Shown: positions 1 through 64,000 of the stretch, piece by piece
Layout of the letters: each line of letters begins with the position of its first letter
Numbering within the stretch: position 1 is the stretch's first letter
Assembly (NCBI RefSeq): GCF_028689295.1
Contig: NZ_JAQTWL010000007.1
Location: 62,001-126,000 of the forward strand
Length of the DNA stretch: 64,000 bases
Direction of reading: 5' to 3'
Origin: Rhodoferax sp.
GTDB lineage: Bacteria; Pseudomonadota; Gammaproteobacteria; Burkholderiales; Burkholderiaceae_C
The notes under the pieces: model-generated
What the model saw: the letters and a program-made list of their open reading frames with translations, nothing else
Databases searched by the model: none
Told to the model about the DNA's origin: nothing
Position numbers and translations under genes: made by a program

Positions 1-954
1 GACGTGCATGGCCAGCTCGCCGGCATTCCGGTCGTGGTGCAGGTGGCCAACGCGGCCAACAAGACCAAGGTGGCTCGCAGTGTGATGGAAAAGGTGGCGG
101 GCGTGGACAAGGACGCCTGGTTGCCCTCGCTGGCAAGCAAAAAGTTCCGCTCGGCAGCGCCAGAAGCCAAGGCAACGGTAGTGAAAGACGGCGAGAAAAC
201 GCCCGGCAAGGTGGCGATTTTTTCCACCTGCTTCATCAATTACAACGAACCCGGCATCGGCCTGGACCTGCTCAAGATACTCGACCACAACGACATCCCC
301 TACGTGCTGGTCGAAAAGGAAAAATGCTGCGGCATGCCCAAGCTGGAACTGGGTGACCTGGAATCGGTGAACGCCAGCAAGGAGGCCAACATTCCGGTGC
401 TGGCCCGCTACGCCAAGGACGGCTTTGCCATTATGGCGGCGGTGCCGAGTTGCGCGCTGATGTTCAAGCAGGAAATCCCGCTGATGTACCCCGATGAGGC
501 GGACGTGCAGCTGGTCAAGGCGTTTATGTGGGACCCGTTCGAGTACCTGATGCAGCGCAAGCGTGACGGTCTGCTGAAAGAAGAATTCCCGGTACCGCTG
601 GGCAACGTCAGCTACCAGATTCCCTGTCATGGCCGGGTGCAGAACATTGGCAAGAAAACCGAGGAAATGCTCAAGATGGTCCCCGGTACCACGGTGAATA
701 CCTTCGAGCGCTGCTCGGGTCACGCCGGCACCTTCGGCGTCAAAAAGCTGTACCACCAGCAGGCCATGAAAATTGGCAAACCGCTGTTCAAGGGCATGGC
801 CAGCATGAAGGACGGCAGCAAGCCCGACTACATCAGCTCCGACTGCCCGCTGGGTGGCCACCACATTGCCCAGGGCTTCGAGGTCAACGAACTGGGCACC
901 CCTGAATTGCAGCACCCCTTGAGCCTGATCGCCAAGGCCTACGGACTGAAATAA
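1..954 (+). CDS. GlpC-like (Fe-S)-binding protein with CCG domains (5' end missing)
   Basis: The reading frame is open from the first base, so the N-terminus lies outside the window and only the last 317 or so codons are seen. The visible part carries the cysteine pattern of heterodisulfide-reductase/GlpC-type CCG domains: a KCCGMP segment around residue 103, PSCALM, IPCHGRVQ, ERCSGHAG and DCPLGGHH. Such proteins pass electrons through Fe-S clusters, and GlpC is the membrane-anchor subunit of anaerobic glycerol-3-phosphate dehydrogenase. The DUF3501 gene follows after 15 bases. That pairing is familiar from a conserved rubrerythrin/Fe-S/DUF3501 cluster, so a stress or redox role is more likely than glycerol metabolism. 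The family is well supported; the electron donor and acceptor are unknown. Confidence 0.8.
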   Translation, partial: DVHGQLAGIPVVVQVANAANKTKVARSVMEKVAGVDKDAWLPSLASKKFRSAAPEAKATVVKDGEKTPGKVAIFSTCFINYNEPGIGLDLLKILDHNDIPYVLVEKEKCCGMPKLELGDLESVNASKEANIPVLARYAKDGFAIMAAVPSCALMFKQEIPLMYPDEADVQLVKAFMWDPFEYLMQRKRDGLLKEEFPVPLGNVSYQIPCHGRVQNIGKKTEEMLKMVPGTTVNTFERCSGHAGTFGVKKLYHQQAMKIGKPLFKGMASMKDGSKPDYISSDCPLGGHHIAQGFEVNELGTPELQHPLSLIAKAYGLK

Positions 955-969
955 CACACTGAACACACC

Positions 970-1560
970 ATGCAAATCACCGGAAACATCACCCCCGACA
1001 GCCTCATGAGCCTGGAGACCTACAGCAAATGGCGCAAGGCCAACAAGCCCGCCGTGATGGCGCACCGCAAGTTGCGCAGCGTGCATCTGGGCGAGCACAT
1101 GACGCTGCAGTTCGAGTCGGAGACCACCATCCGCTACCAGATTCAGGAGATGCTGCGCATCGAGAAGATTTTTGAGGAGGACGGCATCCAGCAGGAAATC
1201 GACGCCTACGCCGCGCTGGTGCCCAGCGGCAGCAACTGGACCGCGACCGTGCTGCTGGAATATCCCGATGTCAGCGAGCGCAAGCGTGAGCTGGCGCGCC
1301 TGATCGGGGTGGAAGACCGTCTGTTTGTCGAGGTCGAGGGCCAAAAGCGCGTTTATGCCATCGCCGACGAGGACATGGACCGTGAAAACGACGAGAAAAC
1401 CTCGGCCGTGCACTTTGCCCGCTTCGAATTGACCCCGGCCATGTGCGCCGCGGTCAAGGCCGGCGCCGCGGTCAAGCTGGGCTGCGATCACACCGCCTAT
1501 CCGGCGCATATCGCGGTCGCCGATGACACGCTGGCCTCGCTGGCCTCTGACCTGAAGTAG
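970..1560 (+). CDS. DUF3501 family protein
   Basis: This 196-residue protein matches the DUF3501 family along its full length. Recognisable parts are an N-terminal segment with YSKWRKANKP and AHRKLRSVHLGEHMTLQFE, a central EKIFEEDGI, and a C-terminal VHFARFELTP followed by KLGCDH. It has no signal peptide or membrane segment. It begins 15 bases after the upstream Fe-S protein and is very probably co-transcribed with it. The biochemical function is not known; linkage to GlpC-like Fe-S proteins and rubrerythrins suggests redox or oxidative-stress physiology, which is inference from context. Confidence 0.8.
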   Translation: MQITGNITPDSLMSLETYSKWRKANKPAVMAHRKLRSVHLGEHMTLQFESETTIRYQIQEMLRIEKIFEEDGIQQEIDAYAALVPSGSNWTATVLLEYPDVSERKRELARLIGVEDRLFVEVEGQKRVYAIADEDMDRENDEKTSAVHFARFELTPAMCAAVKAGAAVKLGCDHTAYPAHIAVADDTLASLASDLK

Positions 1561-1598
1561 GAATCCTGCATACTATGGGCTCGTCATTGCGGCCTCAG

Positions 1599-1647
1599 AC
1601 CTGATCCGGGGTTGCAGCACCCGCAACCCATCGATGCCGGATCAGGT
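1599..1647. repeat. Nested intergenic inverted repeat (REP-like)
   Basis: The outer arms ACCTGATCCGG (1599-1609) and CCGGATCAGGT (1637-1647) are perfect complements. Inside them GGGTTGC and GCAACCC form a second perfect stem around a 7-base loop. The element lies between DUF3501 and yaaA. It has no T-run, so it looks more like a dispersed palindromic repeat or an mRNA-stabilising hairpin than a terminator. Confidence 0.6.
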
Positions 1648-1675
1648 CCGGTGTGACACCTCCGGTTATTACGTC

Positions 1676-2452
1676 ATGCTGTTTTTACTCTCCCCCGCGA
1701 AATCGCTCGACTTCGAGACCCCTGCCGGTGACGTGCCCCACACCCAGCCGCTGTTCGTACCTCAGTCAACCGAGCTGATCACGATCCTCAAGCAAAAGTC
1801 GCCGCAGGAGATCGCCAGCCTGATGAGTCTGAGCGACAACCTGGCGGGGCTCAACGTGGCACGCTACCAGGCTTGGCGACCCAGGTTCAGCGCCAAGAAC
1901 GCCAAGCAGGCGGTTCTCGCCTTCAATGGCGACGTCTATGACGGGCTCGATGCCAAAACCTTGAGCGCGGACGACCTCGCCTGGGCGCAGGAACATGTCT
2001 GCATCCTGAGCGGCCTGTATGGCGTGTTGCGGCCGCTGGACTACATGCAGCCGTATCGGCTGGAGATGGGCACCAAACTGCCCAACGCACGCGGCAAGGA
2101 CCTGTACCACTTCTGGGGGTCGCAGATTGCCAACTACCTCAACACCCGCTTGCAACGCGACACATCACCGGTGATCGTCAACCTGGCCAGCCAGGAATAC
2201 TTCAAGGCGGTGGACCAAAAGGCGCTCAAGGCAAGGGTGGTGGACTGCGTGTTCGAGGACTTCAAGGACGGCAAGTACAAGATCATCAGCTTTTATGCCA
2301 AGCGTGCGCGCGGCCTGATGGCGCGTTTTGCCACCACGCGGCGCCTGAGCTTGCCAGCGCAACTCAAAGTCTTCGACCTCGACGGTTATGCGTTCGAGGC
2401 GACCCAGTCCAGCGCAGAATGCATGGTATTCCGCCGCCGCTTGACAGATTAG
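1676..2452 (+). CDS. yaaA: Peroxide stress protein YaaA (DUF328)
   Basis: This 258-residue protein is of normal length for YaaA. It shows the family signature LLSPAKSLDFE at the N-terminus and NLASQEYFKAVD, FKDGKYKIISFYAKRARG and a C-terminal YAFEATQSS region. In E. coli YaaA limits free iron and so protects DNA and proteins during hydrogen peroxide stress. The start was set at the ATG at 1676 because the upstream in-frame codons run through the palindromic repeat at 1599-1647 and are not family-like. queF follows six bases after the stop and is probably co-transcribed. Confidence 0.93.
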   Translation: MLFLLSPAKSLDFETPAGDVPHTQPLFVPQSTELITILKQKSPQEIASLMSLSDNLAGLNVARYQAWRPRFSAKNAKQAVLAFNGDVYDGLDAKTLSADDLAWAQEHVCILSGLYGVLRPLDYMQPYRLEMGTKLPNARGKDLYHFWGSQIANYLNTRLQRDTSPVIVNLASQEYFKAVDQKALKARVVDCVFEDFKDGKYKIISFYAKRARGLMARFATTRRLSLPAQLKVFDLDGYAFEATQSSAECMVFRRRLTD

Positions 2453-2458
2453 GCTTTG

Positions 2459-3304
2459 ATGAGCACGCCGAACCATTCCCCGCTGGGTCATGCCTGCGCC
2501 TATGCAGACCAGCATGACGCCTCGATTCTGTTTCCGATCGCGCGCGCGCCGCAGCGCGCCGATTTGGGCATTGGCGCCACCCTGCCTTTCCTGGGCGCCG
2601 ACCTTTGGACCGCCTACGAACTGAGCTGGCTCAACGCGCGCGGCAAGCCTCAGGTGGCGCTGGCGCACCTCACGGTGCCTTGCGAGTCGGTCAACCTGAT
2701 CGAGAGCAAATCGCTCAAACTGTATCTGGGCAGTTTCAACAACACCCGATTTGCCGATGCCACCGAAGTGGCGGTGCGCTTGCGCACCGATCTGACCGAA
2801 GCCGCCTGGCGCGGCGGCGTGGTGCAAAGCAGCGTGGGTGTGAACCTGGTGACAGCCGACGTGTTCGACCGCGAACCCATCTACGAGCTCGACGGCCTGA
2901 GCCTGGACCGGCTCGATCTGGACTGCGACCGCTACACCCCGGCACCTGAACTGCTCAGCTCCGTCATTGACGAGGCGCCGGTGTCCGAGGTGCTCACCAG
3001 CAACTTGCTGCGCAGCAACTGCCCGGTGACGGGCCAGCCCGACTGGGGCAGCGTGCAGATCAGCTACTTCGGCCCGCAGATCGACCAGGCCGGGCTGTTG
3101 CGCTACCTCATCAGCTTTCGCAATCACCAGGGTTTTCATGAGGATTGCGTGGAGCGCATGTTCATGGACATCATGGCACGCTGCCGTCCGCACAAGCTCA
3201 GCGTGTATGCCCGCTACACGCGCCGCGGTGGGCTGGACATCAACCCGTTTCGCACCAGCCACCCGCAGGCGCTGCCGCCCAACCACCGCAACGCGCGCCA
3301 GTAG
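2459..3304 (+). CDS. queF: NADPH-dependent 7-cyano-7-deazaguanine reductase QueF
   Basis: QueF reduces preQ0 to preQ1 in queuosine biosynthesis in the cytoplasm. At 281 residues this is the long, two-domain (YqcD-type) form. The QueF motif [17 protein letters not shown] is seen near residues 80-97. The substrate-handling region [14 protein letters not shown] contains the active-site cysteine, and [11 protein letters not shown] contains the conserved His-Glu pair. The ATG at 2459 was preferred over the TTG immediately before it. It follows yaaA by six bases. Confidence 0.95.
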
Positions 3305-3351
3305 TGCTCGCCTGATTAGCAGCAATAATGCCGCTTCACGCCAACATCGCC

Positions 3352-4992
3352 ATGACAACACCTGCCAAAAACACCGACCTCGATTCTGTCGAAGGTCTGC
3401 TCGGACGCCTGGAGCAACTCAACCAGATCGGCGCCGCGCTGTCCAAGGAGCGCGACATCACCCGGCTGCTGGAATCCATCTTGCTGGCGGCAAAGGGCAT
3501 TACTCGCGCCGACGGTGGCACCATCTACAGCAAGGACGCCAGCGGAGACAGCTTGCGATTCGAGATTTTGCGCACCGATTCGCTTCAGATTGCCATGGGT
3601 GGCAGCGCAGCTGAGCCGATGCACTTCCCCGACCTGCCGCTGATCAACGCTGCGGGGGCGCCGAACGACTCGCTGGTGGCGGCTTATGCGGCCATTCACC
3701 GCGTCACCGTCAACATCGAAAACGCCTACACTGACCCTGATTTCGACTTTTCCGGCACCCGCAAGTTCGACCAGAATACCGGCTACCGCTCCCAATCCTT
3801 CCTGACCGTGCCGATGTGCAACCAGGACGGCGATGTGATTGGCGTGCTGCAATTGCTCAACGCCATGCGCCCCGGCAGCTCGGAAGTGGTGCCTTTTTCC
3901 AAGGCCGACCAGCAACTGGTGGAATCTCTGGCCTCGCAGGCCGCCATTGCGCTCAACACCCGCCTGCTGATCAGGCAGCTCGAAGACCTGTTTGAATCCT
4001 TCATCAGCCTGATCAACCTGGCGATTGACGAAAAATCGCCCTACACCGGCGGCCACTGCCAGCGCGTGCCAACGCTGACCATGATGCTGGCCGAAGCCGC
4101 GGCGCACAACCAGGAAGGCCCGCTGGCCGAATTCACCATGACCGAGCTGGACCGCTACGAGCTCAAGATTGCCAGCCTGCTGCACGACTGCGGCAAGATC
4201 ACCACGCCAGTGCACGTGGTGGACAAAGCCACCAAGCTGCAAACCCTGTACGACCGCATTGATCTGATCGACACCCGTTTCGAGGTGCTCAAGCGCGACG
4301 CCGAAATTGCCGCCTTGCGCCAGCAACTGGCGCTACGCACCAGCGTCGATGTCGCCGCAGAGCGTGCGCTGACGACAAGCCTGACAAGCCAGTTTGGCAC
4401 ACTCGACGAGGACCGCAACTTTTTGCGCGCCACCAACTCCGGCGGCGAGTTCATGAGCGATGCCGCTGTGGCGCGCGTGCGCCATATCGCCAGCCATCAC
4501 CAGTGGCGCAACGCCGACGGCCGGCAAGCCGATTTTTTGTCCGTCGAAGAAACCGAAAACCTGTGCATCCGCAAAGGCACGCTGACCCCGGCCGAGCGCG
4601 ACACCATCAACTACCACATCGTGTCCACCATCAAGATGCTGGAAAAATTGCCGTGGCCCAAACACCTCAAAAACGTGCCCGAGTTTGCCGGCGGCCACCA
4701 CGAGCGCATGGACGGCAAGGGTTACCCCAAGGGGCTCACGCGCGAGCAAATGTCGGTGCAGGCGCGCATCATGGGCATTGCCGATATTTTCGAGGCGCTG
4801 ACTGCCTCCGATCGCCCCTACAAGCCGGGCATGAAGCTGTCGCAAGCCATCGGCATCATGGTCAAAATGAAAGAAGACGGCCATATCGACCCCGACCTGT
4901 TCGATATTTTCCTCAAGCAGGGCGTTTACCTCAGTTACGCCCAGGCCTTCGTCGATCCCGCGCAAATTGACGATGTCAAGCTGACACTTTAA
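3352..4992 (+). CDS. GAF/HD-GYP domain protein, probable cyclic-di-GMP phosphodiesterase
   Basis: The roughly 546-residue cytoplasmic protein has an N-terminal GAF domain (about residues 20-200) followed by an HD-GYP domain. The metal-binding HDCGK lies near residue 278 and the diagnostic HHERMDGKGYPKGL near residue 449. HD-GYP proteins hydrolyse cyclic di-GMP. Between HD and GYP there are about 170 residues, far more than the usual 60 or so, including a predicted helical stretch, so this is an insertion variant. The ATG at 3352 was chosen over a start at 3328 because it sits nearer the alignable region; the choice is not certain. No partner diguanylate cyclase is adjacent; the nearest GGDEF/EAL protein is at 17150. 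Confidence 0.88.
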   Translation: MTTPAKNTDLDSVEGLLGRLEQLNQIGAALSKERDITRLLESILLAAKGITRADGGTIYSKDASGDSLRFEILRTDSLQIAMGGSAAEPMHFPDLPLINAAGAPNDSLVAAYAAIHRVTVNIENAYTDPDFDFSGTRKFDQNTGYRSQSFLTVPMCNQDGDVIGVLQLLNAMRPGSSEVVPFSKADQQLVESLASQAAIALNTRLLIRQLEDLFESFISLINLAIDEKSPYTGGHCQRVPTLTMMLAEAAAHNQEGPLAEFTMTELDRYELKIASLLHDCGKITTPVHVVDKATKLQTLYDRIDLIDTRFEVLKRDAEIAALRQQLALRTSVDVAAERALTTSLTSQFGTLDEDRNFLRATNSGGEFMSDAAVARVRHIASHHQWRNADGRQADFLSVEETENLCIRKGTLTPAERDTINYHIVSTIKMLEKLPWPKHLKNVPEFAGGHHERMDGKGYPKGLTREQMSVQARIMGIADIFEALTASDRPYKPGMKLSQAIGIMVKMKEDGHIDPDLFDIFLKQGVYLSYAQAFVDPAQIDDVKLTL

Positions 4993-5061
4993 AAATTTAT
5001 CTGCTTTGGAGTTTGCCGGTCATGACAGACGGACGATCGATGCAGCACGGATAATTGGCGC

Positions 5062-6078
5062 ATGTCTGCCCTTTTTGCACGCCCCCCGCGCTTTTCGCCA
5101 CGCACGATTGGTATCGGCGCGGCCGTGATCACCGTGCTGATCTGGACCTCGTTCATTTTGATCGCCCGCGCCTCGGCCGACCCGGCGCGCGGCGGTGTGC
5201 TCACGCCGCTCGACATTGCCTGGTGCCGCATCGTCGGCGCGGCGCTGATTTTGCTGCCCTGGGGGGCCTACCTGGTGCATCAGGACCGCACCCGCGGCAT
5301 CACGAGTGCCTCCTGGCTGAGGCTGTCACCCTTGCCCAGGCGCATTACCATTTCGGTCGGATTCTTTGGCGGTCTGCTTTACGCTCTGCTGGCCTACAGC
5401 GGCTTTGCCCACGCCCCGGCGCTGCACGCCTCGGTGCTGATGCCGGGCAGTTTGCCGCTGTGGACCGCGCTGCTGGCGGCCTGGTTGCTGCGCGATCGCA
5501 TCACCCCGGGGCGCGCGCTGGGCCTCGGGCTCATCGTGCTGGGCGACCTGATGGTGGGGGGCTTAAGCCTGCTGCGCGCTTTTGACGGCGGCGACGTCTG
5601 GCTCGGCGACCTGCTGTTCATGAGCGCAGCCCTGTGCTGGGCCACCTACAGCGTGCTGGCGCGCCACCACGGGCTCGATGCGGTGCGCGCCACCATCGCC
5701 ATCACCACCTTTGCTGCCGTCACTTTTGTGCCGATGTACAGCGTGTTGGCGCTGACCGGGGTGGTGCAGGCCCACATCTTTGCGGCACCGCTCAAGGACC
5801 TGCTGTTTCAGGCGCTGTTCCAGGGTTGGGGCTCGGTGGTGATCTCGGGCATCACGTTCACCCAGATGATCCGCCACTTCGGCCCGGTGCGCTCCACCAT
5901 GATCACCGCGCTGGTGCCGGGTCTGTCGGCGATGGGCGCCGTGCTGTTGCTGGGCGAACCGCTGCACTGGAATCTGGTGGCCGGGCTGGTGCTGGTGACC
6001 GCCGGCATTTTGTTCGGCGTGCGCGCCGCCACCCTGAAGACCACCGAACAAGCCATTCTGCAGAGGGCCACCGCATGA
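5062..6078 (+). CDS. EamA-family (DMT superfamily) permease
   Basis: This 338-residue integral inner-membrane protein has about ten hydrophobic segments arranged as two EamA repeats, for example GIGAAVITVLIWTSFILIA near the N-terminus and LLFMSAALCWATYSVLARHHG at the start of the second half. Members of this superfamily export metabolites or amino acids by proton exchange; the substrate cannot be told from sequence. Its stop codon overlaps the tsaB start (ATGA), and three overlapping genes follow, so it heads a translationally coupled run. Confidence 0.88.
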   Translation: MSALFARPPRFSPRTIGIGAAVITVLIWTSFILIARASADPARGGVLTPLDIAWCRIVGAALILLPWGAYLVHQDRTRGITSASWLRLSPLPRRITISVGFFGGLLYALLAYSGFAHAPALHASVLMPGSLPLWTALLAAWLLRDRITPGRALGLGLIVLGDLMVGGLSLLRAFDGGDVWLGDLLFMSAALCWATYSVLARHHGLDAVRATIAITTFAAVTFVPMYSVLALTGVVQAHIFAAPLKDLLFQALFQGWGSVVISGITFTQMIRHFGPVRSTMITALVPGLSAMGAVLLLGEPLHWNLVAGLVLVTAGILFGVRAATLKTTEQAILQRATA

Positions 6079-6788
6079 ACTTGCTGGCCTTGGACACCAG
6101 CACCGACATCATGTCGATTGCGCTGCAGCGCGGCACTGACGCTGGCGTCGCGCTGTTCCAGCACAGCGCAACGGGCGGCGCGCAGACCTCCACCCATTTG
6201 ATTCCCGAAATCCTGCGGCTGATGGCGCTGGCGCAACTGCGTTTTGCCGACCTGGATGCCATCGTTTTCGGTGCCGGGCCGGGCTCGTTCACCGGCTTGC
6301 GCACCGCCTGCTCGGTGGCGCAGGGGCTGGGCTTTGGTGCGGCAATTCCACTGTTGCCGGTGGATACCCTGATGACCGTGGCCGAAGAAGCGCGTTGGCA
6401 AACCGGCGCCGCAGAGACCTTTGCGGCCACCGTCTTGCTCGATGCCCGGATGGACGAGTTGTACACCGCCGACTACGTTTTTGAACATGACGGCTGGACA
6501 CCGTGCACCAGCGTGCGCCTGATCAAGCCTGAGCAGCTGGTCTGGAACGGCACGAGTGTGCTGGCCGGCAATGTGTTCGACAGCTATGGCGCGCGCTTGC
6601 CCGCACTGGCAACGCGCATCTCGGCCCTGCCCATGGCCACCGCGCTGCTGCGTCTGGCGCCGACCCTGCTGGGCGCAGGTGCGGCCGTGCCGGCCGAGCA
6701 AGCCATGCCCAGCTACATCCGCGACAAGGTGGCACAAACCACGCAGGAGCGCGCCGCCATCAAGGCGCAAGCCGGAGTGGCGCCATGA
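6075..6788 (+). CDS. tsaB: tRNA threonylcarbamoyladenosine biosynthesis protein TsaB
   Basis: TsaB dimerises with TsaD to make the t6A37 modification of ANN-decoding tRNAs. This 237-residue product starts with LLALDTSTD and has the conserved FGAGPGSFTGLRTACSVAQGL glycine-rich segment at about residues 60-80, both typical of TsaB. The ATG at 6075 overlaps the upstream EamA stop by four bases, and the gene's own stop overlaps rimI in the same way, so it is translationally coupled on both sides. The tsaB-rimI pairing is common in proteobacteria. Confidence 0.94.
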   Translation: MNLLALDTSTDIMSIALQRGTDAGVALFQHSATGGAQTSTHLIPEILRLMALAQLRFADLDAIVFGAGPGSFTGLRTACSVAQGLGFGAAIPLLPVDTLMTVAEEARWQTGAAETFAATVLLDARMDELYTADYVFEHDGWTPCTSVRLIKPEQLVWNGTSVLAGNVFDSYGARLPALATRISALPMATALLRLAPTLLGAGAAVPAEQAMPSYIRDKVAQTTQERAAIKAQAGVAP

Positions 6789-7288
6789 ACCTGCATGCTC
6801 CTGACCAGGCGGTGGCGGCCCGTTTCGAGCCCATGAACGAACATCGACTCGACGTCGTCGTCGCCCTGGAGCAGCAAGCCCATCCCCATCCCTGGCAGCG
6901 GCGCCATTTTGTGGACTGCCTGGCCAGCGGCTACGAAGCGCAGTTGCTGATCGCTGGTGACACCCTGCTGGGTTATTTTGTCGCGATGAAGGGCGTCGAA
7001 GAAGTGCATCTGCTCAACATCACGGTCGCGCCCGAGCACCAGCGCCAAGGCTGGGCTCGCGTCATGCTCGACGCCCTGATCCTGTGGTCGCGCGGCCAGG
7101 GCGCGCAATGGTTGTGGCTGGAAGCGCGCGACGGCAACACTCGGGCACTGCACGTTTACAAAGCGCACGGTTTTCGCACAGTGGGCGTTCGGCGCCAGTA
7201 TTACCCGGCGGCGCAAGGACGGCGCGAAGATGCGGTAGTGATGAGCCTAAAGCTCGAAAACGCGCCTGAGCTGGACGTGGCGCCATGA
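6785..7288 (+). CDS. rimI: Ribosomal protein S18 alanine N-acetyltransferase RimI
   Basis: This 167-residue GNAT acetyltransferase has the expected RimI features: an N-terminal helix with EQQAHPHPWQRRHF, the acetyl-CoA pyrophosphate loop VAPEHQRQGWARVMLDAL, and WLEARDGNTRALHVYKAHGF near the C-terminus. RimI acetylates the N-terminal alanine of S18 and can be broader in substrate. It overlaps tsaB at its start and the UDG-like gene at its end by ATGA junctions, so the cluster is translated as a coupled unit. Confidence 0.92.
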   Translation: MNLHAPDQAVAARFEPMNEHRLDVVVALEQQAHPHPWQRRHFVDCLASGYEAQLLIAGDTLLGYFVAMKGVEEVHLLNITVAPEHQRQGWARVMLDALILWSRGQGAQWLWLEARDGNTRALHVYKAHGFRTVGVRRQYYPAAQGRREDAVVMSLKLENAPELDVAP

Positions 7289-8184
7289 GCCTGGCCCTGG
7301 ACGCGCGCCAACGCGCCATGCTGCTCGAAATGGGCGTGCGCGTCTGGCAGCCAGAGGCGCCAGACGCACACGCTGAAGACGCACGCGGTGCCAGCCCGCC
7401 AAGTCAAGACAAGATCACGGCCGTGGCCAGTTCTGCCGGGACTGAGCCGACGGCCAGCAGTTCGCCGCAGGCTGATGCCGTGGCACCGCCTCGGATGCCA
7501 TCCAGGCCGCCAGCGCCCACCAAGGTGGCCGAACTGGTCAGCGGTATTGCCGGCATGGACTGGCCCACCTTGACCGAGACTGTTCGCCAATGCCAGGCTT
7601 GCGCCATGTGCCTGGGGCGCCGAACGCCGGTGTTGGCGCCACCGCCGCAGCCCACCGCATGCGACTGGCTGGTGCTGAGCGACCCGCCGGATGAAATGGA
7701 AGAGCGCGCGGGGCGGCCCTTTGTCGAAGAAGCTGGCCAGTTGCTCGACAACATGCTGTGCGCTGTCGGGGTGAAACGCTGGGACCAAGCCGCCAGCGCC
7801 AGCCTGTCAGCGGCAGAGCGCGCCTACCTGACCCCCGTGCTCAAGTGCCGCCCGGCCCTGATGCGGGCGCCCGACGCGACCGAGTTGAGCACCTGCGCCC
7901 ACTTCCTGCGCCGCGAAATCGCCCTGACCCAGCCCAAGGTGATCCTGGCGATGGGCCGCTTTGCCATGCAACTGCTGCTCAGTGAGACCCCGCCCGAACA
8001 GGCCAGGCTGCCGCTGGGGAAATTGCGCGGCCAGGTCTGGCGCTTTGCCGATGTGCCGGTGGTGGTGACCTATCCGCCAGTTTTTCTTTTGCGCAACGGC
8101 GTTGACAAGGCCCGCGCCTGGGCCGACCTGTGCCAGGCACGCGCCGTGGCGAGCAGCGCCAGCAGCGACATGGCCACCCGGTAA
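7285..8184 (+). CDS. Uracil-DNA glycosylase superfamily protein with degenerate active site
   Basis: The first 85 or so residues are Ala/Pro/Ser-rich and probably disordered. From MDWPTLTETVRQ onward the protein follows family-4 uracil-DNA glycosylases. The four iron-sulfur cysteines are kept: CQAC near residue 107, LKCRP and STC. The PFVEEAGQLLDNML segment is also family-like. However, the usual catalytic GEAPG loop reads SDPPD and the usual HP motif reads YPP. A classical glycosylase may therefore be inactive, or the protein may use a different chemistry or substrate. It is coupled to rimI by an ATGA overlap. Confidence 0.75.
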   Translation: MSLALDARQRAMLLEMGVRVWQPEAPDAHAEDARGASPPSQDKITAVASSAGTEPTASSSPQADAVAPPRMPSRPPAPTKVAELVSGIAGMDWPTLTETVRQCQACAMCLGRRTPVLAPPPQPTACDWLVLSDPPDEMEERAGRPFVEEAGQLLDNMLCAVGVKRWDQAASASLSAAERAYLTPVLKCRPALMRAPDATELSTCAHFLRREIALTQPKVILAMGRFAMQLLLSETPPEQARLPLGKLRGQVWRFADVPVVVTYPPVFLLRNGVDKARAWADLCQARAVASSASSDMATR

Positions 8185-8193
8185 AATCCGCCC

Positions 8194-9891
8194 ATGCTGA
8201 CTGTCAAAACCCAATTGCTCGATGTGCTGCGCACCACGCTGGAAGACATCCAGCCCGGCGCGGGCGCCAAGGCGGCTTTCGAATCGCCCAAAGTCGCCGC
8301 GCACGGCGACCTGGCCACCACCGCCGCCATGCAACTGGCCAAGCCGCTCGGGCAAAACCCGCGGCGACTGGCCGAGAGCCTGTGTACCCTGCTGCGCGCC
8401 ACGCCGCCCTACCAGACCTGGGTCGAGGCGCTGGAAATAGTCGGTCCCGGTTTCATCAACATCAAGCTCAAGCCCGCGGCCAAGCAGCAGGTGGTGCGCT
8501 CGGTGCTGTTGCAAGCCGACCGTTACGGCGCACAGGCGGACAACGGCCAGCGCATGCTGGTGGAGTTTGTCTCGGCCAACCCGACCGGGCCGCTGCACGT
8601 GGGCCACGGACGCCAGGCGGCTCTGGGCGACGCCATTTGCAACCTGTTCGAGAGCCAGGGCTGGCTGGTGCACCGCGAGTTCTATTACAACGACGCCGGT
8701 GTCCAGATCGGCACGCTGGCGACCAGCACGCAATTGCGCGCGCAGGGTTTCAAGCCGGGTGACGCCTGCTGGCCGACCGACCCCGACAACCCGTTGAGCA
8801 AGAACTTTTACAACGGCGAATACATTGCCGACATTGCGGCCGACTTCCTGGCCCAAAAGACAGTCACCTCCGACGACCGCGCCTATACCGCTTCGGGCGA
8901 TGCCGACGACCTGGACAGCATCCGCCAGTTTGCCGTGGCCTATTTGCGCCATGAGCAAGACCTCGACCTCTCGGCCTTTGCCGTCAAGTTCGACAACTAT
9001 TACCTGGAAAGCAGCCTCTACACCAGCGGCAAGGTCGATGCCACGGTCAAGCGCCTGATCGAGGCCGGCAAGACCTATGAGCAGGACGGCGCGCTGTGGC
9101 TCAAGTCCACCGACTACGGCGACGACAAGGACCGCGTCATGCGCAAGCAGGACGGCAGCTACACCTACTTTGTGCCCGACGTCGCCTACCACATCAGCAA
9201 GTGGGAGCGCGGCTTCCAGAAGGTCATCAACATCCAGGGCACCGACCACCACGGCACCATTGCCCGCGTACGCGCCGGCTTGCAGGCGGCCAATGTGGGC
9301 ATTCCTCAGGGCTACCCCGACTACGTGCTGCACACCATGGTGCGCGTGGTCAAGGGCGGCCAGGAGGTCAAGATCAGCAAGCGCGCCGGCAGCTATGTGA
9401 CGCTGCGTGATTTGATCGAGTGGACCAGCAAGGACGCGGTTCGCTTCTTTCTGCTCGGCCGCAAGCCCGACACCGAGTACACCTTCGATGTCGATCTGGC
9501 GGTGCAAAAGAACAACGACAACCCGGTGTATTACGTGCAATACGCGCACGCCCGCATCTGCTCAGTGCTGACTGCCTGGGGCGGTCAGGTCAGCGCCCTG
9601 CACCCCGTTGATTTGTCGCCGCTGCAAAGCCAGCAGGCGCTGGCATTGATGCTGCTGCTGGCCAAATACCCCGACATGCTGGCTGCCGCTGCCGATGGTT
9701 TTGCCCCGCACGACGTGACTTTTTACCTGCGCGAACTGGCCGCCTGCTACCACAGCTATTACGATGCCGAGCGCATTCTGGTCGATGACGAGGTACTCAA
9801 GCTGGCGCGTCTGGCGCTGGTGGCGGCCACCGCCCAGGTGTTACGCAATGGCCTGGCGGTGCTGGGTGTCAGTGCCCCGGAAAAAATGTAA
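8194..9891 (+). CDS. argS: Arginyl-tRNA synthetase
   Basis: ArgS charges tRNA-Arg with arginine. The 565-residue class I synthetase has the HIGH-equivalent HVGHGR after VSANPTGPL (about residue 130), the KMSKS-equivalent KISKRAG near residue 395, a DALR anticodon-binding C-terminus ([12 protein letters not shown] through [12 protein letters not shown]), and an N-terminal Add-1 domain. It begins ten bases after the UDG-like gene. The adjacent SPOR protein gene follows within 25 bases. All of this matches normal ArgS. Confidence 0.96.
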
Positions 9892-9915
9892 CCCGAAGAC
9901 AAGCAAAGACAACTC

Positions 9916-10515
9916 ATGAAACAACAACGCGGCAGCACCTTTTGGGGATTTATCCTCGGGTTATTGGTCGGGCTGGGCTTGGCACTGGCGGTGGCCGTGT
10001 ATGTGACCAAGGTGCCCATCCTGTTTTTCAACAAAGCGGGCAGCCGTAACCCCGATCAGGATGCCAATGAGCTTGAAAAAAACCGCAACTGGGACCCCAA
10101 CGCACCGCTGTATGGCAAGAATCCCGCCAAACCGGCAGGCCCTGCCGAAACCATGGTCCCGGCACCCGAAGCCAACAAGATCGAGAACAAACCGGCGGTC
10201 AATGCCGACCCCCTTGGCGATCTGGTCAAGGCGCGCACCAAGAGCGGCCCCGCATCGACGGCGGCCGGCAGTACAGACCCTTTCACTTACTTCATCCAGG
10301 TCGGCGCCTACCGTACGAACGAGGATGCCGAGGCGCAGCGCGCCAAGCTCTCATTAGCCGGCATTGAGACCAAAATCTCCGAACGCGAGCAGTCAGGCCG
10401 GTCGGTTTTCCGCGTGCGGCTTGGCCCGTTTGACAAGCGAGAGGACGCGGACGCCGCCAAAACCCGCCTTGAAAGCGCGGGGATCGAAACCGCCCTGGTG
10501 CGCGTGCAACGCTGA
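9916..10515 (+). CDS. SPOR-domain protein
   Basis: The 199-residue protein has one N-terminal membrane segment (about residues 9-31, rich in Leu/Gly/Val), a Pro/Ala/Lys-rich linker and a C-terminal SPOR domain starting near residue 122 (TYFIQVGAYRTNEDAEAQRAKL) with two alpha/beta repeats. SPOR domains bind denuded septal peptidoglycan, so the protein is probably an inner-membrane cell-division or septum-associated factor of the FtsN type. It is placed between argS and dsbA, an arrangement common in Burkholderiales. Confidence 0.88.
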   Translation: MKQQRGSTFWGFILGLLVGLGLALAVAVYVTKVPILFFNKAGSRNPDQDANELEKNRNWDPNAPLYGKNPAKPAGPAETMVPAPEANKIENKPAVNADPLGDLVKARTKSGPASTAAGSTDPFTYFIQVGAYRTNEDAEAQRAKLSLAGIETKISEREQSGRSVFRVRLGPFDKREDADAAKTRLESAGIETALVRVQR

Positions 10516-10572
10516 ACTTTGTCGCAGTTGGCCGCTCATAGTTTGCTTCTTCCATCCTCAAGAGAATTCACC

Positions 10573-11229
10573 ATGCAACGTCGTGCATTTGTTGGCAACT
10601 ACGGAGCGCTTGCACTTAGTGCCGCATTCCTCCTGCCATCCGGCCGGGCGCTGGCGCAAGCCAATTTACCCCGCGCCGGGACAGATTTCCTGGCCCTGAA
10701 CCGACCGGCCCCGGTAGAAACACCCGCCGACAAGATCGAGATCATCGAATTTTTTGGCTACTACTGCCCGCATTGCAACGCCTTCGACCCGGTGTTATCA
10801 GCCTGGGTCAAAAAACTGCCCAATGATGTCGTCTTCAAACGGGTGCCGGTTGCGTTCACGGGTGGCGCAGAACCACAGCAACGTTTGTATTACGCGCTCG
10901 AAGCCATGGGATTGGTCGAACAGCTTCACGCGCGCGTTTTTGCTGCCATTCACGGCGAAAAACAAAATCTGGTCCAAAGCGCGGCCATCATCGACTGGGT
11001 GGTCAAACAAGGCGTTGACAGAGCCAGCTTCACTGAACAATTCAACTCGTTTTCTGCCGCCACCAAAGCCACGCGCGCCAGGCAACTGCAGGCCGCTTAC
11101 CAAGTCGAAGGCGTGCCTGCGCTAGGTGTCGCGGGACGTTATTACACCGACGGCGCCCTGGCCCGGAGCATGGACCGGGTCTTGCAGGTGGTTGACTTTT
11201 TGACAGCCGAAGTTCGCCGTAGCCGCTAA
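10573..11229 (+). CDS. dsbA: Thiol:disulfide interchange protein DsbA
   Basis: DsbA introduces disulfide bonds into periplasmic proteins. The 218-residue product has a signal peptide ending near ALAQA and the thioredoxin-fold active site YYCPHCNAF at about residue 63. The cis-proline loop is VEGVPALGV near residue 178. The ATG at 10573 was chosen because the longer frame adds 18 residues upstream of a clear signal sequence. A short AT-rich gap separates it from lptA. Confidence 0.93.
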   Translation: MQRRAFVGNYGALALSAAFLLPSGRALAQANLPRAGTDFLALNRPAPVETPADKIEIIEFFGYYCPHCNAFDPVLSAWVKKLPNDVVFKRVPVAFTGGAEPQQRLYYALEAMGLVEQLHARVFAAIHGEKQNLVQSAAIIDWVVKQGVDRASFTEQFNSFSAATKATRARQLQAAYQVEGVPALGVAGRYYTDGALARSMDRVLQVVDFLTAEVRRSR

Positions 11230-11300
11230 GCCCGGCATCCTGCGGCCAGAGTCGAGCAATATCGGGCTGCGATGGCATGAAAGCGGGTGAGGCCCGCTAC

Positions 11301-11326
11301 AATCTTGTAAACACTTACGCAAGATT
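11301..11326. promoter_or_regulatory. Inverted repeat upstream of lptA
   Basis: AATCTTG (11301-11307) and CAAGATT (11320-11326) are perfect complements 12 bases apart, ending nine bases before the lptA start codon. A -10-like TACAAT (11298-11303) overlaps the first arm. The arrangement would suit an operator or a 5' leader hairpin near the lptA-lptB-rpoN promoter; no known regulator is identified. Confidence 0.35.
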
Positions 11327-11335
11327 CATGCCTTT

Positions 11336-11962
11336 ATGAAAATCCCCTTCCAATGCTGGTTTGTCACCTGTGCGCTGGCACTGTCCGTGTCGGTTGCCTG
11401 CGCGGAAAATGCCGATCGGGACAAACCCATGAACGTCGAGGCCGACGCGCTGCGGTATGACGACAACAAGCAGGTCAGCACCTTCACCGGCCAGGTGGTA
11501 CTGACCAAGGGCACGATCCTGATCCGCGGCGACAAACTGGAGGTGCGCCAGGACTCGCAGGGATACCAGTATGGCGTGGTCACAGGCGTTCCAGGTCAGC
11601 GCGCATTTTTCAAGCAAAAGCGCGAAGGCGTCGATGAGATCATTGAAGGCGAGGGCGAAACCATTGACTACGATGGCCGCCTGGACACCGTCAAATTTAC
11701 CGGCCAGGCGCAATTGCGGCGTTTCCAGGGCGCCAAGCTCAACGACGAGTTCAATGCCGGCATCATCGTTTACAACAATTTGACCAATGTCTTCACCCTG
11801 GACGGCGCCCCGGCTGCGGGATCAACAGGCAGCACCGGCCAGCCCGGCGCGCCGGCCGGCCGGGTTCGCGCCATGCTGGCGCCCAAGTCCGCACCGGCGT
11901 CGGCACCCGCCAGCAGTGCGCCACTGCGCAGCAGCCCCAAACTGGGCGGCTCTGCGCAGTAA
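11336..11962 (+). CDS. lptA: LPS export periplasmic protein LptA
   Basis: LptA forms the periplasmic bridge that carries lipopolysaccharide from the inner-membrane LptBFG complex to LptDE. The 208-residue product has a signal peptide (cleavage near VACAEN) and an OstA-like beta-jellyroll: [30 protein letters not shown] and later [12 protein letters not shown] with [13 protein letters not shown]. The C-terminal 50 residues are Ala/Pro/Ser-rich. The stop overlaps the lptB start (TAATG). No lptC is found directly upstream. Confidence 0.92.
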
Positions 11963-12750
11963 TGACCATGCCCGCAATGACCGCCCCCGTGCCAGACACC
12001 GATCTGCCAGAAAGTCGCCTGGAAGCGCATCACCTGCAAAAGTTTTATGGCAGTCGCAAGGCCGTCAAAGACGTGTCACTGGCCGTGCGCAAGGGCGAGG
12101 TGGTGGGGCTGCTGGGCCCCAACGGCGCCGGCAAAACCACCTCTTTTTACATGATCGTGGGCCTGGTGCGGGCCAGCGCGGGCGACATCACCATCGACGG
12201 CCAGTCCATTGAACACATGCCGATTCACCGGCGTGCTCGGCTCGGCTTGAGCTATTTGCCGCAAGAGGCCTCCATCTTTCGCAAGCTCAATGTCGAGGAC
12301 AACGTGCGCGCGGTGCTCGAATTGCAGCTGGATGCGCAAGGCAAAGCCCTGAACAAAGCCGAGATCGAGAAGCGCCTGACCGGCTTGTTGCAGGACTTGC
12401 GGGTGGATCATTTGCGCGACTCGTCAGCTCTGGCCCTGTCCGGCGGTGAGCGCCGGCGCGTAGAGATTGCCCGCGCCCTGGCTACCCAGCCCCGGTTTAT
12501 TTTGCTCGACGAACCCTTTGCCGGCATTGATCCGATTGCCGTCATTGAGATTCAGCGCATCATCTCCTTCCTGAAAAGCCGGGGCATCGGGGTGCTGATC
12601 ACCGACCACAACGTGCGCGAGACCCTGGGCATTTGCGATCACGCCTACATCATCAACGACGGCAGCGTGCTGGCGCAAGGAACACCGGCCGAAATCATCA
12701 ACAACGTCGATGTGCGCCGGGTGTACCTGGGCGAGCACTTCAGAATGTGA
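11962..12750 (+). CDS. lptB: LPS export ABC transporter ATP-binding protein LptB
   Basis: LptB is the cytoplasmic ATPase that powers LPS extraction by LptFG. This 262-residue ABC ATPase has the Walker [10 protein letters not shown] at about residue 48, the Q-loop with [16 protein letters not shown] typical of LptB, the signature [15 protein letters not shown] and the Walker [13 protein letters not shown]. An extra 15-20 residue N-terminal extension precedes the usual start. It overlaps lptA by one base and rpoN by one base, so the three genes are translationally coupled. Confidence 0.96.
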
Positions 12751-14336
12751 TGAAACAGGGCCTTTCCTTACGCACCTCCCAGCATCTGGCGCTGACACCA
12801 CAGTTGCAGCAGTCCATCCGTCTGTTGCAACTCTCCACCCTGGAGCTCGGTAGCGAAGTGGACCAGATGCTCGACGACAACCCGTTTCTGGAACGCACCG
12901 AGGAGGCAGCCGAGCGCGAGTCGTATGGCCTGGAGCAGGCCGATACCGCCGTTAGCGCGAACGACCGTGAACTCGAGTACGCCTCTTATTCAGGCACCCC
13001 GGACGACTACAGCTCAAAGTCCAGCACCGATAACAGCGCCGAGGACAGTTCATCCGCCGTGGACGATGGCCCGAGCTGGGAAGGTGACGGTAGCGTCAGT
13101 ATGAGCCCGGACGACGGCGAATGGGGCGGCGAGGCGCGCGCCCATGGCAACAACCTCAGTGGTGGCGGCGACGAGATGGATGCCACCGAGCTGGCGCGCA
13201 ACCAGGAGTCGTTGCAGAGTTTTCTACAGCGCCAGGCGCTCACCCTGCGGCTGGGCGCTGAAGACCAGGCCGCGCTGTATTTTTTGATCGAGTCGCTCAA
13301 TGACGAAGGCTATCTGGAGGACGACCTGACCGATCTGGCCAGGGGACTGGCGGGCGATGACGACAGTCAGATCGAAGAGCTGGTGCACCATTTCACCGTG
13401 GCACTGCGGCTGCTGCAGAGCCTGGAACCCACCGGTGCAGGGGCGCGTGATCTGGCCGAATGCCTGCGCCTGCAACTGCAAGCGCTGCAAGCCGACCCGG
13501 CCATCGAGGCCGACACGCTGGCGGTGGCTTTGCGCATTTGCAGCCAACCGATGGATTTGCTGGCAAGGCGCGACATCAAGCACCTGATGCCCTTGTGCGA
13601 AGCCAGCGATGCGCAGTTGCGTGCCGCCATCGCCCTGATTGGCCGCCTGGAACCCAAGCCCGGCCGCCGCTTTGTCAATGTCGAGCGCAACATCGTGGTG
13701 CCCGATGTGCTGGTGGTGGCCATTGGACAGGGCACCCAGGTGAAATTCCAGGTGCGACTGAACCCTGACGTAATGCCGCGCCTGCGCGTGCACGATATTT
13801 ACGCCAACGCTCTCAAGGGCCACAAGGCTGGTGGCAGCGACGCCGCCAACTTTGCCGCCCTGCAGCAGCGCCTGCAGGAAGCGCGCTGGTTCATCAAGAA
13901 CATCCAGCAGCGCTTCGACACCATCCTGCGCGTCAGCACGGCCATTGTGGAACGCCAGAAAAGCTTTTTCATCCACGGCGAGCTGGCCATGCGCCCGCTG
14001 GTACTGCGCGAAATTGCCGATGAATTGGGCCTGCACGAATCCACCATCAGCCGCGTCACTACCGCCAAATACATGGCGACACCCTATGGCACCTTCGAGC
14101 TCAAATACTTCTTTGGCTCCGGTCTGGGCACCGAGTCGGGCGGCAACGCGTCGAGCACCGCAGTGCGCGCGCTGATCAAGCAGTTCGTCGCCGCCGAAAG
14201 TCCCAAAAAACCACTGAGTGACAACCAGTTGTCCGACATGCTCAAGGAGCAGGGCATTGAATGCGCCCGTCGCACCGTGGCCAAATACCGCGAAGGCCTG
14301 CGCATTGCACCGGCGAGTTTAAGGAAAGAATTGTGA
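12750..14336 (+). CDS. rpoN: RNA polymerase sigma-54 factor RpoN
   Basis: Sigma-54 directs transcription from -24/-12 promoters with enhancer-binding activators. The 528-residue protein has all three regions. Region I is Gln/Leu-rich (LSLRTSQHLALTPQLQQSIR). An acidic region II (about residues 60-140, rich in Asp/Ser/Glu) follows. Region III has a core-binding domain and a C-terminal RpoN box that reads ARRTVAKYREGL. The ATG at 12750 overlaps the lptB stop as TGATG. Downstream no hpf gene is seen, unlike many betaproteobacteria. Confidence 0.96.
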   Translation: MKQGLSLRTSQHLALTPQLQQSIRLLQLSTLELGSEVDQMLDDNPFLERTEEAAERESYGLEQADTAVSANDRELEYASYSGTPDDYSSKSSTDNSAEDSSSAVDDGPSWEGDGSVSMSPDDGEWGGEARAHGNNLSGGGDEMDATELARNQESLQSFLQRQALTLRLGAEDQAALYFLIESLNDEGYLEDDLTDLARGLAGDDDSQIEELVHHFTVALRLLQSLEPTGAGARDLAECLRLQLQALQADPAIEADTLAVALRICSQPMDLLARRDIKHLMPLCEASDAQLRAAIALIGRLEPKPGRRFVNVERNIVVPDVLVVAIGQGTQVKFQVRLNPDVMPRLRVHDIYANALKGHKAGGSDAANFAALQQRLQEARWFIKNIQQRFDTILRVSTAIVERQKSFFIHGELAMRPLVLREIADELGLHESTISRVTTAKYMATPYGTFELKYFFGSGLGTESGGNASSTAVRALIKQFVAAESPKKPLSDNQLSDMLKEQGIECARRTVAKYREGLRIAPASLRKEL

Positions 14337-14337
14337 A

Positions 14338-14430
14338 ACTTTGCGGGACAGACCGCAGTTACGCGAAGCGAACCAGCTCTGTCCTCAACATTTTGTCGGA
14401 TGTTAGATGCCGCACCTTGCGGGACAGACC
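14338..14430. repeat. Direct repeat pair between rpoN and the RlmL-like gene
   Basis: TTGCGGGACAGACC occurs at 14341-14354 and again at 14417-14430; with the bases before each, 16 of 17 positions match. The first copy also contains GGACAGA, which can pair with TCTGTCC at 14378-14384. The second copy ends ten bases before the downstream start codon. A duplication or a leader with alternative pairing is possible; no T-run terminator is present. Confidence 0.5.
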
Positions 14431-14439
14431 AAGAAATTT

Positions 14440-15729
14440 ATGAACCAACTCCAACTTTTCCTCCCCTGCGCCGCTGGCGTCGAGGACTTCCTGGCGCCTG
14501 AGGTGCTGCGCATCACCGGCTTGCCGCCGGGCTGTATCACCAAGCAGCGCGGCGGCGTCGCGGTGCGCACCTCGCTGGCGCAAGCCATGCTGCTGAACCT
14601 GCACAGCCGCCTGGCCCAGCGCGTGCTGGTGCTGCTGGGTTATACCGAATACCGCAATGAACAAGACCTGTACCGCGCTGCGTCCGAAGTGGCCTGGGAG
14701 CGCTGGTTCACCCCGCGCGAATCCATCAAGGTCGAGATCACCGCGCAGCATTGCCCGCTCACGTCCTTGAACTTTGCCGCGCTCAAGATCAAGGACGCCG
14801 TGTGCGACCGCTTTCGCGCCGTGGCCAATGGCGTGCGCCCCGACGTCAACACCCAGTGGCCCGACGTGCGCATTTACGCCCACCTGACCACTGATAGCTG
14901 CTCGCTCTACATCGACACTTCGGGTGAGCCGCTTTTCAAACGCGGCTGGCGCGAAGACAAGGGCGACGCGCCACTGAAAGAAACGCTGGCGGCCGCCATG
15001 CTGGCCGCCGCCGGCTGGTTCGACGGTGAAGACGATTTGAAACCGCTCTACGACCCGTGCTGCGGCAGCGGCACCATCGTCATCGAGGCGGCGCAAATGG
15101 CCTGCAACATTGCCGCCGGCAGCCGCCGCCGTTTTGCCTTCGAGAAGTATGTGCCGTTTCAAAAACAGGTGTGGGACGCCATCAGGCAGGAAGCCGTGGC
15201 GGCCGAGGTGATCCGGTCACCCGGGCAAAAACCCATCATCTTCGGCAGCGATGTCGCGCACCGCATGGTGGACTTTGCGCAGCACAACGCGGCGCGCGCC
15301 GGCGTGGCCGACGTGATCGAGTTCCGCGGTGGCGATGCCCTGCAGCGCATGCCACCCATCGACGTCAGCACCACGGGTGGCGGCGTGATGGTGCTGAACC
15401 CGCCCTATGGCGAGCGCATCGATGTGGGCGGCGTCGCCAAAGGTGGCGCACGCCACGCGGGTGATGCGGGCGGCTTTGAAGACGAGCCCAATGTGCCGCG
15501 CTTTGGCGCCCGTGAACTGCCGCAAATCGAGGGCGCGGGTGAATTCTTCAACCAGTTGGCCAGCCACTGGAAGAAAAATTATTCTGGCTGGACCGCCTGG
15601 GTGCTCACCCCCGACCTGAAACTGCCGGGCAAGATGCGGCTCAAGGAAACCCGCCGTGTGCCGATGTGGAACGGCCCCATCGAATGCCGCCTGTTCCGCT
15701 TTGACATGGTGGCGGGGAAAATGGGGTGA
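14440..15729 (+). CDS. THUMP-domain 23S rRNA guanine-N2 methyltransferase (RlmL N-half type)
   Basis: This 429-residue protein has an N-terminal ferredoxin-like/THUMP module (about residues 1-160) and a C-terminal SAM-dependent Rossmann methyltransferase domain. The catalytic motif NPPYGERI lies near residue 327 and the SAM-binding segment DPCCGSGTIVIEAA near residue 205. It matches the m2G2445-forming half of E. coli RlmL, without the RlmK half. An insertion rich in Gly/Ala after NPPYGERI (about 35 residues) is unusual in length. The PIN gene overlaps its stop as GTGA. Confidence 0.85.
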   Translation: MNQLQLFLPCAAGVEDFLAPEVLRITGLPPGCITKQRGGVAVRTSLAQAMLLNLHSRLAQRVLVLLGYTEYRNEQDLYRAASEVAWERWFTPRESIKVEITAQHCPLTSLNFAALKIKDAVCDRFRAVANGVRPDVNTQWPDVRIYAHLTTDSCSLYIDTSGEPLFKRGWREDKGDAPLKETLAAAMLAAAGWFDGEDDLKPLYDPCCGSGTIVIEAAQMACNIAAGSRRRFAFEKYVPFQKQVWDAIRQEAVAAEVIRSPGQKPIIFGSDVAHRMVDFAQHNAARAGVADVIEFRGGDALQRMPPIDVSTTGGGVMVLNPPYGERIDVGGVAKGGARHAGDAGGFEDEPNVPRFGARELPQIEGAGEFFNQLASHWKKNYSGWTAWVLTPDLKLPGKMRLKETRRVPMWNGPIECRLFRFDMVAGKMG

Positions 15730-16130
15730 GGGTTGTCCTTGACACCAACATCGTGCTCGACGCCTTTGTTTTTGACGATCCTGGCGCACGGCCGCTCAAA
15801 TCGGCGCTGGCCGCCCATCAGCTTGAATGGATCGCCACCAAGGCCATGCGCGATGAACTGGTGCGGGTGTTGGGCTACCCCAAGATCGTGCCGCGCATGC
15901 TGTTTCACCAGGTCAGCGTAGCGCACGTGCTGGCCCAGTTCGACGGCCAGGCCATGCTGGTCGACACCGCACCCAAGGCCGGGGTTACCTGCCGCGACCC
16001 CGATGACCAGATGTTCATCGATCTGGCCGTCTCGCACCAGGCTTTGTTGCTGAGCAAGGACCAGGCGGTGCTTTGCATGCGTAAAAGACTCCAAGGCTGC
16101 TCAGTCAAAGTGCAAGAAACTGTGGACTAA
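15726..16130 (+). CDS. PIN-domain protein, predicted toxin-type ribonuclease
   Basis: The 134-residue protein begins VVLDTNIVLDAF, the first PIN motif with the metal-binding aspartate, and later has AMRDELVRVL and CRDPDDQMFIDLA with further acidic residues. It belongs to the COG1569-like group annotated as toxin component, PIN family. PIN toxins cleave RNA. No antitoxin gene is beside it, and it is coupled to the upstream methyltransferase by a GTGA overlap (start codon GTG), so a housekeeping RNA-processing role is as likely as toxin function. Confidence 0.75.
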   Translation: MRVVLDTNIVLDAFVFDDPGARPLKSALAAHQLEWIATKAMRDELVRVLGYPKIVPRMLFHQVSVAHVLAQFDGQAMLVDTAPKAGVTCRDPDDQMFIDLAVSHQALLLSKDQAVLCMRKRLQGCSVKVQETVD

Positions 16131-16135
16131 TTCGC

Positions 16136-16166
16136 TTTGGTATGGGGTATGCCAAATCATGTGGCA
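16136..16166. promoter_or_regulatory. Nested inverted repeats upstream of the FeeM-like gene
   Basis: TTTGGTAT (16136-16143) and TATGCCAAA (16148-16156) form an imperfect palindrome. TGCCA (16150-16154) and TGGCA (16162-16166), seven bases apart, form a second one that shares bases with the first. They lie about 80 bases upstream of the acyl-synthase start, a suitable place for an operator. The binding protein is unknown. Confidence 0.4.
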
Positions 16167-16245
16167 AAAGTAAACTCGACCCTGTCGGATGGGCAGTTCG
16201 GTCCATGCGGCTTGTTCTACCTTATTTTTTGCGAGAAAAATCATC

Positions 16246-17028
16246 ATGTTTCATCACGCTACTGCCACTGACGCCAAAAACTTCAACTTCAACACGCTGC
16301 CATCCCGTCAGAGCGCGCCCGTTGCGCCGACCCTGCCCGAAGAGCTGCTTCCGTTTACCGTCCGACTGGTGCACAACGAAGCCGATTTGAGCAAGGCCGT
16401 TCAAATCCGGCACGCAGCTTATGCACGCCATCTGCCGGACTTTGCGGAAACACTCAAAATAGCCGAAACCGATGATGTCGAAAACGGCGTGGTGGTGCTG
16501 CTGGCGGAGTCCAAGGTGGACGGTTCGCCGCTGGGCACCATGCGCATCCAGACCAACCAGTACAAGCCGCTGTGCCTGGAACAGTCGATCGCGTTGCCCG
16601 AGTGGCTCACGGCACGCCCCTTGGCAGAGGCCACCCGACTGGGTGTCACCAACGAGAAAGGTGGGCGTCTGGTCACCACGGTGCTGTTCAAGGCCTATTT
16701 TCAGTATTGCCAGCAAACCGGTATCGAATGGATGGTGGTGACGGCGCGCGCACCCGTTGACCGGACCTATGACCGCCTCATGTTCAACGATGTCTTTCCA
16801 GAGGCAGGCTACATCCCCATTCACCACGTGGGCAACCTGCCGCACCGCGTGATGTCGTTCAACGTCGAAACGGCTGAGGATCGCTGGGCCGCAGCCAAGC
16901 ACCCCTTGCTCGGCTTCATGTGCAGCATCCATCATCCGGACATCGATCTTGGTAATCCACGCCAAGGCTACGCCGGGTTGCAGGCACTGGCCACTTTTCC
17001 TGCGCACGGTGCAACGCTTCCCATGTGA
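16246..17028 (+). CDS. FeeM-like N-acyl amino acid synthase (GNAT fold)
   Basis: This 260-residue protein matches the FeeM/autoinducer-synthase-like GNAT group: FTVRLVHNEADLSKAVQIRHAAY at the start of the domain, LGTMRIQTN, PLAEATRLGV in the core strand, and WMVVTARAPVDRTYDRLMF. FeeM-type enzymes transfer fatty acyl chains from acyl-carrier protein to an amino acid, and the fold is related to acyl-homoserine-lactone synthases. The ATG at 16246 was preferred over an upstream frame start at 16189. A GGDEF/EAL protein follows about 120 bases downstream, so a signalling role is plausible. The product is not predictable from sequence. Confidence 0.75.
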   Translation: MFHHATATDAKNFNFNTLPSRQSAPVAPTLPEELLPFTVRLVHNEADLSKAVQIRHAAYARHLPDFAETLKIAETDDVENGVVVLLAESKVDGSPLGTMRIQTNQYKPLCLEQSIALPEWLTARPLAEATRLGVTNEKGGRLVTTVLFKAYFQYCQQTGIEWMVVTARAPVDRTYDRLMFNDVFPEAGYIPIHHVGNLPHRVMSFNVETAEDRWAAAKHPLLGFMCSIHHPDIDLGNPRQGYAGLQALATFPAHGATLPM

Positions 17029-17149
17029 GTTGGCGGGGTCGGGCGTTGGTTCATTTCAGCGACACCCGACTCACCCCTCTGCTTTCATGGGCGAGCAGAA
17101 ACGCTCAGTCAGCTTTATGATCTGATGGTCGTTATTGGATAACAAAGCC

Positions 17150-20143
17150 ATGAAAAAAATGCCAAAACCGTCCGGGTTTTTCCGGAATCGGACAGATCAG
17201 TTCAACCATTTCCTGGAACAGATGCTGTATGTCTTTTCGACCTACGCGCTGCCCTTGGTCATCGGACTGCTCTCGTTGTTGGCTCTCTTTGCCTGGAAAA
17301 CACAATACCCGTTCACTGAACCACGCCAACTGCCCATCCAGGTGATCCAAGGGGCCGCTGACACCCTTGAACCGGCACAAGCGTTGGCCCTGTTGCGTGG
17401 GCAAACCCTGCGCCCCTTCCATGACACCCGGCTTTCCGAAACGCCTGCCTGGTTCACTTTCGTAATTCCCAAAGATGTTGCACCTTCAGCTCGGATGGTC
17501 GAATTTCCATCCCGCCATGCCATGGACGTCGCATGCTGGGATGCCAGCACGCTGAGTCCACTGGGCAGGGGCAGCCGCCAAGGTGCGACCGGTGGCATCT
17601 CCACCATCAAAGCGGGTTTTGCGCTTGAACTGAGTCCGGTCCTGCATGATGATGCCCAAGTGCTGTGCCGCAGCAGCGCCATTGGCCCGGCCCGTCTTTC
17701 AGTCCTCCAGTGGCAGGCGGCGGACTTAAAGATGTCTGCACTGGAGTTCCACCGCAAGTCGGGGCTTCTGGACGGCGGCATTTTGATATTGGCGGGCTTT
17801 ATCCTGATCACAGCCTTGATCAACCGCAACGGGCTGTACGTGTTGTTCGCAGCCTGGCTTGTGATAAATTTGCGCATGGCTTCCCTGTCTGCTGGCTGGG
17901 ACACGCAATGGCTGGGCAACACCGTGCCGCAAGAATGGCTGATACAGGCAAGGTCTGTGACTCTGACCCTGTATTACATATTGACCCTGACGCTGTTCAC
18001 CTCGCTTTTCAGGGAAGATTTATTACTTGTCGGCTACAAATTCATCGTGCGGATAGCGCAATGGACCTGCTTCCCATTGCTGGTGTTGTCCATTTCCTTG
18101 CCCTATGCTTCTTATTTGCCGATGATTTGGTTGGTTGCCGGCTTCGGCATTGCCATGCTGATTCTTCTGCTGGTTCGCATTCTGCGGAAAACAAAATCGC
18201 GAGTTGCCATCTTGTATGGCACTGCCATCAGCATTACTCTGGTCGCCAGTCTCTATGAGGTGCTGGCGGCGGCGCTCGGCATCAAAGGGTTGATTGGATC
18301 GGTCAACAGCGTCACTGCCGCCTTGTCTTCAAGCCTGCTCACAGCGCTGGCAATTGCCGAGCATATGCGACAGGAGCATGAACAGCGTCTGCAAGTGCAG
18401 GCAGAACTGGCGCACACCTTCGAGGCCATGCCCATCGGCCTGTTTACCCTTGACCAGCGCGGCCGCTTCCTGAGCGCCAATCCTGCCCTGATTGACATGC
18501 TGGGCTCCCATGTTCTTACCAATGAGGGCAACAGGTGGCAGCGCTATTTTGCCGACGGCGCCTGGACACAATTGCATCAAATGGTGTTCAGCAAAAGCCA
18601 GAGCGAAATGGAAATCGATGGCAGAACAGCCCCAGGCTCTGCGACTCCCAAGCGTTTTCTCGTCAAGGCCACGCTGGCGCGCGACAAGATCGAGGGCTCG
18701 CTGCAGGACATCACGGAAAAATCCAGAGCCACTGCCGAACTGGAATTCCTCGCCAACCACGATCCGCTAACCAAGATACTAAACCGACGCGGTATCGAAA
18801 AAGCGCTCAGCCAAGCCATATCGGGTCAGTCCGAAGGAAAGCCACTGGCGGTGGCCTACCTTGACCTTGACCGCTTCAAGCTCATCAACGACCTGTTTGG
18901 CCATGGCGCCGGCAATGAAGTACTGCAGCAGGTGTGCGGTCGGGTGTCGGACATGCTGTCACGCGAATTCCATTTCGGCCGTGTCGGTGGGGATGAGTTC
19001 ATCATTGTCTTTCCGGCAACCCCGATCACCCTGGCCTCGGTGGTCTGCCGCGGTCTCATCGACCTGCTGGGCAATGAGCCTTACCGCGTTGGCGACAATG
19101 CCTTCAACGTGCGATGCTCGATCGGGCTGGTCGAGGTCAGCCCCGGCATGCAGTTCAACGATGTCATGTCAACGGCCGACCGCGCCTGTCGCGAAGCCAA
19201 AACCACCAGCGGCCCCGGTCTGGTGGTGTACGAAAAGCACGCGGCGGCGTTTCAGCAACACGAGGCCGAACTGAAATTGATCGCCCTGCTCGCCACCCCG
19301 TCGGCCACTGACTGCCTGTACCTTGAGATGCAGCCCATCATGTCGCTCAAGGCGCCGCATGCATCGCTCAATTTCGAGGTGCTGCTGCGCATGCGCGACC
19401 CGCAGGGCAAGCAGGTCAACACCGAGCACCTGATCAAGGCAGGCGAAGCCAGTGGCCGCATGGGCATGATTGATCGCTGGGTGCTGACCACCACGCTGGC
19501 CTGGCTCAACGCCCATGCGGCGCAAATGAAGCACACCAAGTTCGTCTGCATCAATTTGAGCGGCGCATCACTCAACGACGAAGAATTCCTGAGCGAGATT
19601 TACACCATGCTGGAGCAAAACCCGCATCTGATTGACAAGCTGTGCCTTGAAATCACCGAAAGCGTGGCGCTGCACGATCTGGACAACACCCGCCGTTTTG
19701 TGGACACCGTGCGGGGTTACGGCGCCAAGGTCGCGCTGGATGACTTCGGCGCGGGCTACACCTCGTTTTCCTATCTGAAGGAGTTCAAGGCAGAACTGCT
19801 GAAGATCGATGGCAGCTTCATAGTCAACATGAACCAGCATCCGGCCAACATCGCCATCGTCGAAGCCATCGTCAGCCTCGCCAACAACCTGGGCATGAAG
19901 GTGATTGCCGAATGGGCCGAGGACAATGCCACGGTGGAAATGCTGACCGAGATTGGTGTCGATTACGTGCAGGGCTTTGCCGTGGCGCGCTCACAGCACC
20001 CCGACAAGCTGCTCACCGCCGCGTCGTCGGCCAGTTTTATCCAGGACGCAGAACTGGCCCACTTCGTCGGACTGATCGGCAAGGCCGACCCGATGCAACC
20101 GATCGCGGATCTGTTTTCCGATGTGCCCCGCCAGGTGCATTGA
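17150..20143 (+). CDS. Membrane-bound 7TM-DISM/PAS/GGDEF/EAL protein (c-di-GMP turnover)
   Basis: The 997-residue protein starts with one membrane segment (about residues 30-50), then a periplasmic domain to about residue 205, a block of about seven membrane segments (to about 415) resembling 7TMR-DISM, a PAS domain (FEAMPIGLFTLDQ), a GGDEF domain with intact RVGGDEF near residue 618, and an EAL domain. The EAL signature reads EVL, a tolerated variant, and the catalytic residues in LEITES, DDFGAGYTS and KIDGSF are present. Both cyclase and phosphodiesterase activities are therefore possible. ATG 17150 was chosen over TTG 17135. It follows the FeeM-like gene. Confidence 0.9.
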   Translation: MKKMPKPSGFFRNRTDQFNHFLEQMLYVFSTYALPLVIGLLSLLALFAWKTQYPFTEPRQLPIQVIQGAADTLEPAQALALLRGQTLRPFHDTRLSETPAWFTFVIPKDVAPSARMVEFPSRHAMDVACWDASTLSPLGRGSRQGATGGISTIKAGFALELSPVLHDDAQVLCRSSAIGPARLSVLQWQAADLKMSALEFHRKSGLLDGGILILAGFILITALINRNGLYVLFAAWLVINLRMASLSAGWDTQWLGNTVPQEWLIQARSVTLTLYYILTLTLFTSLFREDLLLVGYKFIVRIAQWTCFPLLVLSISLPYASYLPMIWLVAGFGIAMLILLLVRILRKTKSRVAILYGTAISITLVASLYEVLAAALGIKGLIGSVNSVTAALSSSLLTALAIAEHMRQEHEQRLQVQAELAHTFEAMPIGLFTLDQRGRFLSANPALIDMLGSHVLTNEGNRWQRYFADGAWTQLHQMVFSKSQSEMEIDGRTAPGSATPKRFLVKATLARDKIEGSLQDITEKSRATAELEFLANHDPLTKILNRRGIEKALSQAISGQSEGKPLAVAYLDLDRFKLINDLFGHGAGNEVLQQVCGRVSDMLSREFHFGRVGGDEFIIVFPATPITLASVVCRGLIDLLGNEPYRVGDNAFNVRCSIGLVEVSPGMQFNDVMSTADRACREAKTTSGPGLVVYEKHAAAFQQHEAELKLIALLATPSATDCLYLEMQPIMSLKAPHASLNFEVLLRMRDPQGKQVNTEHLIKAGEASGRMGMIDRWVLTTTLAWLNAHAAQMKHTKFVCINLSGASLNDEEFLSEIYTMLEQNPHLIDKLCLEITESVALHDLDNTRRFVDTVRGYGAKVALDDFGAGYTSFSYLKEFKAELLKIDGSFIVNMNQHPANIAIVEAIVSLANNLGMKVIAEWAEDNATVEMLTEIGVDYVQGFAVARSQHPDKLLTAASSASFIQDAELAHFVGLIGKADPMQPIADLFSDVPRQVH

Positions 20144-20160
20144 CGCCGGGTCAGCACACC

Positions 20161-20943
20161 TCAAGGCCGCACCGGGCGTTTCTCGATGAAAGCCTGAACA
20201 CCCTCCAAGGTGGATTCATCCATCATGTTGCAGGCCATGGTTTGCGCCGCATCCTCATAGGCTGCCTCGATGCCGTTTTCAAGCTGACGATAAAACAGGC
20301 GCTTGCCCAGAGTCACCGCCACGCGCGATTTGGCAACGATGCTGGTGACCAGGCGCTCTACCTCGTCGTCCAGCGCCTGCGGTTCGGCGATGCGGTTGAT
20401 CAGGCCTTTGTTCAGGGCCTGCTCGGCAGTGATGAATTCGCCCGTGACCAGCATCTCGAACGCCGCTTTGCGACCGATGTTGCGTGCCAGCGCCACACTG
20501 GGGGTGGCGCAAAACAGGCCCAGATTGATGCCGTTGACGGCGAATCTGGCGGTGCTGGCCGCCACGGCCAGGTCGCACATGGCGACCAATTGGCAACCGG
20601 CCGCTGCGGCGACGCCGTGCACACGCGCAATCACCGGCACCGGCAGCTTCTGGATCGCCATCATCATGCGTCCGCACTGTCGAAACAGGTTTTGGTAGTA
20701 GGCCTGCGACGGCTCGGTGCGCATTTCTTTCAGGTCATGGCCAGCGCAAAACGCCTTGCCTGCAGCGGCCAGCACGACCACGCGCACCGTGTCGTCCCTG
20801 GCGATACGATCCAGCTCGCCCTGAAAGGCCTCCAGCAAAGCTTCGGACAGCGCATTGAAGGCCGCCGGGCGATTCAGCGTCAGGGTGACGGCGCCGCGCG
20901 CATCGCGGGCGGACAACACCAGGGGTTCTGTGACAGGGCTCAT
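20161..20943 (-). CDS. Enoyl-CoA hydratase/isomerase family protein
   Basis: This 260-residue crotonase-fold protein has the CoA-binding and oxyanion segments GKAFCAGHDLKEM (about residue 60) and VHGVAAAAGCQLVAMCDLAVA (about residue 110). The usual first catalytic glutamate position lies in ARFAVNGINLGLF, where it is not the E of classical hydratases. Substrate specificity is therefore unclear; the ECHDC3-like subgroup shares this pattern. The ATG at 20943 was taken, dropping 15 upstream residues without family resemblance. The CoA-binding protein gene lies ten bases upstream in the same direction, so the two are probably co-transcribed. Confidence 0.88.
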   Translation of the reverse strand: MSPVTEPLVLSARDARGAVTLTLNRPAAFNALSEALLEAFQGELDRIARDDTVRVVVLAAAGKAFCAGHDLKEMRTEPSQAYYQNLFRQCGRMMMAIQKLPVPVIARVHGVAAAAGCQLVAMCDLAVAASTARFAVNGINLGLFCATPSVALARNIGRKAAFEMLVTGEFITAEQALNKGLINRIAEPQALDDEVERLVTSIVAKSRVAVTLGKRLFYRQLENGIEAAYEDAAQTMACNMMDESTLEGVQAFIEKRPVRP

Positions 20944-20953
20944 GATGGCATCC

Positions 20954-21388
20954 TCAGCCAAGCTGCCCCGCGCCAAGCAGGCGCGCATGTTCGATCTTGA
21001 CGCACTGGTTCATCACCGAGTCCAGACCGGCTGCGCGCGCCAGTGCGTCGGCCTCGCGGTTTTCCACGCCAATTTGCTGCCAGAGGCACTTGGCGCAGAT
21101 CTGCACCGCCTCCTGGGCGGTGGGCAACACCTCTTCGGTGCGCCGAAACACATCGACGATGTCCACGCCAAACGGGATGTCTGTCAGGCTGGCGTAGCAT
21201 GGTTCGCCCAGAACCGACTCGCCCGATGCGGCATAGCGCGGATTCACCGGAACAATGCGAAAACCGTGCCGCTGCAGGTAGTGGGCAACCTCATGGCTGG
21301 GGCGCTGCGGATCAGCCGACAGGCCCACCACGGCGATGGTGCAGGGCTGGCGCAGCAGGCGGCGCATGGTGTCGATGTCAGTGCTCAT
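20954..21388 (-). CDS. CoA-binding (YccU-type) protein
   Basis: The 144-residue protein is a single CoA-binding Rossmann domain: TIAVVGLSADPQRPSHEVAHYLQRHGFRIVPVNP, followed by VDIVDVFRRTEEV and KCLWQQIGVEN, with the conserved NQCVKIEH at the end. It is related to the CoA-binding part of succinyl-CoA synthetase alpha. The function is not established. It is the first gene of a two-gene minus-strand unit with the enoyl-CoA hydratase and is divergent from glmU. Confidence 0.88.
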   Translation of the reverse strand: MSTDIDTMRRLLRQPCTIAVVGLSADPQRPSHEVAHYLQRHGFRIVPVNPRYAASGESVLGEPCYASLTDIPFGVDIVDVFRRTEEVLPTAQEAVQICAKCLWQQIGVENREADALARAAGLDSVMNQCVKIEHARLLGAGQLG

Positions 21389-21485
21389 GACTTGGTTTCC
21401 TTTGGCGCCATTTTGACATCATGCGCCTCGCGGCGGCGACAGGGATAATCTGACCAGATCAACTTTTTGAGCAGCGAGGCACGGC

Positions 21486-22910
21486 ATGTCAGGAAAATCG
21501 AACGACCCGCAGGCCACCCCGGTCGATGTGGTCATCATGGCTGCGGGCAAGGGCACGCGCATGAAAAGCAGGCTGCCCAAGGTCTTGCACCGGCTGGCCG
21601 GGCGCGCCCTGGTGCAGCATGTGGTGGACACGGCAGCCGCCTTGTCGGCGCGCCAGGTCACGGTGATCACCGGGCATGGTGCTGATGAAGTGGAGGCAGC
21701 GTTGAACGCCAATCGCAGCGGCGAGTTTGAGCTGGGCTTTGTGCGCCAGGAGCCGCAGCTGGGCACCGGCCATGCGGTGCAGCAAACCGTGCCGGTGCTG
21801 CGCGACGACGGTATCGTGGTCGTGCTCTCGGGCGACGTGCCGTTGACGCAGGCCGACACGTTGCAACAGCTCATTGCCGCCTGCGATGGCAGCCGACTGG
21901 CGCTACTGACGATCGATTTTGCCGACCCCACGGGCTATGGCCGCATCGTGCGCACGGACGCTGCGGTGCAGGCCATCGTCGAGCAAAAAGACGCCACGAC
22001 TGAGCAACTCGGCATCACCGAGGTCTATAGCGGCATCATGGCCGTGCCAGCGGCCCAGCTCAAGCGCTGGCTGGCGCGGATCGACAACCACAATGCCCAG
22101 GGCGAGTATTACCTGACTCAGATCGTGGCATTTGCCGTGGCCGATGGCGTGCCGGTGGTGGCTCACAAGATTACCGACGCCTGTCAGGTGGCAGGGGTCA
22201 ACAACCCGGTGCAACTGGCCGAACTGGAGCGCGCCTACCAGCAGCGCCTGGCCGTGCAGTTGATGGAACAGGGCGTGCGCCTGGCCGACCCGGCACGCCT
22301 GGATGTGCGCGGCAGTTTGCATTGCGCGCAGGACGTGTCGATCGACGTGAATTGTGTCTTTGAAGGCGAGGTTTCATTGGGTGAAGGCGTGCGCGTGGGC
22401 GCAAACTGCGTCATCAGCAATGCCAGCATCGCCGCCGGCGCCGTGATCCACCCGTTCACCCACATCGAAGGCGGCAGACCGGGCAGCAAGGACGAGGTCG
22501 AGGTCGGCGCCGGTGCCCTGATTGGCCCGTTTGCGCGCCTGCGCCCTGGTGCCAGGCTGGGGGCCGAGGTGCACATCGGCAACTTTGTCGAAGTCAAAAA
22601 CGCCACCCTGGCCAAAGGCGCCAAGGCCAACCACCTGGCCTACCTGGGCGACGCCACGGTGGGCGAACGCGTCAACTTTGGTGCCGGTTCCATCACCGCC
22701 AACTACGACGGCGCCTTCAAGCACCGCACCATCATCGAGGCCGACGTCCACATCGGCAGCAACTGCGTGCTGATTGCGCCCATGACCGTTGGTGCCGGTG
22801 GCACGGTGGGTGGCGGCTCGACACTGACCAAGGACACACCACCGCTGGCCTTGACGGTGGCACGCGCCCGCCAGATCAGCATCCCGAAATGGAAACGTCC
22901 CAGCAAATAG
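21486..22910 (+). CDS. glmU: Bifunctional UDP-N-acetylglucosamine pyrophosphorylase/GlcN-1-P N-acetyltransferase
   Basis: GlmU makes UDP-GlcNAc for peptidoglycan and lipopolysaccharide. The 474-residue protein has the uridyltransferase loop VIMAAGKGTRMKSRLPKVLH at about residue 16 and an N-terminal Rossmann domain to about 240. The C-terminal left-handed beta helix of hexapeptide repeats contains EVHIGNFVEVKNATL, AYLGDATVG, NFGAGSITANYDG and the final GAGGTVGGGSTLTKD. GlmS, the first enzyme of the same pathway, lies 1.5 kb away. Confidence 0.96.
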   Translation: MSGKSNDPQATPVDVVIMAAGKGTRMKSRLPKVLHRLAGRALVQHVVDTAAALSARQVTVITGHGADEVEAALNANRSGEFELGFVRQEPQLGTGHAVQQTVPVLRDDGIVVVLSGDVPLTQADTLQQLIAACDGSRLALLTIDFADPTGYGRIVRTDAAVQAIVEQKDATTEQLGITEVYSGIMAVPAAQLKRWLARIDNHNAQGEYYLTQIVAFAVADGVPVVAHKITDACQVAGVNNPVQLAELERAYQQRLAVQLMEQGVRLADPARLDVRGSLHCAQDVSIDVNCVFEGEVSLGEGVRVGANCVISNASIAAGAVIHPFTHIEGGRPGSKDEVEVGAGALIGPFARLRPGARLGAEVHIGNFVEVKNATLAKGAKANHLAYLGDATVGERVNFGAGSITANYDGAFKHRTIIEADVHIGSNCVLIAPMTVGAGGTVGGGSTLTKDTPPLALTVARARQISIPKWKRPSK

Positions 22911-22914
22911 ATTT

Positions 22915-23412
22915 TTACACCGAAACAGGCAACGGCACCCGCGCACCGAATTTGCTGCGTTTGACGCTGAAAAATGTCTTGACGTTGCGCACGTTGGCAT
23001 CGACGGTGAACAACCGTTGCGTCAGCGCCAGGTAGTCGGGCATGTCACGCGCATGCACCACCAGGCAAAAATCCGGACCCGGCGAGACTCGGTAGCACTG
23101 CTGCACCGCGTCCTCGATCAAGACTTTTTTTTCAAAAGCTTCCAGTGCCGCCTGGTCTTGCCGGTCCAGCGTGATCTCGACCACGGCGCACAGGTTATGA
23201 CCGATGACACTGGCCAGCGTATCGACACTGAGCACCGCGATCTCGCGCTCGATCAGCCCCGCCTCGTGCAGCCGCTTGACGCGCCGCAGGCAGGTGGGCG
23301 GCGACACATGCACCAGTTTGGCCATGGCCTGGTTGCTCAGCGACGCATCGGTCTGCAGACGTTCCAGCAGTTGCAGGTCGATGGCATCGAGTTCAGGTTG
23401 AGATGCGCTCAT
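22915..23412 (-). CDS. Lrp/AsnC-family transcriptional regulator
   Basis: This 165-residue protein has an N-terminal helix-turn-helix (LDAIDLQLLERLQTDASLSNQAMAKLVHVSPPTCLRRVKRL) and a C-terminal RAM/AsnC ligand-binding domain with VSPGPDFCLVVHARDMPDYLAL. Lrp-type regulators sense amino acids. The upstream gene in the same direction, 15 bases away, encodes an EamA exporter. A regulator of an amino-acid exporter is the natural reading, though usually such regulators are divergent from their target rather than co-directional. Confidence 0.92.
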   Translation of the reverse strand: MSASQPELDAIDLQLLERLQTDASLSNQAMAKLVHVSPPTCLRRVKRLHEAGLIEREIAVLSVDTLASVIGHNLCAVVEITLDRQDQAALEAFEKKVLIEDAVQQCYRVSPGPDFCLVVHARDMPDYLALTQRLFTVDANVRNVKTFFSVKRSKFGARVPLPVSV

Positions 23413-23427
23413 GTCAAGCTCCCGTAT

Positions 23428-24318
23428 TCAGCGACGCTGCCAGCGCCGTGCCCACCACGGCCACAGCAGGTTCAGCGCCAAACCCAGCATCACCAAAGCA
23501 GCGGCCAGCAGTTTCCAGCCCGGCAGGCCCTCCCCAAGCCACAGTGCCGACCCGCCCATGCCAAACAGCGGCACCAGCAAGGCCATGGGCGTGATGGTGG
23601 CCGCCGAGTAGCGCGACAGCAACCAGCCCCAGGCGGCATAGCCGAACAGCGAATTGCCCCAGGCCTGCCACGCCACCGCGGCCCAGGTGAAGGCATCAGC
23701 CTGCTGCAAGCCCGCGGCCAAGGCGTCCCAGCCCTCCACCCAAAGCGACAAGGCGGCAAGCGGTGGCACGGCAAACAGACTGGACCACACCACATAGGCC
23801 ACCCTGTTGATGCGCCCGGCCGCGCGCGACACCAGGTTGCCGCCGGCCCACGACAGCGCGGCCAGCAGAATCAGCCCCAGGCCCAGCAGCGTGGTGCTGC
23901 CGTCAGTGTGCGCCATGATCACGCCCAGGCCGGCCGCGCCCAGCGCCAACGCAATCCACTGCACCCGCTGCAGCGATTCACCCGCCATCAGCATGGCCAG
24001 GCCGATGGTGAAAAACACCTGCGTCTGGATCACCAATGACGCCAGGCCAGGCGAAATGTGACCATTCATGGCGACAAACAGCAACCCAAACTGACCGACA
24101 CCAATCAGTAAACCGTAGCCTGCCAGGTTGCGCCAGGGCACGGCCGGGCGCGGCAAAAAAAACACCATCGGCAGCACCACCACGAGAAAACGCAGAGTGG
24201 CAAACAGCAAGGGCGGCATCTGCCCCAGCGCCAGTTTGATCACCACAAAATTGGTGCCCCAAACCGCCACCACGGCCAGAGCCAAAAGAAAGTGCCGCAG
24301 CGATAGCGATGTTTTCAT
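23428..24318 (-). CDS. EamA-family permease, probable amino acid or metabolite exporter
   Basis: The 296-residue protein has ten hydrophobic segments in two EamA repeats, beginning HFLLALAVVAVWGTNFVVIKLALGQMPP, with a second-half start near LGLILLAALSWAGGNLVSRAAG. This resembles the RhtA/EamA cysteine and O-acetylserine exporter group. It is the first gene of a minus-strand pair with the Lrp-type regulator. The upstream region (24319-24453) is unusually AT-rich. Confidence 0.9.
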   Translation of the reverse strand: MKTSLSLRHFLLALAVVAVWGTNFVVIKLALGQMPPLLFATLRFLVVVLPMVFFLPRPAVPWRNLAGYGLLIGVGQFGLLFVAMNGHISPGLASLVIQTQVFFTIGLAMLMAGESLQRVQWIALALGAAGLGVIMAHTDGSTTLLGLGLILLAALSWAGGNLVSRAAGRINRVAYVVWSSLFAVPPLAALSLWVEGWDALAAGLQQADAFTWAAVAWQAWGNSLFGYAAWGWLLSRYSAATITPMALLVPLFGMGGSALWLGEGLPGWKLLAAALVMLGLALNLLWPWWARRWQRR

Positions 24319-24320
24319 TC

Positions 24321-24351
24321 AAATAGTTTTATATTTTGAAATAAATAGTTT
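24321..24351. promoter_or_regulatory. AT-rich repeat region upstream of the EamA/Lrp pair
   Basis: AAATAGTTT occurs at 24321-24329 and 24343-24351, 22 bases apart, about two helical turns. Just between and around the first copy, TTCAAATA and TATTTTGAA form a near-palindrome. The region also lies upstream of glmS. It could be the binding site of the adjacent Lrp-type regulator, which is inference. Confidence 0.35.
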
Positions 24352-24453
24352 CTTTTTCCAATTATAGAAATTTAAGTTCTGTAAATTAACAAAATAGACA
24401 ACCTATTTCACGCCGTGGCTTTTAGCATCAATGCCTTCACTTCAGGAGTTCCC

Positions 24454-26322
24454 ATGTGTGGCATTGTCGGCGCTGTATCCAATCACAACATCGTCCCCGT
24501 TCTGGTGCAGGGTCTGGCCAGGCTGGAATATCGGGGTTATGACTCCTGTGGTGTGGCGGTTTACGCCGATGGCCTGCAGCGTGCGCGCAGCACCGCGCGC
24601 GTGTCGGAGCTGATGGAACAAATCGACAGCACCCATCTGCAGGGAAGCACTGGCATAGCACACACCCGTTGGGCCACCCATGGCGCGCCCGCCGTGCACA
24701 ACGCGCACCCGCACTTCAGCCACGGCCCAGGCCCGGATGCCGCCAGCAGGCCCGGCTACATTGCTCTTGTGCATAACGGCATCATTGAAAACCATGACGA
24801 GCTGCGCGCCGCCTTGCAGGCCAAGGGTTACGTGTTTCAGAGTCAGACTGACACCGAGGTGATCGCCCATCTGATTGACAGCCTGTACGACGGCGACCTG
24901 TTCGAGGCCGTGAAAGCCGCACTGGGTTCATTACATGGCGCCTATGCCATTGCGGTGTTTTGCAAAGACGAGCCGCACCGCCTCATTGGCGCCAGAGCCG
25001 GCTCGCCGCTGATTCTGGGCGTGGGGCCAGACGGCCAGTCGCACTACCTGGCCAGCGATGCCATGGCTCTGGCCGGAGTCACCGACCAGATTGTTTACCT
25101 GGAAGAAGGTGATGTGGCTGACATTCAGCTGGGCAAATACTGGCTGGTCGACAAAGCCTTCAAGCCGCTCACGCCAGCGCAGCGCCCGGTCAAAACGGTG
25201 CATGCCCACAGTGGCGCAGCCGAGCTGGGGCCGTACCGCCACTACATGCAAAAAGAGATTTTCGAGCAGCCACGCGCCATTGCCGACACCCTGGAAGGTG
25301 TCACCCACATCATGCCGGAGCTGTTTGACGGCGCCGACACCAGCGCAGCGCGGGTCTTCAAGGACATCGACGCGGTGCTGATCCTGGCTTGCGGCACCAG
25401 TTACTACAGCGGCTGCACCGCCAAGTACTGGCTGGAAAGCATCGCGAAAATCCCGACCCAGGTCGAAGTGGCCAGTGAATACCGTTACCGCGACTCGGTG
25501 CCGAATGCGCGCACCTTGGTGGTCACCATCACCCAGTCGGGCGAGACCGCTGACACCCTCGCGGCCCTGCGTCACGCACAAAGCCTGGGCATGAAACACA
25601 CGCTGACCATCTGCAACGTGGCCACCAGCGCCATGGTGCGCGAATGCGAGCTGGCCTACATCACCCGCGCCGGTGTCGAGATCGGCGTGGCCTCCACCAA
25701 AGCCTTCACCGCCCAGTTGGCAGGCCTGTTCTTGTTGGTGCTGGCGCTGACGCAATCACGCGGCCTGCTCAGCGCGTCAGAGGAAGCACGCCACATCAAG
25801 GCCATGCGCCACCTACCGGCCGCCCTGCAGGCCGTGCTGGCGCTCGAGCCCCAGGTGATCGCCTGGTCACAGGACTTTGCCGCCAAGGAAAACGCGCTGT
25901 TTCTGGGCCGTGGCCTGCATTACCCGATTGCCCTCGAAGGCGCCCTCAAGCTCAAGGAAATCAGCTACATCCACGCCGAAGCCTACCCGGCAGGCGAGCT
26001 CAAACACGGACCACTCGCCCTGGTCACCAGTGCCATGCCGGTGGTCACCGTGGCGCCCAACGATGCGCTGCTGGAAAAGCTCAAAAGCAACATGCACGAA
26101 GTGCGCGCCCGCGGCGGCGTGCTGTATGTGCTGGCAGATGCCGATTCGCACATTGAAAGCAGCGAGGGTGTGCACGTGATCCGCATGCCAGAGCACTACG
26201 GCGAACTCTCGCCCATGCTGCATGTGGTGCCACTGCAATTGCTGGCCTACCACACCGCCTGCGCGCGCGGGACGGATGTGGACAAACCGCGTAACCTGGC
26301 CAAGTCGGTCACGGTGGAGTAA
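24454..26322 (+). CDS. glmS: Glutamine--fructose-6-phosphate aminotransferase (isomerizing)
   Basis: GlmS makes glucosamine-6-phosphate, the first step of amino-sugar synthesis. The 622-residue protein starts MCGIVGAV, with Cys2 as glutaminase nucleophile, has the HTRWATHG loop, and two SIS domains ([56 protein letters not shown]). ATG 24454 has an upstream AGGAG. It ends KSVTVE. An 11.5 kb island is integrated exactly at the last codons; the stop TAA is supplied across the junction and the protein sequence is unaltered. Confidence 0.97.
26303..26321. repeat. Left attachment site (attL), 3' end of glmS
   Basis: The sequence AGTCGGTCACGGTGGAGTA within the last glmS codons matches 37784-37802 at 18 of 19 positions, with the last 14 bases (26308-26321) identical. 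It marks the left crossover region of the island. Confidence 0.9.
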
Positions 26323-26324
26323 TC

Positions 26325-26338
26325 TCGCTTTTACCATT
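26325..26338. repeat. Left terminal inverted repeat of the island
   Basis: TCGCTTTTACCATT is the exact reverse complement of 37766-37779. It begins three bases inside the attL core and is a likely arm or binding site for the island recombinase. Confidence 0.85.
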
Positions 26339-26401
26339 TCAAGGCTTCAAAGTTCCGCCACACACTGCCTCAATTTTAGGTTGCAGATCAAGACCAAGGC
26401 A

Positions 26402-26752
26402 TTGTCCTTGGTCCACCTTGACCCTGCCCATCAAAACCTCATTGACCGCATCCTGAAGCTCCATCAGGACGGTCTGAACAGCCGCCAAATAGCGGACCAC
26501 CTGAATGATCTTGGGACCACTTCGTGGACCGGGAGGCGGTTCTATCCAGAGTTAGTCTTTGGATTGATCAAGAAGACGAAGATGAGAGTACAACGGGAAG
26601 TGTCAGCAATTGCGGAGATGCGTTGCCAGTTGCGTCCAACCGGAACAAATCCGATCAATGGAACTCAATATTCGCCTGGAAGCATCAGCACCCACTGCTC
26701 CCCATCCCAACAGGCGTACAAAACCTGCTCAGGTAGCGGAAAGTCGGTGTAG
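26402..26752 (+). CDS. Small protein with serine-recombinase-like helical domain (possible remnant)
   Basis: The frame encodes about 116 residues if begun at TTG 26402. Residues from LIDRILKLHQDGLNSRQIADHLNDLG to GRRFYPELVFGLIKK resemble the helical Recombinase region that follows the catalytic domain in large serine recombinases, or similar small phage proteins. No catalytic resolvase domain is present. No ATG start with a good ribosome binding site is seen. The last 88 bases overlap the 3' end of the DUF6876 gene on the other strand. It could be a real small DNA-binding protein or a decayed recombinase. Confidence 0.4.
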   Translation: MSLVHLDPAHQNLIDRILKLHQDGLNSRQIADHLNDLGTTSWTGRRFYPELVFGLIKKTKMRVQREVSAIAEMRCQLRPTGTNPINGTQYSPGSISTHCSPSQQAYKTCSGSGKSV

Positions 26753-27021
26753 GGGATTTGCTGACTGGCACGCACGTTTCCGTTGCCATCTTCAAGCGTC
26801 AGCAAAGCCGCTGAATCACTGACAACAAGCCTAACCAATACAAACCAGTCCGTTGTGCCCAACTCCAGCAGGTAGCTGGCGACGGCATCAAACAACCAGA
26901 AAGAACCAGTTTCATCAGCGAGGTATTTGGCGCCGTCGGTGATCAAACACCGACGGCTCAGGCGGTAGGACCGCTCAGTTCCGGTGAACTGAGCCAAAGT
27001 TGTTGGATCGAACGCCATCAT
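26665..27021 (-). CDS. DUF6876 family protein
   Basis: This protein of about 118 residues has the DUF6876 pattern: AQFTGTERSYRL, CLITDGAKYLADETGSFWLFDAVASY, FVLVRLVVSDSAALLTLEDGNG and a final YACWDGEQWVLMLPGEY. Proteins of this family are common on plasmids and islands and have no assigned function. The start could be ATG 27021 or 27018. It lies nine bases after the preceding unknown gene and ends the minus-strand run at the left end of the island. Confidence 0.7.
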   Translation of the reverse strand: MMAFDPTTLAQFTGTERSYRLSRRCLITDGAKYLADETGSFWLFDAVASYLLELGTTDWFVLVRLVVSDSAALLTLEDGNGNVRASQQIPYTDFPLPEQVLYACWDGEQWVLMLPGEY

Positions 27022-27030
27022 CAGACCCAA

Positions 27031-27363
27031 TTAAGCGGATGTTTTGGCTGGTTTCAGTTTGCAGAGTTTGTCGAGCAATTCCATTGCTACCGAATCACCG
27101 GATTCGATGAGTAAAGCAATACGTCGCATCACTAGCCGGGATTTTTGACTATTACCCTTCGATAGTTCCCGCAAAACAGTAGGCGAGATGGATGCATTAT
27201 TATTCAGCTTGACCTTAATCGTGTCGATGTGAGTCTTGATGGTTTTCTCACATGCCATCAGCGCTATATCAACTTCAGCCAATGTCAGTTGACCAATTGA
27301 TGTAGACTTTTCTTTCGGCAATTTTACAGTCGTCTCTGCTTTGCTATCTGCTGTGTCATTCAT
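27031..27363 (-). CDS. Hypothetical protein, island-encoded
   Basis: The 110-residue product is not recognised. It is hydrophilic, without signal or membrane segments, with a predicted helical middle (LTLAEVDIALMACEKTIKTHIDTIKV) and a Ser/Lys-rich part (ELSKGNSQKSRLVMRRIALL). The ATG at 27363 has a strong GGAGG five bases upstream, which fixes the start and argues that it is translated. It is part of the minus-strand operon with the RHH and DUF6876 genes. Confidence 0.65.
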   Translation of the reverse strand: MNDTADSKAETTVKLPKEKSTSIGQLTLAEVDIALMACEKTIKTHIDTIKVKLNNNASISPTVLRELSKGNSQKSRLVMRRIALLIESGDSVAMELLDKLCKLKPAKTSA

Positions 27364-27505
27364 GGAAACCTCCAAATTTGAAATAAACGCCATCGAAATA
27401 ACAGCGTCCGTTGATCATATTTGGATGCAGAATATATGTAAGTTAAAAATCTACTGATCCAAAAGTGAAACCAAAAGTCAACTGAATTAGTAGAGATTGA
27501 GAATG

Positions 27506-27664
27506 TCAGCTTAGCTTAATCACAATAATACTGAGTCCAGAAGAAGGATCGGTGGCATATGAAAAATCTCTTGCTGTTGATTGCCTAATAACATTCAACA
27601 GTCTTTCCTTGCTGATTTTTGTGCCAGATTTTTCAATAGTCTTGATTGCGTCTTTATTGTTCAT
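27506..27664 (-). CDS. Small 52-residue protein, island-encoded
   Basis: This short gene starts ATG at 27664 with a strong GGAGG six bases upstream and ends TGA at 27506. The product begins MNNKDAIKTIEKSGTKISKE and ends SIIVIKLS. It lies 12 bases downstream of the ribbon-helix-helix gene, so it is probably translated from the same transcript. No family is recognised. It might act with the RHH protein as a small partner. Confidence 0.55.
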   Translation of the reverse strand: MNNKDAIKTIEKSGTKISKERLLNVIRQSTARDFSYATDPSSGLSIIVIKLS

Positions 27665-27676
27665 TATTTCCTCCGT

Positions 27677-27874
27677 TTAGTACATTTCTTCTTTCACGCG
27701 TTCAATATTCTCATCGTTGTTCCAATTAGAACGAATGAAAGCATTCAACGCATAACGAGCAACTGATGACCTTTTGTGTCCAAGACGATGGCATAGCTCG
27801 TCAAATCTATTGGTGAAATCTTGTGTTGCGCGGAAACCAACAACTTGATTCCGTTCAGGTGTGAATATTTCCAT
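27677..27874 (-). CDS. Ribbon-helix-helix-like small DNA-binding protein
   Basis: The 65-residue protein has a CopG/MetJ-like pattern: a short strand with VVGFRATQDFTNRFDELCHRLG, then KRSSVARYALNAFIRSNW. That is the beta-alpha-alpha shape of ribbon-helix-helix regulators, often seen as plasmid copy-control proteins or antitoxins. ATG 27874 has an AGGAG six bases upstream. The HUH-like gene precedes it by 29 bases and the 52-residue gene follows by 12, so it may autoregulate this replication-like operon. Confidence 0.6.
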   Translation of the reverse strand: MEIFTPERNQVVGFRATQDFTNRFDELCHRLGHKRSSVARYALNAFIRSNWNNDENIERVKEEMY

Positions 27875-27903
27875 GTCGTTCTCCTATCTGATTTGTTTCA
27901 CAT

Positions 27904-28434
27904 CTATTTATTGGATCGCTTAATGTGGGTCAAATCCTTGCCTTTGGCGCTATAAACAAGCCAACTGATTGTTTCACCTGTCCGGATTGGCTCCATTAGG
28001 ACAGAAGACACAATACTAATTGACTGAAAATCTTTCGTAAGCCGTGGACTTAATTTCTGCTCTACTTCATCCCACACACGATTTGTCATGCTTGTCGGAA
28101 TTAGTAATATTGCATGAACATGATGCGGATGTCTTTTGTCAGCAAATGATTTCTTCAAACTAGATTCTTCGAATTCGTAATAGCAACCGAATTCATGAAC
28201 CACAATCAATTCCTTAGCATGCCGACAAAGTCGCTTATTCACCTTCCAAACCACTTTGTGTTTGTACTGATCTAACCAATAGTCCGGTCTTGGAACAGAC
28301 CCGGAGGCTTTGAATACAGCAGTTATTGCAAAGGGAGTCCAATCCTTTCTCATTGACTCTATCCATTCACTCTCTGCGTTCAGTAAAGTTTCTTTAGTTG
28401 GTATTATTAGGTCTGTTGGTATTAATTCAATCAT
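27904..28434 (-). CDS. Candidate HUH/rolling-circle Rep-like protein
   Basis: The 176-residue protein has a segment HPHHVHAILLIP (residues 102-113) that fits the metal-binding His-x-His motif of HUH endonucleases. It also has a hydrophobic strand WTPFAITAVFK near residues 32-42 like motif 1, and WLVYSAKGKD near residues 158-167 with a Tyr-x-x-Lys like the catalytic motif 3 of rolling-circle Rep proteins. The order and spacing fit, but no search was possible. Start ATG 28434 has an AAGGA ribosome binding site. Linkage to an RHH protein and a clamp-loader-like ATPase suggests a role in excised-element replication or nicking. Confidence 0.5.
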   Translation of the reverse strand: MIELIPTDLIIPTKETLLNAESEWIESMRKDWTPFAITAVFKASGSVPRPDYWLDQYKHKVVWKVNKRLCRHAKELIVVHEFGCYYEFEESSLKKSFADKRHPHHVHAILLIPTSMTNRVWDEVEQKLSPRLTKDFQSISIVSSVLMEPIRTGETISWLVYSAKGKDLTHIKRSNK

Positions 28435-28464
28435 TATTGATCCTTATCGGTTATGTAACAAAGG

Positions 28465-28527
28465 TCATACCCAGTAAAGGGCATCCAGGAAAACTTCCCG
28501 CGTAATCAAGACGTCATTGAAGTGCAT
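28465..28527 (-). CDS. Possible 20-residue leader ORF upstream of the HUH-like gene
   Basis: An ATG at 28527 with AGGA eight bases upstream opens a 20-codon frame ending at TGA 28465, 31 bases before the HUH-like start. The short product has a mixed composition (MHFNDVLITREVFLDALYWV). It could be a leader peptide or a chance frame. Confidence 0.25.
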   Translation of the reverse strand: MHFNDVLITREVFLDALYWV

Positions 28528-28593
28528 GTCGCTGTCCTGATAAGACCCGACATGTCCATCTATTTATACGTGTGTAAAACCGTGAAAATTCGG

Positions 28594-28618
28594 AAAAAAA
28601 AGCCCGCGACTAGCGGGC
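28594..28618 (-). terminator. Rho-independent terminator after the AAA ATPase gene
   Basis: On the minus strand GCCCGC pairs with GCGGGC across a 5-base loop (28602-28618) and is followed by eight T residues (28594-28601). It lies about 30 bases past the clamp-loader-like gene stop and should end that transcript. Confidence 0.85.
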
Positions 28619-28646
28619 AAATTGATGGTCACTGAAGAATGCAAAG

Positions 28647-29282
28647 TCAATCCAATATTGGCTCGTTCATCAGTTCATATTGCATTGTCTTAATCATGCT
28701 CCTAATGTCAGGAAAACACTGTCGAACAACGCTTTTCAAGAATGCTTCCTCTACCTCAGGATAATCTTCTCTAGTTGCTATTACCCTCAGCCGATCCAAA
28801 AGTGCTTGTTTGAATTCGGAAGATGCCATGAAGTCAAAGGCAACCAGATGAAATCTGGACTTAACAGCAACACTCAACCGTTGCGGTTCATTGGCGGTCA
28901 TGATGAAGCAGTTGTTGGAAGAATACTCTTCCACCAATCCCCTCAAGGCTGCCTGAGCATCCTTTGACAAATAGTCTGCCTCATCCAGCACAACTACCCG
29001 TCTCGCGCCCGAGAAGGTCAAGGCGGAGCAGGTGCGCTCTAAGTTCCGCACCATTTCGATTGAATTCTTCATGGTACAGTTAATGAATAAGGTTTCGTCT
29101 GGATTGATTAATTTGGCGACGGTAGTTTTTCCACAACCTGGCTTGCCGTAGAACATTAGTGACATGCCACCTTTATCAGATACCAATTTGCGGAGCCGTG
29201 TTGCCAGCGCTGGTGGTAATACTAAGTCGTCAAATTTAGTGGGGCGGTACTTTTGTGCCCAATCAAGTTCGTTCATTTTCAT
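28647..29282 (-). CDS. Clamp-loader (RFC/gp44)-like AAA+ ATPase
   Basis: This 211-residue ATPase begins DWAQKYRPTKFDDLVLP, the signature opening of clamp-loader small subunits. It has Walker A GKPGCGKT (46-53), Walker B VVVLDEAD (96-103), sensor 1 in FIMTANEPQRL, and KSRF at 141-144 in the place of the SRC arginine-finger motif. It is shorter than RFC or gp44 (about 320), so most of the C-terminal collar domain is missing. ATG 29282 has an AAGGAG. It follows the upstream unknown gene by 13 bases and precedes a strong terminator. No sliding clamp is recognised in the island. Confidence 0.8.
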   Translation of the reverse strand: MKMNELDWAQKYRPTKFDDLVLPPALATRLRKLVSDKGGMSLMFYGKPGCGKTTVAKLINPDETLFINCTMKNSIEMVRNLERTCSALTFSGARRVVVLDEADYLSKDAQAALRGLVEEYSSNNCFIMTANEPQRLSVAVKSRFHLVAFDFMASSEFKQALLDRLRVIATREDYPEVEEAFLKSVVRQCFPDIRSMIKTMQYELMNEPILD

Positions 29283-29295
29283 CTTTGTCTCCTTC

Positions 29296-29931
29296 TTATG
29301 CTGCCAATGCCTGGGGCGTATCGTTGAGGATGTCCTGCAACGATTCGCTTTCTTCGACCTCAAAGTTGATCTCCTTCAATTCTTTCAAGATGCGTTTGAG
29401 TTTCTTACTGACCGCGTCATCAGGGCAATTTGGCAGTCGAACTTTGAAGCTAAATTCGTTGACTGTTCCATTTGGAACAACGTCGATGACAGCATCATCG
29501 GCGAGCACTGCCTTGGGTTTGCTTTGGGAGGATAGACCCAACTTTTCCCTAACGTTTGTTCCAGCGAGGCACGGGTTAATTACGCCCTCGTCGATCTTCG
29601 ACGCGAATGAGTCATCGCTCATCGTTGCGATATGGTAAACAGTAGTCCATGTGTTGGGCAGCTTGTCGGCATTCGCAATCAGCTGGTCATATTTGCTTCC
29701 AATTTGGATAAATTTCCGTATCGTTGATGACTCTGACTTGTAGCCAATGAGCTCACAGAACTTCTCAAATTCAGACTTGATCCCCTTTGCCTTCATGTCT
29801 GAAACGACTTTCCCCATACGCAGGACTGATTCAGCGGTCTTCCTTGCATAACCATTGAATTTTGCTGCCATTTCGTTGGCACGAGGTGGTTCATTCAAAT
29901 CTATTAAATTGCTAGTAACAAGTGCATTCAT
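29296..29931 (-). CDS. Hypothetical protein upstream of the clamp-loader-like ATPase
   Basis: The protein of about 211 residues is not firmly recognised. A segment of about residues 30-90 (YARKTAESVLRMGKVVSDMKAK, then FEKFCELIGYKSESSTIRKFIQIG) is like DUF3102 and other phage or plasmid DNA-associated proteins with a helix-turn-helix flavour. The C-terminal part is acidic (EVEESESLQDILND). It is the first gene of an operon with the ATPase. Starts at 29943 or 29931 are possible. Its reading frame contains one copy (29464-29478) of an inverted repeat also found in front of the divergent gene at 30099. Confidence 0.6.
   Translation of the reverse strand: MNALVTSNLIDLNEPPRANEMAAKFNGYARKTAESVLRMGKVVSDMKAKGIKSEFEKFCELIGYKSESSTIRKFIQIGSKYDQLIANADKLPNTWTTVYHIATMSDDSFASKIDEGVINPCLAGTNVREKLGLSSQSKPKAVLADDAVIDVVPNGTVNEFSFKVRLPNCPDDAVSKKLKRILKELKEINFEVEESESLQDILNDTPQALAA
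29464..29478. repeat. Inverted repeat copy 1 (intragenic)
   Basis: TGTTCCATTTGGAAC, with GTTCC and GGAAC arms around ATTT, is identical over 15 bases to 30077-30091. This copy lies within the coding sequence of the hypothetical protein at 29296-29931. Confidence 0.6.
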
Positions 29932-30076
29932 GATAATTTCCATTTCTAAAAAAGTTAAGTTAAACTGTTGATTTATAAAGACCTTTTCCTCTATCTCTCA
30001 ACAGTTCCTATTTTATAGATTTCACACTTTTTTCCGACTGCTTAGATAATTGCTGCATATAAAGTGTTAGCATATC

Positions 30077-30091
30077 TGTTCCATTTGGAAC
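30077..30091. promoter_or_regulatory. Inverted repeat copy 2, candidate operator over a ribosome binding site
   Basis: TGTTCCATTTGGAAC lies between the divergent genes at 29931 and 30099 and its second arm contains the likely ribosome binding site GGA of the plus-strand gene. A protein binding here could block both transcription and translation. The second identical copy is at 29464-29478. Confidence 0.5.
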
Positions 30092-30098
30092 GGTGAAA

Positions 30099-30830
30099 AT
30101 GAAGAAATCTGACAACTCCCGGCACTTCCCATATAAGCACCCGACTTTTGGCACCAAGCACAAACCAAAAGCTAAGTCTGCTTGGGAGGGGTCTGTGTAT
30201 TACTGGTGGTGGCAGCACTTGCGGCGCAATCAGGACTATCTTGAGACTTGCGCCAATGATGGGCATGGCAAGCTGGAAGCGACTTACAAAGAGTTCGGGG
30301 ATGTACGCAGTGATGACTTCAAAGCGTGGTGGTCAGACGGTGGTCGTGGCGGTCACTTGTTTGCGAACCCTCGTGCGGAGGACTCAATAAGGGTGCTTGG
30401 ACTGAACGAGGCAGCGCTAGGCAGCGAAGAAGCCCTGACCGTGAGTATTCCATTGAATCTGCCTCGCAAAATGATTGAGCAGCGACTAAAGCAGCTTCTC
30501 GATACACATCACACGGGCAAACGTGGGCATCAATTGGCGAAGAAGAGCACGGCTAGGTTTCGTGTCCACGGTCAACCTAACGTGCCGGCACTGGCGCAGG
30601 GACTTTTGGTTTATGACGCTGTGATCAAAGCAGCGGGATCTTCCCCAAAGACTCCGCATTGGAAAATTGCAACCGACTTGAAGATTGTTCCCCTGGAGCA
30701 GCGCGTATTGGCGAAAGATACAGATGCCGAAAAGACCGACAAGAAGAGGATTCTGACGATCACGGTCAGCCGCTATATGAGGCGGGTACAGGAGTCGATT
30801 CGACGTGCTGGGGAAGGAGTTTTTCCTTAG
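30099..30830 (+). CDS. Conserved hypothetical protein of integrative elements
   Basis: The 243-residue basic protein is not assigned to a named family. It has an aromatic segment SVYYWWWQHLRRNQDYLETC (about residues 30-50), then FGDVRSDDFKAWWSDGGRGGHLF and a helical C-terminus that ends RYMRRVQESIRRAGEGVF. Proteins with this layout are seen on integrative elements. A DNA-related role is likely but unproved. ATG 30099 was chosen over GTG 30093 because of spacing from the ribosome binding site. It is divergent from the ATPase operon. Confidence 0.6.
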   Translation: MKKSDNSRHFPYKHPTFGTKHKPKAKSAWEGSVYYWWWQHLRRNQDYLETCANDGHGKLEATYKEFGDVRSDDFKAWWSDGGRGGHLFANPRAEDSIRVLGLNEAALGSEEALTVSIPLNLPRKMIEQRLKQLLDTHHTGKRGHQLAKKSTARFRVHGQPNVPALAQGLLVYDAVIKAAGSSPKTPHWKIATDLKIVPLEQRVLAKDTDAEKTDKKRILTITVSRYMRRVQESIRRAGEGVFP

Positions 30831-31129
30831 GGCTCGTCTTGAAGTCTTATTTCCACTTGCTGGATTCCAGAAGTTCGGCTTTGCCTCGAGGCAATGACTG
30901 CCTGAAATCCTGCCAGTTTCAGTCACACATCAACTGTCGACTTCGTCCATATAGCTTCACATGCGGCAAGCATTACACCCAGAAAACAAGGAAAAAGCGA
31001 ATTTTTCTGACGATTTTGAGCATCCATGACTACAAACATTGTCTACAGACTACACAAAGCTCCTATGTACTGTACAAAACCAAAATGCAGTGCTACGATT
31101 GCATTTCAAACTTGTTGAAAGGACATGAA
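30831..31129. other. Gene-free region with palindromes upstream of the defence-like operon
   Basis: No convincing gene is seen. A 14-base perfect palindrome TTGCCTCGAGGCAA is at 30881-30894, and CTGAAA/TTTCAG arms are at 30902-30907 and 30917-30922. A possible promoter is TTGTCT (31039-31044) with TATGTA (31064-31069), spaced 19 bases, and the palindrome TGTACTGTACA (31066-31076) overlaps its -10. This is probably the control region for the genes at 31130-35170. Confidence 0.5.
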
Positions 31130-31354
31130 ATGAGCGAAAAACGTCAAAAATTTGTTGAGCTCGCTGAAAAGAGAGTGACGAGAGCAATCAAGGATTTGCG
31201 TTTGATCGGGAATTTGTCGAACAGAAACAACTACACCTATTCAGACTCAGATGTACAAAAAATCGTCTCGGCACTTGACATGGAGGTGAAAAATCTAAAA
31301 TCGAAGTTCGCTACCGATGACGGAAAAGCAGTGCAAGTATTCAAACTTCAATAA
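31130..31354 (+). CDS. Small 74-residue protein of the GHKL ATPase/methyltransferase operon
   Basis: The small, charged, helical protein reads RQKFVELAEKRVTRAIKDLRLIGNLSNR at the start and then has a segment YTYSDSDVQKIVSALDMEVKNLKSKF. A similar small protein is familiar beside R-M and GHKL-ATPase genes, but I cannot name a family. ATG 31130 has an AAAGGA upstream. The ATPase gene starts 23 bases after its stop, so the pair is probably co-transcribed. A regulatory or complex-partner role is an inference. Confidence 0.65.
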   Translation: MSEKRQKFVELAEKRVTRAIKDLRLIGNLSNRNNYTYSDSDVQKIVSALDMEVKNLKSKFATDDGKAVQVFKLQ

Positions 31355-31377
31355 TTTAATCTTAAAAGGGAGCGCGT

Positions 31378-33759
31378 ATGGAAGAAAAATTATCAAGAAA
31401 AATTGCGGAGCAGATGCTCGCAGCTCATTCAGCCGACGATATCAAGGCGATCATTTCCGACACCGAGTTGGACTATTGGTTCTCTGCCGATAGCAATTGG
31501 AAGCCCTACGGTGGTCGGGAAAAGAACTGGGACACAGTTGGCAACCAGCAGGCAAATGCTGTAGGCTCGTTGGTGGAGTTGATTACCAACGCTGTGGACG
31601 CAATACTCCAGCGTAAGGCTCGTGAAGCTGGATTAGTGAATTTTCGAAGCGCAGAAGCACCCCAGTCGATGTTTGAAGCAGTTAAAAGGTACTTTCCCCA
31701 TGTGGTGGAAGGAAGAATAGCCAACCTTGGTGCGAAGCAACGAACAGAGCTCGCTGAAAAGTGCGTGATCATTGGTGTCAAACGAGCCAGTCGTATCAAT
31801 AGCAAATATCCTACATACACGATCCTTGACCGCGGAGACGGTCAGCTCCCTGATGATTTTCCAAATACATTCTTGTCCTTAAGCGAACGCAATAAAGAGG
31901 GAATTCCATTTGTGCAAGGTAAATTCAATATGGGTAGCACTGGAAGTCTCCGATTCTGTACGTCGGCGAATATAAATCTTGGGCATTACAAACTATTAAT
32001 ATCAAAGCATCCTGGACAGAACTATTGGGGCTGGACTCTAATTAGGGTACGAAAGCACCGCGCGGGTGAATCTCTGCCAGTTGCTGAGTATTTTTGCCCG
32101 GGTGGACAAATACCACGATTCAGATCAGAAACTTTGCAAGGACTTGGACATCCAACGATCGGAGTCGTATCTGATGGGACAATAATTAAACTTTATGAAT
32201 ATGATGTCGGCGCACCAGCACATACCGTGGACATTGGTTTGTATGATGCATTGACAGTAAGCCTAGTCGACTGTGCACTGCCAGTCCGTGTTTATGACTT
32301 TGACGCTAAACCTGTCGATAACAAAGGAGACTTGCGAAAAGAGGGAATCGCAGCTCGAACGTTTAGTGGGATGAATGCAACCCTCGTAAATGAAGCTGAG
32401 GAGAGTTCCGATGACGGGGTTATCGTTGGCGCCAAAGACACTGAATGGCAACATTTGGTACTTGAAGACAAGACGGAGGACTTAGGGGTAATTAAGATAG
32501 TGGCAACAGGTGTAAAAAAACTTAAAGACTACCTCCTAAAACAACCCGCGCGAGTATTTTATACAGTAAATGGACAAAGGCATGCTGTTGAGCGCGCTAG
32601 CTTTTTGAATACAAGAGTTGGTCTGGGGGATATACGAAATCACGTAATCATTAACGTAATCTGCGATCGAATGGATACAACGGCATTATCTAATATATTC
32701 ATGCCGGACAGAGAAAGGAAGGTTGATAATAATCAATCTCGTCAACTTGAAGAAACTGTGATCAATGCTCTTCGAAATGACGACAAGCTTCGTGCTTATG
32801 CAGCTGAAATTAGATTGCGTAGGGCTACAGAATATGTTGATGAGACAGAAGAGTCCAAGGAACTTCTGGAAGAGCTTGTAAAATCTGACCCAGATATTAA
32901 AGAACTGTTTGGGCTAGGTGCAATGTTGCCTGAAATTACGCATGTTCCAGGCGGTGGAATCATTTTTGAAGGGAAAAAATTTCCAACAATTCTTGTGCCG
33001 TTAAATTTGAAACCTGAGGGCAAATTGCTGGTTAAAGAAGTGCCAATAAATGCAACGCGAAAAATTGAATGTGGTACTGATGCTGAAAACGAATATCTTT
33101 CTAGAATTGACTCTCCAGGTGAAACATGGTGTTCGTTGACGCCTGACTTGATGCCGCACAGTGTTAAGGTGCGCAATGGAACTGCGACATTCACTATCAA
33201 AGTTCCCAACTCAGCGAAGGTTGGTGATACCTGCCAAGTTGAGTTTGGCTTCGTGGACAATGGTAGAAATGTAGAGCCGCTCAAATTTGGTGTGTTGATA
33301 CGTTACACCGAGGCAGAGGTTTCGAATTCCAAAAAAGGCGGAAATAAGACTGATACCAAGGCTAAAGTTGCTGACAGTCTTGCTTTACCGAAATTTGATT
33401 GGGTTGATCAGGCAGATTGGGATAACCATAGTTTTGATGAGAATTCGGGTGCATACGTAGCCGTAGGCGATAGCACAGTAGTTTATATAAATAGAGATAA
33501 CAAGTCACTTCGGTACATGCGCGTCAAGGAAAAGGATGAGGCTGCGCGTCAAGTGTTCGAAACAATGTTTAAGTATGGTTTGGGTATATTTGCACTATCT
33601 ATCCACCGAAAAGCCACTTTAGCGAGTGAGCACAATGCTGCCGAAGGTCAATCTCATTCAGGCGACATAGAGGAAACGGTGCGTGTTGCGTCAGACGGTA
33701 TTGCTGCACACATAATAACCGTCATCAAGCGACTCGGAGGCGGAGACCTAGCAAAATAA
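31378..33759 (+). CDS. GHKL (HSP90/MutL/MORC-type) ATPase, candidate defence effector or modulator
   Basis: The 793-residue protein has a Bergerat-fold ATPase at its N-terminus. The N box is VELITNAVD (Glu68, Asn71, Asp74), the G1 box is LDRGDGQ (151-155) and the G2 box is GKFNMGSTGS (181-190). Catalytic residues are all present. The middle resembles the transducer domain of GHL proteins. Residues near 590-650 look like an Ig-like beta domain (VGDTCQVEFGFVDNGRN). No nuclease motif is recognised. GHL ATPases of the MutL/MORC group are known components of prokaryotic R-M-type systems. ATG 31378 follows a GGGAG. It is flanked by a small protein gene and a cytosine methyltransferase. Confidence 0.85.
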   Translation: MEEKLSRKIAEQMLAAHSADDIKAIISDTELDYWFSADSNWKPYGGREKNWDTVGNQQANAVGSLVELITNAVDAILQRKAREAGLVNFRSAEAPQSMFEAVKRYFPHVVEGRIANLGAKQRTELAEKCVIIGVKRASRINSKYPTYTILDRGDGQLPDDFPNTFLSLSERNKEGIPFVQGKFNMGSTGSLRFCTSANINLGHYKLLISKHPGQNYWGWTLIRVRKHRAGESLPVAEYFCPGGQIPRFRSETLQGLGHPTIGVVSDGTIIKLYEYDVGAPAHTVDIGLYDALTVSLVDCALPVRVYDFDAKPVDNKGDLRKEGIAARTFSGMNATLVNEAEESSDDGVIVGAKDTEWQHLVLEDKTEDLGVIKIVATGVKKLKDYLLKQPARVFYTVNGQRHAVERASFLNTRVGLGDIRNHVIINVICDRMDTTALSNIFMPDRERKVDNNQSRQLEETVINALRNDDKLRAYAAEIRLRRATEYVDETEESKELLEELVKSDPDIKELFGLGAMLPEITHVPGGGIIFEGKKFPTILVPLNLKPEGKLLVKEVPINATRKIECGTDAENEYLSRIDSPGETWCSLTPDLMPHSVKVRNGTATFTIKVPNSAKVGDTCQVEFGFVDNGRNVEPLKFGVLIRYTEAEVSNSKKGGNKTDTKAKVADSLALPKFDWVDQADWDNHSFDENSGAYVAVGDSTVVYINRDNKSLRYMRVKEKDEAARQVFETMFKYGLGIFALSIHRKATLASEHNAAEGQSHSGDIEETVRVASDGIAAHIITVIKRLGGGDLAK

Positions 33760-34003
33760 TGCTGCCCCGTAAGGGGCAACCTAGCATGATGAATTTGGCA
33801 GCATTGAGCGATTCCACGTAGACGTTTGTGGGGGGCTTTGGGTGCTTGCCACCTCGGTGGTTTCGAACGCGTGCCTTGCGAAGTGTGAGTTCGACCATGG
33901 GGATCGCTTTGTTGCACTAGAATCGGCGTACCCGGTCACGTGCGTGGATCGAGGCTTCGTCGCCCTTAGCGTTCACCAATACTGAGCTGAATTTAACTTG
34001 ACT
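33760..34003. other. Spacer between the GHKL ATPase and methyltransferase genes
   Basis: Four bases after the ATPase stop, TGCCCC and GGGGCA (33763-33768 and 33773-33778) form a short hairpin with a 4-base loop and no T-run. The rest is more GC-rich than the flanking genes. A frame of about 67 codons is open on the plus strand from 33783 but lacks a good start. It may hold the methyltransferase promoter or a decayed gene. Confidence 0.4.
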
Positions 34004-35170
34004 ATGAACTCTATTCCTGTTGTTGCCATAGATTTTTTCTGTGGAGCTGGTGGAATGACTAACGGACTGATCCAAGCGGGGATCCACGTTCTTGGTGGAG
34101 TTGACAATCAGCCGCTTTGCGAGCGGACGTACGTACAAAATAAAAATCCCGACGGAACAAATCCAGCATATATTTGTAAAGATATTTTTCCAAAGACTAG
34201 GTCTCACCCCAACGGACAGCAGCATGAAATTCGAGACGCAATTGAAGTTGCTATTCGGAACTTTAAGCGACTGCATGGTATTCGTAAGGTAAAGCTGGTT
34301 TTTGCAATATGCGCGCCATGCCAGCCGTTTACGAAGATAACGAAAATTGAGATGTCCGAAGGTCGCCAGTTCAAGCGAAAAAATGATGCCAATCTGTTGA
34401 CTACGACATTGGCATTAATTAAGGAGTTTAGACCTGCAGCGTTAATTTGTGAAAACGTTGAAGGTATGATTGGTAAAACTGAGGATTCTGTACTTGGAGG
34501 ATTCAAGCGTACTTTGAAGAGGAATGGCTATTCATTCCAAGCCAAGGTAATCAACGCATCTAAGTTTGGTGTACCACAAAATCGTCGTCGAACCATTGGT
34601 ATTGGTATCGATGCAAGAGTTTATCCGGGTGAAATTGAAGTGCCTGAGATGGATGAAGAACGTGATGGAATTGTCACTGTATCCGAGGCAATCGGTCATC
34701 TGCCGGCGCTTGCCGCTGGCGATGTTGATCCATTCGATCCAAACCACAGGGCGCGAGCTCTTTCGCCACTTAATTTAAAAAGAATAGCTAGCGCCCCACC
34801 TGGAGGAAGTAATGCTTACCTCTCCAATACTCCGTATGGTGACTTGACTTTGGATTGCCATAATCGATTAGAAGAAAAATCGGGTACGCGGTCATTTAGC
34901 GACGTCTATACACGTTTGAGTGGATCTGCTTTAGCACCTACTATAACGACCAAGTGTGTTTCAGTTAGCAATGGTAGATTTGCGCACTACGATCTTCGGC
35001 AGAATAGAGGTTTGACACCTCGTGAGGCTGCGTTACTCCAGACATTTCCAGAAGAATATATTTTTTATCCGGAAGACAATATACAGTTCTCAGCAATTGT
35101 AATTGGTAATGCTGTACCACCAAGACTAGCGGCTTACTTTGGAAACGCGATCATCAGAGCAATTGAATAG
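34004..35170 (+). CDS. DNA (cytosine-5-)-methyltransferase
   Basis: The 388-residue enzyme has all the ordered motifs of C5 cytosine methyltransferases: motif I DFFCGAGG (10-17), the catalytic PCQ loop with Cys106 in APCQPF, ENV (150-152), QNRRR (192-196) and a C-terminal GNAVPP. The target-recognition region lies between QNRRR and GNAVPP. It should methylate cytosine in a specific, unknown sequence. No cognate restriction endonuclease or Vsr gene is adjacent; the GHKL ATPase upstream is the only likely partner. The start could also be TTG 33998. Confidence 0.93.
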   Translation: MNSIPVVAIDFFCGAGGMTNGLIQAGIHVLGGVDNQPLCERTYVQNKNPDGTNPAYICKDIFPKTRSHPNGQQHEIRDAIEVAIRNFKRLHGIRKVKLVFAICAPCQPFTKITKIEMSEGRQFKRKNDANLLTTTLALIKEFRPAALICENVEGMIGKTEDSVLGGFKRTLKRNGYSFQAKVINASKFGVPQNRRRTIGIGIDARVYPGEIEVPEMDEERDGIVTVSEAIGHLPALAAGDVDPFDPNHRARALSPLNLKRIASAPPGGSNAYLSNTPYGDLTLDCHNRLEEKSGTRSFSDVYTRLSGSALAPTITTKCVSVSNGRFAHYDLRQNRGLTPREAALLQTFPEEYIFYPEDNIQFSAIVIGNAVPPRLAAYFGNAIIRAIE

Positions 35171-35497
35171 ATTGCGATGATTAAATGTGACTTGTTGTGG
35201 TTTGTCTAGCCGCAGCGCAGCAGTATTCGACTGAACTGATGTCAGGTACTGTCTGTTGACATGACCTTATTTTCCAAATGCGTACCGGCATTTGAGAATA
35301 CCCGGATCGCGCTCAACGATCTTCATCAAATGAAAGCCAAAGGCGATCTTTTGACTAAATTCATTATAGAATTACTAAAATATAATCAGACACTCTAAAT
35401 TATTGATCTAAAAGGGAATTTGAGTCGACGGTAACAATGTACATATTCATCTCGTTTTAATAAAATGGCATTTGGCATTTTTATAATGGGATAAATT
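35171..35497. other. AT-rich intergenic region before the recombinases
   Basis: The region separates the methyltransferase and integrase genes. It has a TATAAT at 35482-35487, close to the integrase start (35498), but no well-spaced -35 was identified. An open frame of 45 codons starts at 35261 but shows no ribosome binding site and no family likeness. No clear terminator is seen. Confidence 0.45.
35261..35398 (+). CDS. Doubtful 45-residue small ORF
   Basis: ATG 35261 opens a 45-codon frame ending TAA 35398, product starting MTLFSKCVPAFENTRI. The composition is protein-like, with a helical C-terminus, but there is no clear ribosome binding site and the bases before the ATG read TTGACA, which could instead be a promoter element. 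It is listed only because it is the sole candidate gene in this gap. Confidence 0.25.
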   Translation: MTLFSKCVPAFENTRIALNDLHQMKAKGDLLTKFIIELLKYNQTL

Positions 35498-36100
35498 ATG
35501 GCACTTGGTAAGCAAGCAAAAGTTTTGACCAAACAGCAAGCGGATGGTCTTTACCTATCCTTGGAACTAACAAGGGAACCCGAGCGTAACCGTCTCATCT
35601 TTCTGCTGTCGGTAAAGGCAGGTCTTCGCGCCAAAGAGATTGCGGGATTAACTTGGTCCATGGTGGTGGATGCGTCTGGGTTAATTGCTGAACAGATTTC
35701 TTTAGAGAATATTGCATCCAAGGGTAAATCTGGTCGCACCATCCCGATCAACAAGCATTTGAAAGGTGATCTTGAGGAGCACCTTTGTCGTGCTTTGCGA
35801 CGGTGTTCATTGAGCGACCTTCTGCAGCAGAGGATCGTACAGACACAACGTGGAAGTGCTACCAGTGCTCAGGTTGTCGTAAACATGTTCAAAGGGTGGT
35901 ACGCTAAAGCAGGGTTAGTTGGTTGTTCATCCCACAGCGGTCGAAGGACGTTCATTACGAATGCAGCAAAAAAGATATCCACCGTTGGCGGTTCCCTTAG
36001 AGACGTGCAGTGGTTGGCAGGGCACAGCAGTCTTCAAACTACTCAGCGATACATTGACGGTGATAGTGACGCTCGGCGAAAGGTAGTAGACCTTGTCTGA
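35498..36100 (+). CDS. Minimal tyrosine recombinase (integrase)
   Basis: The 200-residue protein is essentially only the catalytic domain of a phage-type integrase. All six catalytic positions are visible: Arg44 (GLRAKE), Lys75 (ASKGKSG), His146 and Arg149 (HSGRR), His176 (AGHSSLQTTQRY) and Tyr185. The N-terminal core-binding domain of larger integrases is missing. It is the probable integrase for insertion at glmS. Its stop codon lies inside the start of the large serine recombinase (8-base overlap), so both are translated together. Confidence 0.9.
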   Translation: MALGKQAKVLTKQQADGLYLSLELTREPERNRLIFLLSVKAGLRAKEIAGLTWSMVVDASGLIAEQISLENIASKGKSGRTIPINKHLKGDLEEHLCRALRRCSLSDLLQQRIVQTQRGSATSAQVVVNMFKGWYAKAGLVGCSSHSGRRTFITNAAKKISTVGGSLRDVQWLAGHSSLQTTQRYIDGDSDARRKVVDLV

Positions 36101-37763
36101 CATCCTTCACATCTACACAAGGGTATCAACCGCAGTACAAGCGGACGAAGGTATGTCCTTGGACTTTCAGCGTGAACTGGGGGAGAAGCGTGCCAAGGAC
36201 CTTGGTTTCGATTTCAAAGTTTGGAACGAAGGCGGCAAATCTTCCAATCACGAAGAAATCGACAAGCGACCCGTGTTGTCGCAACTGCTGACGGAAATTC
36301 AACGTGGGGCGGTCAAGCACCTGTTTGTGTATGACCAGTCTCGCCTATCCCGTAACGATTACGTCAGCTCCATTTTTCGATACGAGTGCAACAAGCACGG
36401 CGTCACCCTTTACAACAAGGAAGGCAAGTACGACCTTGCAAACCCTCAGGACCAATTTCTAAAGCAAATTCTTGATGCCGTTGGGCAGTTTGACAACGCC
36501 CAGCGAACCGAGCGGACACGACTTGGCAAATTGGCGCGGATTCGGCAAGGATATTGGCTAGGGGGACCACCTCCGTACGGATACGAAATTAAAGACCGGA
36601 AACTGGTGGTCAATGAAAATGAATCCAAATGGATCAGGGTGATCTTCGAACGGTATGCTGATCGAGTTCCACTGATGGATATCAAGGCAGAGTTGGATCG
36701 CAATGGCGTTGAACCGAGGCGGAAGAGAGGAACTTGGACACTTGGGTCATTACAAGCGCTGCTGCGCAATTCCCATTATGTAGGGCACTATGACTTTAAG
36801 GATGGGAAAAGTGGCGAGGAAATCCGCACTGACTGCCCACCAATTCTTTCAGCAGACCTTTGGACACGAGTTCAGGCAACCCGTGAACAAAACATGGTTC
36901 ATCGAAGTGCTACTAACCCGGTCAAACATTTCTACTTGCTGAAAACCATCCTTCGTTGTGGTCATTGCGGGACGTGGATGTCCGGTATCTATTCAGAGCA
37001 TCAGAGCAAAAATCACTACTACTGTCCAAAAAAGGAAAGGCAGTGGAGGAAGTTCCAGATCCCGGATGATGAAAAGTGGAAGCGTGGTCGGGTGTGTGAG
37101 ATGACAAGATCATTGAACCTTGCAGCGACAGACGATCTTGTGTGGAATGCTGTCCTTGATGCTTTGTCAAAGAGTTCACTGATTAAAGAGGCAGTAAAAA
37201 GAGATGCCTTGGGCGAGGGTGGTCAACGTCTGAAAGCGTCAGATCACGAAGTCAAAGTTTCCACCAATAGGGTACGTCAGTTGAAAAAGACCCTGGCGAA
37301 GAGCGAGGACAGTCTGACTGATTTGGAAGCGGAACGCTTGATGGGGCGCATCACACCAGCTCAATATCCAAAAATCAAGGAAACCATCACCAAAGAAACA
37401 CTCCAAATCAAAGCGGAAATTGAGCGTCTTGAGGCATTTGTCGCCGGCGTTCAGCAACAGAAAAGTTGGATTGATTGGGTTGGTAAATTCCGGAAAAAAA
37501 TCGACGCTTACAAAAGTTTTACCCCAGAGCAGAAAAAAGAACTGCTACAGGGACTGGTGACCGTGATCGATGTTCACCTGATAGACAACCAGACACATTG
37601 GTTAGAGGTGCAGTTTCAGTTGCCGTTGGTTGATGACAATATTGAGCACTTGGATGTCACCAAGAAATCGGGATACGCTGTAAAGGACGGCACAAACGCA
37701 CTCATGATTGAAATGAACTCACGCCCCTATGCCAAAAAAAAGTCGTTGCAATCAATGGGTTAG
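36093..37763 (+). CDS. Large serine recombinase
   Basis: This 556-residue protein starts TTG and begins with the resolvase catalytic motif YTRVST, Ser12 being the nucleophile, followed by the catalytic domain to about residue 150. A Recombinase helical domain comes next (ERYADRVPLMDIKAELDRNG), then a zinc ribbon (LRCGHCG, then YYCP) and a coiled coil (QLKKTLAKSEDSLTDLEAER through about residue 450). This is the layout of phage integrases of the serine type. It overlaps the tyrosine recombinase gene. Its stop lies three bases before the right inverted repeat of the island, which is typical of an integrase gene next to att. Confidence 0.93.
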   Translation: MSDILHIYTRVSTAVQADEGMSLDFQRELGEKRAKDLGFDFKVWNEGGKSSNHEEIDKRPVLSQLLTEIQRGAVKHLFVYDQSRLSRNDYVSSIFRYECNKHGVTLYNKEGKYDLANPQDQFLKQILDAVGQFDNAQRTERTRLGKLARIRQGYWLGGPPPYGYEIKDRKLVVNENESKWIRVIFERYADRVPLMDIKAELDRNGVEPRRKRGTWTLGSLQALLRNSHYVGHYDFKDGKSGEEIRTDCPPILSADLWTRVQATREQNMVHRSATNPVKHFYLLKTILRCGHCGTWMSGIYSEHQSKNHYYCPKKERQWRKFQIPDDEKWKRGRVCEMTRSLNLAATDDLVWNAVLDALSKSSLIKEAVKRDALGEGGQRLKASDHEVKVSTNRVRQLKKTLAKSEDSLTDLEAERLMGRITPAQYPKIKETITKETLQIKAEIERLEAFVAGVQQQKSWIDWVGKFRKKIDAYKSFTPEQKKELLQGLVTVIDVHLIDNQTHWLEVQFQLPLVDDNIEHLDVTKKSGYAVKDGTNALMIEMNSRPYAKKKSLQSMG

Positions 37764-37765
37764 CG

Positions 37766-37779
37766 AATGGTAAAAGCGA
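37766..37779. repeat. Right terminal inverted repeat of the island
   Basis: AATGGTAAAAGCGA is the exact reverse complement of 26325-26338. It starts three bases after the serine recombinase stop codon and ends four bases before the extended attR repeat. Confidence 0.85.
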
Positions 37780-37783
37780 CATC

Positions 37784-37802
37784 AGTCAGTCACGGTGGAG
37801 TA
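37784..37802. repeat. Right attachment site (attR)
   Basis: The sequence matches the end of glmS at 26303-26321 at 18 of 19 positions, with GTCACGGTGGAGTA (37789-37802) identical. The base after it makes GAG TAG, the predicted original glmS stop codon. Confidence 0.9.
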
Positions 37803-37803
37803 G

Positions 37804-40104
<2,301 letters not shown>

Positions 40105-40133
40105 GTTGAACCACCTTGACGGTGACCGAACCC

Positions 40134-40526
40134 ATGAACATGCCAGCGACACCGGCAAAGCCGTGGGCGCCGATGAGCATCGCCCGCTTCGCTGTGAATG
40201 TCTTCCAACACTTTCCCGACACTTTTTTTGCCAAGCGATACGGACCTCTTGCGGTGGTGCTGGAAACAGTGGTCGCAGTAGCGGGCAGGGTGAGCGTTGC
40301 TGCGCACCGCATGGAAAGCGACTATGGCTGGATCCGTGTGCTGATCTTGCTGGTGCAGGGCGCGTTTTTCAATTTATCTGGCCGCGTGGACGACGGCACC
40401 TGCGCCAATGTGCCAGCGCCTCAGATCGCCATCGATTACTGGCAACTCGCGCCCGATGCACGTTTGCCAGCGAACTGGCCAGCAACCAGACCTGAAGACA
40501 ATATGAACATCGCAAAACATGACTAA
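40134..40526 (+). CDS. Small hypothetical protein between katG and the antiporter
   Basis: The product of about 130 residues is not recognised. It has a hydrophobic stretch near the middle (WIRVLILLVQGAFFNL) and an amphipathic segment AVNVFQHFPDTFF. It ends eight bases inside the antiporter gene, which fits translational coupling. An overlapping minus-strand frame at 40073-40312 is an alternative. No clear ribosome binding site is seen. Confidence 0.4.
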   Translation: MNMPATPAKPWAPMSIARFAVNVFQHFPDTFFAKRYGPLAVVLETVVAVAGRVSVAAHRMESDYGWIRVLILLVQGAFFNLSGRVDDGTCANVPAPQIAIDYWQLAPDARLPANWPATRPEDNMNIAKHD

Positions 40527-41853
40527 TGCGCTATGGTTTTTGCTGGTTGGCGGGCTGCTGCTGACGCGCGGCCTGACGGCGTCTTTGTTGAAAAATCTGC
40601 CCGTCACGCCGGCCATTGTCTATCTGGCGGTGGGCATGCTGGTGGGGCCGACCGTGTTCAATTTCTTCCACTTCAATCCGCTCAAGGAATCGGCGCTGCT
40701 GGAAGTGCTGACCGAAGTGGTGGTGCTGATCTCGCTGTTTTCAGCCGGTGTCAAGATGCCGGTACCGGTGAGCCTGGCGCGCTGGCGGGCGCCGATGATG
40801 CTCGCCTCGGTGTCGATGGTAGCCAGCGTCGGGCTGATCGCTGCCTTTGCCTGCTACGCCTTGGGTCTGCCGCTAGGTGCGGGCATTTTGCTGGGGGCCA
40901 TTTTGTCGCCTACCGACCCGGTGCTGGCGACCGACGTGCAGACCCGCCATCCGGGCGACCGCGACCAGTTGCGCTTTACCCTGACCTGTGAAGCCGGCAT
41001 GAACGACGGCAGCGCATTTCCGTTTGTGATGCTGGGCATGGGCCTGCTCGGGCTGCACGATCTGGGCGACTCCGGCCTGCGCTGGGTGCTGGTCGATGTG
41101 CTGTGGGCCACCTCAGCGGGTATTGCCATCGGCGTCGCAGCCGGTGTGGCGCTGGCCCATTGGGGACGCACATTGCGCCGCCTCGCGCCAACCCAACCCC
41201 TTATGAACGACTTTCTCGGCCTGGGTTTGATCGGCGTGGTCTATGGCCTGAGCGTGATGGTGGATGCCTGGGGTTTTCTGGCGGTGTTTTTTGCCGCTGT
41301 GGCGCTGCGCCAGACCGAAGTCAGGCACCTCGACGCCGAACGACAAGACCCCGCACCAGCACCGGGCGACACCAGCACATCCGTCACCGGGCAAACTCCA
41401 GCCACGGCAACCATCAGTGCGCAATCCCTGATCTTCAAGGAACATCTGGAACGGCTCTCGGAGTTGATGCTGGTGCTGCTGATCGGCGGCTCGCTGTTTC
41501 TTGATTCCTGGAGCTGGCGCGCTGTGGCGCTGGCGCTCTTTGTCTTCGCCGTGGTGCGTCCGGTGAGTGTCCTGACCGGCTTGCTGGGCACCCGCACCAG
41601 CTGGACCATCCGCAGCCTGATCGGCTGGTTTGGCGTGCGGGGTATTGGCTCTCTGTACTACCTGATGTTTGCCATCCAGCATGGCCTGCCCGAAGCGCTG
41701 GCGCTGGAATTGATGCAATTGACACTGATCGTGGTCACACTGTCCATTTTTGTGCACGGCACCAGCGTCAAACCGCTGCTGGGCCGCTTCTGGCGCTTTC
41801 GTCAGTATCTGCCGGAATGGCGCCAAGGCGGGGACGATCCGCCACCACACTAA
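40519..41853 (+). CDS. Cation:proton antiporter (CPA1 family)
   Basis: The 444-residue inner-membrane protein has about twelve hydrophobic segments and the CPA motifs LGAILSPTDPVLATDVQ and CEAGMNDGSAFPFVML, which carry the transport aspartates. It exchanges Na+ or K+ for protons. A hydrophilic loop of about 45 residues with a Thr/Ala/Pro-rich part separates two membrane blocks. Its stop codon overlaps the convergent spoT stop by four bases. Confidence 0.9.
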   Translation: MTNALWFLLVGGLLLTRGLTASLLKNLPVTPAIVYLAVGMLVGPTVFNFFHFNPLKESALLEVLTEVVVLISLFSAGVKMPVPVSLARWRAPMMLASVSMVASVGLIAAFACYALGLPLGAGILLGAILSPTDPVLATDVQTRHPGDRDQLRFTLTCEAGMNDGSAFPFVMLGMGLLGLHDLGDSGLRWVLVDVLWATSAGIAIGVAAGVALAHWGRTLRRLAPTQPLMNDFLGLGLIGVVYGLSVMVDAWGFLAVFFAAVALRQTEVRHLDAERQDPAPAPGDTSTSVTGQTPATATISAQSLIFKEHLERLSELMLVLLIGGSLFLDSWSWRAVALALFVFAVVRPVSVLTGLLGTRTSWTIRSLIGWFGVRGIGSLYYLMFAIQHGLPEALALELMQLTLIVVTLSIFVHGTSVKPLLGRFWRFRQYLPEWRQGGDDPPPH

Positions 41854-44120
41854 TTGCTATTGGTGATTCTTTGCGCCTTGAGCACGACATGCGTGTGGCG
41901 CAAATTGCGCAGCGCGCTTTCCAGTTGCTGCGCATCGCGCACGGCAATGATGAATTTCAGATCGACTGCGCCTTGCGGCGACTCGTCGGCCATGTTGATC
42001 TGGATGATGTCCACCTCTGCAGCGGCCAGGGCAGACGCCACCTTGGCCAGCACCCCTTTGCCGTTGTTCACTGTCACCACGATGCCGGTTTCGAAAGTGC
42101 GCACCGGCTCATCGGCCCACTCCACCACGATGAAGCGCTCGCTGTCCTTGTTTTTGAGCTTGACGGCCACCTGGCAGTCCCGGTGGTGAACCGTCAGGCC
42201 CTCACCACGACCCAGGTAACCCAAGATGGGATCGCCCGGAACAGGTCGGCAGCAAGTGGCAAAACGCACCGAGGTGTTCTCGCTGCCATCGATGGCGACA
42301 CCGCCCTGGGCCACAGCCTCTCCGGCCATGAAACGCTCGCGCGTGAGCAGCAAGGCATTTGGCTTTTCGCCCGCGTCGGACAGCAGCTTGGCAAGCCGCT
42401 TGGCCACGATGCTGGCGATGCGCCGACCCAGGCCGATTTCCACCAGCAAGTCGGAACGGGTGCGGTTGCCGCTGAAACGCAGCAACTTGTCCCAGACACC
42501 GGCCATCGCACCCTGCTCGTCGGGCAGGTGCTCGATGCCCTCGGCGCGCAACGCTTGCGCCAGCATTTTTTCGCCCAGGTTTTGCGAGTCGTCCTGTGCC
42601 AGCGAGCGCAAATGCTGGCGAATTTTGGAGCGCGCCCGCGCCGTGCGGACAAATCCCATCCAGGCCGGGTTGGGGTAGGACTCTTTGGCCGTGATGATCT
42701 CGATCACATCGCCGTTTTGCACTTCAGTGCGCAGCGGCACCTGCTCGTTGTTGACCCTGGCTGCCACCGCGTGGTCGCCCACGTTGCTGTGGATGGCATA
42801 GGCAAAATCGACCACGGTGGCGCCGCGCGGCATGGCCATGATCCGGCTTTTCGGGGTAAAAACATACACGGCATCGGGAAACAGATCAACCTTGACATGC
42901 TCCCAAAACTCATTGGCATCGTGGGTTTCATTGCCGATGTCGAGCAGGGACTGCAGCCACTTCGACCCCAGGCGGTCCGGGTTGGCCTTGGACTCGTCGG
43001 GGCTTTCCTTGTACAACCAATGTGCGGCAATGCCGGTTTCCGCCACCAGGTGCATGGCTTCAGTGCGCACCTGAAATTCCACATTGATGCTTGAGGGCCC
43101 CACCAGGGTGGTGTGCAAGGACTGGTAGCCGTTGATTTTGCTGATGGCAATGTGGTCCTTGAACTTGCCGGGCACCGGTTTGTAGAGCTGGTGCAGCAGC
43201 CCGAGCGCGGTGTAGCAGTCGATCAGACCCGGCACGATCACGCGAAAACCATAGATGTCGGTGACCTGGGCAAAGCTCAGGTTTTTTTCGTCCATCTTGT
43301 GGTAGATCGAATAAAGGGATTTCTCCCGACCGTAGATTCTGACGGTCATGCCATGGCGCTCAAAGGTGGCCTCCAGGTCGGCTTGCACTTTTTGGATCAG
43401 GTCGCGGCGGCGCCCGCGGGCCTTGGCCACCGCTTTGCTCACAATGGCGTAGCGCCAGGGTCGCAGGTATCTGAATGACAGGTCTTGCAACTCCCGATAG
43501 GTTTGATTGAGCCCCAGCCGGTGGGCAATCGGGGCATAGATTTCCAGCGTTTCAGAGGCAATGCGCGCCCACTTGGTGCGTGGCGCATCGGACAGGGTGC
43601 GCATGTTGTGGGTGCGATCGGCCAGTTTGATCAGGATCACACGCACATCGCGCGCCATGGCCAGCAGCATTTTGCGGAACGACTCGGCCTGGTTTTCCTC
43701 GCGCGTGTTGAATTGCAGTTTTTCGAGCTTGGTCAGGCCGTCCACCAGTTCAGCCACCGGCGAACCAAAGCGCTCGATCAGGTCCGTTTTTGTGACCGCG
43801 CAATCTTCCATGGCATCGTGCAACAGGGCGGCCATGAGCGCCTGGGCGTCGAGTTTCCATTCGGCGCATTGGGCCGCCACCGCAATCGGGTGGGTGATGT
43901 AGGGCTCGCCGCTGTTGCGCAGTTGCCCCAAATGCGCTTCGTCTGAATAACGGTAGGCCGATTTGACACTGGCCAGGTCGGCGGCACTGAGGTAGTCGAG
44001 CCGGCTGGTCAGGCGCGCGAAACTGGCCGCTGCGGCATTCGATTCAGCCGCACTCATCACCTTGGGCAGGGGCGGGCCTTGGCTTGCTTTTGGCGGGTTC
44101 GGGTTGGTTGCGGCGCACAT
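41850..44120 (-). CDS. spoT: Bifunctional (p)ppGpp synthetase/hydrolase SpoT/RelA
   Basis: The 756-residue protein controls the stringent response. It has an HD hydrolase domain with HDAMEDC, a synthetase domain starting in YGREKSLYSIYHKM with DIYGFRVIV, a TGS domain (YVFTPKSRIMAMPRGATVVDFAYAIHS) and a C-terminal ACT domain. The hydrolase motif is intact, so it can both make and degrade (p)ppGpp. The start ATG 44120 follows a strong terminator-like hairpin (44165-44190). It is the last gene of yicC-gmk-rpoZ-spoT. Confidence 0.95.
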   Translation of the reverse strand: MCAATNPNPPKASQGPPLPKVMSAAESNAAAASFARLTSRLDYLSAADLASVKSAYRYSDEAHLGQLRNSGEPYITHPIAVAAQCAEWKLDAQALMAALLHDAMEDCAVTKTDLIERFGSPVAELVDGLTKLEKLQFNTREENQAESFRKMLLAMARDVRVILIKLADRTHNMRTLSDAPRTKWARIASETLEIYAPIAHRLGLNQTYRELQDLSFRYLRPWRYAIVSKAVAKARGRRRDLIQKVQADLEATFERHGMTVRIYGREKSLYSIYHKMDEKNLSFAQVTDIYGFRVIVPGLIDCYTALGLLHQLYKPVPGKFKDHIAISKINGYQSLHTTLVGPSSINVEFQVRTEAMHLVAETGIAAHWLYKESPDESKANPDRLGSKWLQSLLDIGNETHDANEFWEHVKVDLFPDAVYVFTPKSRIMAMPRGATVVDFAYAIHSNVGDHAVAARVNNEQVPLRTEVQNGDVIEIITAKESYPNPAWMGFVRTARARSKIRQHLRSLAQDDSQNLGEKMLAQALRAEGIEHLPDEQGAMAGVWDKLLRFSGNRTRSDLLVEIGLGRRIASIVAKRLAKLLSDAGEKPNALLLTRERFMAGEAVAQGGVAIDGSENTSVRFATCCRPVPGDPILGYLGRGEGLTVHHRDCQVAVKLKNKDSERFIVVEWADEPVRTFETGIVVTVNNGKGVLAKVASALAAAEVDIIQINMADESPQGAVDLKFIIAVRDAQQLESALRNLRHTHVVLKAQRITNSN

Positions 44121-44164
44121 GCCATGAATATAGCGCGCCGAATGCGAATTTGTGAATGAAAAAC

Positions 44165-44190
44165 AAAAAAGCACCGCAAGCGGTGCTTTT
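44165..44190 (-). terminator. Hairpin terminator between rpoZ and spoT
   Basis: GCACCG pairs with CGGTGC around CAAG, with six A residues on the left and four T on the right. On the minus strand it is a good terminator after rpoZ, probably allowing partial readthrough into spoT. The plus strand could also be terminated. Confidence 0.8.
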
Positions 44191-44211
44191 CACAGGCTGC
44201 CGATGGCGTGC

Positions 44212-44415
44212 TTACAGAGGCACTTTTTTCAGCATCTCGATGCCCACCTTGCCAGCTGCAATTTCACGCAGGGCGGTCACGCCCGGCTTGTTCTTGCTCT
44301 CGACTTTGGCCGCGTGGCCATGGCTGAGCATGCGTGCACGGTAGGATGCCGCCAACACCAATTGGAAGCGGTTAGGAATCTGCAACAGGCAGTCTTCAAC
44401 AGTGATACGGGCCAT
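44212..44415 (-). CDS. rpoZ: RNA polymerase omega subunit
   Basis: The 67-residue protein starts [28 protein letters not shown], as omega subunits do, and ends in [11 protein letters not shown]. Omega stabilises RNA polymerase beta-prime and, in many proteobacteria, forms a (p)ppGpp binding site, which fits the conserved neighbourhood with spoT and gmk. Confidence 0.97.
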
Positions 44416-44442
44416 GAATTCTCCAAAACCAGGTGGGGCGCA

Positions 44443-45063
44443 CTAGGCAATATGCAGTGCTTGAAAGGTGTCTGCCCTGGCGCGGCGCTGCGCCAGATAC
44501 TTGAGCCGCTGTGAATGCACGATGGTTTTCAGGTCAAACACGGCGCGGTCAAACGACTCGTTGATTATAACGAAGTCGAACTGCGACACCTGCGCCATCT
44601 CGGCGGCGGCATTCACGAGCCGGGCGTCAATGACCTCGGGGGTATCTTCGCCGCGGCGCTCCAGACGCGAGCGCAACTCTTCCCAGCTGGGTGGCAAAAT
44701 GAAGATGGTGACGGCATTGGCAAATAGGCTCCTGATTTGCAGCGCACCCTGGTAGTCAATTTCAAGAATGACGTCCGAGCCCTGCGCCATGCGCTCTTCG
44801 ATGGCTTTTTTCGACGTGCCGTAGCGGTGGTTGTGGACCTTCGCCCACTCGACAAACGCGTTGGCCTGCACCATGGCATCGAACTCTGGCTCGGAAACAA
44901 AAAAGTATTCGCGGCCGTGCTTTTCCTGGCCGCGCGGCGCGCGCGTGGTGTGCGACACCGACGGCCGCACCTGGGCGTCGAGCTCCAGCAGCGCTCTGAC
45001 CAAGCTGGACTTGCCAGCGCCGCTTGGGGCGGCCACAACAAACAAATTTCCGGGGTAGTCCAT
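44443..45063 (-). CDS. gmk: Guanylate kinase
   Basis: Guanylate kinase phosphorylates GMP to GDP. The 206-residue protein has the P-loop [11 protein letters not shown] (residues 11-21), the GMP-binding [20 protein letters not shown], and [14 protein letters not shown]. It lies between yicC and rpoZ, an arrangement conserved in proteobacteria. Confidence 0.97.
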
Positions 45064-45098
45064 CAGAAGGGGCTTTGTGAAAAAGTAACCGAGGGGAT

Positions 45099-46016
45099 TT
45101 ATTCTATGTTTTGCACCTGTTCGCGCATCTGCTCGATCAGCACCTTCATGTCCACCGAGATGTGCGTGAGTTCCAGTGCCGCCGATTTGGAACCCAGCGT
45201 GTTGGCCTCGCGGTGCAGTTCCTGAATCAGAAAGTCGAGCCGCTTGCCAATTTCGCCCCCCTTGGCGATCAGCCGCTCCAGTTCATCCAGATGCGAGCTC
45301 AAGCGAGTCAGTTCCTCGGCCACATCAATGCGAATGGCAAACGCGGTGGCCTCGGCCAGCGCCCGGTCTTGCGCGGCTTCGGGCAACGAACCGCCTTCGA
45401 CCAGTCCCATGGCATCGCGCCAGCGGTCCAGGAAACGCTGGCGCTGCTGCGCCACCAATTGCGGCACCAGCGGCTCGGCTTGCGCCGCCAGGCTGCGCAA
45501 TTGCACCATGCGGTCCTGCAGCATCAGGGCAAGCCGGGCGCCCTCGCGTTCACGCGCCGCCAGCAGCGCCGCCAGCACCTGCTCGGCCAGCGCCATCAAC
45601 TCAGCCTGCCAATCCTGCTCGGTCACCGCGCCACCCGCCGTCAGGCGAATCACATCGGCCACGCTCAAGGGCGTGGCCAGCGGCAACCAGGCCTTGACGC
45701 TGTCCTGGATCGTGTTGAGGCGTTGCAGCAACCGCGCGGAAGGCTCGGTCACCAAGCTGGCCGCATGGCTTTCGAGGACGGCGCGCACTTCGACCTTGCC
45801 GCGCTTGAGGCGGTGCACGAGCAACTCGCGCAAGGCCGGCTCGAAGCCGCGCAATTCATCGCTCAGCTTGAAGGTCAAATCGAGATAACGACTGTTCACC
45901 GAGCGGATTTCAAGACCCAGCCGCGCGGCTGACGCTGCCGGGACGTCGGCCGCTGGGGAAGCCGCGGCGGGGTTGTGCTGGGCGCTGGCGTAACCCGTCA
46001 TGCTGTAAACTGACAT
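45099..46016 (-). CDS. YicC-family endoribonuclease
   Basis: The 305-residue protein begins [12 protein letters not shown], a YicC N-terminal signature, and has the conserved [22 protein letters not shown] and a C-terminal DUF1732 with [18 protein letters not shown] and the conserved [18 protein letters not shown]. YicC proteins are endoribonucleases that act on small RNAs and other transcripts in E. coli. It precedes gmk on the minus strand and is divergent from the kinase gene. Confidence 0.93.
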
Positions 46017-46093
46017 ATCAATAATCTGTTGTGTTGAATGGTGTCAAGAATAACCCGGTTCCAGCGACAACCGATGTCCGTTCATTCGAAAAT

Positions 46094-47098
46094 ATGGCCA
46101 ACCCCAAACCCTCCTCGTTAATGCCAGGTACCCCGATCGGCGGTTACCGGGTGATCCGACGGGTCGCCGCTGGAGGTTTTGGCGTGGTCTATCTGGCTGC
46201 GGGGGACGATGGCCAGCAGGTCGCCATCAAGGAATATCTGCCGGCCTCGCTGGTCAGTCGCGCGCCGGGCCAGCTGCAGCCCCAGATATCACCTGAAAAG
46301 CTGTCGCTGTACCGGCTGGGTCTGAAAAGTTTTTTTGAAGAAGGGCGCTCGCTGGCGCAAATCTCCCATCCTTCGGTGGTCAGCGTGCTGAATTTTTTCC
46401 GGGAAAACGAAACCGTTTACATGGTGACCAACTTTCTGGAAGGCGCCAGTCTGCAAGATTTCATTGTGACTGCGCGCAATCTCAGACAAGCCAAGGTCTT
46501 TCGCGAATCCACCATCCGCTCGCTGTTCGATGAAGTTCTGCGCGGCTTGCGCATCGTCCACCAGCACAAAATGCTGCATCTCGACATCAAGCCTGCCAAT
46601 GTTTTCATCACCGACGACAACAAGGCCGTGCTGATCGACTTTGGCGCTGCGCGCGAAGTGCTGAGCAAAGAAGGCAACTTCATCCGCCCCATGTACACCC
46701 CCGGCTTTGCCGCGCCGGAGATGTACCGGCGCGACACCACCATGGGTCCCTGGACCGATATTTACGCGATCGGTGCGTGCATGTTTGCCTGTATGCACGG
46801 CTTCCCACCCAGCGATGCGCCGCAACGCGCGCCCGAAGACAAAACCCTCAACACCTTGAAGCGTTTGCAAGGTGTTTACTCGGACGACCTGCTTGAGATT
46901 GTGCATTGGTGCATGGAGCTGGATCCACAAAAGCGGCCGCAGACCGTCTTTGCCCTGCAAAAGGAATTGAACCGCACCGGGGCACGGCGTTACACCCAAC
47001 TGACGGTGGGCGACAAGGTCAAGCTTCAGTTTGACAGCGTCATGACCAGCACCAAAAAAACGGTCCTCATGGTCACGCAAATAGGCAAGAACTTCTGA
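46094..47098 (+). CDS. Serine/threonine protein kinase
   Basis: The 334-residue kinase has the glycine-rich loop VAAGGFGVVYLA (about residue 22), the ATP lysine in VAIKEYLP, the catalytic loop HLDIKPANVF and the DFGAARE metal motif. The catalytic Asp is preserved while the usual HRD reads HLD. There is no membrane anchor or PASTA domain. A PP2C phosphatase gene overlaps its stop codon by one base (TGATG), so the pair is a kinase/phosphatase module. The ATG at 46094 was chosen over GTG 46031. Confidence 0.88.
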   Translation: MANPKPSSLMPGTPIGGYRVIRRVAAGGFGVVYLAAGDDGQQVAIKEYLPASLVSRAPGQLQPQISPEKLSLYRLGLKSFFEEGRSLAQISHPSVVSVLNFFRENETVYMVTNFLEGASLQDFIVTARNLRQAKVFRESTIRSLFDEVLRGLRIVHQHKMLHLDIKPANVFITDDNKAVLIDFGAAREVLSKEGNFIRPMYTPGFAAPEMYRRDTTMGPWTDIYAIGACMFACMHGFPPSDAPQRAPEDKTLNTLKRLQGVYSDDLLEIVHWCMELDPQKRPQTVFALQKELNRTGARRYTQLTVGDKVKLQFDSVMTSTKKTVLMVTQIGKNF

Positions 47099-47916
47099 TG
47101 AGGTTTTCTGTCTTCCAGACGAGTCGCCAAGGGGGCCGCAAGGCCAACGAAGACCGCATGGGTTATTGCTACACCCGTGACAGCGCCGTGCTGATGCTGG
47201 CCGATGGTCTGGGCGGACACCCCGAGGGCGAAGTGGCTGCTTTTTTGGCGATTGAAACCGTGGCCGCCATGTTTCAAAAAATGGCCCAACCCGAACTGGA
47301 TGATGTGGCCGAGTTTCTGGGCGACGCCGTGATGGCGGCGCATTTGCGGATTCTCAACTACGCGACGGACAAACGCATGAGTGATTCACCGCGTACCACC
47401 CTTGTGGTGGCGGTCATCCAGTCCGGCCGGGTCAGTTGGGTCCATTGTGGCGACTCCCGGCTTTATATGGTGCGCCAACAGCAACTGCTGGCCCGCACCC
47501 AGGATCATTCTTTTGTTGAACGCAGTCGCGGCCTTCCGGACACTGCCCACGCCGAGCACAACCGCAATGTTCTGTTCACCTGCCTGGGCTCGCCCGTCAA
47601 GCCCATCTACAGCCTGGCCATGCCCGTGGCTTTGCAGCCAGGCGACAAACTCATGCTCTGCTCTGATGGCTTGTGGTCCAGCCTGCCCGAACAGGACATC
47701 GTCAGCGAGCTGAGTCAAAAAACGGTGGAACACGCGGTGCCCGACCTGGTTGATCAGGCGCTTCTCAAGGCTGGACCGCACAGCGACAACGTCACCTGTC
47801 TGGCACTCGCCTGGCAAACGCCGAATTATGCGGAACCCGGGCAGGGTGACATCGCCAACGTATCGATCCAGGAGGTCGATTTACTTCTAGCCGACGACAA
47901 CGATCGAAGTAACTGA
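47098..47916 (+). CDS. PP2C-family protein phosphatase
   Basis: The 272-residue phosphatase has PP2C motifs: RKANEDRMGY, LADGLGGHPEGEVAA with metal-binding aspartate, WVHCGDSRLYMVR and CSDGLWSSLPEQD near residue 185. It should reverse the activity of the adjacent Ser/Thr kinase. The last 30 residues are hydrophilic and not family-conserved. It overlaps the kinase gene and precedes rph after about 40 bases. Confidence 0.9.
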   Translation: MRFSVFQTSRQGGRKANEDRMGYCYTRDSAVLMLADGLGGHPEGEVAAFLAIETVAAMFQKMAQPELDDVAEFLGDAVMAAHLRILNYATDKRMSDSPRTTLVVAVIQSGRVSWVHCGDSRLYMVRQQQLLARTQDHSFVERSRGLPDTAHAEHNRNVLFTCLGSPVKPIYSLAMPVALQPGDKLMLCSDGLWSSLPEQDIVSELSQKTVEHAVPDLVDQALLKAGPHSDNVTCLALAWQTPNYAEPGQGDIANVSIQEVDLLLADDNDRSN

Positions 47917-47955
47917 AGCACAGGTCCCGACGACCGAACAATTTGAGCCCCTGAC

Positions 47956-48696
47956 ATGACCGCTTATGCAAGAACAGGCGCACGCGCCGCCAACGCCCTG
48001 CGCCCGGTGACCCTCACCCGCAACTACACCCGCCACGCCGAAGGTTCGGTGCTGATCGAGTTTGGCCACACCAAAGTGCTGTGCAACGCCTCGGTGCTCG
48101 ACAAGGTGCCGCCACATCAAAAGGGCAGCGGCCAGGGCTGGGTCACCGCCGAATACGGCATGCTGCCGCGCGCCACCCACAGCCGAAGCGACCGCGAAGC
48201 CGCGCGCGGCAAGCAGACCGGCCGCACCCAGGAAATCCAGCGCCTGATCGGCCGCGCCCTGCGCTCGGTGTTCGACCTGACTGTGCTGGGCGAGCGCACG
48301 CTGCACCTCGATTGCGACGTGATCCAGGCCGATGGCGGCACTCGCACGGCCGCCATCACCGGCGCTTTTGTGGCGGCGCAAGACGCGGTCAACGGCTTGC
48401 TGGCGCAAGGCAAACTGAGCCAGTCGCCAATCCGTGAAGCGGTGGCAGCCATCTCGGTCGGCATTGTGCAGGGCACGCCGCTGCTCGACCTGGAATACAC
48501 CGAAGACGCGGCCTGCGACACCGACATGAACGTGGTCATGACGGCCAGCGGCCATTACGTGGAAGTGCAGGGCACTGCCGAAGGCGCCGCCTTCAGCCGC
48601 GTCGAGATGGATGCGTTGTTGGCGCTGGCCGACCAGGGCATTCGTGAGCTGATCCAAATGCAACAGGCGGCGCTCGCCCGGCCGTCGCGGTCATGA
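47956..48696 (+). CDS. rph: Ribonuclease PH
   Basis: RNase PH trims the 3' ends of tRNA precursors using phosphate. The 246-residue protein has [32 protein letters not shown] and a long conserved run [20 protein letters not shown], all as in E. coli RNase PH. It overlaps rdgB by four bases. Confidence 0.96.
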
Positions 48697-49292
48697 AACT
48701 GGTCTTGGCCTCCAACAACTCCGGCAAGCTGGCCGAACTGCAGGCCATGTTTGCGCCCTTGGGTTTTGAACTGGTGCCTCAAGGCCAGCTTGGCATTGCC
48801 GAGGCAGAAGAGCCGTTTCACACCTTCATCGAGAATGCGCTCGCCAAGGCGCGGCACGCCGCCCGGCTCAGCGGCCTGCCCGCCATGGCCGACGACGCCG
48901 GCCTGTGCGTCGATGCCTTTGGCGGCTTGCCGGGTGTGCAAACCGCTTTTTATGCCACCCAATTCGGCTACCCCAAGGGCGACGACAACAACGTGCGCGC
49001 CCTGCTGGAGCAGATGCAAGATATCGACAACCGGCGCGCAGCGCTGGTCAGCACGCTGGTGGCGCTACGCTCGCCCGATGACCCCGAGCCGCTGGTGGCG
49101 GTGGGAAGGGTGGTCGGCGAAATTGCCCGCGAACCGGTGGGTTCCAATGGTTTTGGTTTCGACCCGGTGATGTTCATCCCGGAGTTTGGTTTGACTTTTG
49201 CCCAGCTGCCGGTTGAAATCAAAAACGCGAACAGTCACCGGGGGCGGGCCGCGTCTGCCATGGTGGCGTTGATGCGTGAGCGCTGGCTGTGA
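48693..49292 (+). CDS. rdgB: Non-canonical purine NTP pyrophosphatase (XTP/dITP diphosphatase)
   Basis: The 199-residue Ham1-type enzyme removes dITP and XTP from the nucleotide pool. It starts [15 protein letters not shown], and has [22 protein letters not shown] with the metal-binding aspartates and [17 protein letters not shown]. It overlaps rph upstream (ATGA) and hemW downstream. Confidence 0.96.
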
Positions 49293-49366
49293 AGGGTCAA
49301 AAACCTGAGCCATTGGTAGCTGAACCCGCGAGGCAGGCCCTTTGGGCGGCTTCCTCAAGCTCCACC

Positions 49367-50608
49367 ATGATCCCGATCCAGCAAGAAGCCACCTTCACGG
49401 ATACACCTGTCTCGACACGCGACATCCAGCACTACATGCGCCCCGGCACGCTGCAACTCGGCAGCCTGCCACCCTTGTCGTTGTATATGCACCTGCCCTG
49501 GTGTCTCAAAAAATGTCCTTATTGCGATTTCAACTCGCATGAAATGCGCGCTGCCGATCTGCCCGAGCAAGCCTACATCGATGCCCTGATGGCCGACCTG
49601 GAAGCCGCGCTGCCGCTGATCTGGGGCCGCAGCGTGCAAACCGTGTTCATGGGCGGCGGCACGCCCAGCCTGTTCTCGCCGCAAGCCATCGATCAGCTGC
49701 TGGCGGGCATAAGGGCACGCGTGAGACTTGCCCCAAACGCAGAGATCACGCTGGAAGCCAACCCCGGCACCTTCGAGAAAGACCGCTTCAAGGCCTACCG
49801 TGCCGCCGGTGTCACGCGCCTGTCGGTGGGTGTGCAAAGCTTCAACGACGATTTTTTGCGCGTGCTGGGCCGGGTCCATGACCGCGCCCAAGCCATCGCG
49901 GCGGTCGAGGAGGCGGCGCATGCGTTTGACACTTTTAATCTGGACCTGATGTACGCACTGCCCGGCCAGACGCTTGACCAGTTGCGCGCAGACGTTGAAA
50001 CCGCGCTGGCACTGGTGCCCCGGCACCTGTCGATTTACCACCTCACCATCGAGCCCAACACCTACTTTGCAAAATTCCCGCCGGCCGCCGTGGACGGCGA
50101 CCTGGCCGCCGACATGCTGGACCTGATCACTGACCTGACAGGCGCTGCGGGGCTGCAACGCTACGAAGTCTCGGCCTATGCCCTGCCTGGCCACGCCAGT
50201 GCGCACAACCTGAACTATTGGCAGTTTGGCGACTATCTGGGCATTGGCGCTGGTGCCCACAGCAAGCTCAGCTTTGCCCACCGGGTGGTGCGCCAGGTGC
50301 GCGCCCGCAACCCGGCGCTCTACATGACGCAGGCCGTGGCAGGGCAGTGCGTGGTGCAGGACATGGATGTCAAACGGTTTGAACTGCCATTTGAGTTCAT
50401 GCTCAACGCGCTACGACTGGCGAGTGGATTCGATGTCAGCCTGTTTGCCGAACGCACCGGCATGCCGCTGTCGGCGCTCCAAGCCGGGCTGGACCAGGCG
50501 CAGGCGCAAGGCCTGCTCGATGTGCAAGGCACGCGCATCCAACCCAGCGTGCGCGGTTTTGACTTTTTGAACGATTTGCAGGCGATTTTTTTGCCCTCTG
50601 CACGCTGA
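49367..50608 (+). CDS. hemW: Heme chaperone HemW (radical SAM)
   Basis: HemW binds heme and delivers it to respiratory enzymes; it was formerly annotated as coproporphyrinogen III oxidase. The 413-residue protein has the radical-SAM cluster motif CLKKCPYCDFNSH (three cysteines, then the HemW-type Phe), MGGGTPSLFSP and GVQSFNDDFLRVLGR. The last segment has the HemW C-terminal domain. A GTG start at 49289 overlapping rdgB is also possible and would add 26 residues. Confidence 0.94.
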   Translation: MIPIQQEATFTDTPVSTRDIQHYMRPGTLQLGSLPPLSLYMHLPWCLKKCPYCDFNSHEMRAADLPEQAYIDALMADLEAALPLIWGRSVQTVFMGGGTPSLFSPQAIDQLLAGIRARVRLAPNAEITLEANPGTFEKDRFKAYRAAGVTRLSVGVQSFNDDFLRVLGRVHDRAQAIAAVEEAAHAFDTFNLDLMYALPGQTLDQLRADVETALALVPRHLSIYHLTIEPNTYFAKFPPAAVDGDLAADMLDLITDLTGAAGLQRYEVSAYALPGHASAHNLNYWQFGDYLGIGAGAHSKLSFAHRVVRQVRARNPALYMTQAVAGQCVVQDMDVKRFELPFEFMLNALRLASGFDVSLFAERTGMPLSALQAGLDQAQAQGLLDVQGTRIQPSVRGFDFLNDLQAIFLPSAR

Positions 50609-50618
50609 TGCCAACTGC

Positions 50619-51035
50619 CTATTCGGGCTTGCTGCAGGCTTTCAGCAGTGTGACGCCGCCGTCTGAGGCCAACCAGTCGGACAGCGGCTGGCAGCGTGCC
50701 TGCACGCACACCTCGTAATCGGGGGTGAACTCCGAGCGGGTCAGGCGCAACTCAGGCGGGTTGGTGAACGTTGGGGTGTATTGGTACCAGCCCTGGCGCA
50801 ACACCGCATCGGGCGGCGGCTCCATGCCGGCAGCCGATCCGCGCACCCGGGCTTGCACCGCGTGCAGCACCGGCTGCCCACGCACAGCGTCGACCCGCAC
50901 CGCGTAGTCTTCTTCCCAGCGCACTTTTTCGATCGAATGGGTCCAGGCCAGCGTGAACTCGGTCACCGGAAAAAACACGGCGGGTGCCCCTTGCAGCGCG
51001 GCAGCCAGGCTCAGGCAGATGCCCAGGGCGCTCAA
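50619..51035 (-). CDS. DUF1850 protein, TAXI-TRAP transporter accessory
   Basis: The 138-residue product has a signal-like N-terminus and a DUF1850 domain with FTLAWTHSIEKVRWEEDYAV and GWYQYTPTF. DUF1850 genes are regularly next to TAXI-type TRAP transporters, as here (18 bases after the permease gene). The function is unknown; a periplasmic partner for the transporter is inferred. Confidence 0.85.
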   Translation of the reverse strand: MSALGICLSLAAALQGAPAVFFPVTEFTLAWTHSIEKVRWEEDYAVRVDAVRGQPVLHAVQARVRGSAAGMEPPPDAVLRQGWYQYTPTFTNPPELRLTRSEFTPDYEVCVQARCQPLSDWLASDGGVTLLKACSKPE

Positions 51036-51053
51036 TTGCCAATCCTCAACCCG

Positions 51054-53072
51054 TCACTTAGAAGCGCGGCTGCGCCAGACATGCCAGACAACAAAAACGG
51101 CAATCAACCCCAGGCCCAGTTCGTCCGTGAAGGGCAACGCCGCCACCAGCAGACTGGCCGCCAGAATGGCGACCACGCGCTCCGTCCAGTTCAGTGGCGT
51201 GATCAAAAAGCCGATGGCGCCCGCGCCCCACATGGCAATTGCCACCAGCGCTTTAAGCACAATCCAGGTCGTGTCCAGCCAATCTCCGCTTTGCAGCATC
51301 AGCGCCGGGCTATAGACCGCCATGAACGGCACGATGAAACCCGCAATGGCCACCCGCAGCGCCTGGATGCTGATGGCCAGGCCACTGACCCCCGCAATCG
51401 GCGCTGCGGCAAAAGCAGCCAGCGCCACCGGCGGCGTCAGGTCGGCCATGATGCCAAAGTAAAAGACGAACATGTGCGACACCAGCAGCGGCACGCCCAG
51501 CTTCAGCAGCACTGGTGCCGCCAACGAGCTGGTGATGATGTAGTTGGGAATGGTCGGAATGCCCATGCCCAGCACCAGGCAGATCACCATGGTCAGCAGC
51601 AACGCCAGAAACAGGCTGTCCTCGCCCACCGCGATGATGCGCCCGCCCAGCTCGGCTGCCACACCCGTCAGGTTGATCATGCCGATGATGACGCCCACCA
51701 GGGCGCAGGCAATGGCCACCGGCAGTGCATGGCGCGCACCATCGACCATGGCCTGAATCGCCAGCGTGCGGGCATCGGCACCCACGCGCCGGATCAGGGT
51801 GAAGGCCACCAGCAGCGCCACCACGACAAAAAACGTGCCGACGCCGAACTGGAAGAAACCGGCGCAGGCCAGCCCCAGCAACGCCCAGAACAGGCCGCGC
51901 AAGGCCAGGTTGCTGACCCCGGTCATCACCGCTGCGCCAAATATCAGCACCACGGTGAGCGCCAGCCCCACGGTGCCGGAAAACAGCGGCGTGTAGCCCG
52001 AAAACAGCAGCAACACCAAGCCCATCAGCGGCAGCAGCAGGTACCAGCGCAGTCGCACAGCCGTCCACGGGTTGGGGCATTGGTCTTTGGGCAAGCCGTT
52101 GAGCCCCTTGCGGCCCGCTTCCAGGTGCACCATCCAGAACGCGGTGATGAAGTACAGGATAGCCGGGATCAGCGCGGCCTTGACGATCGCAACATAGGGC
52201 ACGTTGATGGTCTCGGCCATGATGAAAGCCACTGCACCCATCACCGGCGGCATGATCTGGCCGCCCATGCTGCTGGTGGCCTCGACGCCACCTGCAAAGG
52301 CCGGGCTGTAGCCAAAGCGCTTCATCAGCGGAATGGTGAACTGGCCCGTGGTGACCACATTGGCGACACCCGAGCCATTGATGGTGCCCATCAAGCCTGA
52401 CGAGATCACGGCCACCTTGGCCGGGCCGCCGCGGGTGTGGCCGACCATGCCCATGGCAAAGTCGTTGAACAGGTTGATCATGCCGGCCTGCTCCAGGAAA
52501 GCGCCAAACAGGATGAACAGAAAAATGTAGGAGGACGATACATAGGTTGGCGTGCCATAAATGCCCTCGGTGCCAAAACCCAGCGTGCTGACGATCTGGT
52601 CCACGCCAAAACCCCGGTGCGCCAGGGCACCCGGCAGGTGCTGGCCAAACAGGCCGTAGAGCAGAAATACTGCGCAAATGATAGGCAGGCCCCAACCCAT
52701 GACGCGCCGAGCGGCTTCGAACACCAACGCCACGGTGACCACGCCGATCACCCAGTCCATGGGAATGAGCTCACCGGCACGCTGCGTCAGGTCGGCCTCG
52801 AACACCCAGTGGTAAAGGCTGAAGACAAAGCCCGTGAGGCCCAGCAGCCAGCCCAAAAGCTGGCCCTTGCCCGCATGGCGGGTGCTGTCGGCAAAAGGCG
52901 GATACAGCGCAAAGATCAGCAGCAGCACAAAACCCACATGCACCGCGCGCACCACCTGGCTCGACAAGGGGCTGAACGCCGCCGTGATGAGCTGGAAGCT
53001 GGAAAACAGCAGCGCGACCCAAAAGATGGCACCGCTCAGCGTTTTGGTTTGGGGTTCGTGGTCATCACTCAT
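51054..53072 (-). CDS. TRAP transporter fused permease (4TM + 12TM)
   Basis: The 672-residue inner-membrane protein has about 16-18 hydrophobic segments joining the small (DctQ-like) and large (DctM-like) subunits of a TRAP transporter. The conserved GSGVANVVTTGQFTIPLMKRFG and EATSSMGGQIMPPVMGAVAFIMAE segments of the DctM part are seen. It works with the TAXI substrate-binding protein encoded upstream. The ATG at 53072 was taken; ATG 53078 is possible. The substrate is unknown; TAXI partners take up organic acids or amino acids. Confidence 0.92.
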   Translation of the reverse strand: MSDDHEPQTKTLSGAIFWVALLFSSFQLITAAFSPLSSQVVRAVHVGFVLLLIFALYPPFADSTRHAGKGQLLGWLLGLTGFVFSLYHWVFEADLTQRAGELIPMDWVIGVVTVALVFEAARRVMGWGLPIICAVFLLYGLFGQHLPGALAHRGFGVDQIVSTLGFGTEGIYGTPTYVSSSYIFLFILFGAFLEQAGMINLFNDFAMGMVGHTRGGPAKVAVISSGLMGTINGSGVANVVTTGQFTIPLMKRFGYSPAFAGGVEATSSMGGQIMPPVMGAVAFIMAETINVPYVAIVKAALIPAILYFITAFWMVHLEAGRKGLNGLPKDQCPNPWTAVRLRWYLLLPLMGLVLLLFSGYTPLFSGTVGLALTVVLIFGAAVMTGVSNLALRGLFWALLGLACAGFFQFGVGTFFVVVALLVAFTLIRRVGADARTLAIQAMVDGARHALPVAIACALVGVIIGMINLTGVAAELGGRIIAVGEDSLFLALLLTMVICLVLGMGIPTIPNYIITSSLAAPVLLKLGVPLLVSHMFVFYFGIMADLTPPVALAAFAAAPIAGVSGLAISIQALRVAIAGFIVPFMAVYSPALMLQSGDWLDTTWIVLKALVAIAMWGAGAIGFLITPLNWTERVVAILAASLLVAALPFTDELGLGLIAVFVVWHVWRSRASK

Positions 53073-53093
53073 GGGCATCTCGCAGACATCTGA

Positions 53094-53121
53094 AACAAAA
53101 ACGGCCCCGACAGCGGGGCCG
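53094..53121 (-). terminator. Terminator between the TAXI and TRAP permease genes
   Basis: GGCCCCG and CGGGGCC form a strong hairpin, with a run of A residues on its left, so that a T-run follows it on the minus strand. It would attenuate transcription from the TAXI gene into the permease gene, as expected when more binding protein than permease is needed. Confidence 0.75.
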
Positions 53122-53139
53122 CAGCAGGGCACAACTCGT

Positions 53140-54099
53140 TTACTTGATCAGGCCCACTTCCTTGTAGTATTTGGCAGCACCAGGGTGCAGTGGCACCGGC
53201 ATGCCTTTGACGGCGTTTTCGCGCTTGATGGCCTTGGCCGCATTGTGCGCCGCATACAGCGTGTCGATGTTGTCGTACATGGTCTTGGCCATCTGGTAGG
53301 CCAGCTCGTCGGAGACGCCCGAGTGCGTCACCAGAAAGTTGGGGATGGCGGCGGTGGCGATGTCTGCCGTTTGGCCGGCATAGGTGTTGGCCGGGATGAC
53401 GGCAACCTGGTAGGCGGCATCGCCCACCTTGCCGACCACATCGGCCGGCACCGGCACCACGACGATCTTGACCGAGGTAGCCAGGTCGCGGATCGAGGCC
53501 ACGCCCAGACCAGCAGACTGCAGCGTGGCATCGAGTTGGCGATTCTTCATCAGCTCGACCGATTCGCCAAACGGCAAATACTCGACCTTGCCGAGGTCGG
53601 CGTAGCTCAGGCCGGCGGCCTTCAGGATGGCGCGGGCGTTGAGCTCGGTGCCTGATTTGGCGGCGCCCACCGAGATGCGTTTGCCCTTGAGGTCGGCCAG
53701 GGTGGTGATGCCCGAGTCGGCATTGGCCACGATCTGGATGTAGTTGTTGTAGGTGGCCGACAGGCCGCGCAGCTTGTCGAGCTTGGTCTTGAAGCCGGCC
53801 TCGGCGTCGCCTTTCCAGGCATCCGACACGGAATCGGCCAAGGCCAGCGCCAATTCACCGCGACCAGCTTGCAGCAGGTTGAGGTTTTCGGCTGAGGCCT
53901 TGGTGACCTGCGCGGTGGAACGCGTGTTGGGGATGGCTTTGGCATAAATTTGCGACAAGGCCACGCCCAGCGGGTAATAGACGCCGCTTTGGCCACCCGT
54001 GAGCACATTGACAAATTGCTGTTGCTGGGCCAGCGCGGCGCTGCTGATGAGGGCGGCGCCCAGAGTCAGGGCGAGGCCGATTTTTTTGATAAGAAGCAT
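53140..54099 (-). CDS. TAXI-family TRAP transporter solute-binding protein
   Basis: The 319-residue periplasmic protein has a signal peptide (LLIKKIGLALTLGAALISSAALAQ). The TAXI domain includes VLTGGQSGVYYPLGVALSQIY and, further on, LADLKGKRISVGAAKSGTELNARAIL. It binds the substrate and delivers it to the fused TRAP permease. ATG 54099 is chosen because the longer frame adds 22 residues before the signal peptide. The substrate is unknown. Confidence 0.9.
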   Translation of the reverse strand: MLLIKKIGLALTLGAALISSAALAQQQQFVNVLTGGQSGVYYPLGVALSQIYAKAIPNTRSTAQVTKASAENLNLLQAGRGELALALADSVSDAWKGDAEAGFKTKLDKLRGLSATYNNYIQIVANADSGITTLADLKGKRISVGAAKSGTELNARAILKAAGLSYADLGKVEYLPFGESVELMKNRQLDATLQSAGLGVASIRDLATSVKIVVVPVPADVVGKVGDAAYQVAVIPANTYAGQTADIATAAIPNFLVTHSGVSDELAYQMAKTMYDNIDTLYAAHNAAKAIKRENAVKGMPVPLHPGAAKYYKEVGLIK

Positions 54100-54338
54100 G
54101 GGGATCAATCTCCAGTCAGTAAGGTTTGAAACGACAAATATGAGCAAGACGTGATTATTGGTCAACTCGCCCGACTTGTGTGCTGGTGTTTTCCCCAGAA
54201 AACAGACTTATTCCATCGACTTGGTGTCCAGCAGACCCGTCGATGCAAATCAAGTACGATTCCATATCCGGAGCGACAGCCTGACTGCCGTTTCACCGAT
54301 TTCCGCTTCCTTGAGCCAACCATTTCCAGGAGACTTTC

Positions 54339-54896
54339 ATGCACGCCACTGCCTTGTCCACCTTCCGATTTCCAGCGAACACCTGCATTCCGCAAGCGCA
54401 GCCCAAAGCGCATGGCACGGTGACAGAACATTCGCCCGGCACCGAGGTCATGACTGACCTGGCCAGCGTCAAGGCGGCCACGATCGATCCGCACATCTCG
54501 CTGGACCAGGCCGAGCAGGCCATGATCCATCAGGGCGTGCGCTCGCTGTTCGTGGTGAGCGGTTTCCCGTGCGTGGACGGCCTGATCACGCTGGCTGACA
54601 TGGCCGGCGAAAGACCGATGCGATTGGTCAACGAGCGCCACATCCGGCGGCAGGATCTGTCGGTGGCCGATGTCATGATACCGCTCTCGAAGCTGGACGC
54701 GCTCGACTACGATGAACTCAAGTCGAGCACCGTGGCCCAGGTGATTGCCACCTTCAAAAAACTCAAGCACAGCCACCTGCTGGTGGTGCAAGCAGCCACC
54801 GCACAAGGCCCGGCGCGCATCCGCGGCGTGATCTCGCTGACCCAGCTGGAGCGGCAATTGGGCCGGTCTTTGCCGGAGGCCATGCCACGTCCCTGA
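54339..54896 (+). CDS. CBS-domain protein
   Basis: This 185-residue protein contains a pair of CBS motifs: PHISLDQAEQAMIHQGVRSLFVV with LITLADM, then VMIPLSKLDALDYDEL and SHLLVV with IRGVISLTQLERQLGR. CBS pairs bind adenosine-containing ligands. There is no catalytic domain. It precedes proA by six bases, so they are probably co-transcribed. About 240 bases upstream are free of clear genes. Confidence 0.88.
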   Translation: MHATALSTFRFPANTCIPQAQPKAHGTVTEHSPGTEVMTDLASVKAATIDPHISLDQAEQAMIHQGVRSLFVVSGFPCVDGLITLADMAGERPMRLVNERHIRRQDLSVADVMIPLSKLDALDYDELKSSTVAQVIATFKKLKHSHLLVVQAATAQGPARIRGVISLTQLERQLGRSLPEAMPRP

Positions 54897-54902
54897 ACCA
54901 TC

Positions 54903-56180
54903 ATGAAGATGCCTACCACCGACACCCTGGCCCTGGGCCGGCAGGCCAAGCAGGCCTCTGCCCTGATGGCCAAAGCGCCGGCCGCTGTTAAAAACGCCGC
55001 CTTGCGCAAACTTGCCGAACTGCTGCGCGCCAATGTCGAGGCGCTGCAGATCGACAATGCCAAAGACTTGGCGCGAGCCGTGACGGCGGGTTTGGCCGCG
55101 CCGATGGTGGACCGGCTCAAGCTCAGTCCAAAAGTGATCGAGACCTGCGCCCAGGGCTGTGAGCAGCTGGCCGCCATGGCCGACATCATCGGCGAAATCA
55201 CCGCACTGCGCCAGCAGCCCAGCGGCATTCGCGTGGGACAGATGCGCGTGCCGATCGGTGTCTTCGGCATGATATTCGAGAGCCGCCCCAACGTCACCAT
55301 CGAAGCGGCTTCCTTGAGCATCAAAAGCGGCAACGCCTGCATCCTGCGTGGCGGCTCGGAGGCCATCGATTCCAACAAGGCGCTGGCCCGGTTGGTTCAG
55401 CAGGCCTTGATCGCGTCCGGCCTGCCCGCAGACGCTGTGCAACTGGTGCAGACCACCGATCGCGCCGTGGTGGGCGACCTCATCACCATGCCCGAGTATG
55501 TCGATGTGATCATTCCGCGCGGCGGCAAGGGGCTGATCGAGCGCATCAGCCGCGACGCCAAGGTTCCGGTTATCAAGCATCTCGACGGCAACTGTCACAC
55601 TTTTGTTGATAACCCCTGCGACCTGGCCATGGCCGTCAAGGTGGCTGACAACGCCAAAACCAACAAATACAGCCCGTGCAACGCCACCGAGAGCCTGCTG
55701 GTGGCGCGCGGCGTGGCCGCCCAATTTTTGCCTTTGATTGGCGCCATTTATGCGGCCAAGGGCGTCGAGATGCGCTGCGACCCGGAAGCCCTGGCGCTGC
55801 TGCAAGCCTGCCCGCAAGCCATGGTGTTGCAGCCCGCGCTGGAGTCCGACTGGTTCGAGGAATATCTGGCGCCGATCATCAGCATCAAGGTGGTGGCCGG
55901 TGTGGACGAGGCCATTGCCCACATCAACCAGTACTCCAGCCATCACACCGATGCCATCCTGACGCGTGACCATATGCACGCGCAGCAGTTTTTGCGCGAG
56001 GTCGATTCGGCCAGCGTGATGGTCAACACCAGCACCCGCTTTGCCGACGGTTTTGAATACGGCCTGGGTGCCGAGATCGGCATCAGCACCGACAAGTTCC
56101 ACGCCCGCGGCCCGGTCGGCATCGAGGGCCTGACCTCGCTCAAGTACGTGGTGCTGGGCGAGGGAGAAGTGCGCGCCTGA
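54903..56180 (+). CDS. proA: Gamma-glutamyl phosphate reductase
   Basis: ProA makes glutamate semialdehyde in proline synthesis. The 425-residue enzyme has the aldehyde-dehydrogenase-like NADPH-binding part ([28 protein letters not shown]), [16 protein letters not shown], and the catalytic Cys in [27 protein letters not shown]. It follows the CBS-domain gene. Confidence 0.96.
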
Positions 56181-56216
56181 ACCGGCTCAGGCCTGCTGTT
56201 TTATTGAAAGATTTCC

Positions 56217-56525
56217 ATGAACAACTTTTTTGCTTGCCTGGGCGTGGGCGCCCTGGCCTTGACGGGGGCCGCCCACGCCAGCCCGCAACTGGCCATCGAC
56301 CATGGTTGCTACAGTTGCCACGGTGCCTACCCGCGCGGTGAGGCGCCCAACTTTGAAAGCCTTGCCAGCAAATTGGGCAAATACAGGGGCGATGCCGACG
56401 CCGTGGCCAAATTTGTCACCAAATACCGCACAGGCGAGCCGTTGGAGCACATCGATGCCCATGAACGTCTGAGCGCAGAGACCGCCACGACGCTGGTGCA
56501 CTGGCTGGCTGAAGGCGGCAAGTAG
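56217..56525 (+). CDS. Small c-type cytochrome without methionine ligand
   Basis: The 102-residue protein has a signal peptide ending near AAHAS and one heme-binding CYSCH at residues 31-35. The mature protein is about 80 residues and has no methionine after the start codon, so the usual sixth ligand is missing. His77 or His81 in LEHIDAHERLS could serve. It is probably a periplasmic electron carrier. It lies between proA and gshA, with 36 bases to proA. Confidence 0.85.
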   Translation: MNNFFACLGVGALALTGAAHASPQLAIDHGCYSCHGAYPRGEAPNFESLASKLGKYRGDADAVAKFVTKYRTGEPLEHIDAHERLSAETATTLVHWLAEGGK

Positions 56526-56563
56526 GCCCTTAAAATCAACGACCACACTATGCAAGGTCTCCT

Positions 56564-57859
56564 ATGGTTCCGCACCTGATCACCGCCCTGACGGGCCCCA
56601 TCAATGAGCTGGAGCAGCGCGTGCTGGACTCCATGCCCGCCATCGAGCGCTGGTTCCGGCTGGAGTGGATGGAGCACACGCCGCCGTTTTACAGCTCGGT
56701 GGACGTGCGCAACGCCGGCTTCAAGCTGGCCCCGGTCGATACCAACCTGTACCCGGGTGGCTGGAACAACCTCACCCCCGAAATGCTGCCGCTGGCGGTA
56801 CAGGCGGCCATGGCCGCCATCGAAAAAATATGCCCCGAGGCGCGCAATCTGCTGGTGATCCCCGAAAACGGCCAGCCCAGCAGCTTTTACCTGGCCAATA
56901 TGGCCCAGTTGCAGCGCATTTTCAACATGGCGGGCCTCAACGTGCGGCTCGGCTCGATCGACCCGGCCATCAAGAAAAACACCACCTTCGAGCTGCAAAA
57001 TGGCGACAAGGTCACGCTGGAGCCAGTCCTTCGCAGCAAGCGCCGCCTTGGGCTCAAGGACTTCGATCCCTGCACCATTTTGCTCAACAACGACCTGAGC
57101 GCCGGCGTGCCCGGCATTCTGGAAGAAACCTACGAGCAGTACCTGCTGCCGCCGCTGCACGCGGGCTGGCCCACACGCCGTAAAAGCACGCACTTCAAAT
57201 GCTACGAAGAGGTGTCCAAGCGTCTGGGCAAGCTGCTGGGGGTGGACCCCTGGTTGACCTATCCGCTTTTCGACCGCTGCGAAAACGTCAATCTGGACCA
57301 GGCAAGCGGCCTCGAATGCCTGCAAACCCAGGTCGATACGGTGCTGGCCCGCGTCAAGCGCAAGTACAAGGAATACGGCATCAAGGAAAAACCGTTCGTG
57401 GTGGTCAAGGCCGACCACGGCACCCATGAGCTGGGCATTGTCACCGTGCGCGATGCCAAGGACATGCAGAGCCTGCAGGCGCGCATCCAGTCCCTGACCA
57501 AAGGCCGCAAAACACCGCTGTTGCCGCATGACTTCATGGTGCAGGAAGGCGTGCTGACGCAGGAACGCGTCAACGACGCCGTGGCCGAACCCGTGGTCTA
57601 TATGATGGACCGCTATGTGGTGGGCGGTTTCTACCGCGTGCATGCCGGGCGCGGCATCGATGAAAACCTGAACGCCCCCGGTGCCGGTTACGTGCCGCTG
57701 GCGTTCGAGCACAGCACCCAGTTGCCACAGCCCGGCGTCAAACCCGGCGCCAGCGTGCCCAACCGGTTCTACATGTACGGCGTGATCGGGCGTCTGGCCA
57801 TGCTCGCCGCCAGCTACGAACTGGAAGCGACCGATCCCGACGCGCAGGATTTCGAATAG
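56564..57859 (+). CDS. gshA: Glutamate--cysteine ligase (T. ferrooxidans type)
   Basis: This 431-residue enzyme makes gamma-glutamylcysteine, the first step of glutathione synthesis. It matches the proteobacterial form first described from Thiobacillus ferrooxidans, with VPHLITALTGPINELE at the start, NLYPGGWNNL, the glutamate-rich CPEARNLLVIPENGQP and KEKPFVVVKADHGTHELGI. The second enzyme, gshB, lies beyond kup. Confidence 0.92.
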   Translation: MVPHLITALTGPINELEQRVLDSMPAIERWFRLEWMEHTPPFYSSVDVRNAGFKLAPVDTNLYPGGWNNLTPEMLPLAVQAAMAAIEKICPEARNLLVIPENGQPSSFYLANMAQLQRIFNMAGLNVRLGSIDPAIKKNTTFELQNGDKVTLEPVLRSKRRLGLKDFDPCTILLNNDLSAGVPGILEETYEQYLLPPLHAGWPTRRKSTHFKCYEEVSKRLGKLLGVDPWLTYPLFDRCENVNLDQASGLECLQTQVDTVLARVKRKYKEYGIKEKPFVVVKADHGTHELGIVTVRDAKDMQSLQARIQSLTKGRKTPLLPHDFMVQEGVLTQERVNDAVAEPVVYMMDRYVVGGFYRVHAGRGIDENLNAPGAGYVPLAFEHSTQLPQPGVKPGASVPNRFYMYGVIGRLAMLAASYELEATDPDAQDFE

Positions 57860-57931
57860 CCTGCGTTTCTGACGCAAAATAGCGTTCCCTCAAACCACGG
57901 AGCCCGTCGCCGCTAGCCGCCGGGTGACTAT

Positions 57932-59800
57932 TTGGCTATATCCCAATCGTCGCTGCGCGCCCTCACACTGGGCGCCATCGGGGTCGTCTATGGCGACATC
58001 GGCACCAGCGTGCTCTATGCCGTCAAGGAGGTCTTCGGCTCGGGCCATGTGCTGTTTACACCCGACAATGTGCTGGGCATTTTGTCGATCTTTTTCTGGA
58101 CCCTCACGGTCATCATCTCGCTCAAATACGTGACCCTGGTGCTGCGCGCCGACAACAACGGCGAGGGCGGCTTGGTGGCCATGCTGGCGCTGGCCTCGCA
58201 GTCGGTCAAAGACAAGCCGCGCCTGCGCCGCGTGCTGCTCTTTGTCGGTATTTTTGGCACCTGCCTGTTTTATGGCGACGGCGTCATCACACCTGCCATC
58301 TCGGTGCTGTCAGCGGTCGAAGGCCTGGAAGTGGTGTCGCCCAATTTCAAGAAGGCGGTGATCCCGCTCACGCTGGTGATTTTGTTTGGTCTGTTTGCGG
58401 TGCAAAAACGCGGCACCGCCGACATCGGCAGATTTTTCGGTCCGATCACGCTGGTCTGGTTTGCTTGTATTGCCGCGCTGGGGCTGTGGCACATTGCGCA
58501 CAACCCCGCTGTGCTTTGGGCGCTCAGCCCGCACCATGCGCTGCGTTTCATGTGGGCTGAGCCGCTCACCACCTTCATCATCCTGGGCGCGGTGGTGCTG
58601 TGCGTCACCGGCGGCGAGGCGCTCTATGCCGACATGGGCCACTTTGGCAAAAAACCGATCCGGCTGGCCTGGTTTTGCGTGGTGATGCCAGCCCTCACAC
58701 TCAATTATTTTGGCCAGGGGGCGCTGCTGCTGCATGACCAGACCGCCGTCAAAAACCCGTTTTTCATGATGGCCCCCGACTGGGCCCTGCTGCCGCTGGT
58801 GGGTCTGGCCACGCTGGCCACGGTGATCGCCTCGCAAGCGCTGATCACCGGCGCCTTTTCAGTCACCAAACAGGTGATCCAGTTGGGCTACTTGCCGCGT
58901 TTTCAGGTTTGGCACACCAGCGTCAAGGAAACCGGGCAAATCTACATGCCGTTCGTCAATTGGGGGCTGTTTGTGCTGATTGTGCTGGCGGTCATGCTGT
59001 TCAAGTCGTCGAGCAACCTGGCCGCCGCCTACGGCATTGCCGTCACGCTGGACATGCTGATCACCACGGTGCTGACCTTCTTTGTGATCCGCTATGCCTG
59101 GCATTACCCGCTGGCGCTGTGCCTGGCCGCGACCAGCGTGTTTTTTGTGGTGGACCTGGCGTTTTTCAGCTCCAACCTGCTCAAACTGGTCGATGGTGGC
59201 TGGTTTCCATTGTTGATTGCCGCCGGGGTTTTCACCGTGATGCTGACCTGGAAAGATGGCCGGCGTCTAATGAACAAAAAGCTGGCCGCCGATGCCATCG
59301 ATCTGACCAGCTTTCTGGAAGCCGTGTTTGTCAGCCCGCCAACCCGCGTCGCGGGCACCGCGGTGTTTCTGACCGCGGCGTCCGGCACCGTGCCCAATGC
59401 CATGCTGCACAACCTCAAGCACAACAAGGTGCTGCACGAGGTCAACCTGTTTGTCACGGTGTTCAACCACGAAGTGCCCTGGATCGGCATGGACAAGCGC
59501 CTGGAACTCGAAGCGCTGGGGCACGATTGCTGGCAGGTGGTGGTGAACTACGGCTTCAAGAACGACCCCGATCTGCCGCGCGCGCTGCAGTTGATGAAGG
59601 GCCGTGGTTTTCATCTGGATCCGATGAGCACCAGTTATTTCCTGAGCCGCGACACCATCGCCCCCACGCTTGGCGGCGGCATGGCGCAATGGCGCGAAAA
59701 ACTGTTCGCCCAAATGCACCTGAACGCCAGCGGCGCGGCCAGCTTCCTCAAGCTGCCCAGCAACTCGGTGGTCGAGCTGGGCAGCAAGATTGAAATCTAA
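57932..59800 (+). CDS. kup: Kup potassium transporter
   Basis: The 622-residue protein has 12 membrane segments and the Kup signatures [25 protein letters not shown] and [15 protein letters not shown], with a cytoplasmic C-terminus. It takes up K+ with protons. An in-frame stop at 57914 and the lack of an ATG leave TTG 57932 as the only start that keeps the family N-terminus. It sits between gshA and gshB. Confidence 0.93.
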
Positions 59801-59809
59801 GGACCCCGA

Positions 59810-60769
59810 ATGCACCTGTTGTTTGTCGCCGACCCGCTTGAATCCTTCAAGATTTACAAGGACACCACCTTTGCCATGATGCGCGAGGCGCAAGCGCGCG
59901 GCCACCAGATCAGCGCCTGTGAAGCCAAGGACATCATGTGGCAGCGTGGCGCCGCCGTGGCCGCTTGGGTGCGCGACATCACGCTCACCGGCGACCTGGT
60001 GCACTGGTTCAGCGCGGCGCAGCGCAAGCCCGATGAGCGCAGGCAGGCGCTCAAGGACTTCGACGCCGTGGTGATGCGCAAGGACCCGCCGTTCGACAGC
60101 GAGTTTTTCTACGCCACCCACCTGCTGGAGCAGGCCGAGCGCGAGGGCGCCAAGGTTTTCAACAAACCGCGCGCCCTGCGCGACCACCCCGAAAAGCTGG
60201 CCATTCTCGAATGGCCGCAGTTCATCGGACCGACCCTGGTCACACGCGACGCGCAGGACATCAAACGCTTTCATGCCGAGCACCACGACATCATCCTCAA
60301 ACCGCTCGACGGCATGGGCGGCACGGGCATCTTCCGGGTCAAGGCAGATGGCCTGAACCTTGGGGCCATCATCGAAACGCTGAACCGGGACGGCGCCCAG
60401 ACCGTGATGGTGCAAAAGTTTTTGCCTGCCATCTCAGAGGGCGACAAACGCATTTTGGTGATTGGCGGCCAAACCGTGCCCTATTGCCTGGCGCGCATTC
60501 CGCAAGGTGGTGAAGTACGCGGCAACCTGGCCGCTGGCGGCAAGGGCGTGGCCCAGCCCCTGAGCCCGCGCGACCGCGACATCGCCGAAGCCATCGGCCC
60601 GGTGCTGGCCGGGCGCGGTTTGCTGCTGATGGGGCTGGACGTGATCGGCGACAGCCTGACCGAGATCAACGTCACCAGCCCGACCTGCTTTCAGGAAATT
60701 GCTGACCAGACCGGGTTTGACGTGGCCGCCATGTTTGTGCAGGCGCTGGAAGCTGCGGCGGCATCATGA
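59810..60769 (+). CDS. gshB: Glutathione synthetase
   Basis: GshB adds glycine to gamma-glutamylcysteine. The 319-residue ATP-grasp enzyme starts LLFVADPLESFKIYKDTTFAMMREA and has MRKDPPFDSEFFYATHLLEQAE, LKPLDGMGGTGIF (the ATP-binding loop) and NVTSPTCFQEI near the end. It follows kup by nine bases and overlaps the RNB gene by four. Confidence 0.96.
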   Translation: MHLLFVADPLESFKIYKDTTFAMMREAQARGHQISACEAKDIMWQRGAAVAAWVRDITLTGDLVHWFSAAQRKPDERRQALKDFDAVVMRKDPPFDSEFFYATHLLEQAEREGAKVFNKPRALRDHPEKLAILEWPQFIGPTLVTRDAQDIKRFHAEHHDIILKPLDGMGGTGIFRVKADGLNLGAIIETLNRDGAQTVMVQKFLPAISEGDKRILVIGGQTVPYCLARIPQGGEVRGNLAAGGKGVAQPLSPRDRDIAEAIGPVLAGRGLLLMGLDVIGDSLTEINVTSPTCFQEIADQTGFDVAAMFVQALEAAAAS

Positions 60770-62238
60770 ACCAAAACCATCCGCACCATCGCGCTGACCT
60801 GGTCCGCATTGCCACCCTCGCCATGACCGAGCGCGGGCTGGAACCTGAATTTCCGGCGCGTGTCGAGCGCGAGCTGGCCACCATCACCGGCCCCGGCAGC
60901 GAGGCTGGCCCGGATATCCACGACCTGACGGCGCTGCTGTGGTGCTCCATCGACAACGACGATTCGCGCGATCTGGATCAGCTCACGGTCTGCGAGCCGC
61001 TGGACCAGGGCCTGGTCAGGCTGTGGGTGGCCATCGCCGATGTGGACGCGCTGGTCAAGAAAGGCGGCGCCATCGACGAGCATGCGCTCACCAACACCAC
61101 CTCGGTGTACACCTCGGCGCGCATTTTCCCGATGCTGCCCGAGCGCCTGTCCACCGACCTGACCTCGCTCAATTTTGCCGAAGACCGGCTCGCGCTGGTG
61201 ACTGAAATGGTCTTCAACGCCGATGCCTCGCTGGCGGGCGCCACGGTGTACCGCGCCCGGGTGCGCAACAAGGCCAAGCTGGACTATGACGCTGTCAGCG
61301 CCTGGATAGACGGCGACGCCGCGCTGCCTGCTGCAGCCGCGGTGGTGCCCGGCATGGAGGCGCAACTGCGCACGCAGGACGCGCTGGCCCAGCGTCTGCG
61401 GGTGCGTCGGCGTGCCGAGGGCTCGCTGGAATTGGAAACCTTTCAGCCGCGCGCCGTGTTTGATGGTGAGCAAGTGATCGATATTCTTCAGCAAGTGCAA
61501 AACCGCGCGCGTCAACTGATCGAGGAAGTGATGATTGCCACCAACGGCTGCACCGCGCGTTACCTGGCCGGGCGGGGCGGTGCCTCGTTGCGGCGCGTGG
61601 TGCGCTCGCCTGAACGCTGGCAGCGCATTGTGGCGGTGGCCCAGGAGTTAGGCGAAACCCTGCCGACCGAGCCCGACTCCAAAGCGCTGGAGGCTTTTCT
61701 GGCCAAACGCCGCCAGGCCGACCCGTTGCGCTTTCCCGATTTGTCGCTCGTGATCGTGCGGCTCATGGGCTCGGGCGAATACGTGGTGGAGACGCCCAGT
61801 GGCCCCCCGGTGGGCCACTTTGGACTGGCCGTGCGCGACTACACGCACTCGACGGCGCCAAACCGGCGCTTTCCCGACCTGATTACCTCGCGGCTGCTCA
61901 AGGCGGCGCTGGCCGACAAGCCACAGCCTTATTCGAACGCTGAACTGGCCGACCTGGCCCTGCATTGCACCCGCCAGGAAGACGCCGCCCAAAAGGTCGA
62001 GCGGCGCATGCGCAAGTCCGAGGCGGCGCTGCTGCTGGAGGCACACATCGGCCAGCGCTACGACGCGATCGTGACCGGCAGTACCACCGACGGCATCTGG
62101 GTCCGCATTTTCACGCCACCCGCCGAGGGCAAGCTGGTACGCGGGCAAACCAGCCTCAAGGTGGGCGACCAAATCCGGGTCAAGCTGGTCGCCACTGACG
62201 TGGAACGCGGCTTTATCGACTTTGTGACAAGCGATTGA
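60766..62238 (+). CDS. RNB-domain ribonuclease (RNase II family)
   Basis: The 490-residue protein is an RNase II-type exonuclease without the N-terminal cold-shock domains of E. coli RNase II. The catalytic segment reads SIDNDDSRDLDQLT (about residue 63); three acidic positions are kept, but the fourth Asp is a Gln. The RNB core continues through FPMLPERLSTDLTSLN and HSTAPNRRFPDLI, and the C-terminal part has an S1-like beta barrel. It overlaps gshB at its start and the helicase at its end. Confidence 0.88.
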   Translation: MNQNHPHHRADLVRIATLAMTERGLEPEFPARVERELATITGPGSEAGPDIHDLTALLWCSIDNDDSRDLDQLTVCEPLDQGLVRLWVAIADVDALVKKGGAIDEHALTNTTSVYTSARIFPMLPERLSTDLTSLNFAEDRLALVTEMVFNADASLAGATVYRARVRNKAKLDYDAVSAWIDGDAALPAAAAVVPGMEAQLRTQDALAQRLRVRRRAEGSLELETFQPRAVFDGEQVIDILQQVQNRARQLIEEVMIATNGCTARYLAGRGGASLRRVVRSPERWQRIVAVAQELGETLPTEPDSKALEAFLAKRRQADPLRFPDLSLVIVRLMGSGEYVVETPSGPPVGHFGLAVRDYTHSTAPNRRFPDLITSRLLKAALADKPQPYSNAELADLALHCTRQEDAAQKVERRMRKSEAALLLEAHIGQRYDAIVTGSTTDGIWVRIFTPPAEGKLVRGQTSLKVGDQIRVKLVATDVERGFIDFVTSD

Positions 62239-64000
62239 GCCCCGCCTCCAATACCGGCCTGAACCTGGCCCAGCAAGAAGCCGTGAACTTCATGCACGGC
62301 CCCTGCCTGGTGCTGGCCGGCGCCGGCTCGGGCAAAACGCGCGTCATTACCCACAAGATCGGCCGCTTGATCCAGTCCGGGGTGGCTGCCAAAAACATCT
62401 TCGCCATCACCTTCACCAACAAGGCCGCCGCCGAGATGCGCGAACGCGCCCGGGGCCTGATCGGCAAGGCGGCCAAGGACGCGGTGATTTGCACCTTTCA
62501 CGCCCTGGGTGTGCGCCTGCTGCGCGAAGATGGCGCGGCGCTGGGGCTGAAACCGCATTTTTCGATTCTCGACAGTGACGACGTCAACAGCATTCTGAAA
62601 GACGCTGGCGGCTCGGTGGACGCTGCCACGGCGCGCCAATGGCAATGGACCATCAGCCTGTGGAAAAACCAGGGACTCAACGCCGCAGCGGCGGCAGCCC
62701 AGGCCAGCAGCGACAGCGAGCGCACCGTGGCGCGCGTGATGGCGCATTACGAGGAACGGCTCACTGCCTACCAGAGCGTGGACTTTGACGACCTGATCAG
62801 CCTGCCCCTCAAACTGCTGCAAAACCACGAATCCGTGCGGCAAAAGTGGCAGGCCCAGGTCGTGCACATTCTGGTGGACGAGTACCAGGACACCAACGCC
62901 ACCCAATACGAATTGCTGAGACTGCTGGTCGGTGGCAAGGACCCGGCGCAGGCCCGCTTTACCGCGGTGGGCGACGACGACCAGTCCATTTACGGCTGGC
63001 GTGGCGCCACGCTGGACAACCTGAAAAAGCTGCCCGTCGATTTTCCGGCGCTCAAGGTCATCAAGCTGGAGCAAAACTACCGCTCCACCGGTGCCATTTT
63101 GCGGGCCGCCAACAACGTGATCGGCCCCAACCCCAAGCTCTACCCCAAAAACCTGTGGAGCGACCTGGGCGAAGGCGAACCGGTTCGGGTGGTCGATGCC
63201 GACACCGAAGAACACGAGGCCGAGCGCACCGTGGCGCGCATCCAGAGCCTGCGCGCCAGCGGCCTGAACCAGGCCGGGCCGCAGTTCAAGGAATTCCGCG
63301 ACTTTGCCGTGCTCTACCGCGCCAACCACCAGGCCAAGACTTTTGAGAAGGCACTGCGCAAGGCGGCGATTCCGTACAAGGTGTCCGGGGGCACCAGCTT
63401 TTTTGACCGCGCCGAAATCAAGGACCTGTGCGCCTGGTTTCGCCTGTGGATCAACAACAACGACGACCCGGCGTTTTTGCGCGCCGTGACCACGCCCAAG
63501 CGCGGCATTGGCCACCAGACGCTTAGCGCTTTGGGCGACTTTGCCAGCAAATACCGGGTCAGCATGTTCGAGGCGCTGTTTTCCAGCAGCCTTGGGGCAG
63601 TGATCTCGGGCAAGGCGCTGGGCAGTCTGCACGAGTTCGGCCGCGAGATCAACGACCTCGAATTCCGCGCCCGCCACACGCTGGGGGCTGAGGCCGCCAA
63701 AGCCTTCTTGATTGACTGGCTCAAGGCCATCGGCTTTGAGAAATACCTTTACGACGGAGAAGACAGCGACAAAGTGGGCGCCGCGCGCTGGAGCAACGTG
63801 CTGGACTTTTGCGACTGGATGAGCGGGCGCTGTGGCGGCCAGATCGACGATGCGGCCGGCGTGAGCACGGCGGGCGAGGTCAAGTCGCTGCTCGACGTGG
63901 CGCAAACGGTATCGCTCTTGTCCACCATCAACGAGCGCGAGACCGACCAGAACGTGGTCACGTTGTCCACCCTGCACGCATCCAAGGGACTGGAGTGGCC
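62235..64000 (+). CDS. rep: Rep/UvrD-type DNA helicase (3' end missing)
   Basis: The frame runs open from TTG 62235 to the end of the window, about 588 codons, so the C-terminus is cut. It has superfamily 1A motifs: LNLAQQEAV, motif I AGAGSGKTRVIT (about residue 34), motif Ia FTNKAAAEMRERA, motif II VDEYQDTNATQYELL, motif III GDDDQSIYGWRGA and, at the end, motif V TLHASKGLEW. The layout fits Rep more than UvrD. It overlaps the RNB gene as ATTGA; a later start is not excluded. Confidence 0.9.
   Translation, partial: MSPASNTGLNLAQQEAVNFMHGPCLVLAGAGSGKTRVITHKIGRLIQSGVAAKNIFAITFTNKAAAEMRERARGLIGKAAKDAVICTFHALGVRLLREDGAALGLKPHFSILDSDDVNSILKDAGGSVDAATARQWQWTISLWKNQGLNAAAAAAQASSDSERTVARVMAHYEERLTAYQSVDFDDLISLPLKLLQNHESVRQKWQAQVVHILVDEYQDTNATQYELLRLLVGGKDPAQARFTAVGDDDQSIYGWRGATLDNLKKLPVDFPALKVIKLEQNYRSTGAILRAANNVIGPNPKLYPKNLWSDLGEGEPVRVVDADTEEHEAERTVARIQSLRASGLNQAGPQFKEFRDFAVLYRANHQAKTFEKALRKAAIPYKVSGGTSFFDRAEIKDLCAWFRLWINNNDDPAFLRAVTTPKRGIGHQTLSALGDFASKYRVSMFEALFSSSLGAVISGKALGSLHEFGREINDLEFRARHTLGAEAAKAFLIDWLKAIGFEKYLYDGEDSDKVGAARWSNVLDFCDWMSGRCGGQIDDAAGVSTAGEVKSLLDVAQTVSLLSTINERETDQNVVTLSTLHASKGLEW

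What the first reader, a model, noticed from the sequence alone, without database searches (positions are those of the whole stretch)
31130..35170. Candidate defence or modification system: small protein + GHKL ATPase + cytosine-5 methyltransferase
Seen directly: a 74-residue charged protein, a 793-residue protein with complete Bergerat-fold ATPase motifs (Glu68/Asn71/Asp74, LDRGDGQ, GKFNMGSTGS), and an intact C5 methyltransferase follow one another on an integrative island. Known: GHL ATPases of the MutL/MORC type are found in prokaryotic restriction-modification-type clusters. Inferred: the ATPase, perhaps with the small protein, acts on unmodified DNA while the methyltransferase protects the host. 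No nuclease or helicase motif is recognisable, so how invading DNA would be blocked is unclear, which makes the system unusual. The Ig-like middle domain of the ATPase is also uncommon. An orphan methyltransferase beside an unrelated ATPase is the alternative.
Basis: partly seen in the sequence, partly recalled or inferred. Interest (0 to 1): 0.85.

Follow-up and report, generated by a model that had tools for sequence, protein, structure and literature searches.

The report
Small-protein, MORC-like ATPase, cytosine-methyltransferase module
A mobile island carries three intact genes that look like a DNA-marking defence module without a recognisable cutting enzyme, and the tiny first protein turns out to be a shared partner of several families of MORC-like ATPases.

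Summary
Observation confirmed: SP (74 aa), a 793-aa GHKL ATPase and a C5 methyltransferase are intact and consecutive at 31130-35170, on an 11.5-kb low-GC island inserted at glmS. The ATPase has a broad family (138 relatives) that PADLOC, NCBIfam and PHROGs do not recognise. AlphaFold2/Foldseek give an Hsp90/MORC/topoisomerase-VI-B-like module; no nuclease is among the 50 matches shown. In the ATPase's own clade a C5 methyltransferase is adjacent in 9 of 9 rows; other clades have an N4/N6 methyltransferase, and 44 of 81 rows show neither by my profiles. Vsr endonuclease (fragments included) occurs in 8 of 14 C5 rows and 0 of 23 amino-methyltransferase rows, and is missing or broken in much of the window's clade: more likely 5mC repair than effector. 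The unexpected result concerns SP: in four phyla, 20 of 22 assessable SP genes have a GHKL gene downstream in an apparent operon, of several families without significant mutual similarity, one fitting paraMORC2. Best reading: a paraMORC-type, modification-linked defence module, probably acting by ATP-driven DNA clamping rather than cutting, with SP as a general adaptor or controller. Defence itself is untested.

The parts
26308..37802 (.). integrative island, bounded by a 14-bp direct repeat (26308-26321 and 37789-37802) with a 14-bp inverted repeat just inside (26325-26338 and 37766-37779); left end at the 3' end of glmS
   Evidence: glmS named through
31066..31076 (.). TGTACTGTACA palindrome upstream of SP, possible operator; its 5-bp arms are not above chance on their own
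   Evidence: palindromes upstream of SP as a set exceed GC-matched controls
31130..31354 (+). SP, 74-aa protein, predicted two-helix hairpin with a disordered tail that ends in a conserved F-x-L; shared partner of GHKL ATPases
31378..33759 (+). GHKL (MORC/Hsp90/topoisomerase VI-B-like) ATPase, 793 aa
31378..32907 (+). GHKL ATPase plus transducer half, residues about 1-510
33364..33738 (+). [quoted passage not shown] W681, N705, D707, N708 nearly invariant
33760..33997 (+). 238-bp gap where L001, L005, L006 (and L003, split) carry a Vsr endonuclease gene; no Vsr remnant found here
33998..35170 (+). DNA cytosine-5 methyltransferase (ATG at 34004)
35498..36100 (+). tyrosine recombinase, catalytic part only (200 aa)
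36093..37763 (+). large serine recombinase

Best explanation
A mobile, modification-linked DNA defence module of the paraMORC kind. The C5 methyltransferase marks host DNA (inferred from the family). The GHKL ATPase, a dimerising ATP-driven clamp by analogy with MORC, Hsp90 and topoisomerase VI-B (fold predicted, action inferred), is loaded with or controlled by SP and acts on unmarked DNA. As no dedicated nuclease is conserved with it, the likeliest action is topological entrapment or compaction that blocks replication or transcription, not cleavage. The Vsr endonuclease in relatives repairs T:G mismatches caused by the C5 methyltransferase and is dispensable; the window copy lacks it, and the genome has another C5 MTase with a Vsr nearby on another contig.
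For: A C5 MTase is adjacent in 9 of 9 rows of the window's clade; the label 'kind of MTase' needs 8 changes on the ATPase tree against a shuffled mean of 31.7, as low in 0 of 200. ATPase profile searches: 3 of 396 genomes of the own phylum and 3 of 200 of the own family, own genome shared, so 5 distinct genomes; all 5 have SP and a C5 or amino-MTase beside the ATPase. AlphaFold2 mean pLDDT 86.8; Foldseek best matches are Hsp90, topoisomerase VI-B, MORC2/3 and SMCHD1, no nuclease in the 50 shown. Vsr tracks C5 MTase: 8 of 14 rows (fragments included) against 0 of 23 amino-MTase and 0 of 44 other rows; Fisher p 7.8e-5 for the first two (rows are related, so the p is optimistic). In the 9-row clade Vsr is intact in 3, cut by a contig end in 1, split in 1, a fragment in 1, not found in 3, while the MTase persists. 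MORC2 is reported as a DNA compaction machine (PMC12216690, title and start of abstract in the listing).
Against: No phage or methylation experiment. 44 of 81 rows have no C5/amino-MTase by my profiles, 19 of them with at least 4 kb on both sides. SP is absent from 4 of the 9 rows of the window's own clade and from 57 of all 81. PADLOC knows no member (2 stray weak hits in 60). The clamp step rests on analogy only. The C-terminal domain was not searched on its own, so a new nuclease fold is not excluded. No model of an SP-ATPase complex was made.
Confidence: 0.45

Rival explanations
1. A MutL/Vsr-like nicking restriction system: the ATPase recruits Vsr to unmethylated sites and Vsr is the cutting effector; the window copy has lost its nuclease or borrows the Vsr encoded elsewhere in the genome.
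For: Vsr lies between ATPase and C5 MTase in L001, L005, L006 and (split) L003; Iyer 2008 (PMC2292703, section 3 parts 1-2 of 4 read) puts Vsr-family nucleases in MORC and paraMORC neighbourhoods; own genome has a Vsr at C21:113500.
Against: Vsr in 0 of 23 amino-MTase rows; missing or broken in several close relatives that keep ATPase and MTase; the HEF_HK study treats Vsr as 5mC-deamination repair (PMC8011034, passages seen).
Confidence: 0.15
2. Not defence: the ATPase and SP organise or maintain the mobile island or its DNA, and the methyltransferase is a regulatory or orphan enzyme kept beside it.
For: Many ATPase relatives have no recognised methyltransferase nearby; the module is on an integrative island; SP homologues also occur without a recognised GHKL gene in viral contigs and once in a conjugative region.
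Against: Clade-wise pairing with chemically different DNA methyltransferases; SP is paired with several GHKL families, often beside C5 MTase and Vsr genes.
Confidence: 0.2
3. SP is only a transcriptional controller of the operon (like C proteins or CapS), and the ATPase works alone or with an effector encoded elsewhere, for example as an abortive-infection switch.
For: SP is the first gene; palindromes upstream of SP exceed GC-matched controls (50 of 51 upstream regions used: mean arm 6.8 against 5.8, p 4e-4; arms of 7 or more in 20 against 11.8 expected, p 0.006); in relatives the same upstream slot holds other genes, several of them CopG/wHTH-, HTH- or VapBC-like, mostly judged by eye.
Against: AlphaFold2 gives a two-helix hairpin with no PDB match; Vsr lies between SP and the GHKL gene in L133 without breaking the set. 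The window's own palindrome is no longer than chance.
Confidence: 0.15

Closest known systems
MORC and paraMORC ATPases in prokaryotic restriction-modification neighbourhoods (Iyer, Abhiman and Aravind 2008, PMC2292703; section 3 parts 1-2 of 4 and passages read)
   Same: GHKL plus transducer ATPase next to C5 or amino DNA methyltransferases and Vsr; patchy distribution
   Different: no SF2 helicase or REase recognised beside this one; the ATPase lacks the MORC signature and the paraMORC2 ExxxH; 'small protein' does not occur in that paper's text (figures not held)
HEF_HK / Response_reg_2 pairs with C5 MTase and Vsr (PMC8011034; abstract, outline and passages seen)
   Same: GHKL protein linked to C5 methylases and Vsr
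   Different: none of 60 family members hits PF19191 at E 0.01; no response-regulator-like gene recognised here
Dcm-Vsr-MutL very short patch repair of E. coli (recalled)
   Same: C5 methyltransferase, Vsr in relatives, GHKL ATPase
   Different: ATPase is not MutL by Pfam or NCBIfam; Vsr is absent in this copy
Type I Shedu with N-terminal GHKL domain, VcSduA (PMC12137116, passages seen)
   Same: GHKL ATPase thought to control a defence effector
   Different: VcSduA has a fused nuclease; none recognised here
[not shown]
   Same: GHKL protein in a defence operon (recalled)

Membership tests
MORC family (Iyer 2008) | GHKL ATPase plus S5-type transducer | tested here: met
   AlphaFold2 model and Foldseek to Hsp90, topo VI-B, MORC2/3, SMCHD1; by sequence Pfam HATPase_c_3 is only sub-threshold
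MORC family (Iyer 2008) | GhXhhpXXRhl motif in the S5 domain | tested here: not met
   equivalent stretch, placed by eye, reads G-I-x-F-T-x-N-G-Q; the place of R is Q in 76 of 77 rows
paraMORC2 | conserved ExxxH in the C-terminal part of S5 | tested here: not met
   the only column with H in at least 70% of rows is 402 (65 of 77), four after N398 (74 of 77), not E. By contrast the other SP-linked family B has invariant E395 and H399 in all 16 aligned, so B fits paraMORC2
paraMORC3 | C-terminal restriction-endonuclease-fold domain | tested here: inconclusive
   no nuclease in Pfam hits of 60 members or in the 50 Foldseek rows shown; C-terminal domain alone not searched
paraMORC4 | C-terminal TIR domain | tested here: not met
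   no TIR hit in 60 members
[quoted passage not shown]
   a two-domain extension exists but no paraMORC1 sequence was compared
paraMORC5 | conserved HxH in the C-terminal domain | tested here: not met
   no column of the C-terminal domain has H in 70% of rows
HEF_HK (PF19191) | hit to the Pfam model | tested here: not met
   no hit in the 60 members scanned at E 0.01
C5 DNA methyltransferase | PF00145 and catalytic motifs | tested here: met
   E 1.1e-43, 150 bits, cut-off 22; motifs by eye
Type II restriction-modification system | cognate restriction endonuclease beside the methyltransferase | tested here: not met
   no restriction nuclease among the ten island proteins scanned
Known anti-phage system (PADLOC-DB 2.0.0) | model hit for ATPase or SP | tested here: not met
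   none for window SP and ATPase; 2 stray weak hits in 60 ATPases
Anti-phage defence | reduced phage plating or plasmid entry | not testable with these tools
   needs bench work

The most novel reading that the evidence does not exclude
SP defines an unnamed family of about 74-aa adaptor proteins that serves several distinct families of MORC-like GHKL ATPases across bacteria and at least one archaeon (L076), and together they form nuclease-free, methylation-gated systems that silence foreign DNA by ATP-driven clamping, a prokaryotic counterpart of eukaryotic MORC silencing; solitary SP genes in phages would be counter-defence decoys.
Probability: 0.15. Interest if true: 0.9.

Novelty: new variant of a known kind. 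Interest (0 to 1): 0.62.

Why it matters
Prokaryotic MORC and paraMORC ATPases were predicted in 2008 to be restriction components; in my searches of the held library the only experimental relative I met was the GHKL-nuclease fusion of a Shedu system. A compact three-gene set without a recognised nuclease is a simple form in which to test whether such ATPases restrict DNA by clamping, as eukaryotic MORCs silence transposons. SP offers a small marker gene that finds GHKL systems of several families at once, including families that Pfam and PADLOC hardly see.

Tried and rejected
Vsr remnant in the window's gap: tblastn of relatives' Vsr on the stretch gave nothing better than E 8; the gap is single-copy in the genome. 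ATPase as a sequence relative of a solved structure: nothing convincing. SP as a known fold: no convincing PDB sequence match and no Foldseek match. SP and CapS the same: rejected, CapS is STAS-wHTH (PMC13373217, passages seen). Family A and family B as one family: hhalign aligns the two N-boxes but with E 0.012 and probability 3.7%. A shared operator upstream of SP: the palindromes differ, some merely contain a -35-like TTGACA. Empty insertion site beside katG in relatives: not found in 12 loci, one of them the own genome, whose stretches end about 1.5 kb past the match.

Limits of counts: I gave 137 of the 230 neighbour proteins listed, and only 25 of 173 matched families were shown (N6_Mtase in 2 members), so single methyltransferases there may be hidden. 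Of 14 plasmid records with SP I opened 6. Family B was scanned with Pfam in 3 of 16 members. Papers: PMC2292703 section 3 parts 1-2 of 4 and passages; PMC8011034 abstract, outline and passages; PMC12137116, PMC9523054, PMC3710099, PMC13373217 passages; PMC12839542 searched for GHKL, MORC, Vsr, HSP90 without a hit; PMC12216690 listing only. I saw no description of SP in the listings; that is not proof of absence.
Full report
Observation. The catalytic Glu is residue 67. The island is real: GC falls to 0.41-0.49 against about 0.62 outside, and a 14-bp direct repeat lies at 26308-26321 and 37789-37802 with a 14-bp inverted repeat just inside; 2 of 500 mononucleotide shuffles of the two border stretches shared any 14-mer. 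The right neighbour looks like katG (recalled, no call).

The ATPase family. No PADLOC, NCBIfam or PHROGs model matches the window ATPase at E 0.01 and Pfam HATPase_c_3 does so only below its cut-off; over 60 relatives PADLOC gives two stray hits and HATPase_c_3 matches 7. A genome scan found 138 relatives, 80 kept, in many bacterial phyla and in archaea. ATP-binding motifs are invariant in 77 aligned members. The AlphaFold2 model (mean pLDDT 86.8, pTM 0.75) shows an ATPase-transducer half, a strand-rich domain and an alpha/beta end; Foldseek ranks Hsp90, topoisomerase VI-B, MORC and SMCHD1 among the 50 matches shown.

The methyltransferase partner. Of 81 rows (80 loci plus window), 14 have a C5 methyltransferase within 6 kb, 23 an N4/N6 type, in 19 of the 23 convergent and directly after the ATPase, and 44 neither by my profiles; many flanks are short, and among rows with at least 4 kb on both sides the counts are 9, 7 and 19. 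The label is clustered on the ATPase tree (8 changes, shuffled mean 31.7, as low in 0 of 200), and the window sits in a starred 9-row clade that is C5 throughout. Searching genomes with the ATPase profile gave 3 of 396 of the own phylum and 3 of 200 of the own family, 5 distinct genomes in all; every one has SP and a methyltransferase beside the ATPase, one of them with the ATPase split into two frames.

Vsr. Between ATPase and methyltransferase, L001, L005 and L006 encode a Vsr endonuclease (PF03852, E 1.3e-21 for L006); L003 has it in two frames, L004 shows only fragments, L007 has it after the methyltransferase at a contig end, and in L002, L008 and the window none was found. Vsr, fragments included, is found in 8 of 14 C5 rows, 0 of 23 amino-methyltransferase rows and 0 of 44 others. 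That fits repair of deaminated 5-methylcytosine and argues against Vsr as the effector. The host genome has a second C5 methyltransferase with a Vsr about 0.4 kb further on contig 21.

SP, the unexpected part. SP is upstream of the ATPase in 24 of 81 rows. Plasmid SP homologues (6 of 14 records opened) precede large proteins that the ATPase profile does not hit but that carry GHKL motifs by eye. An SP profile then gave 9 of 398 genomes of the own phylum, 4 of 348 from the phylum of L032 (Bacillota), 6 of 296 from that of L040 (Bacteroidota) and 3 of 246 from that of L051 (Actinomycetota): 23 places, 22 assessable (L139 ends at the contig edge). In 20 of 22 a GHKL gene lies downstream on the same strand, 17 directly next, 3 after one or two genes (L133 with Vsr between, L165, L166). 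The exceptions are L158 (conjugative region) and L164 (SP beside a GIY-YIG-like gene and a type III-like Mod/Res pair). The 20 comprise 7 of the window's family, 9 of family B, 2 of family C (Pfam HATPase_c just above cut-off for L129) and 2 others. Family B has invariant N-box and G-box residues and an invariant ExxxH, the mark of paraMORC2 in Iyer 2008; it is followed by a ~280-aa protein and, where named, a DUF6339 protein, and 5 of its 9 genome loci have both C5 methyltransferase and Vsr genes alongside. GHKL identity of family B and of L165 rests on motifs, and that of L166 on motifs and a sub-threshold Pfam match: Pfam gives no hit for the 3 family B members scanned, and hhalign between families is not significant. 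The profile seeds were mostly SPs found beside family A, so finding families B and C this way is not circular; 6 seeds came from the plasmid records. In viral contigs 26 SP homologues were found; 5 (L101, L102, L104, L105, L107) have a GHKL gene downstream, L100 has a C5 methyltransferase (by eye) before the contig ends, others are cut short, and many show no GHKL motif in the held flanks; 3 of 6 such phage copies scanned match phrog_35258, unknown function. AlphaFold2 makes SP a two-helix hairpin with a disordered tail; in the alignment the tail ends in a conserved F-x-L. No PDB relative was found.

Mechanism and limits. Shown: gene content, intactness, predicted fold, partner statistics. Inferred: methylation marks self; the ATPase clamps or compacts unmarked DNA; SP loads, targets or controls it. 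MORC2 is reported to compact DNA (PMC12216690, listing). The alternatives (Vsr effector, non-defence role, SP as mere transcriptional controller) are not excluded, and palindromes upstream of SP (p 4e-4 against GC-matched upstream regions) keep the last one alive.

Verdict. The finding is a new variant of a known kind, paraMORC-type systems, with one feature that I did not find described in the papers I could search: a small protein shared by several families of GHKL ATPases.

Noticed in passing
L106, L108-L111, L113-L115, L117, L119, L120, L122, L124, L125: SP homologues in viral contigs with no GHKL motif seen in the held flanks; PHROGs name a helicase (L106), a terminase (L122) and an anti-restriction protein (L108) as neighbours. 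Could be counter-defence or phage replication factors.
   Followed up: partly
L006, L009, L012, L034, L035, L049, just upstream of the ATPase: A PIN-like (VapC-like) gene, in some with an AbrB/VapB-like gene, occupies the slot that SP holds elsewhere (cluster; mostly judged by eye).
   Followed up: partly
L164:2062-7808: SP beside a GIY-YIG-like gene and a type III-like Mod/Res pair, with no GHKL gene seen.
   Followed up: no
L165:2365-7588: SP followed by a 904-aa protein with RNA polymerase alpha-CTD and sigma-70 region 4 domains, a 201-aa protein and a GHKL-motif protein: an odd four-gene set.
   Followed up: no
window 28650-29363 (-): Island-borne clamp-loader small subunit (RFC/phage type, phrog_168 E 1.1e-48), unusual cargo for an integrative element.
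   Followed up: no
window 26308-26338 and 37766-37802: Island ends: 14-bp direct repeat of the 3' end of glmS plus a 14-bp inverted repeat, with a serine and a partial tyrosine recombinase encoded at the right end.
   Followed up: partly
L187:9236-11275: A second, different GHKL-like gene (679 aa, by eye) directly after a split relative of the ATPase.
   Followed up: no
L038, L048, L080 upstream of SP: A fusion of about 840 aa of a C5 methyltransferase and an Eco57I-like N6-adenine methyltransferase precedes SP and the ATPase (Pfam run for L038 and L080).
   Followed up: partly
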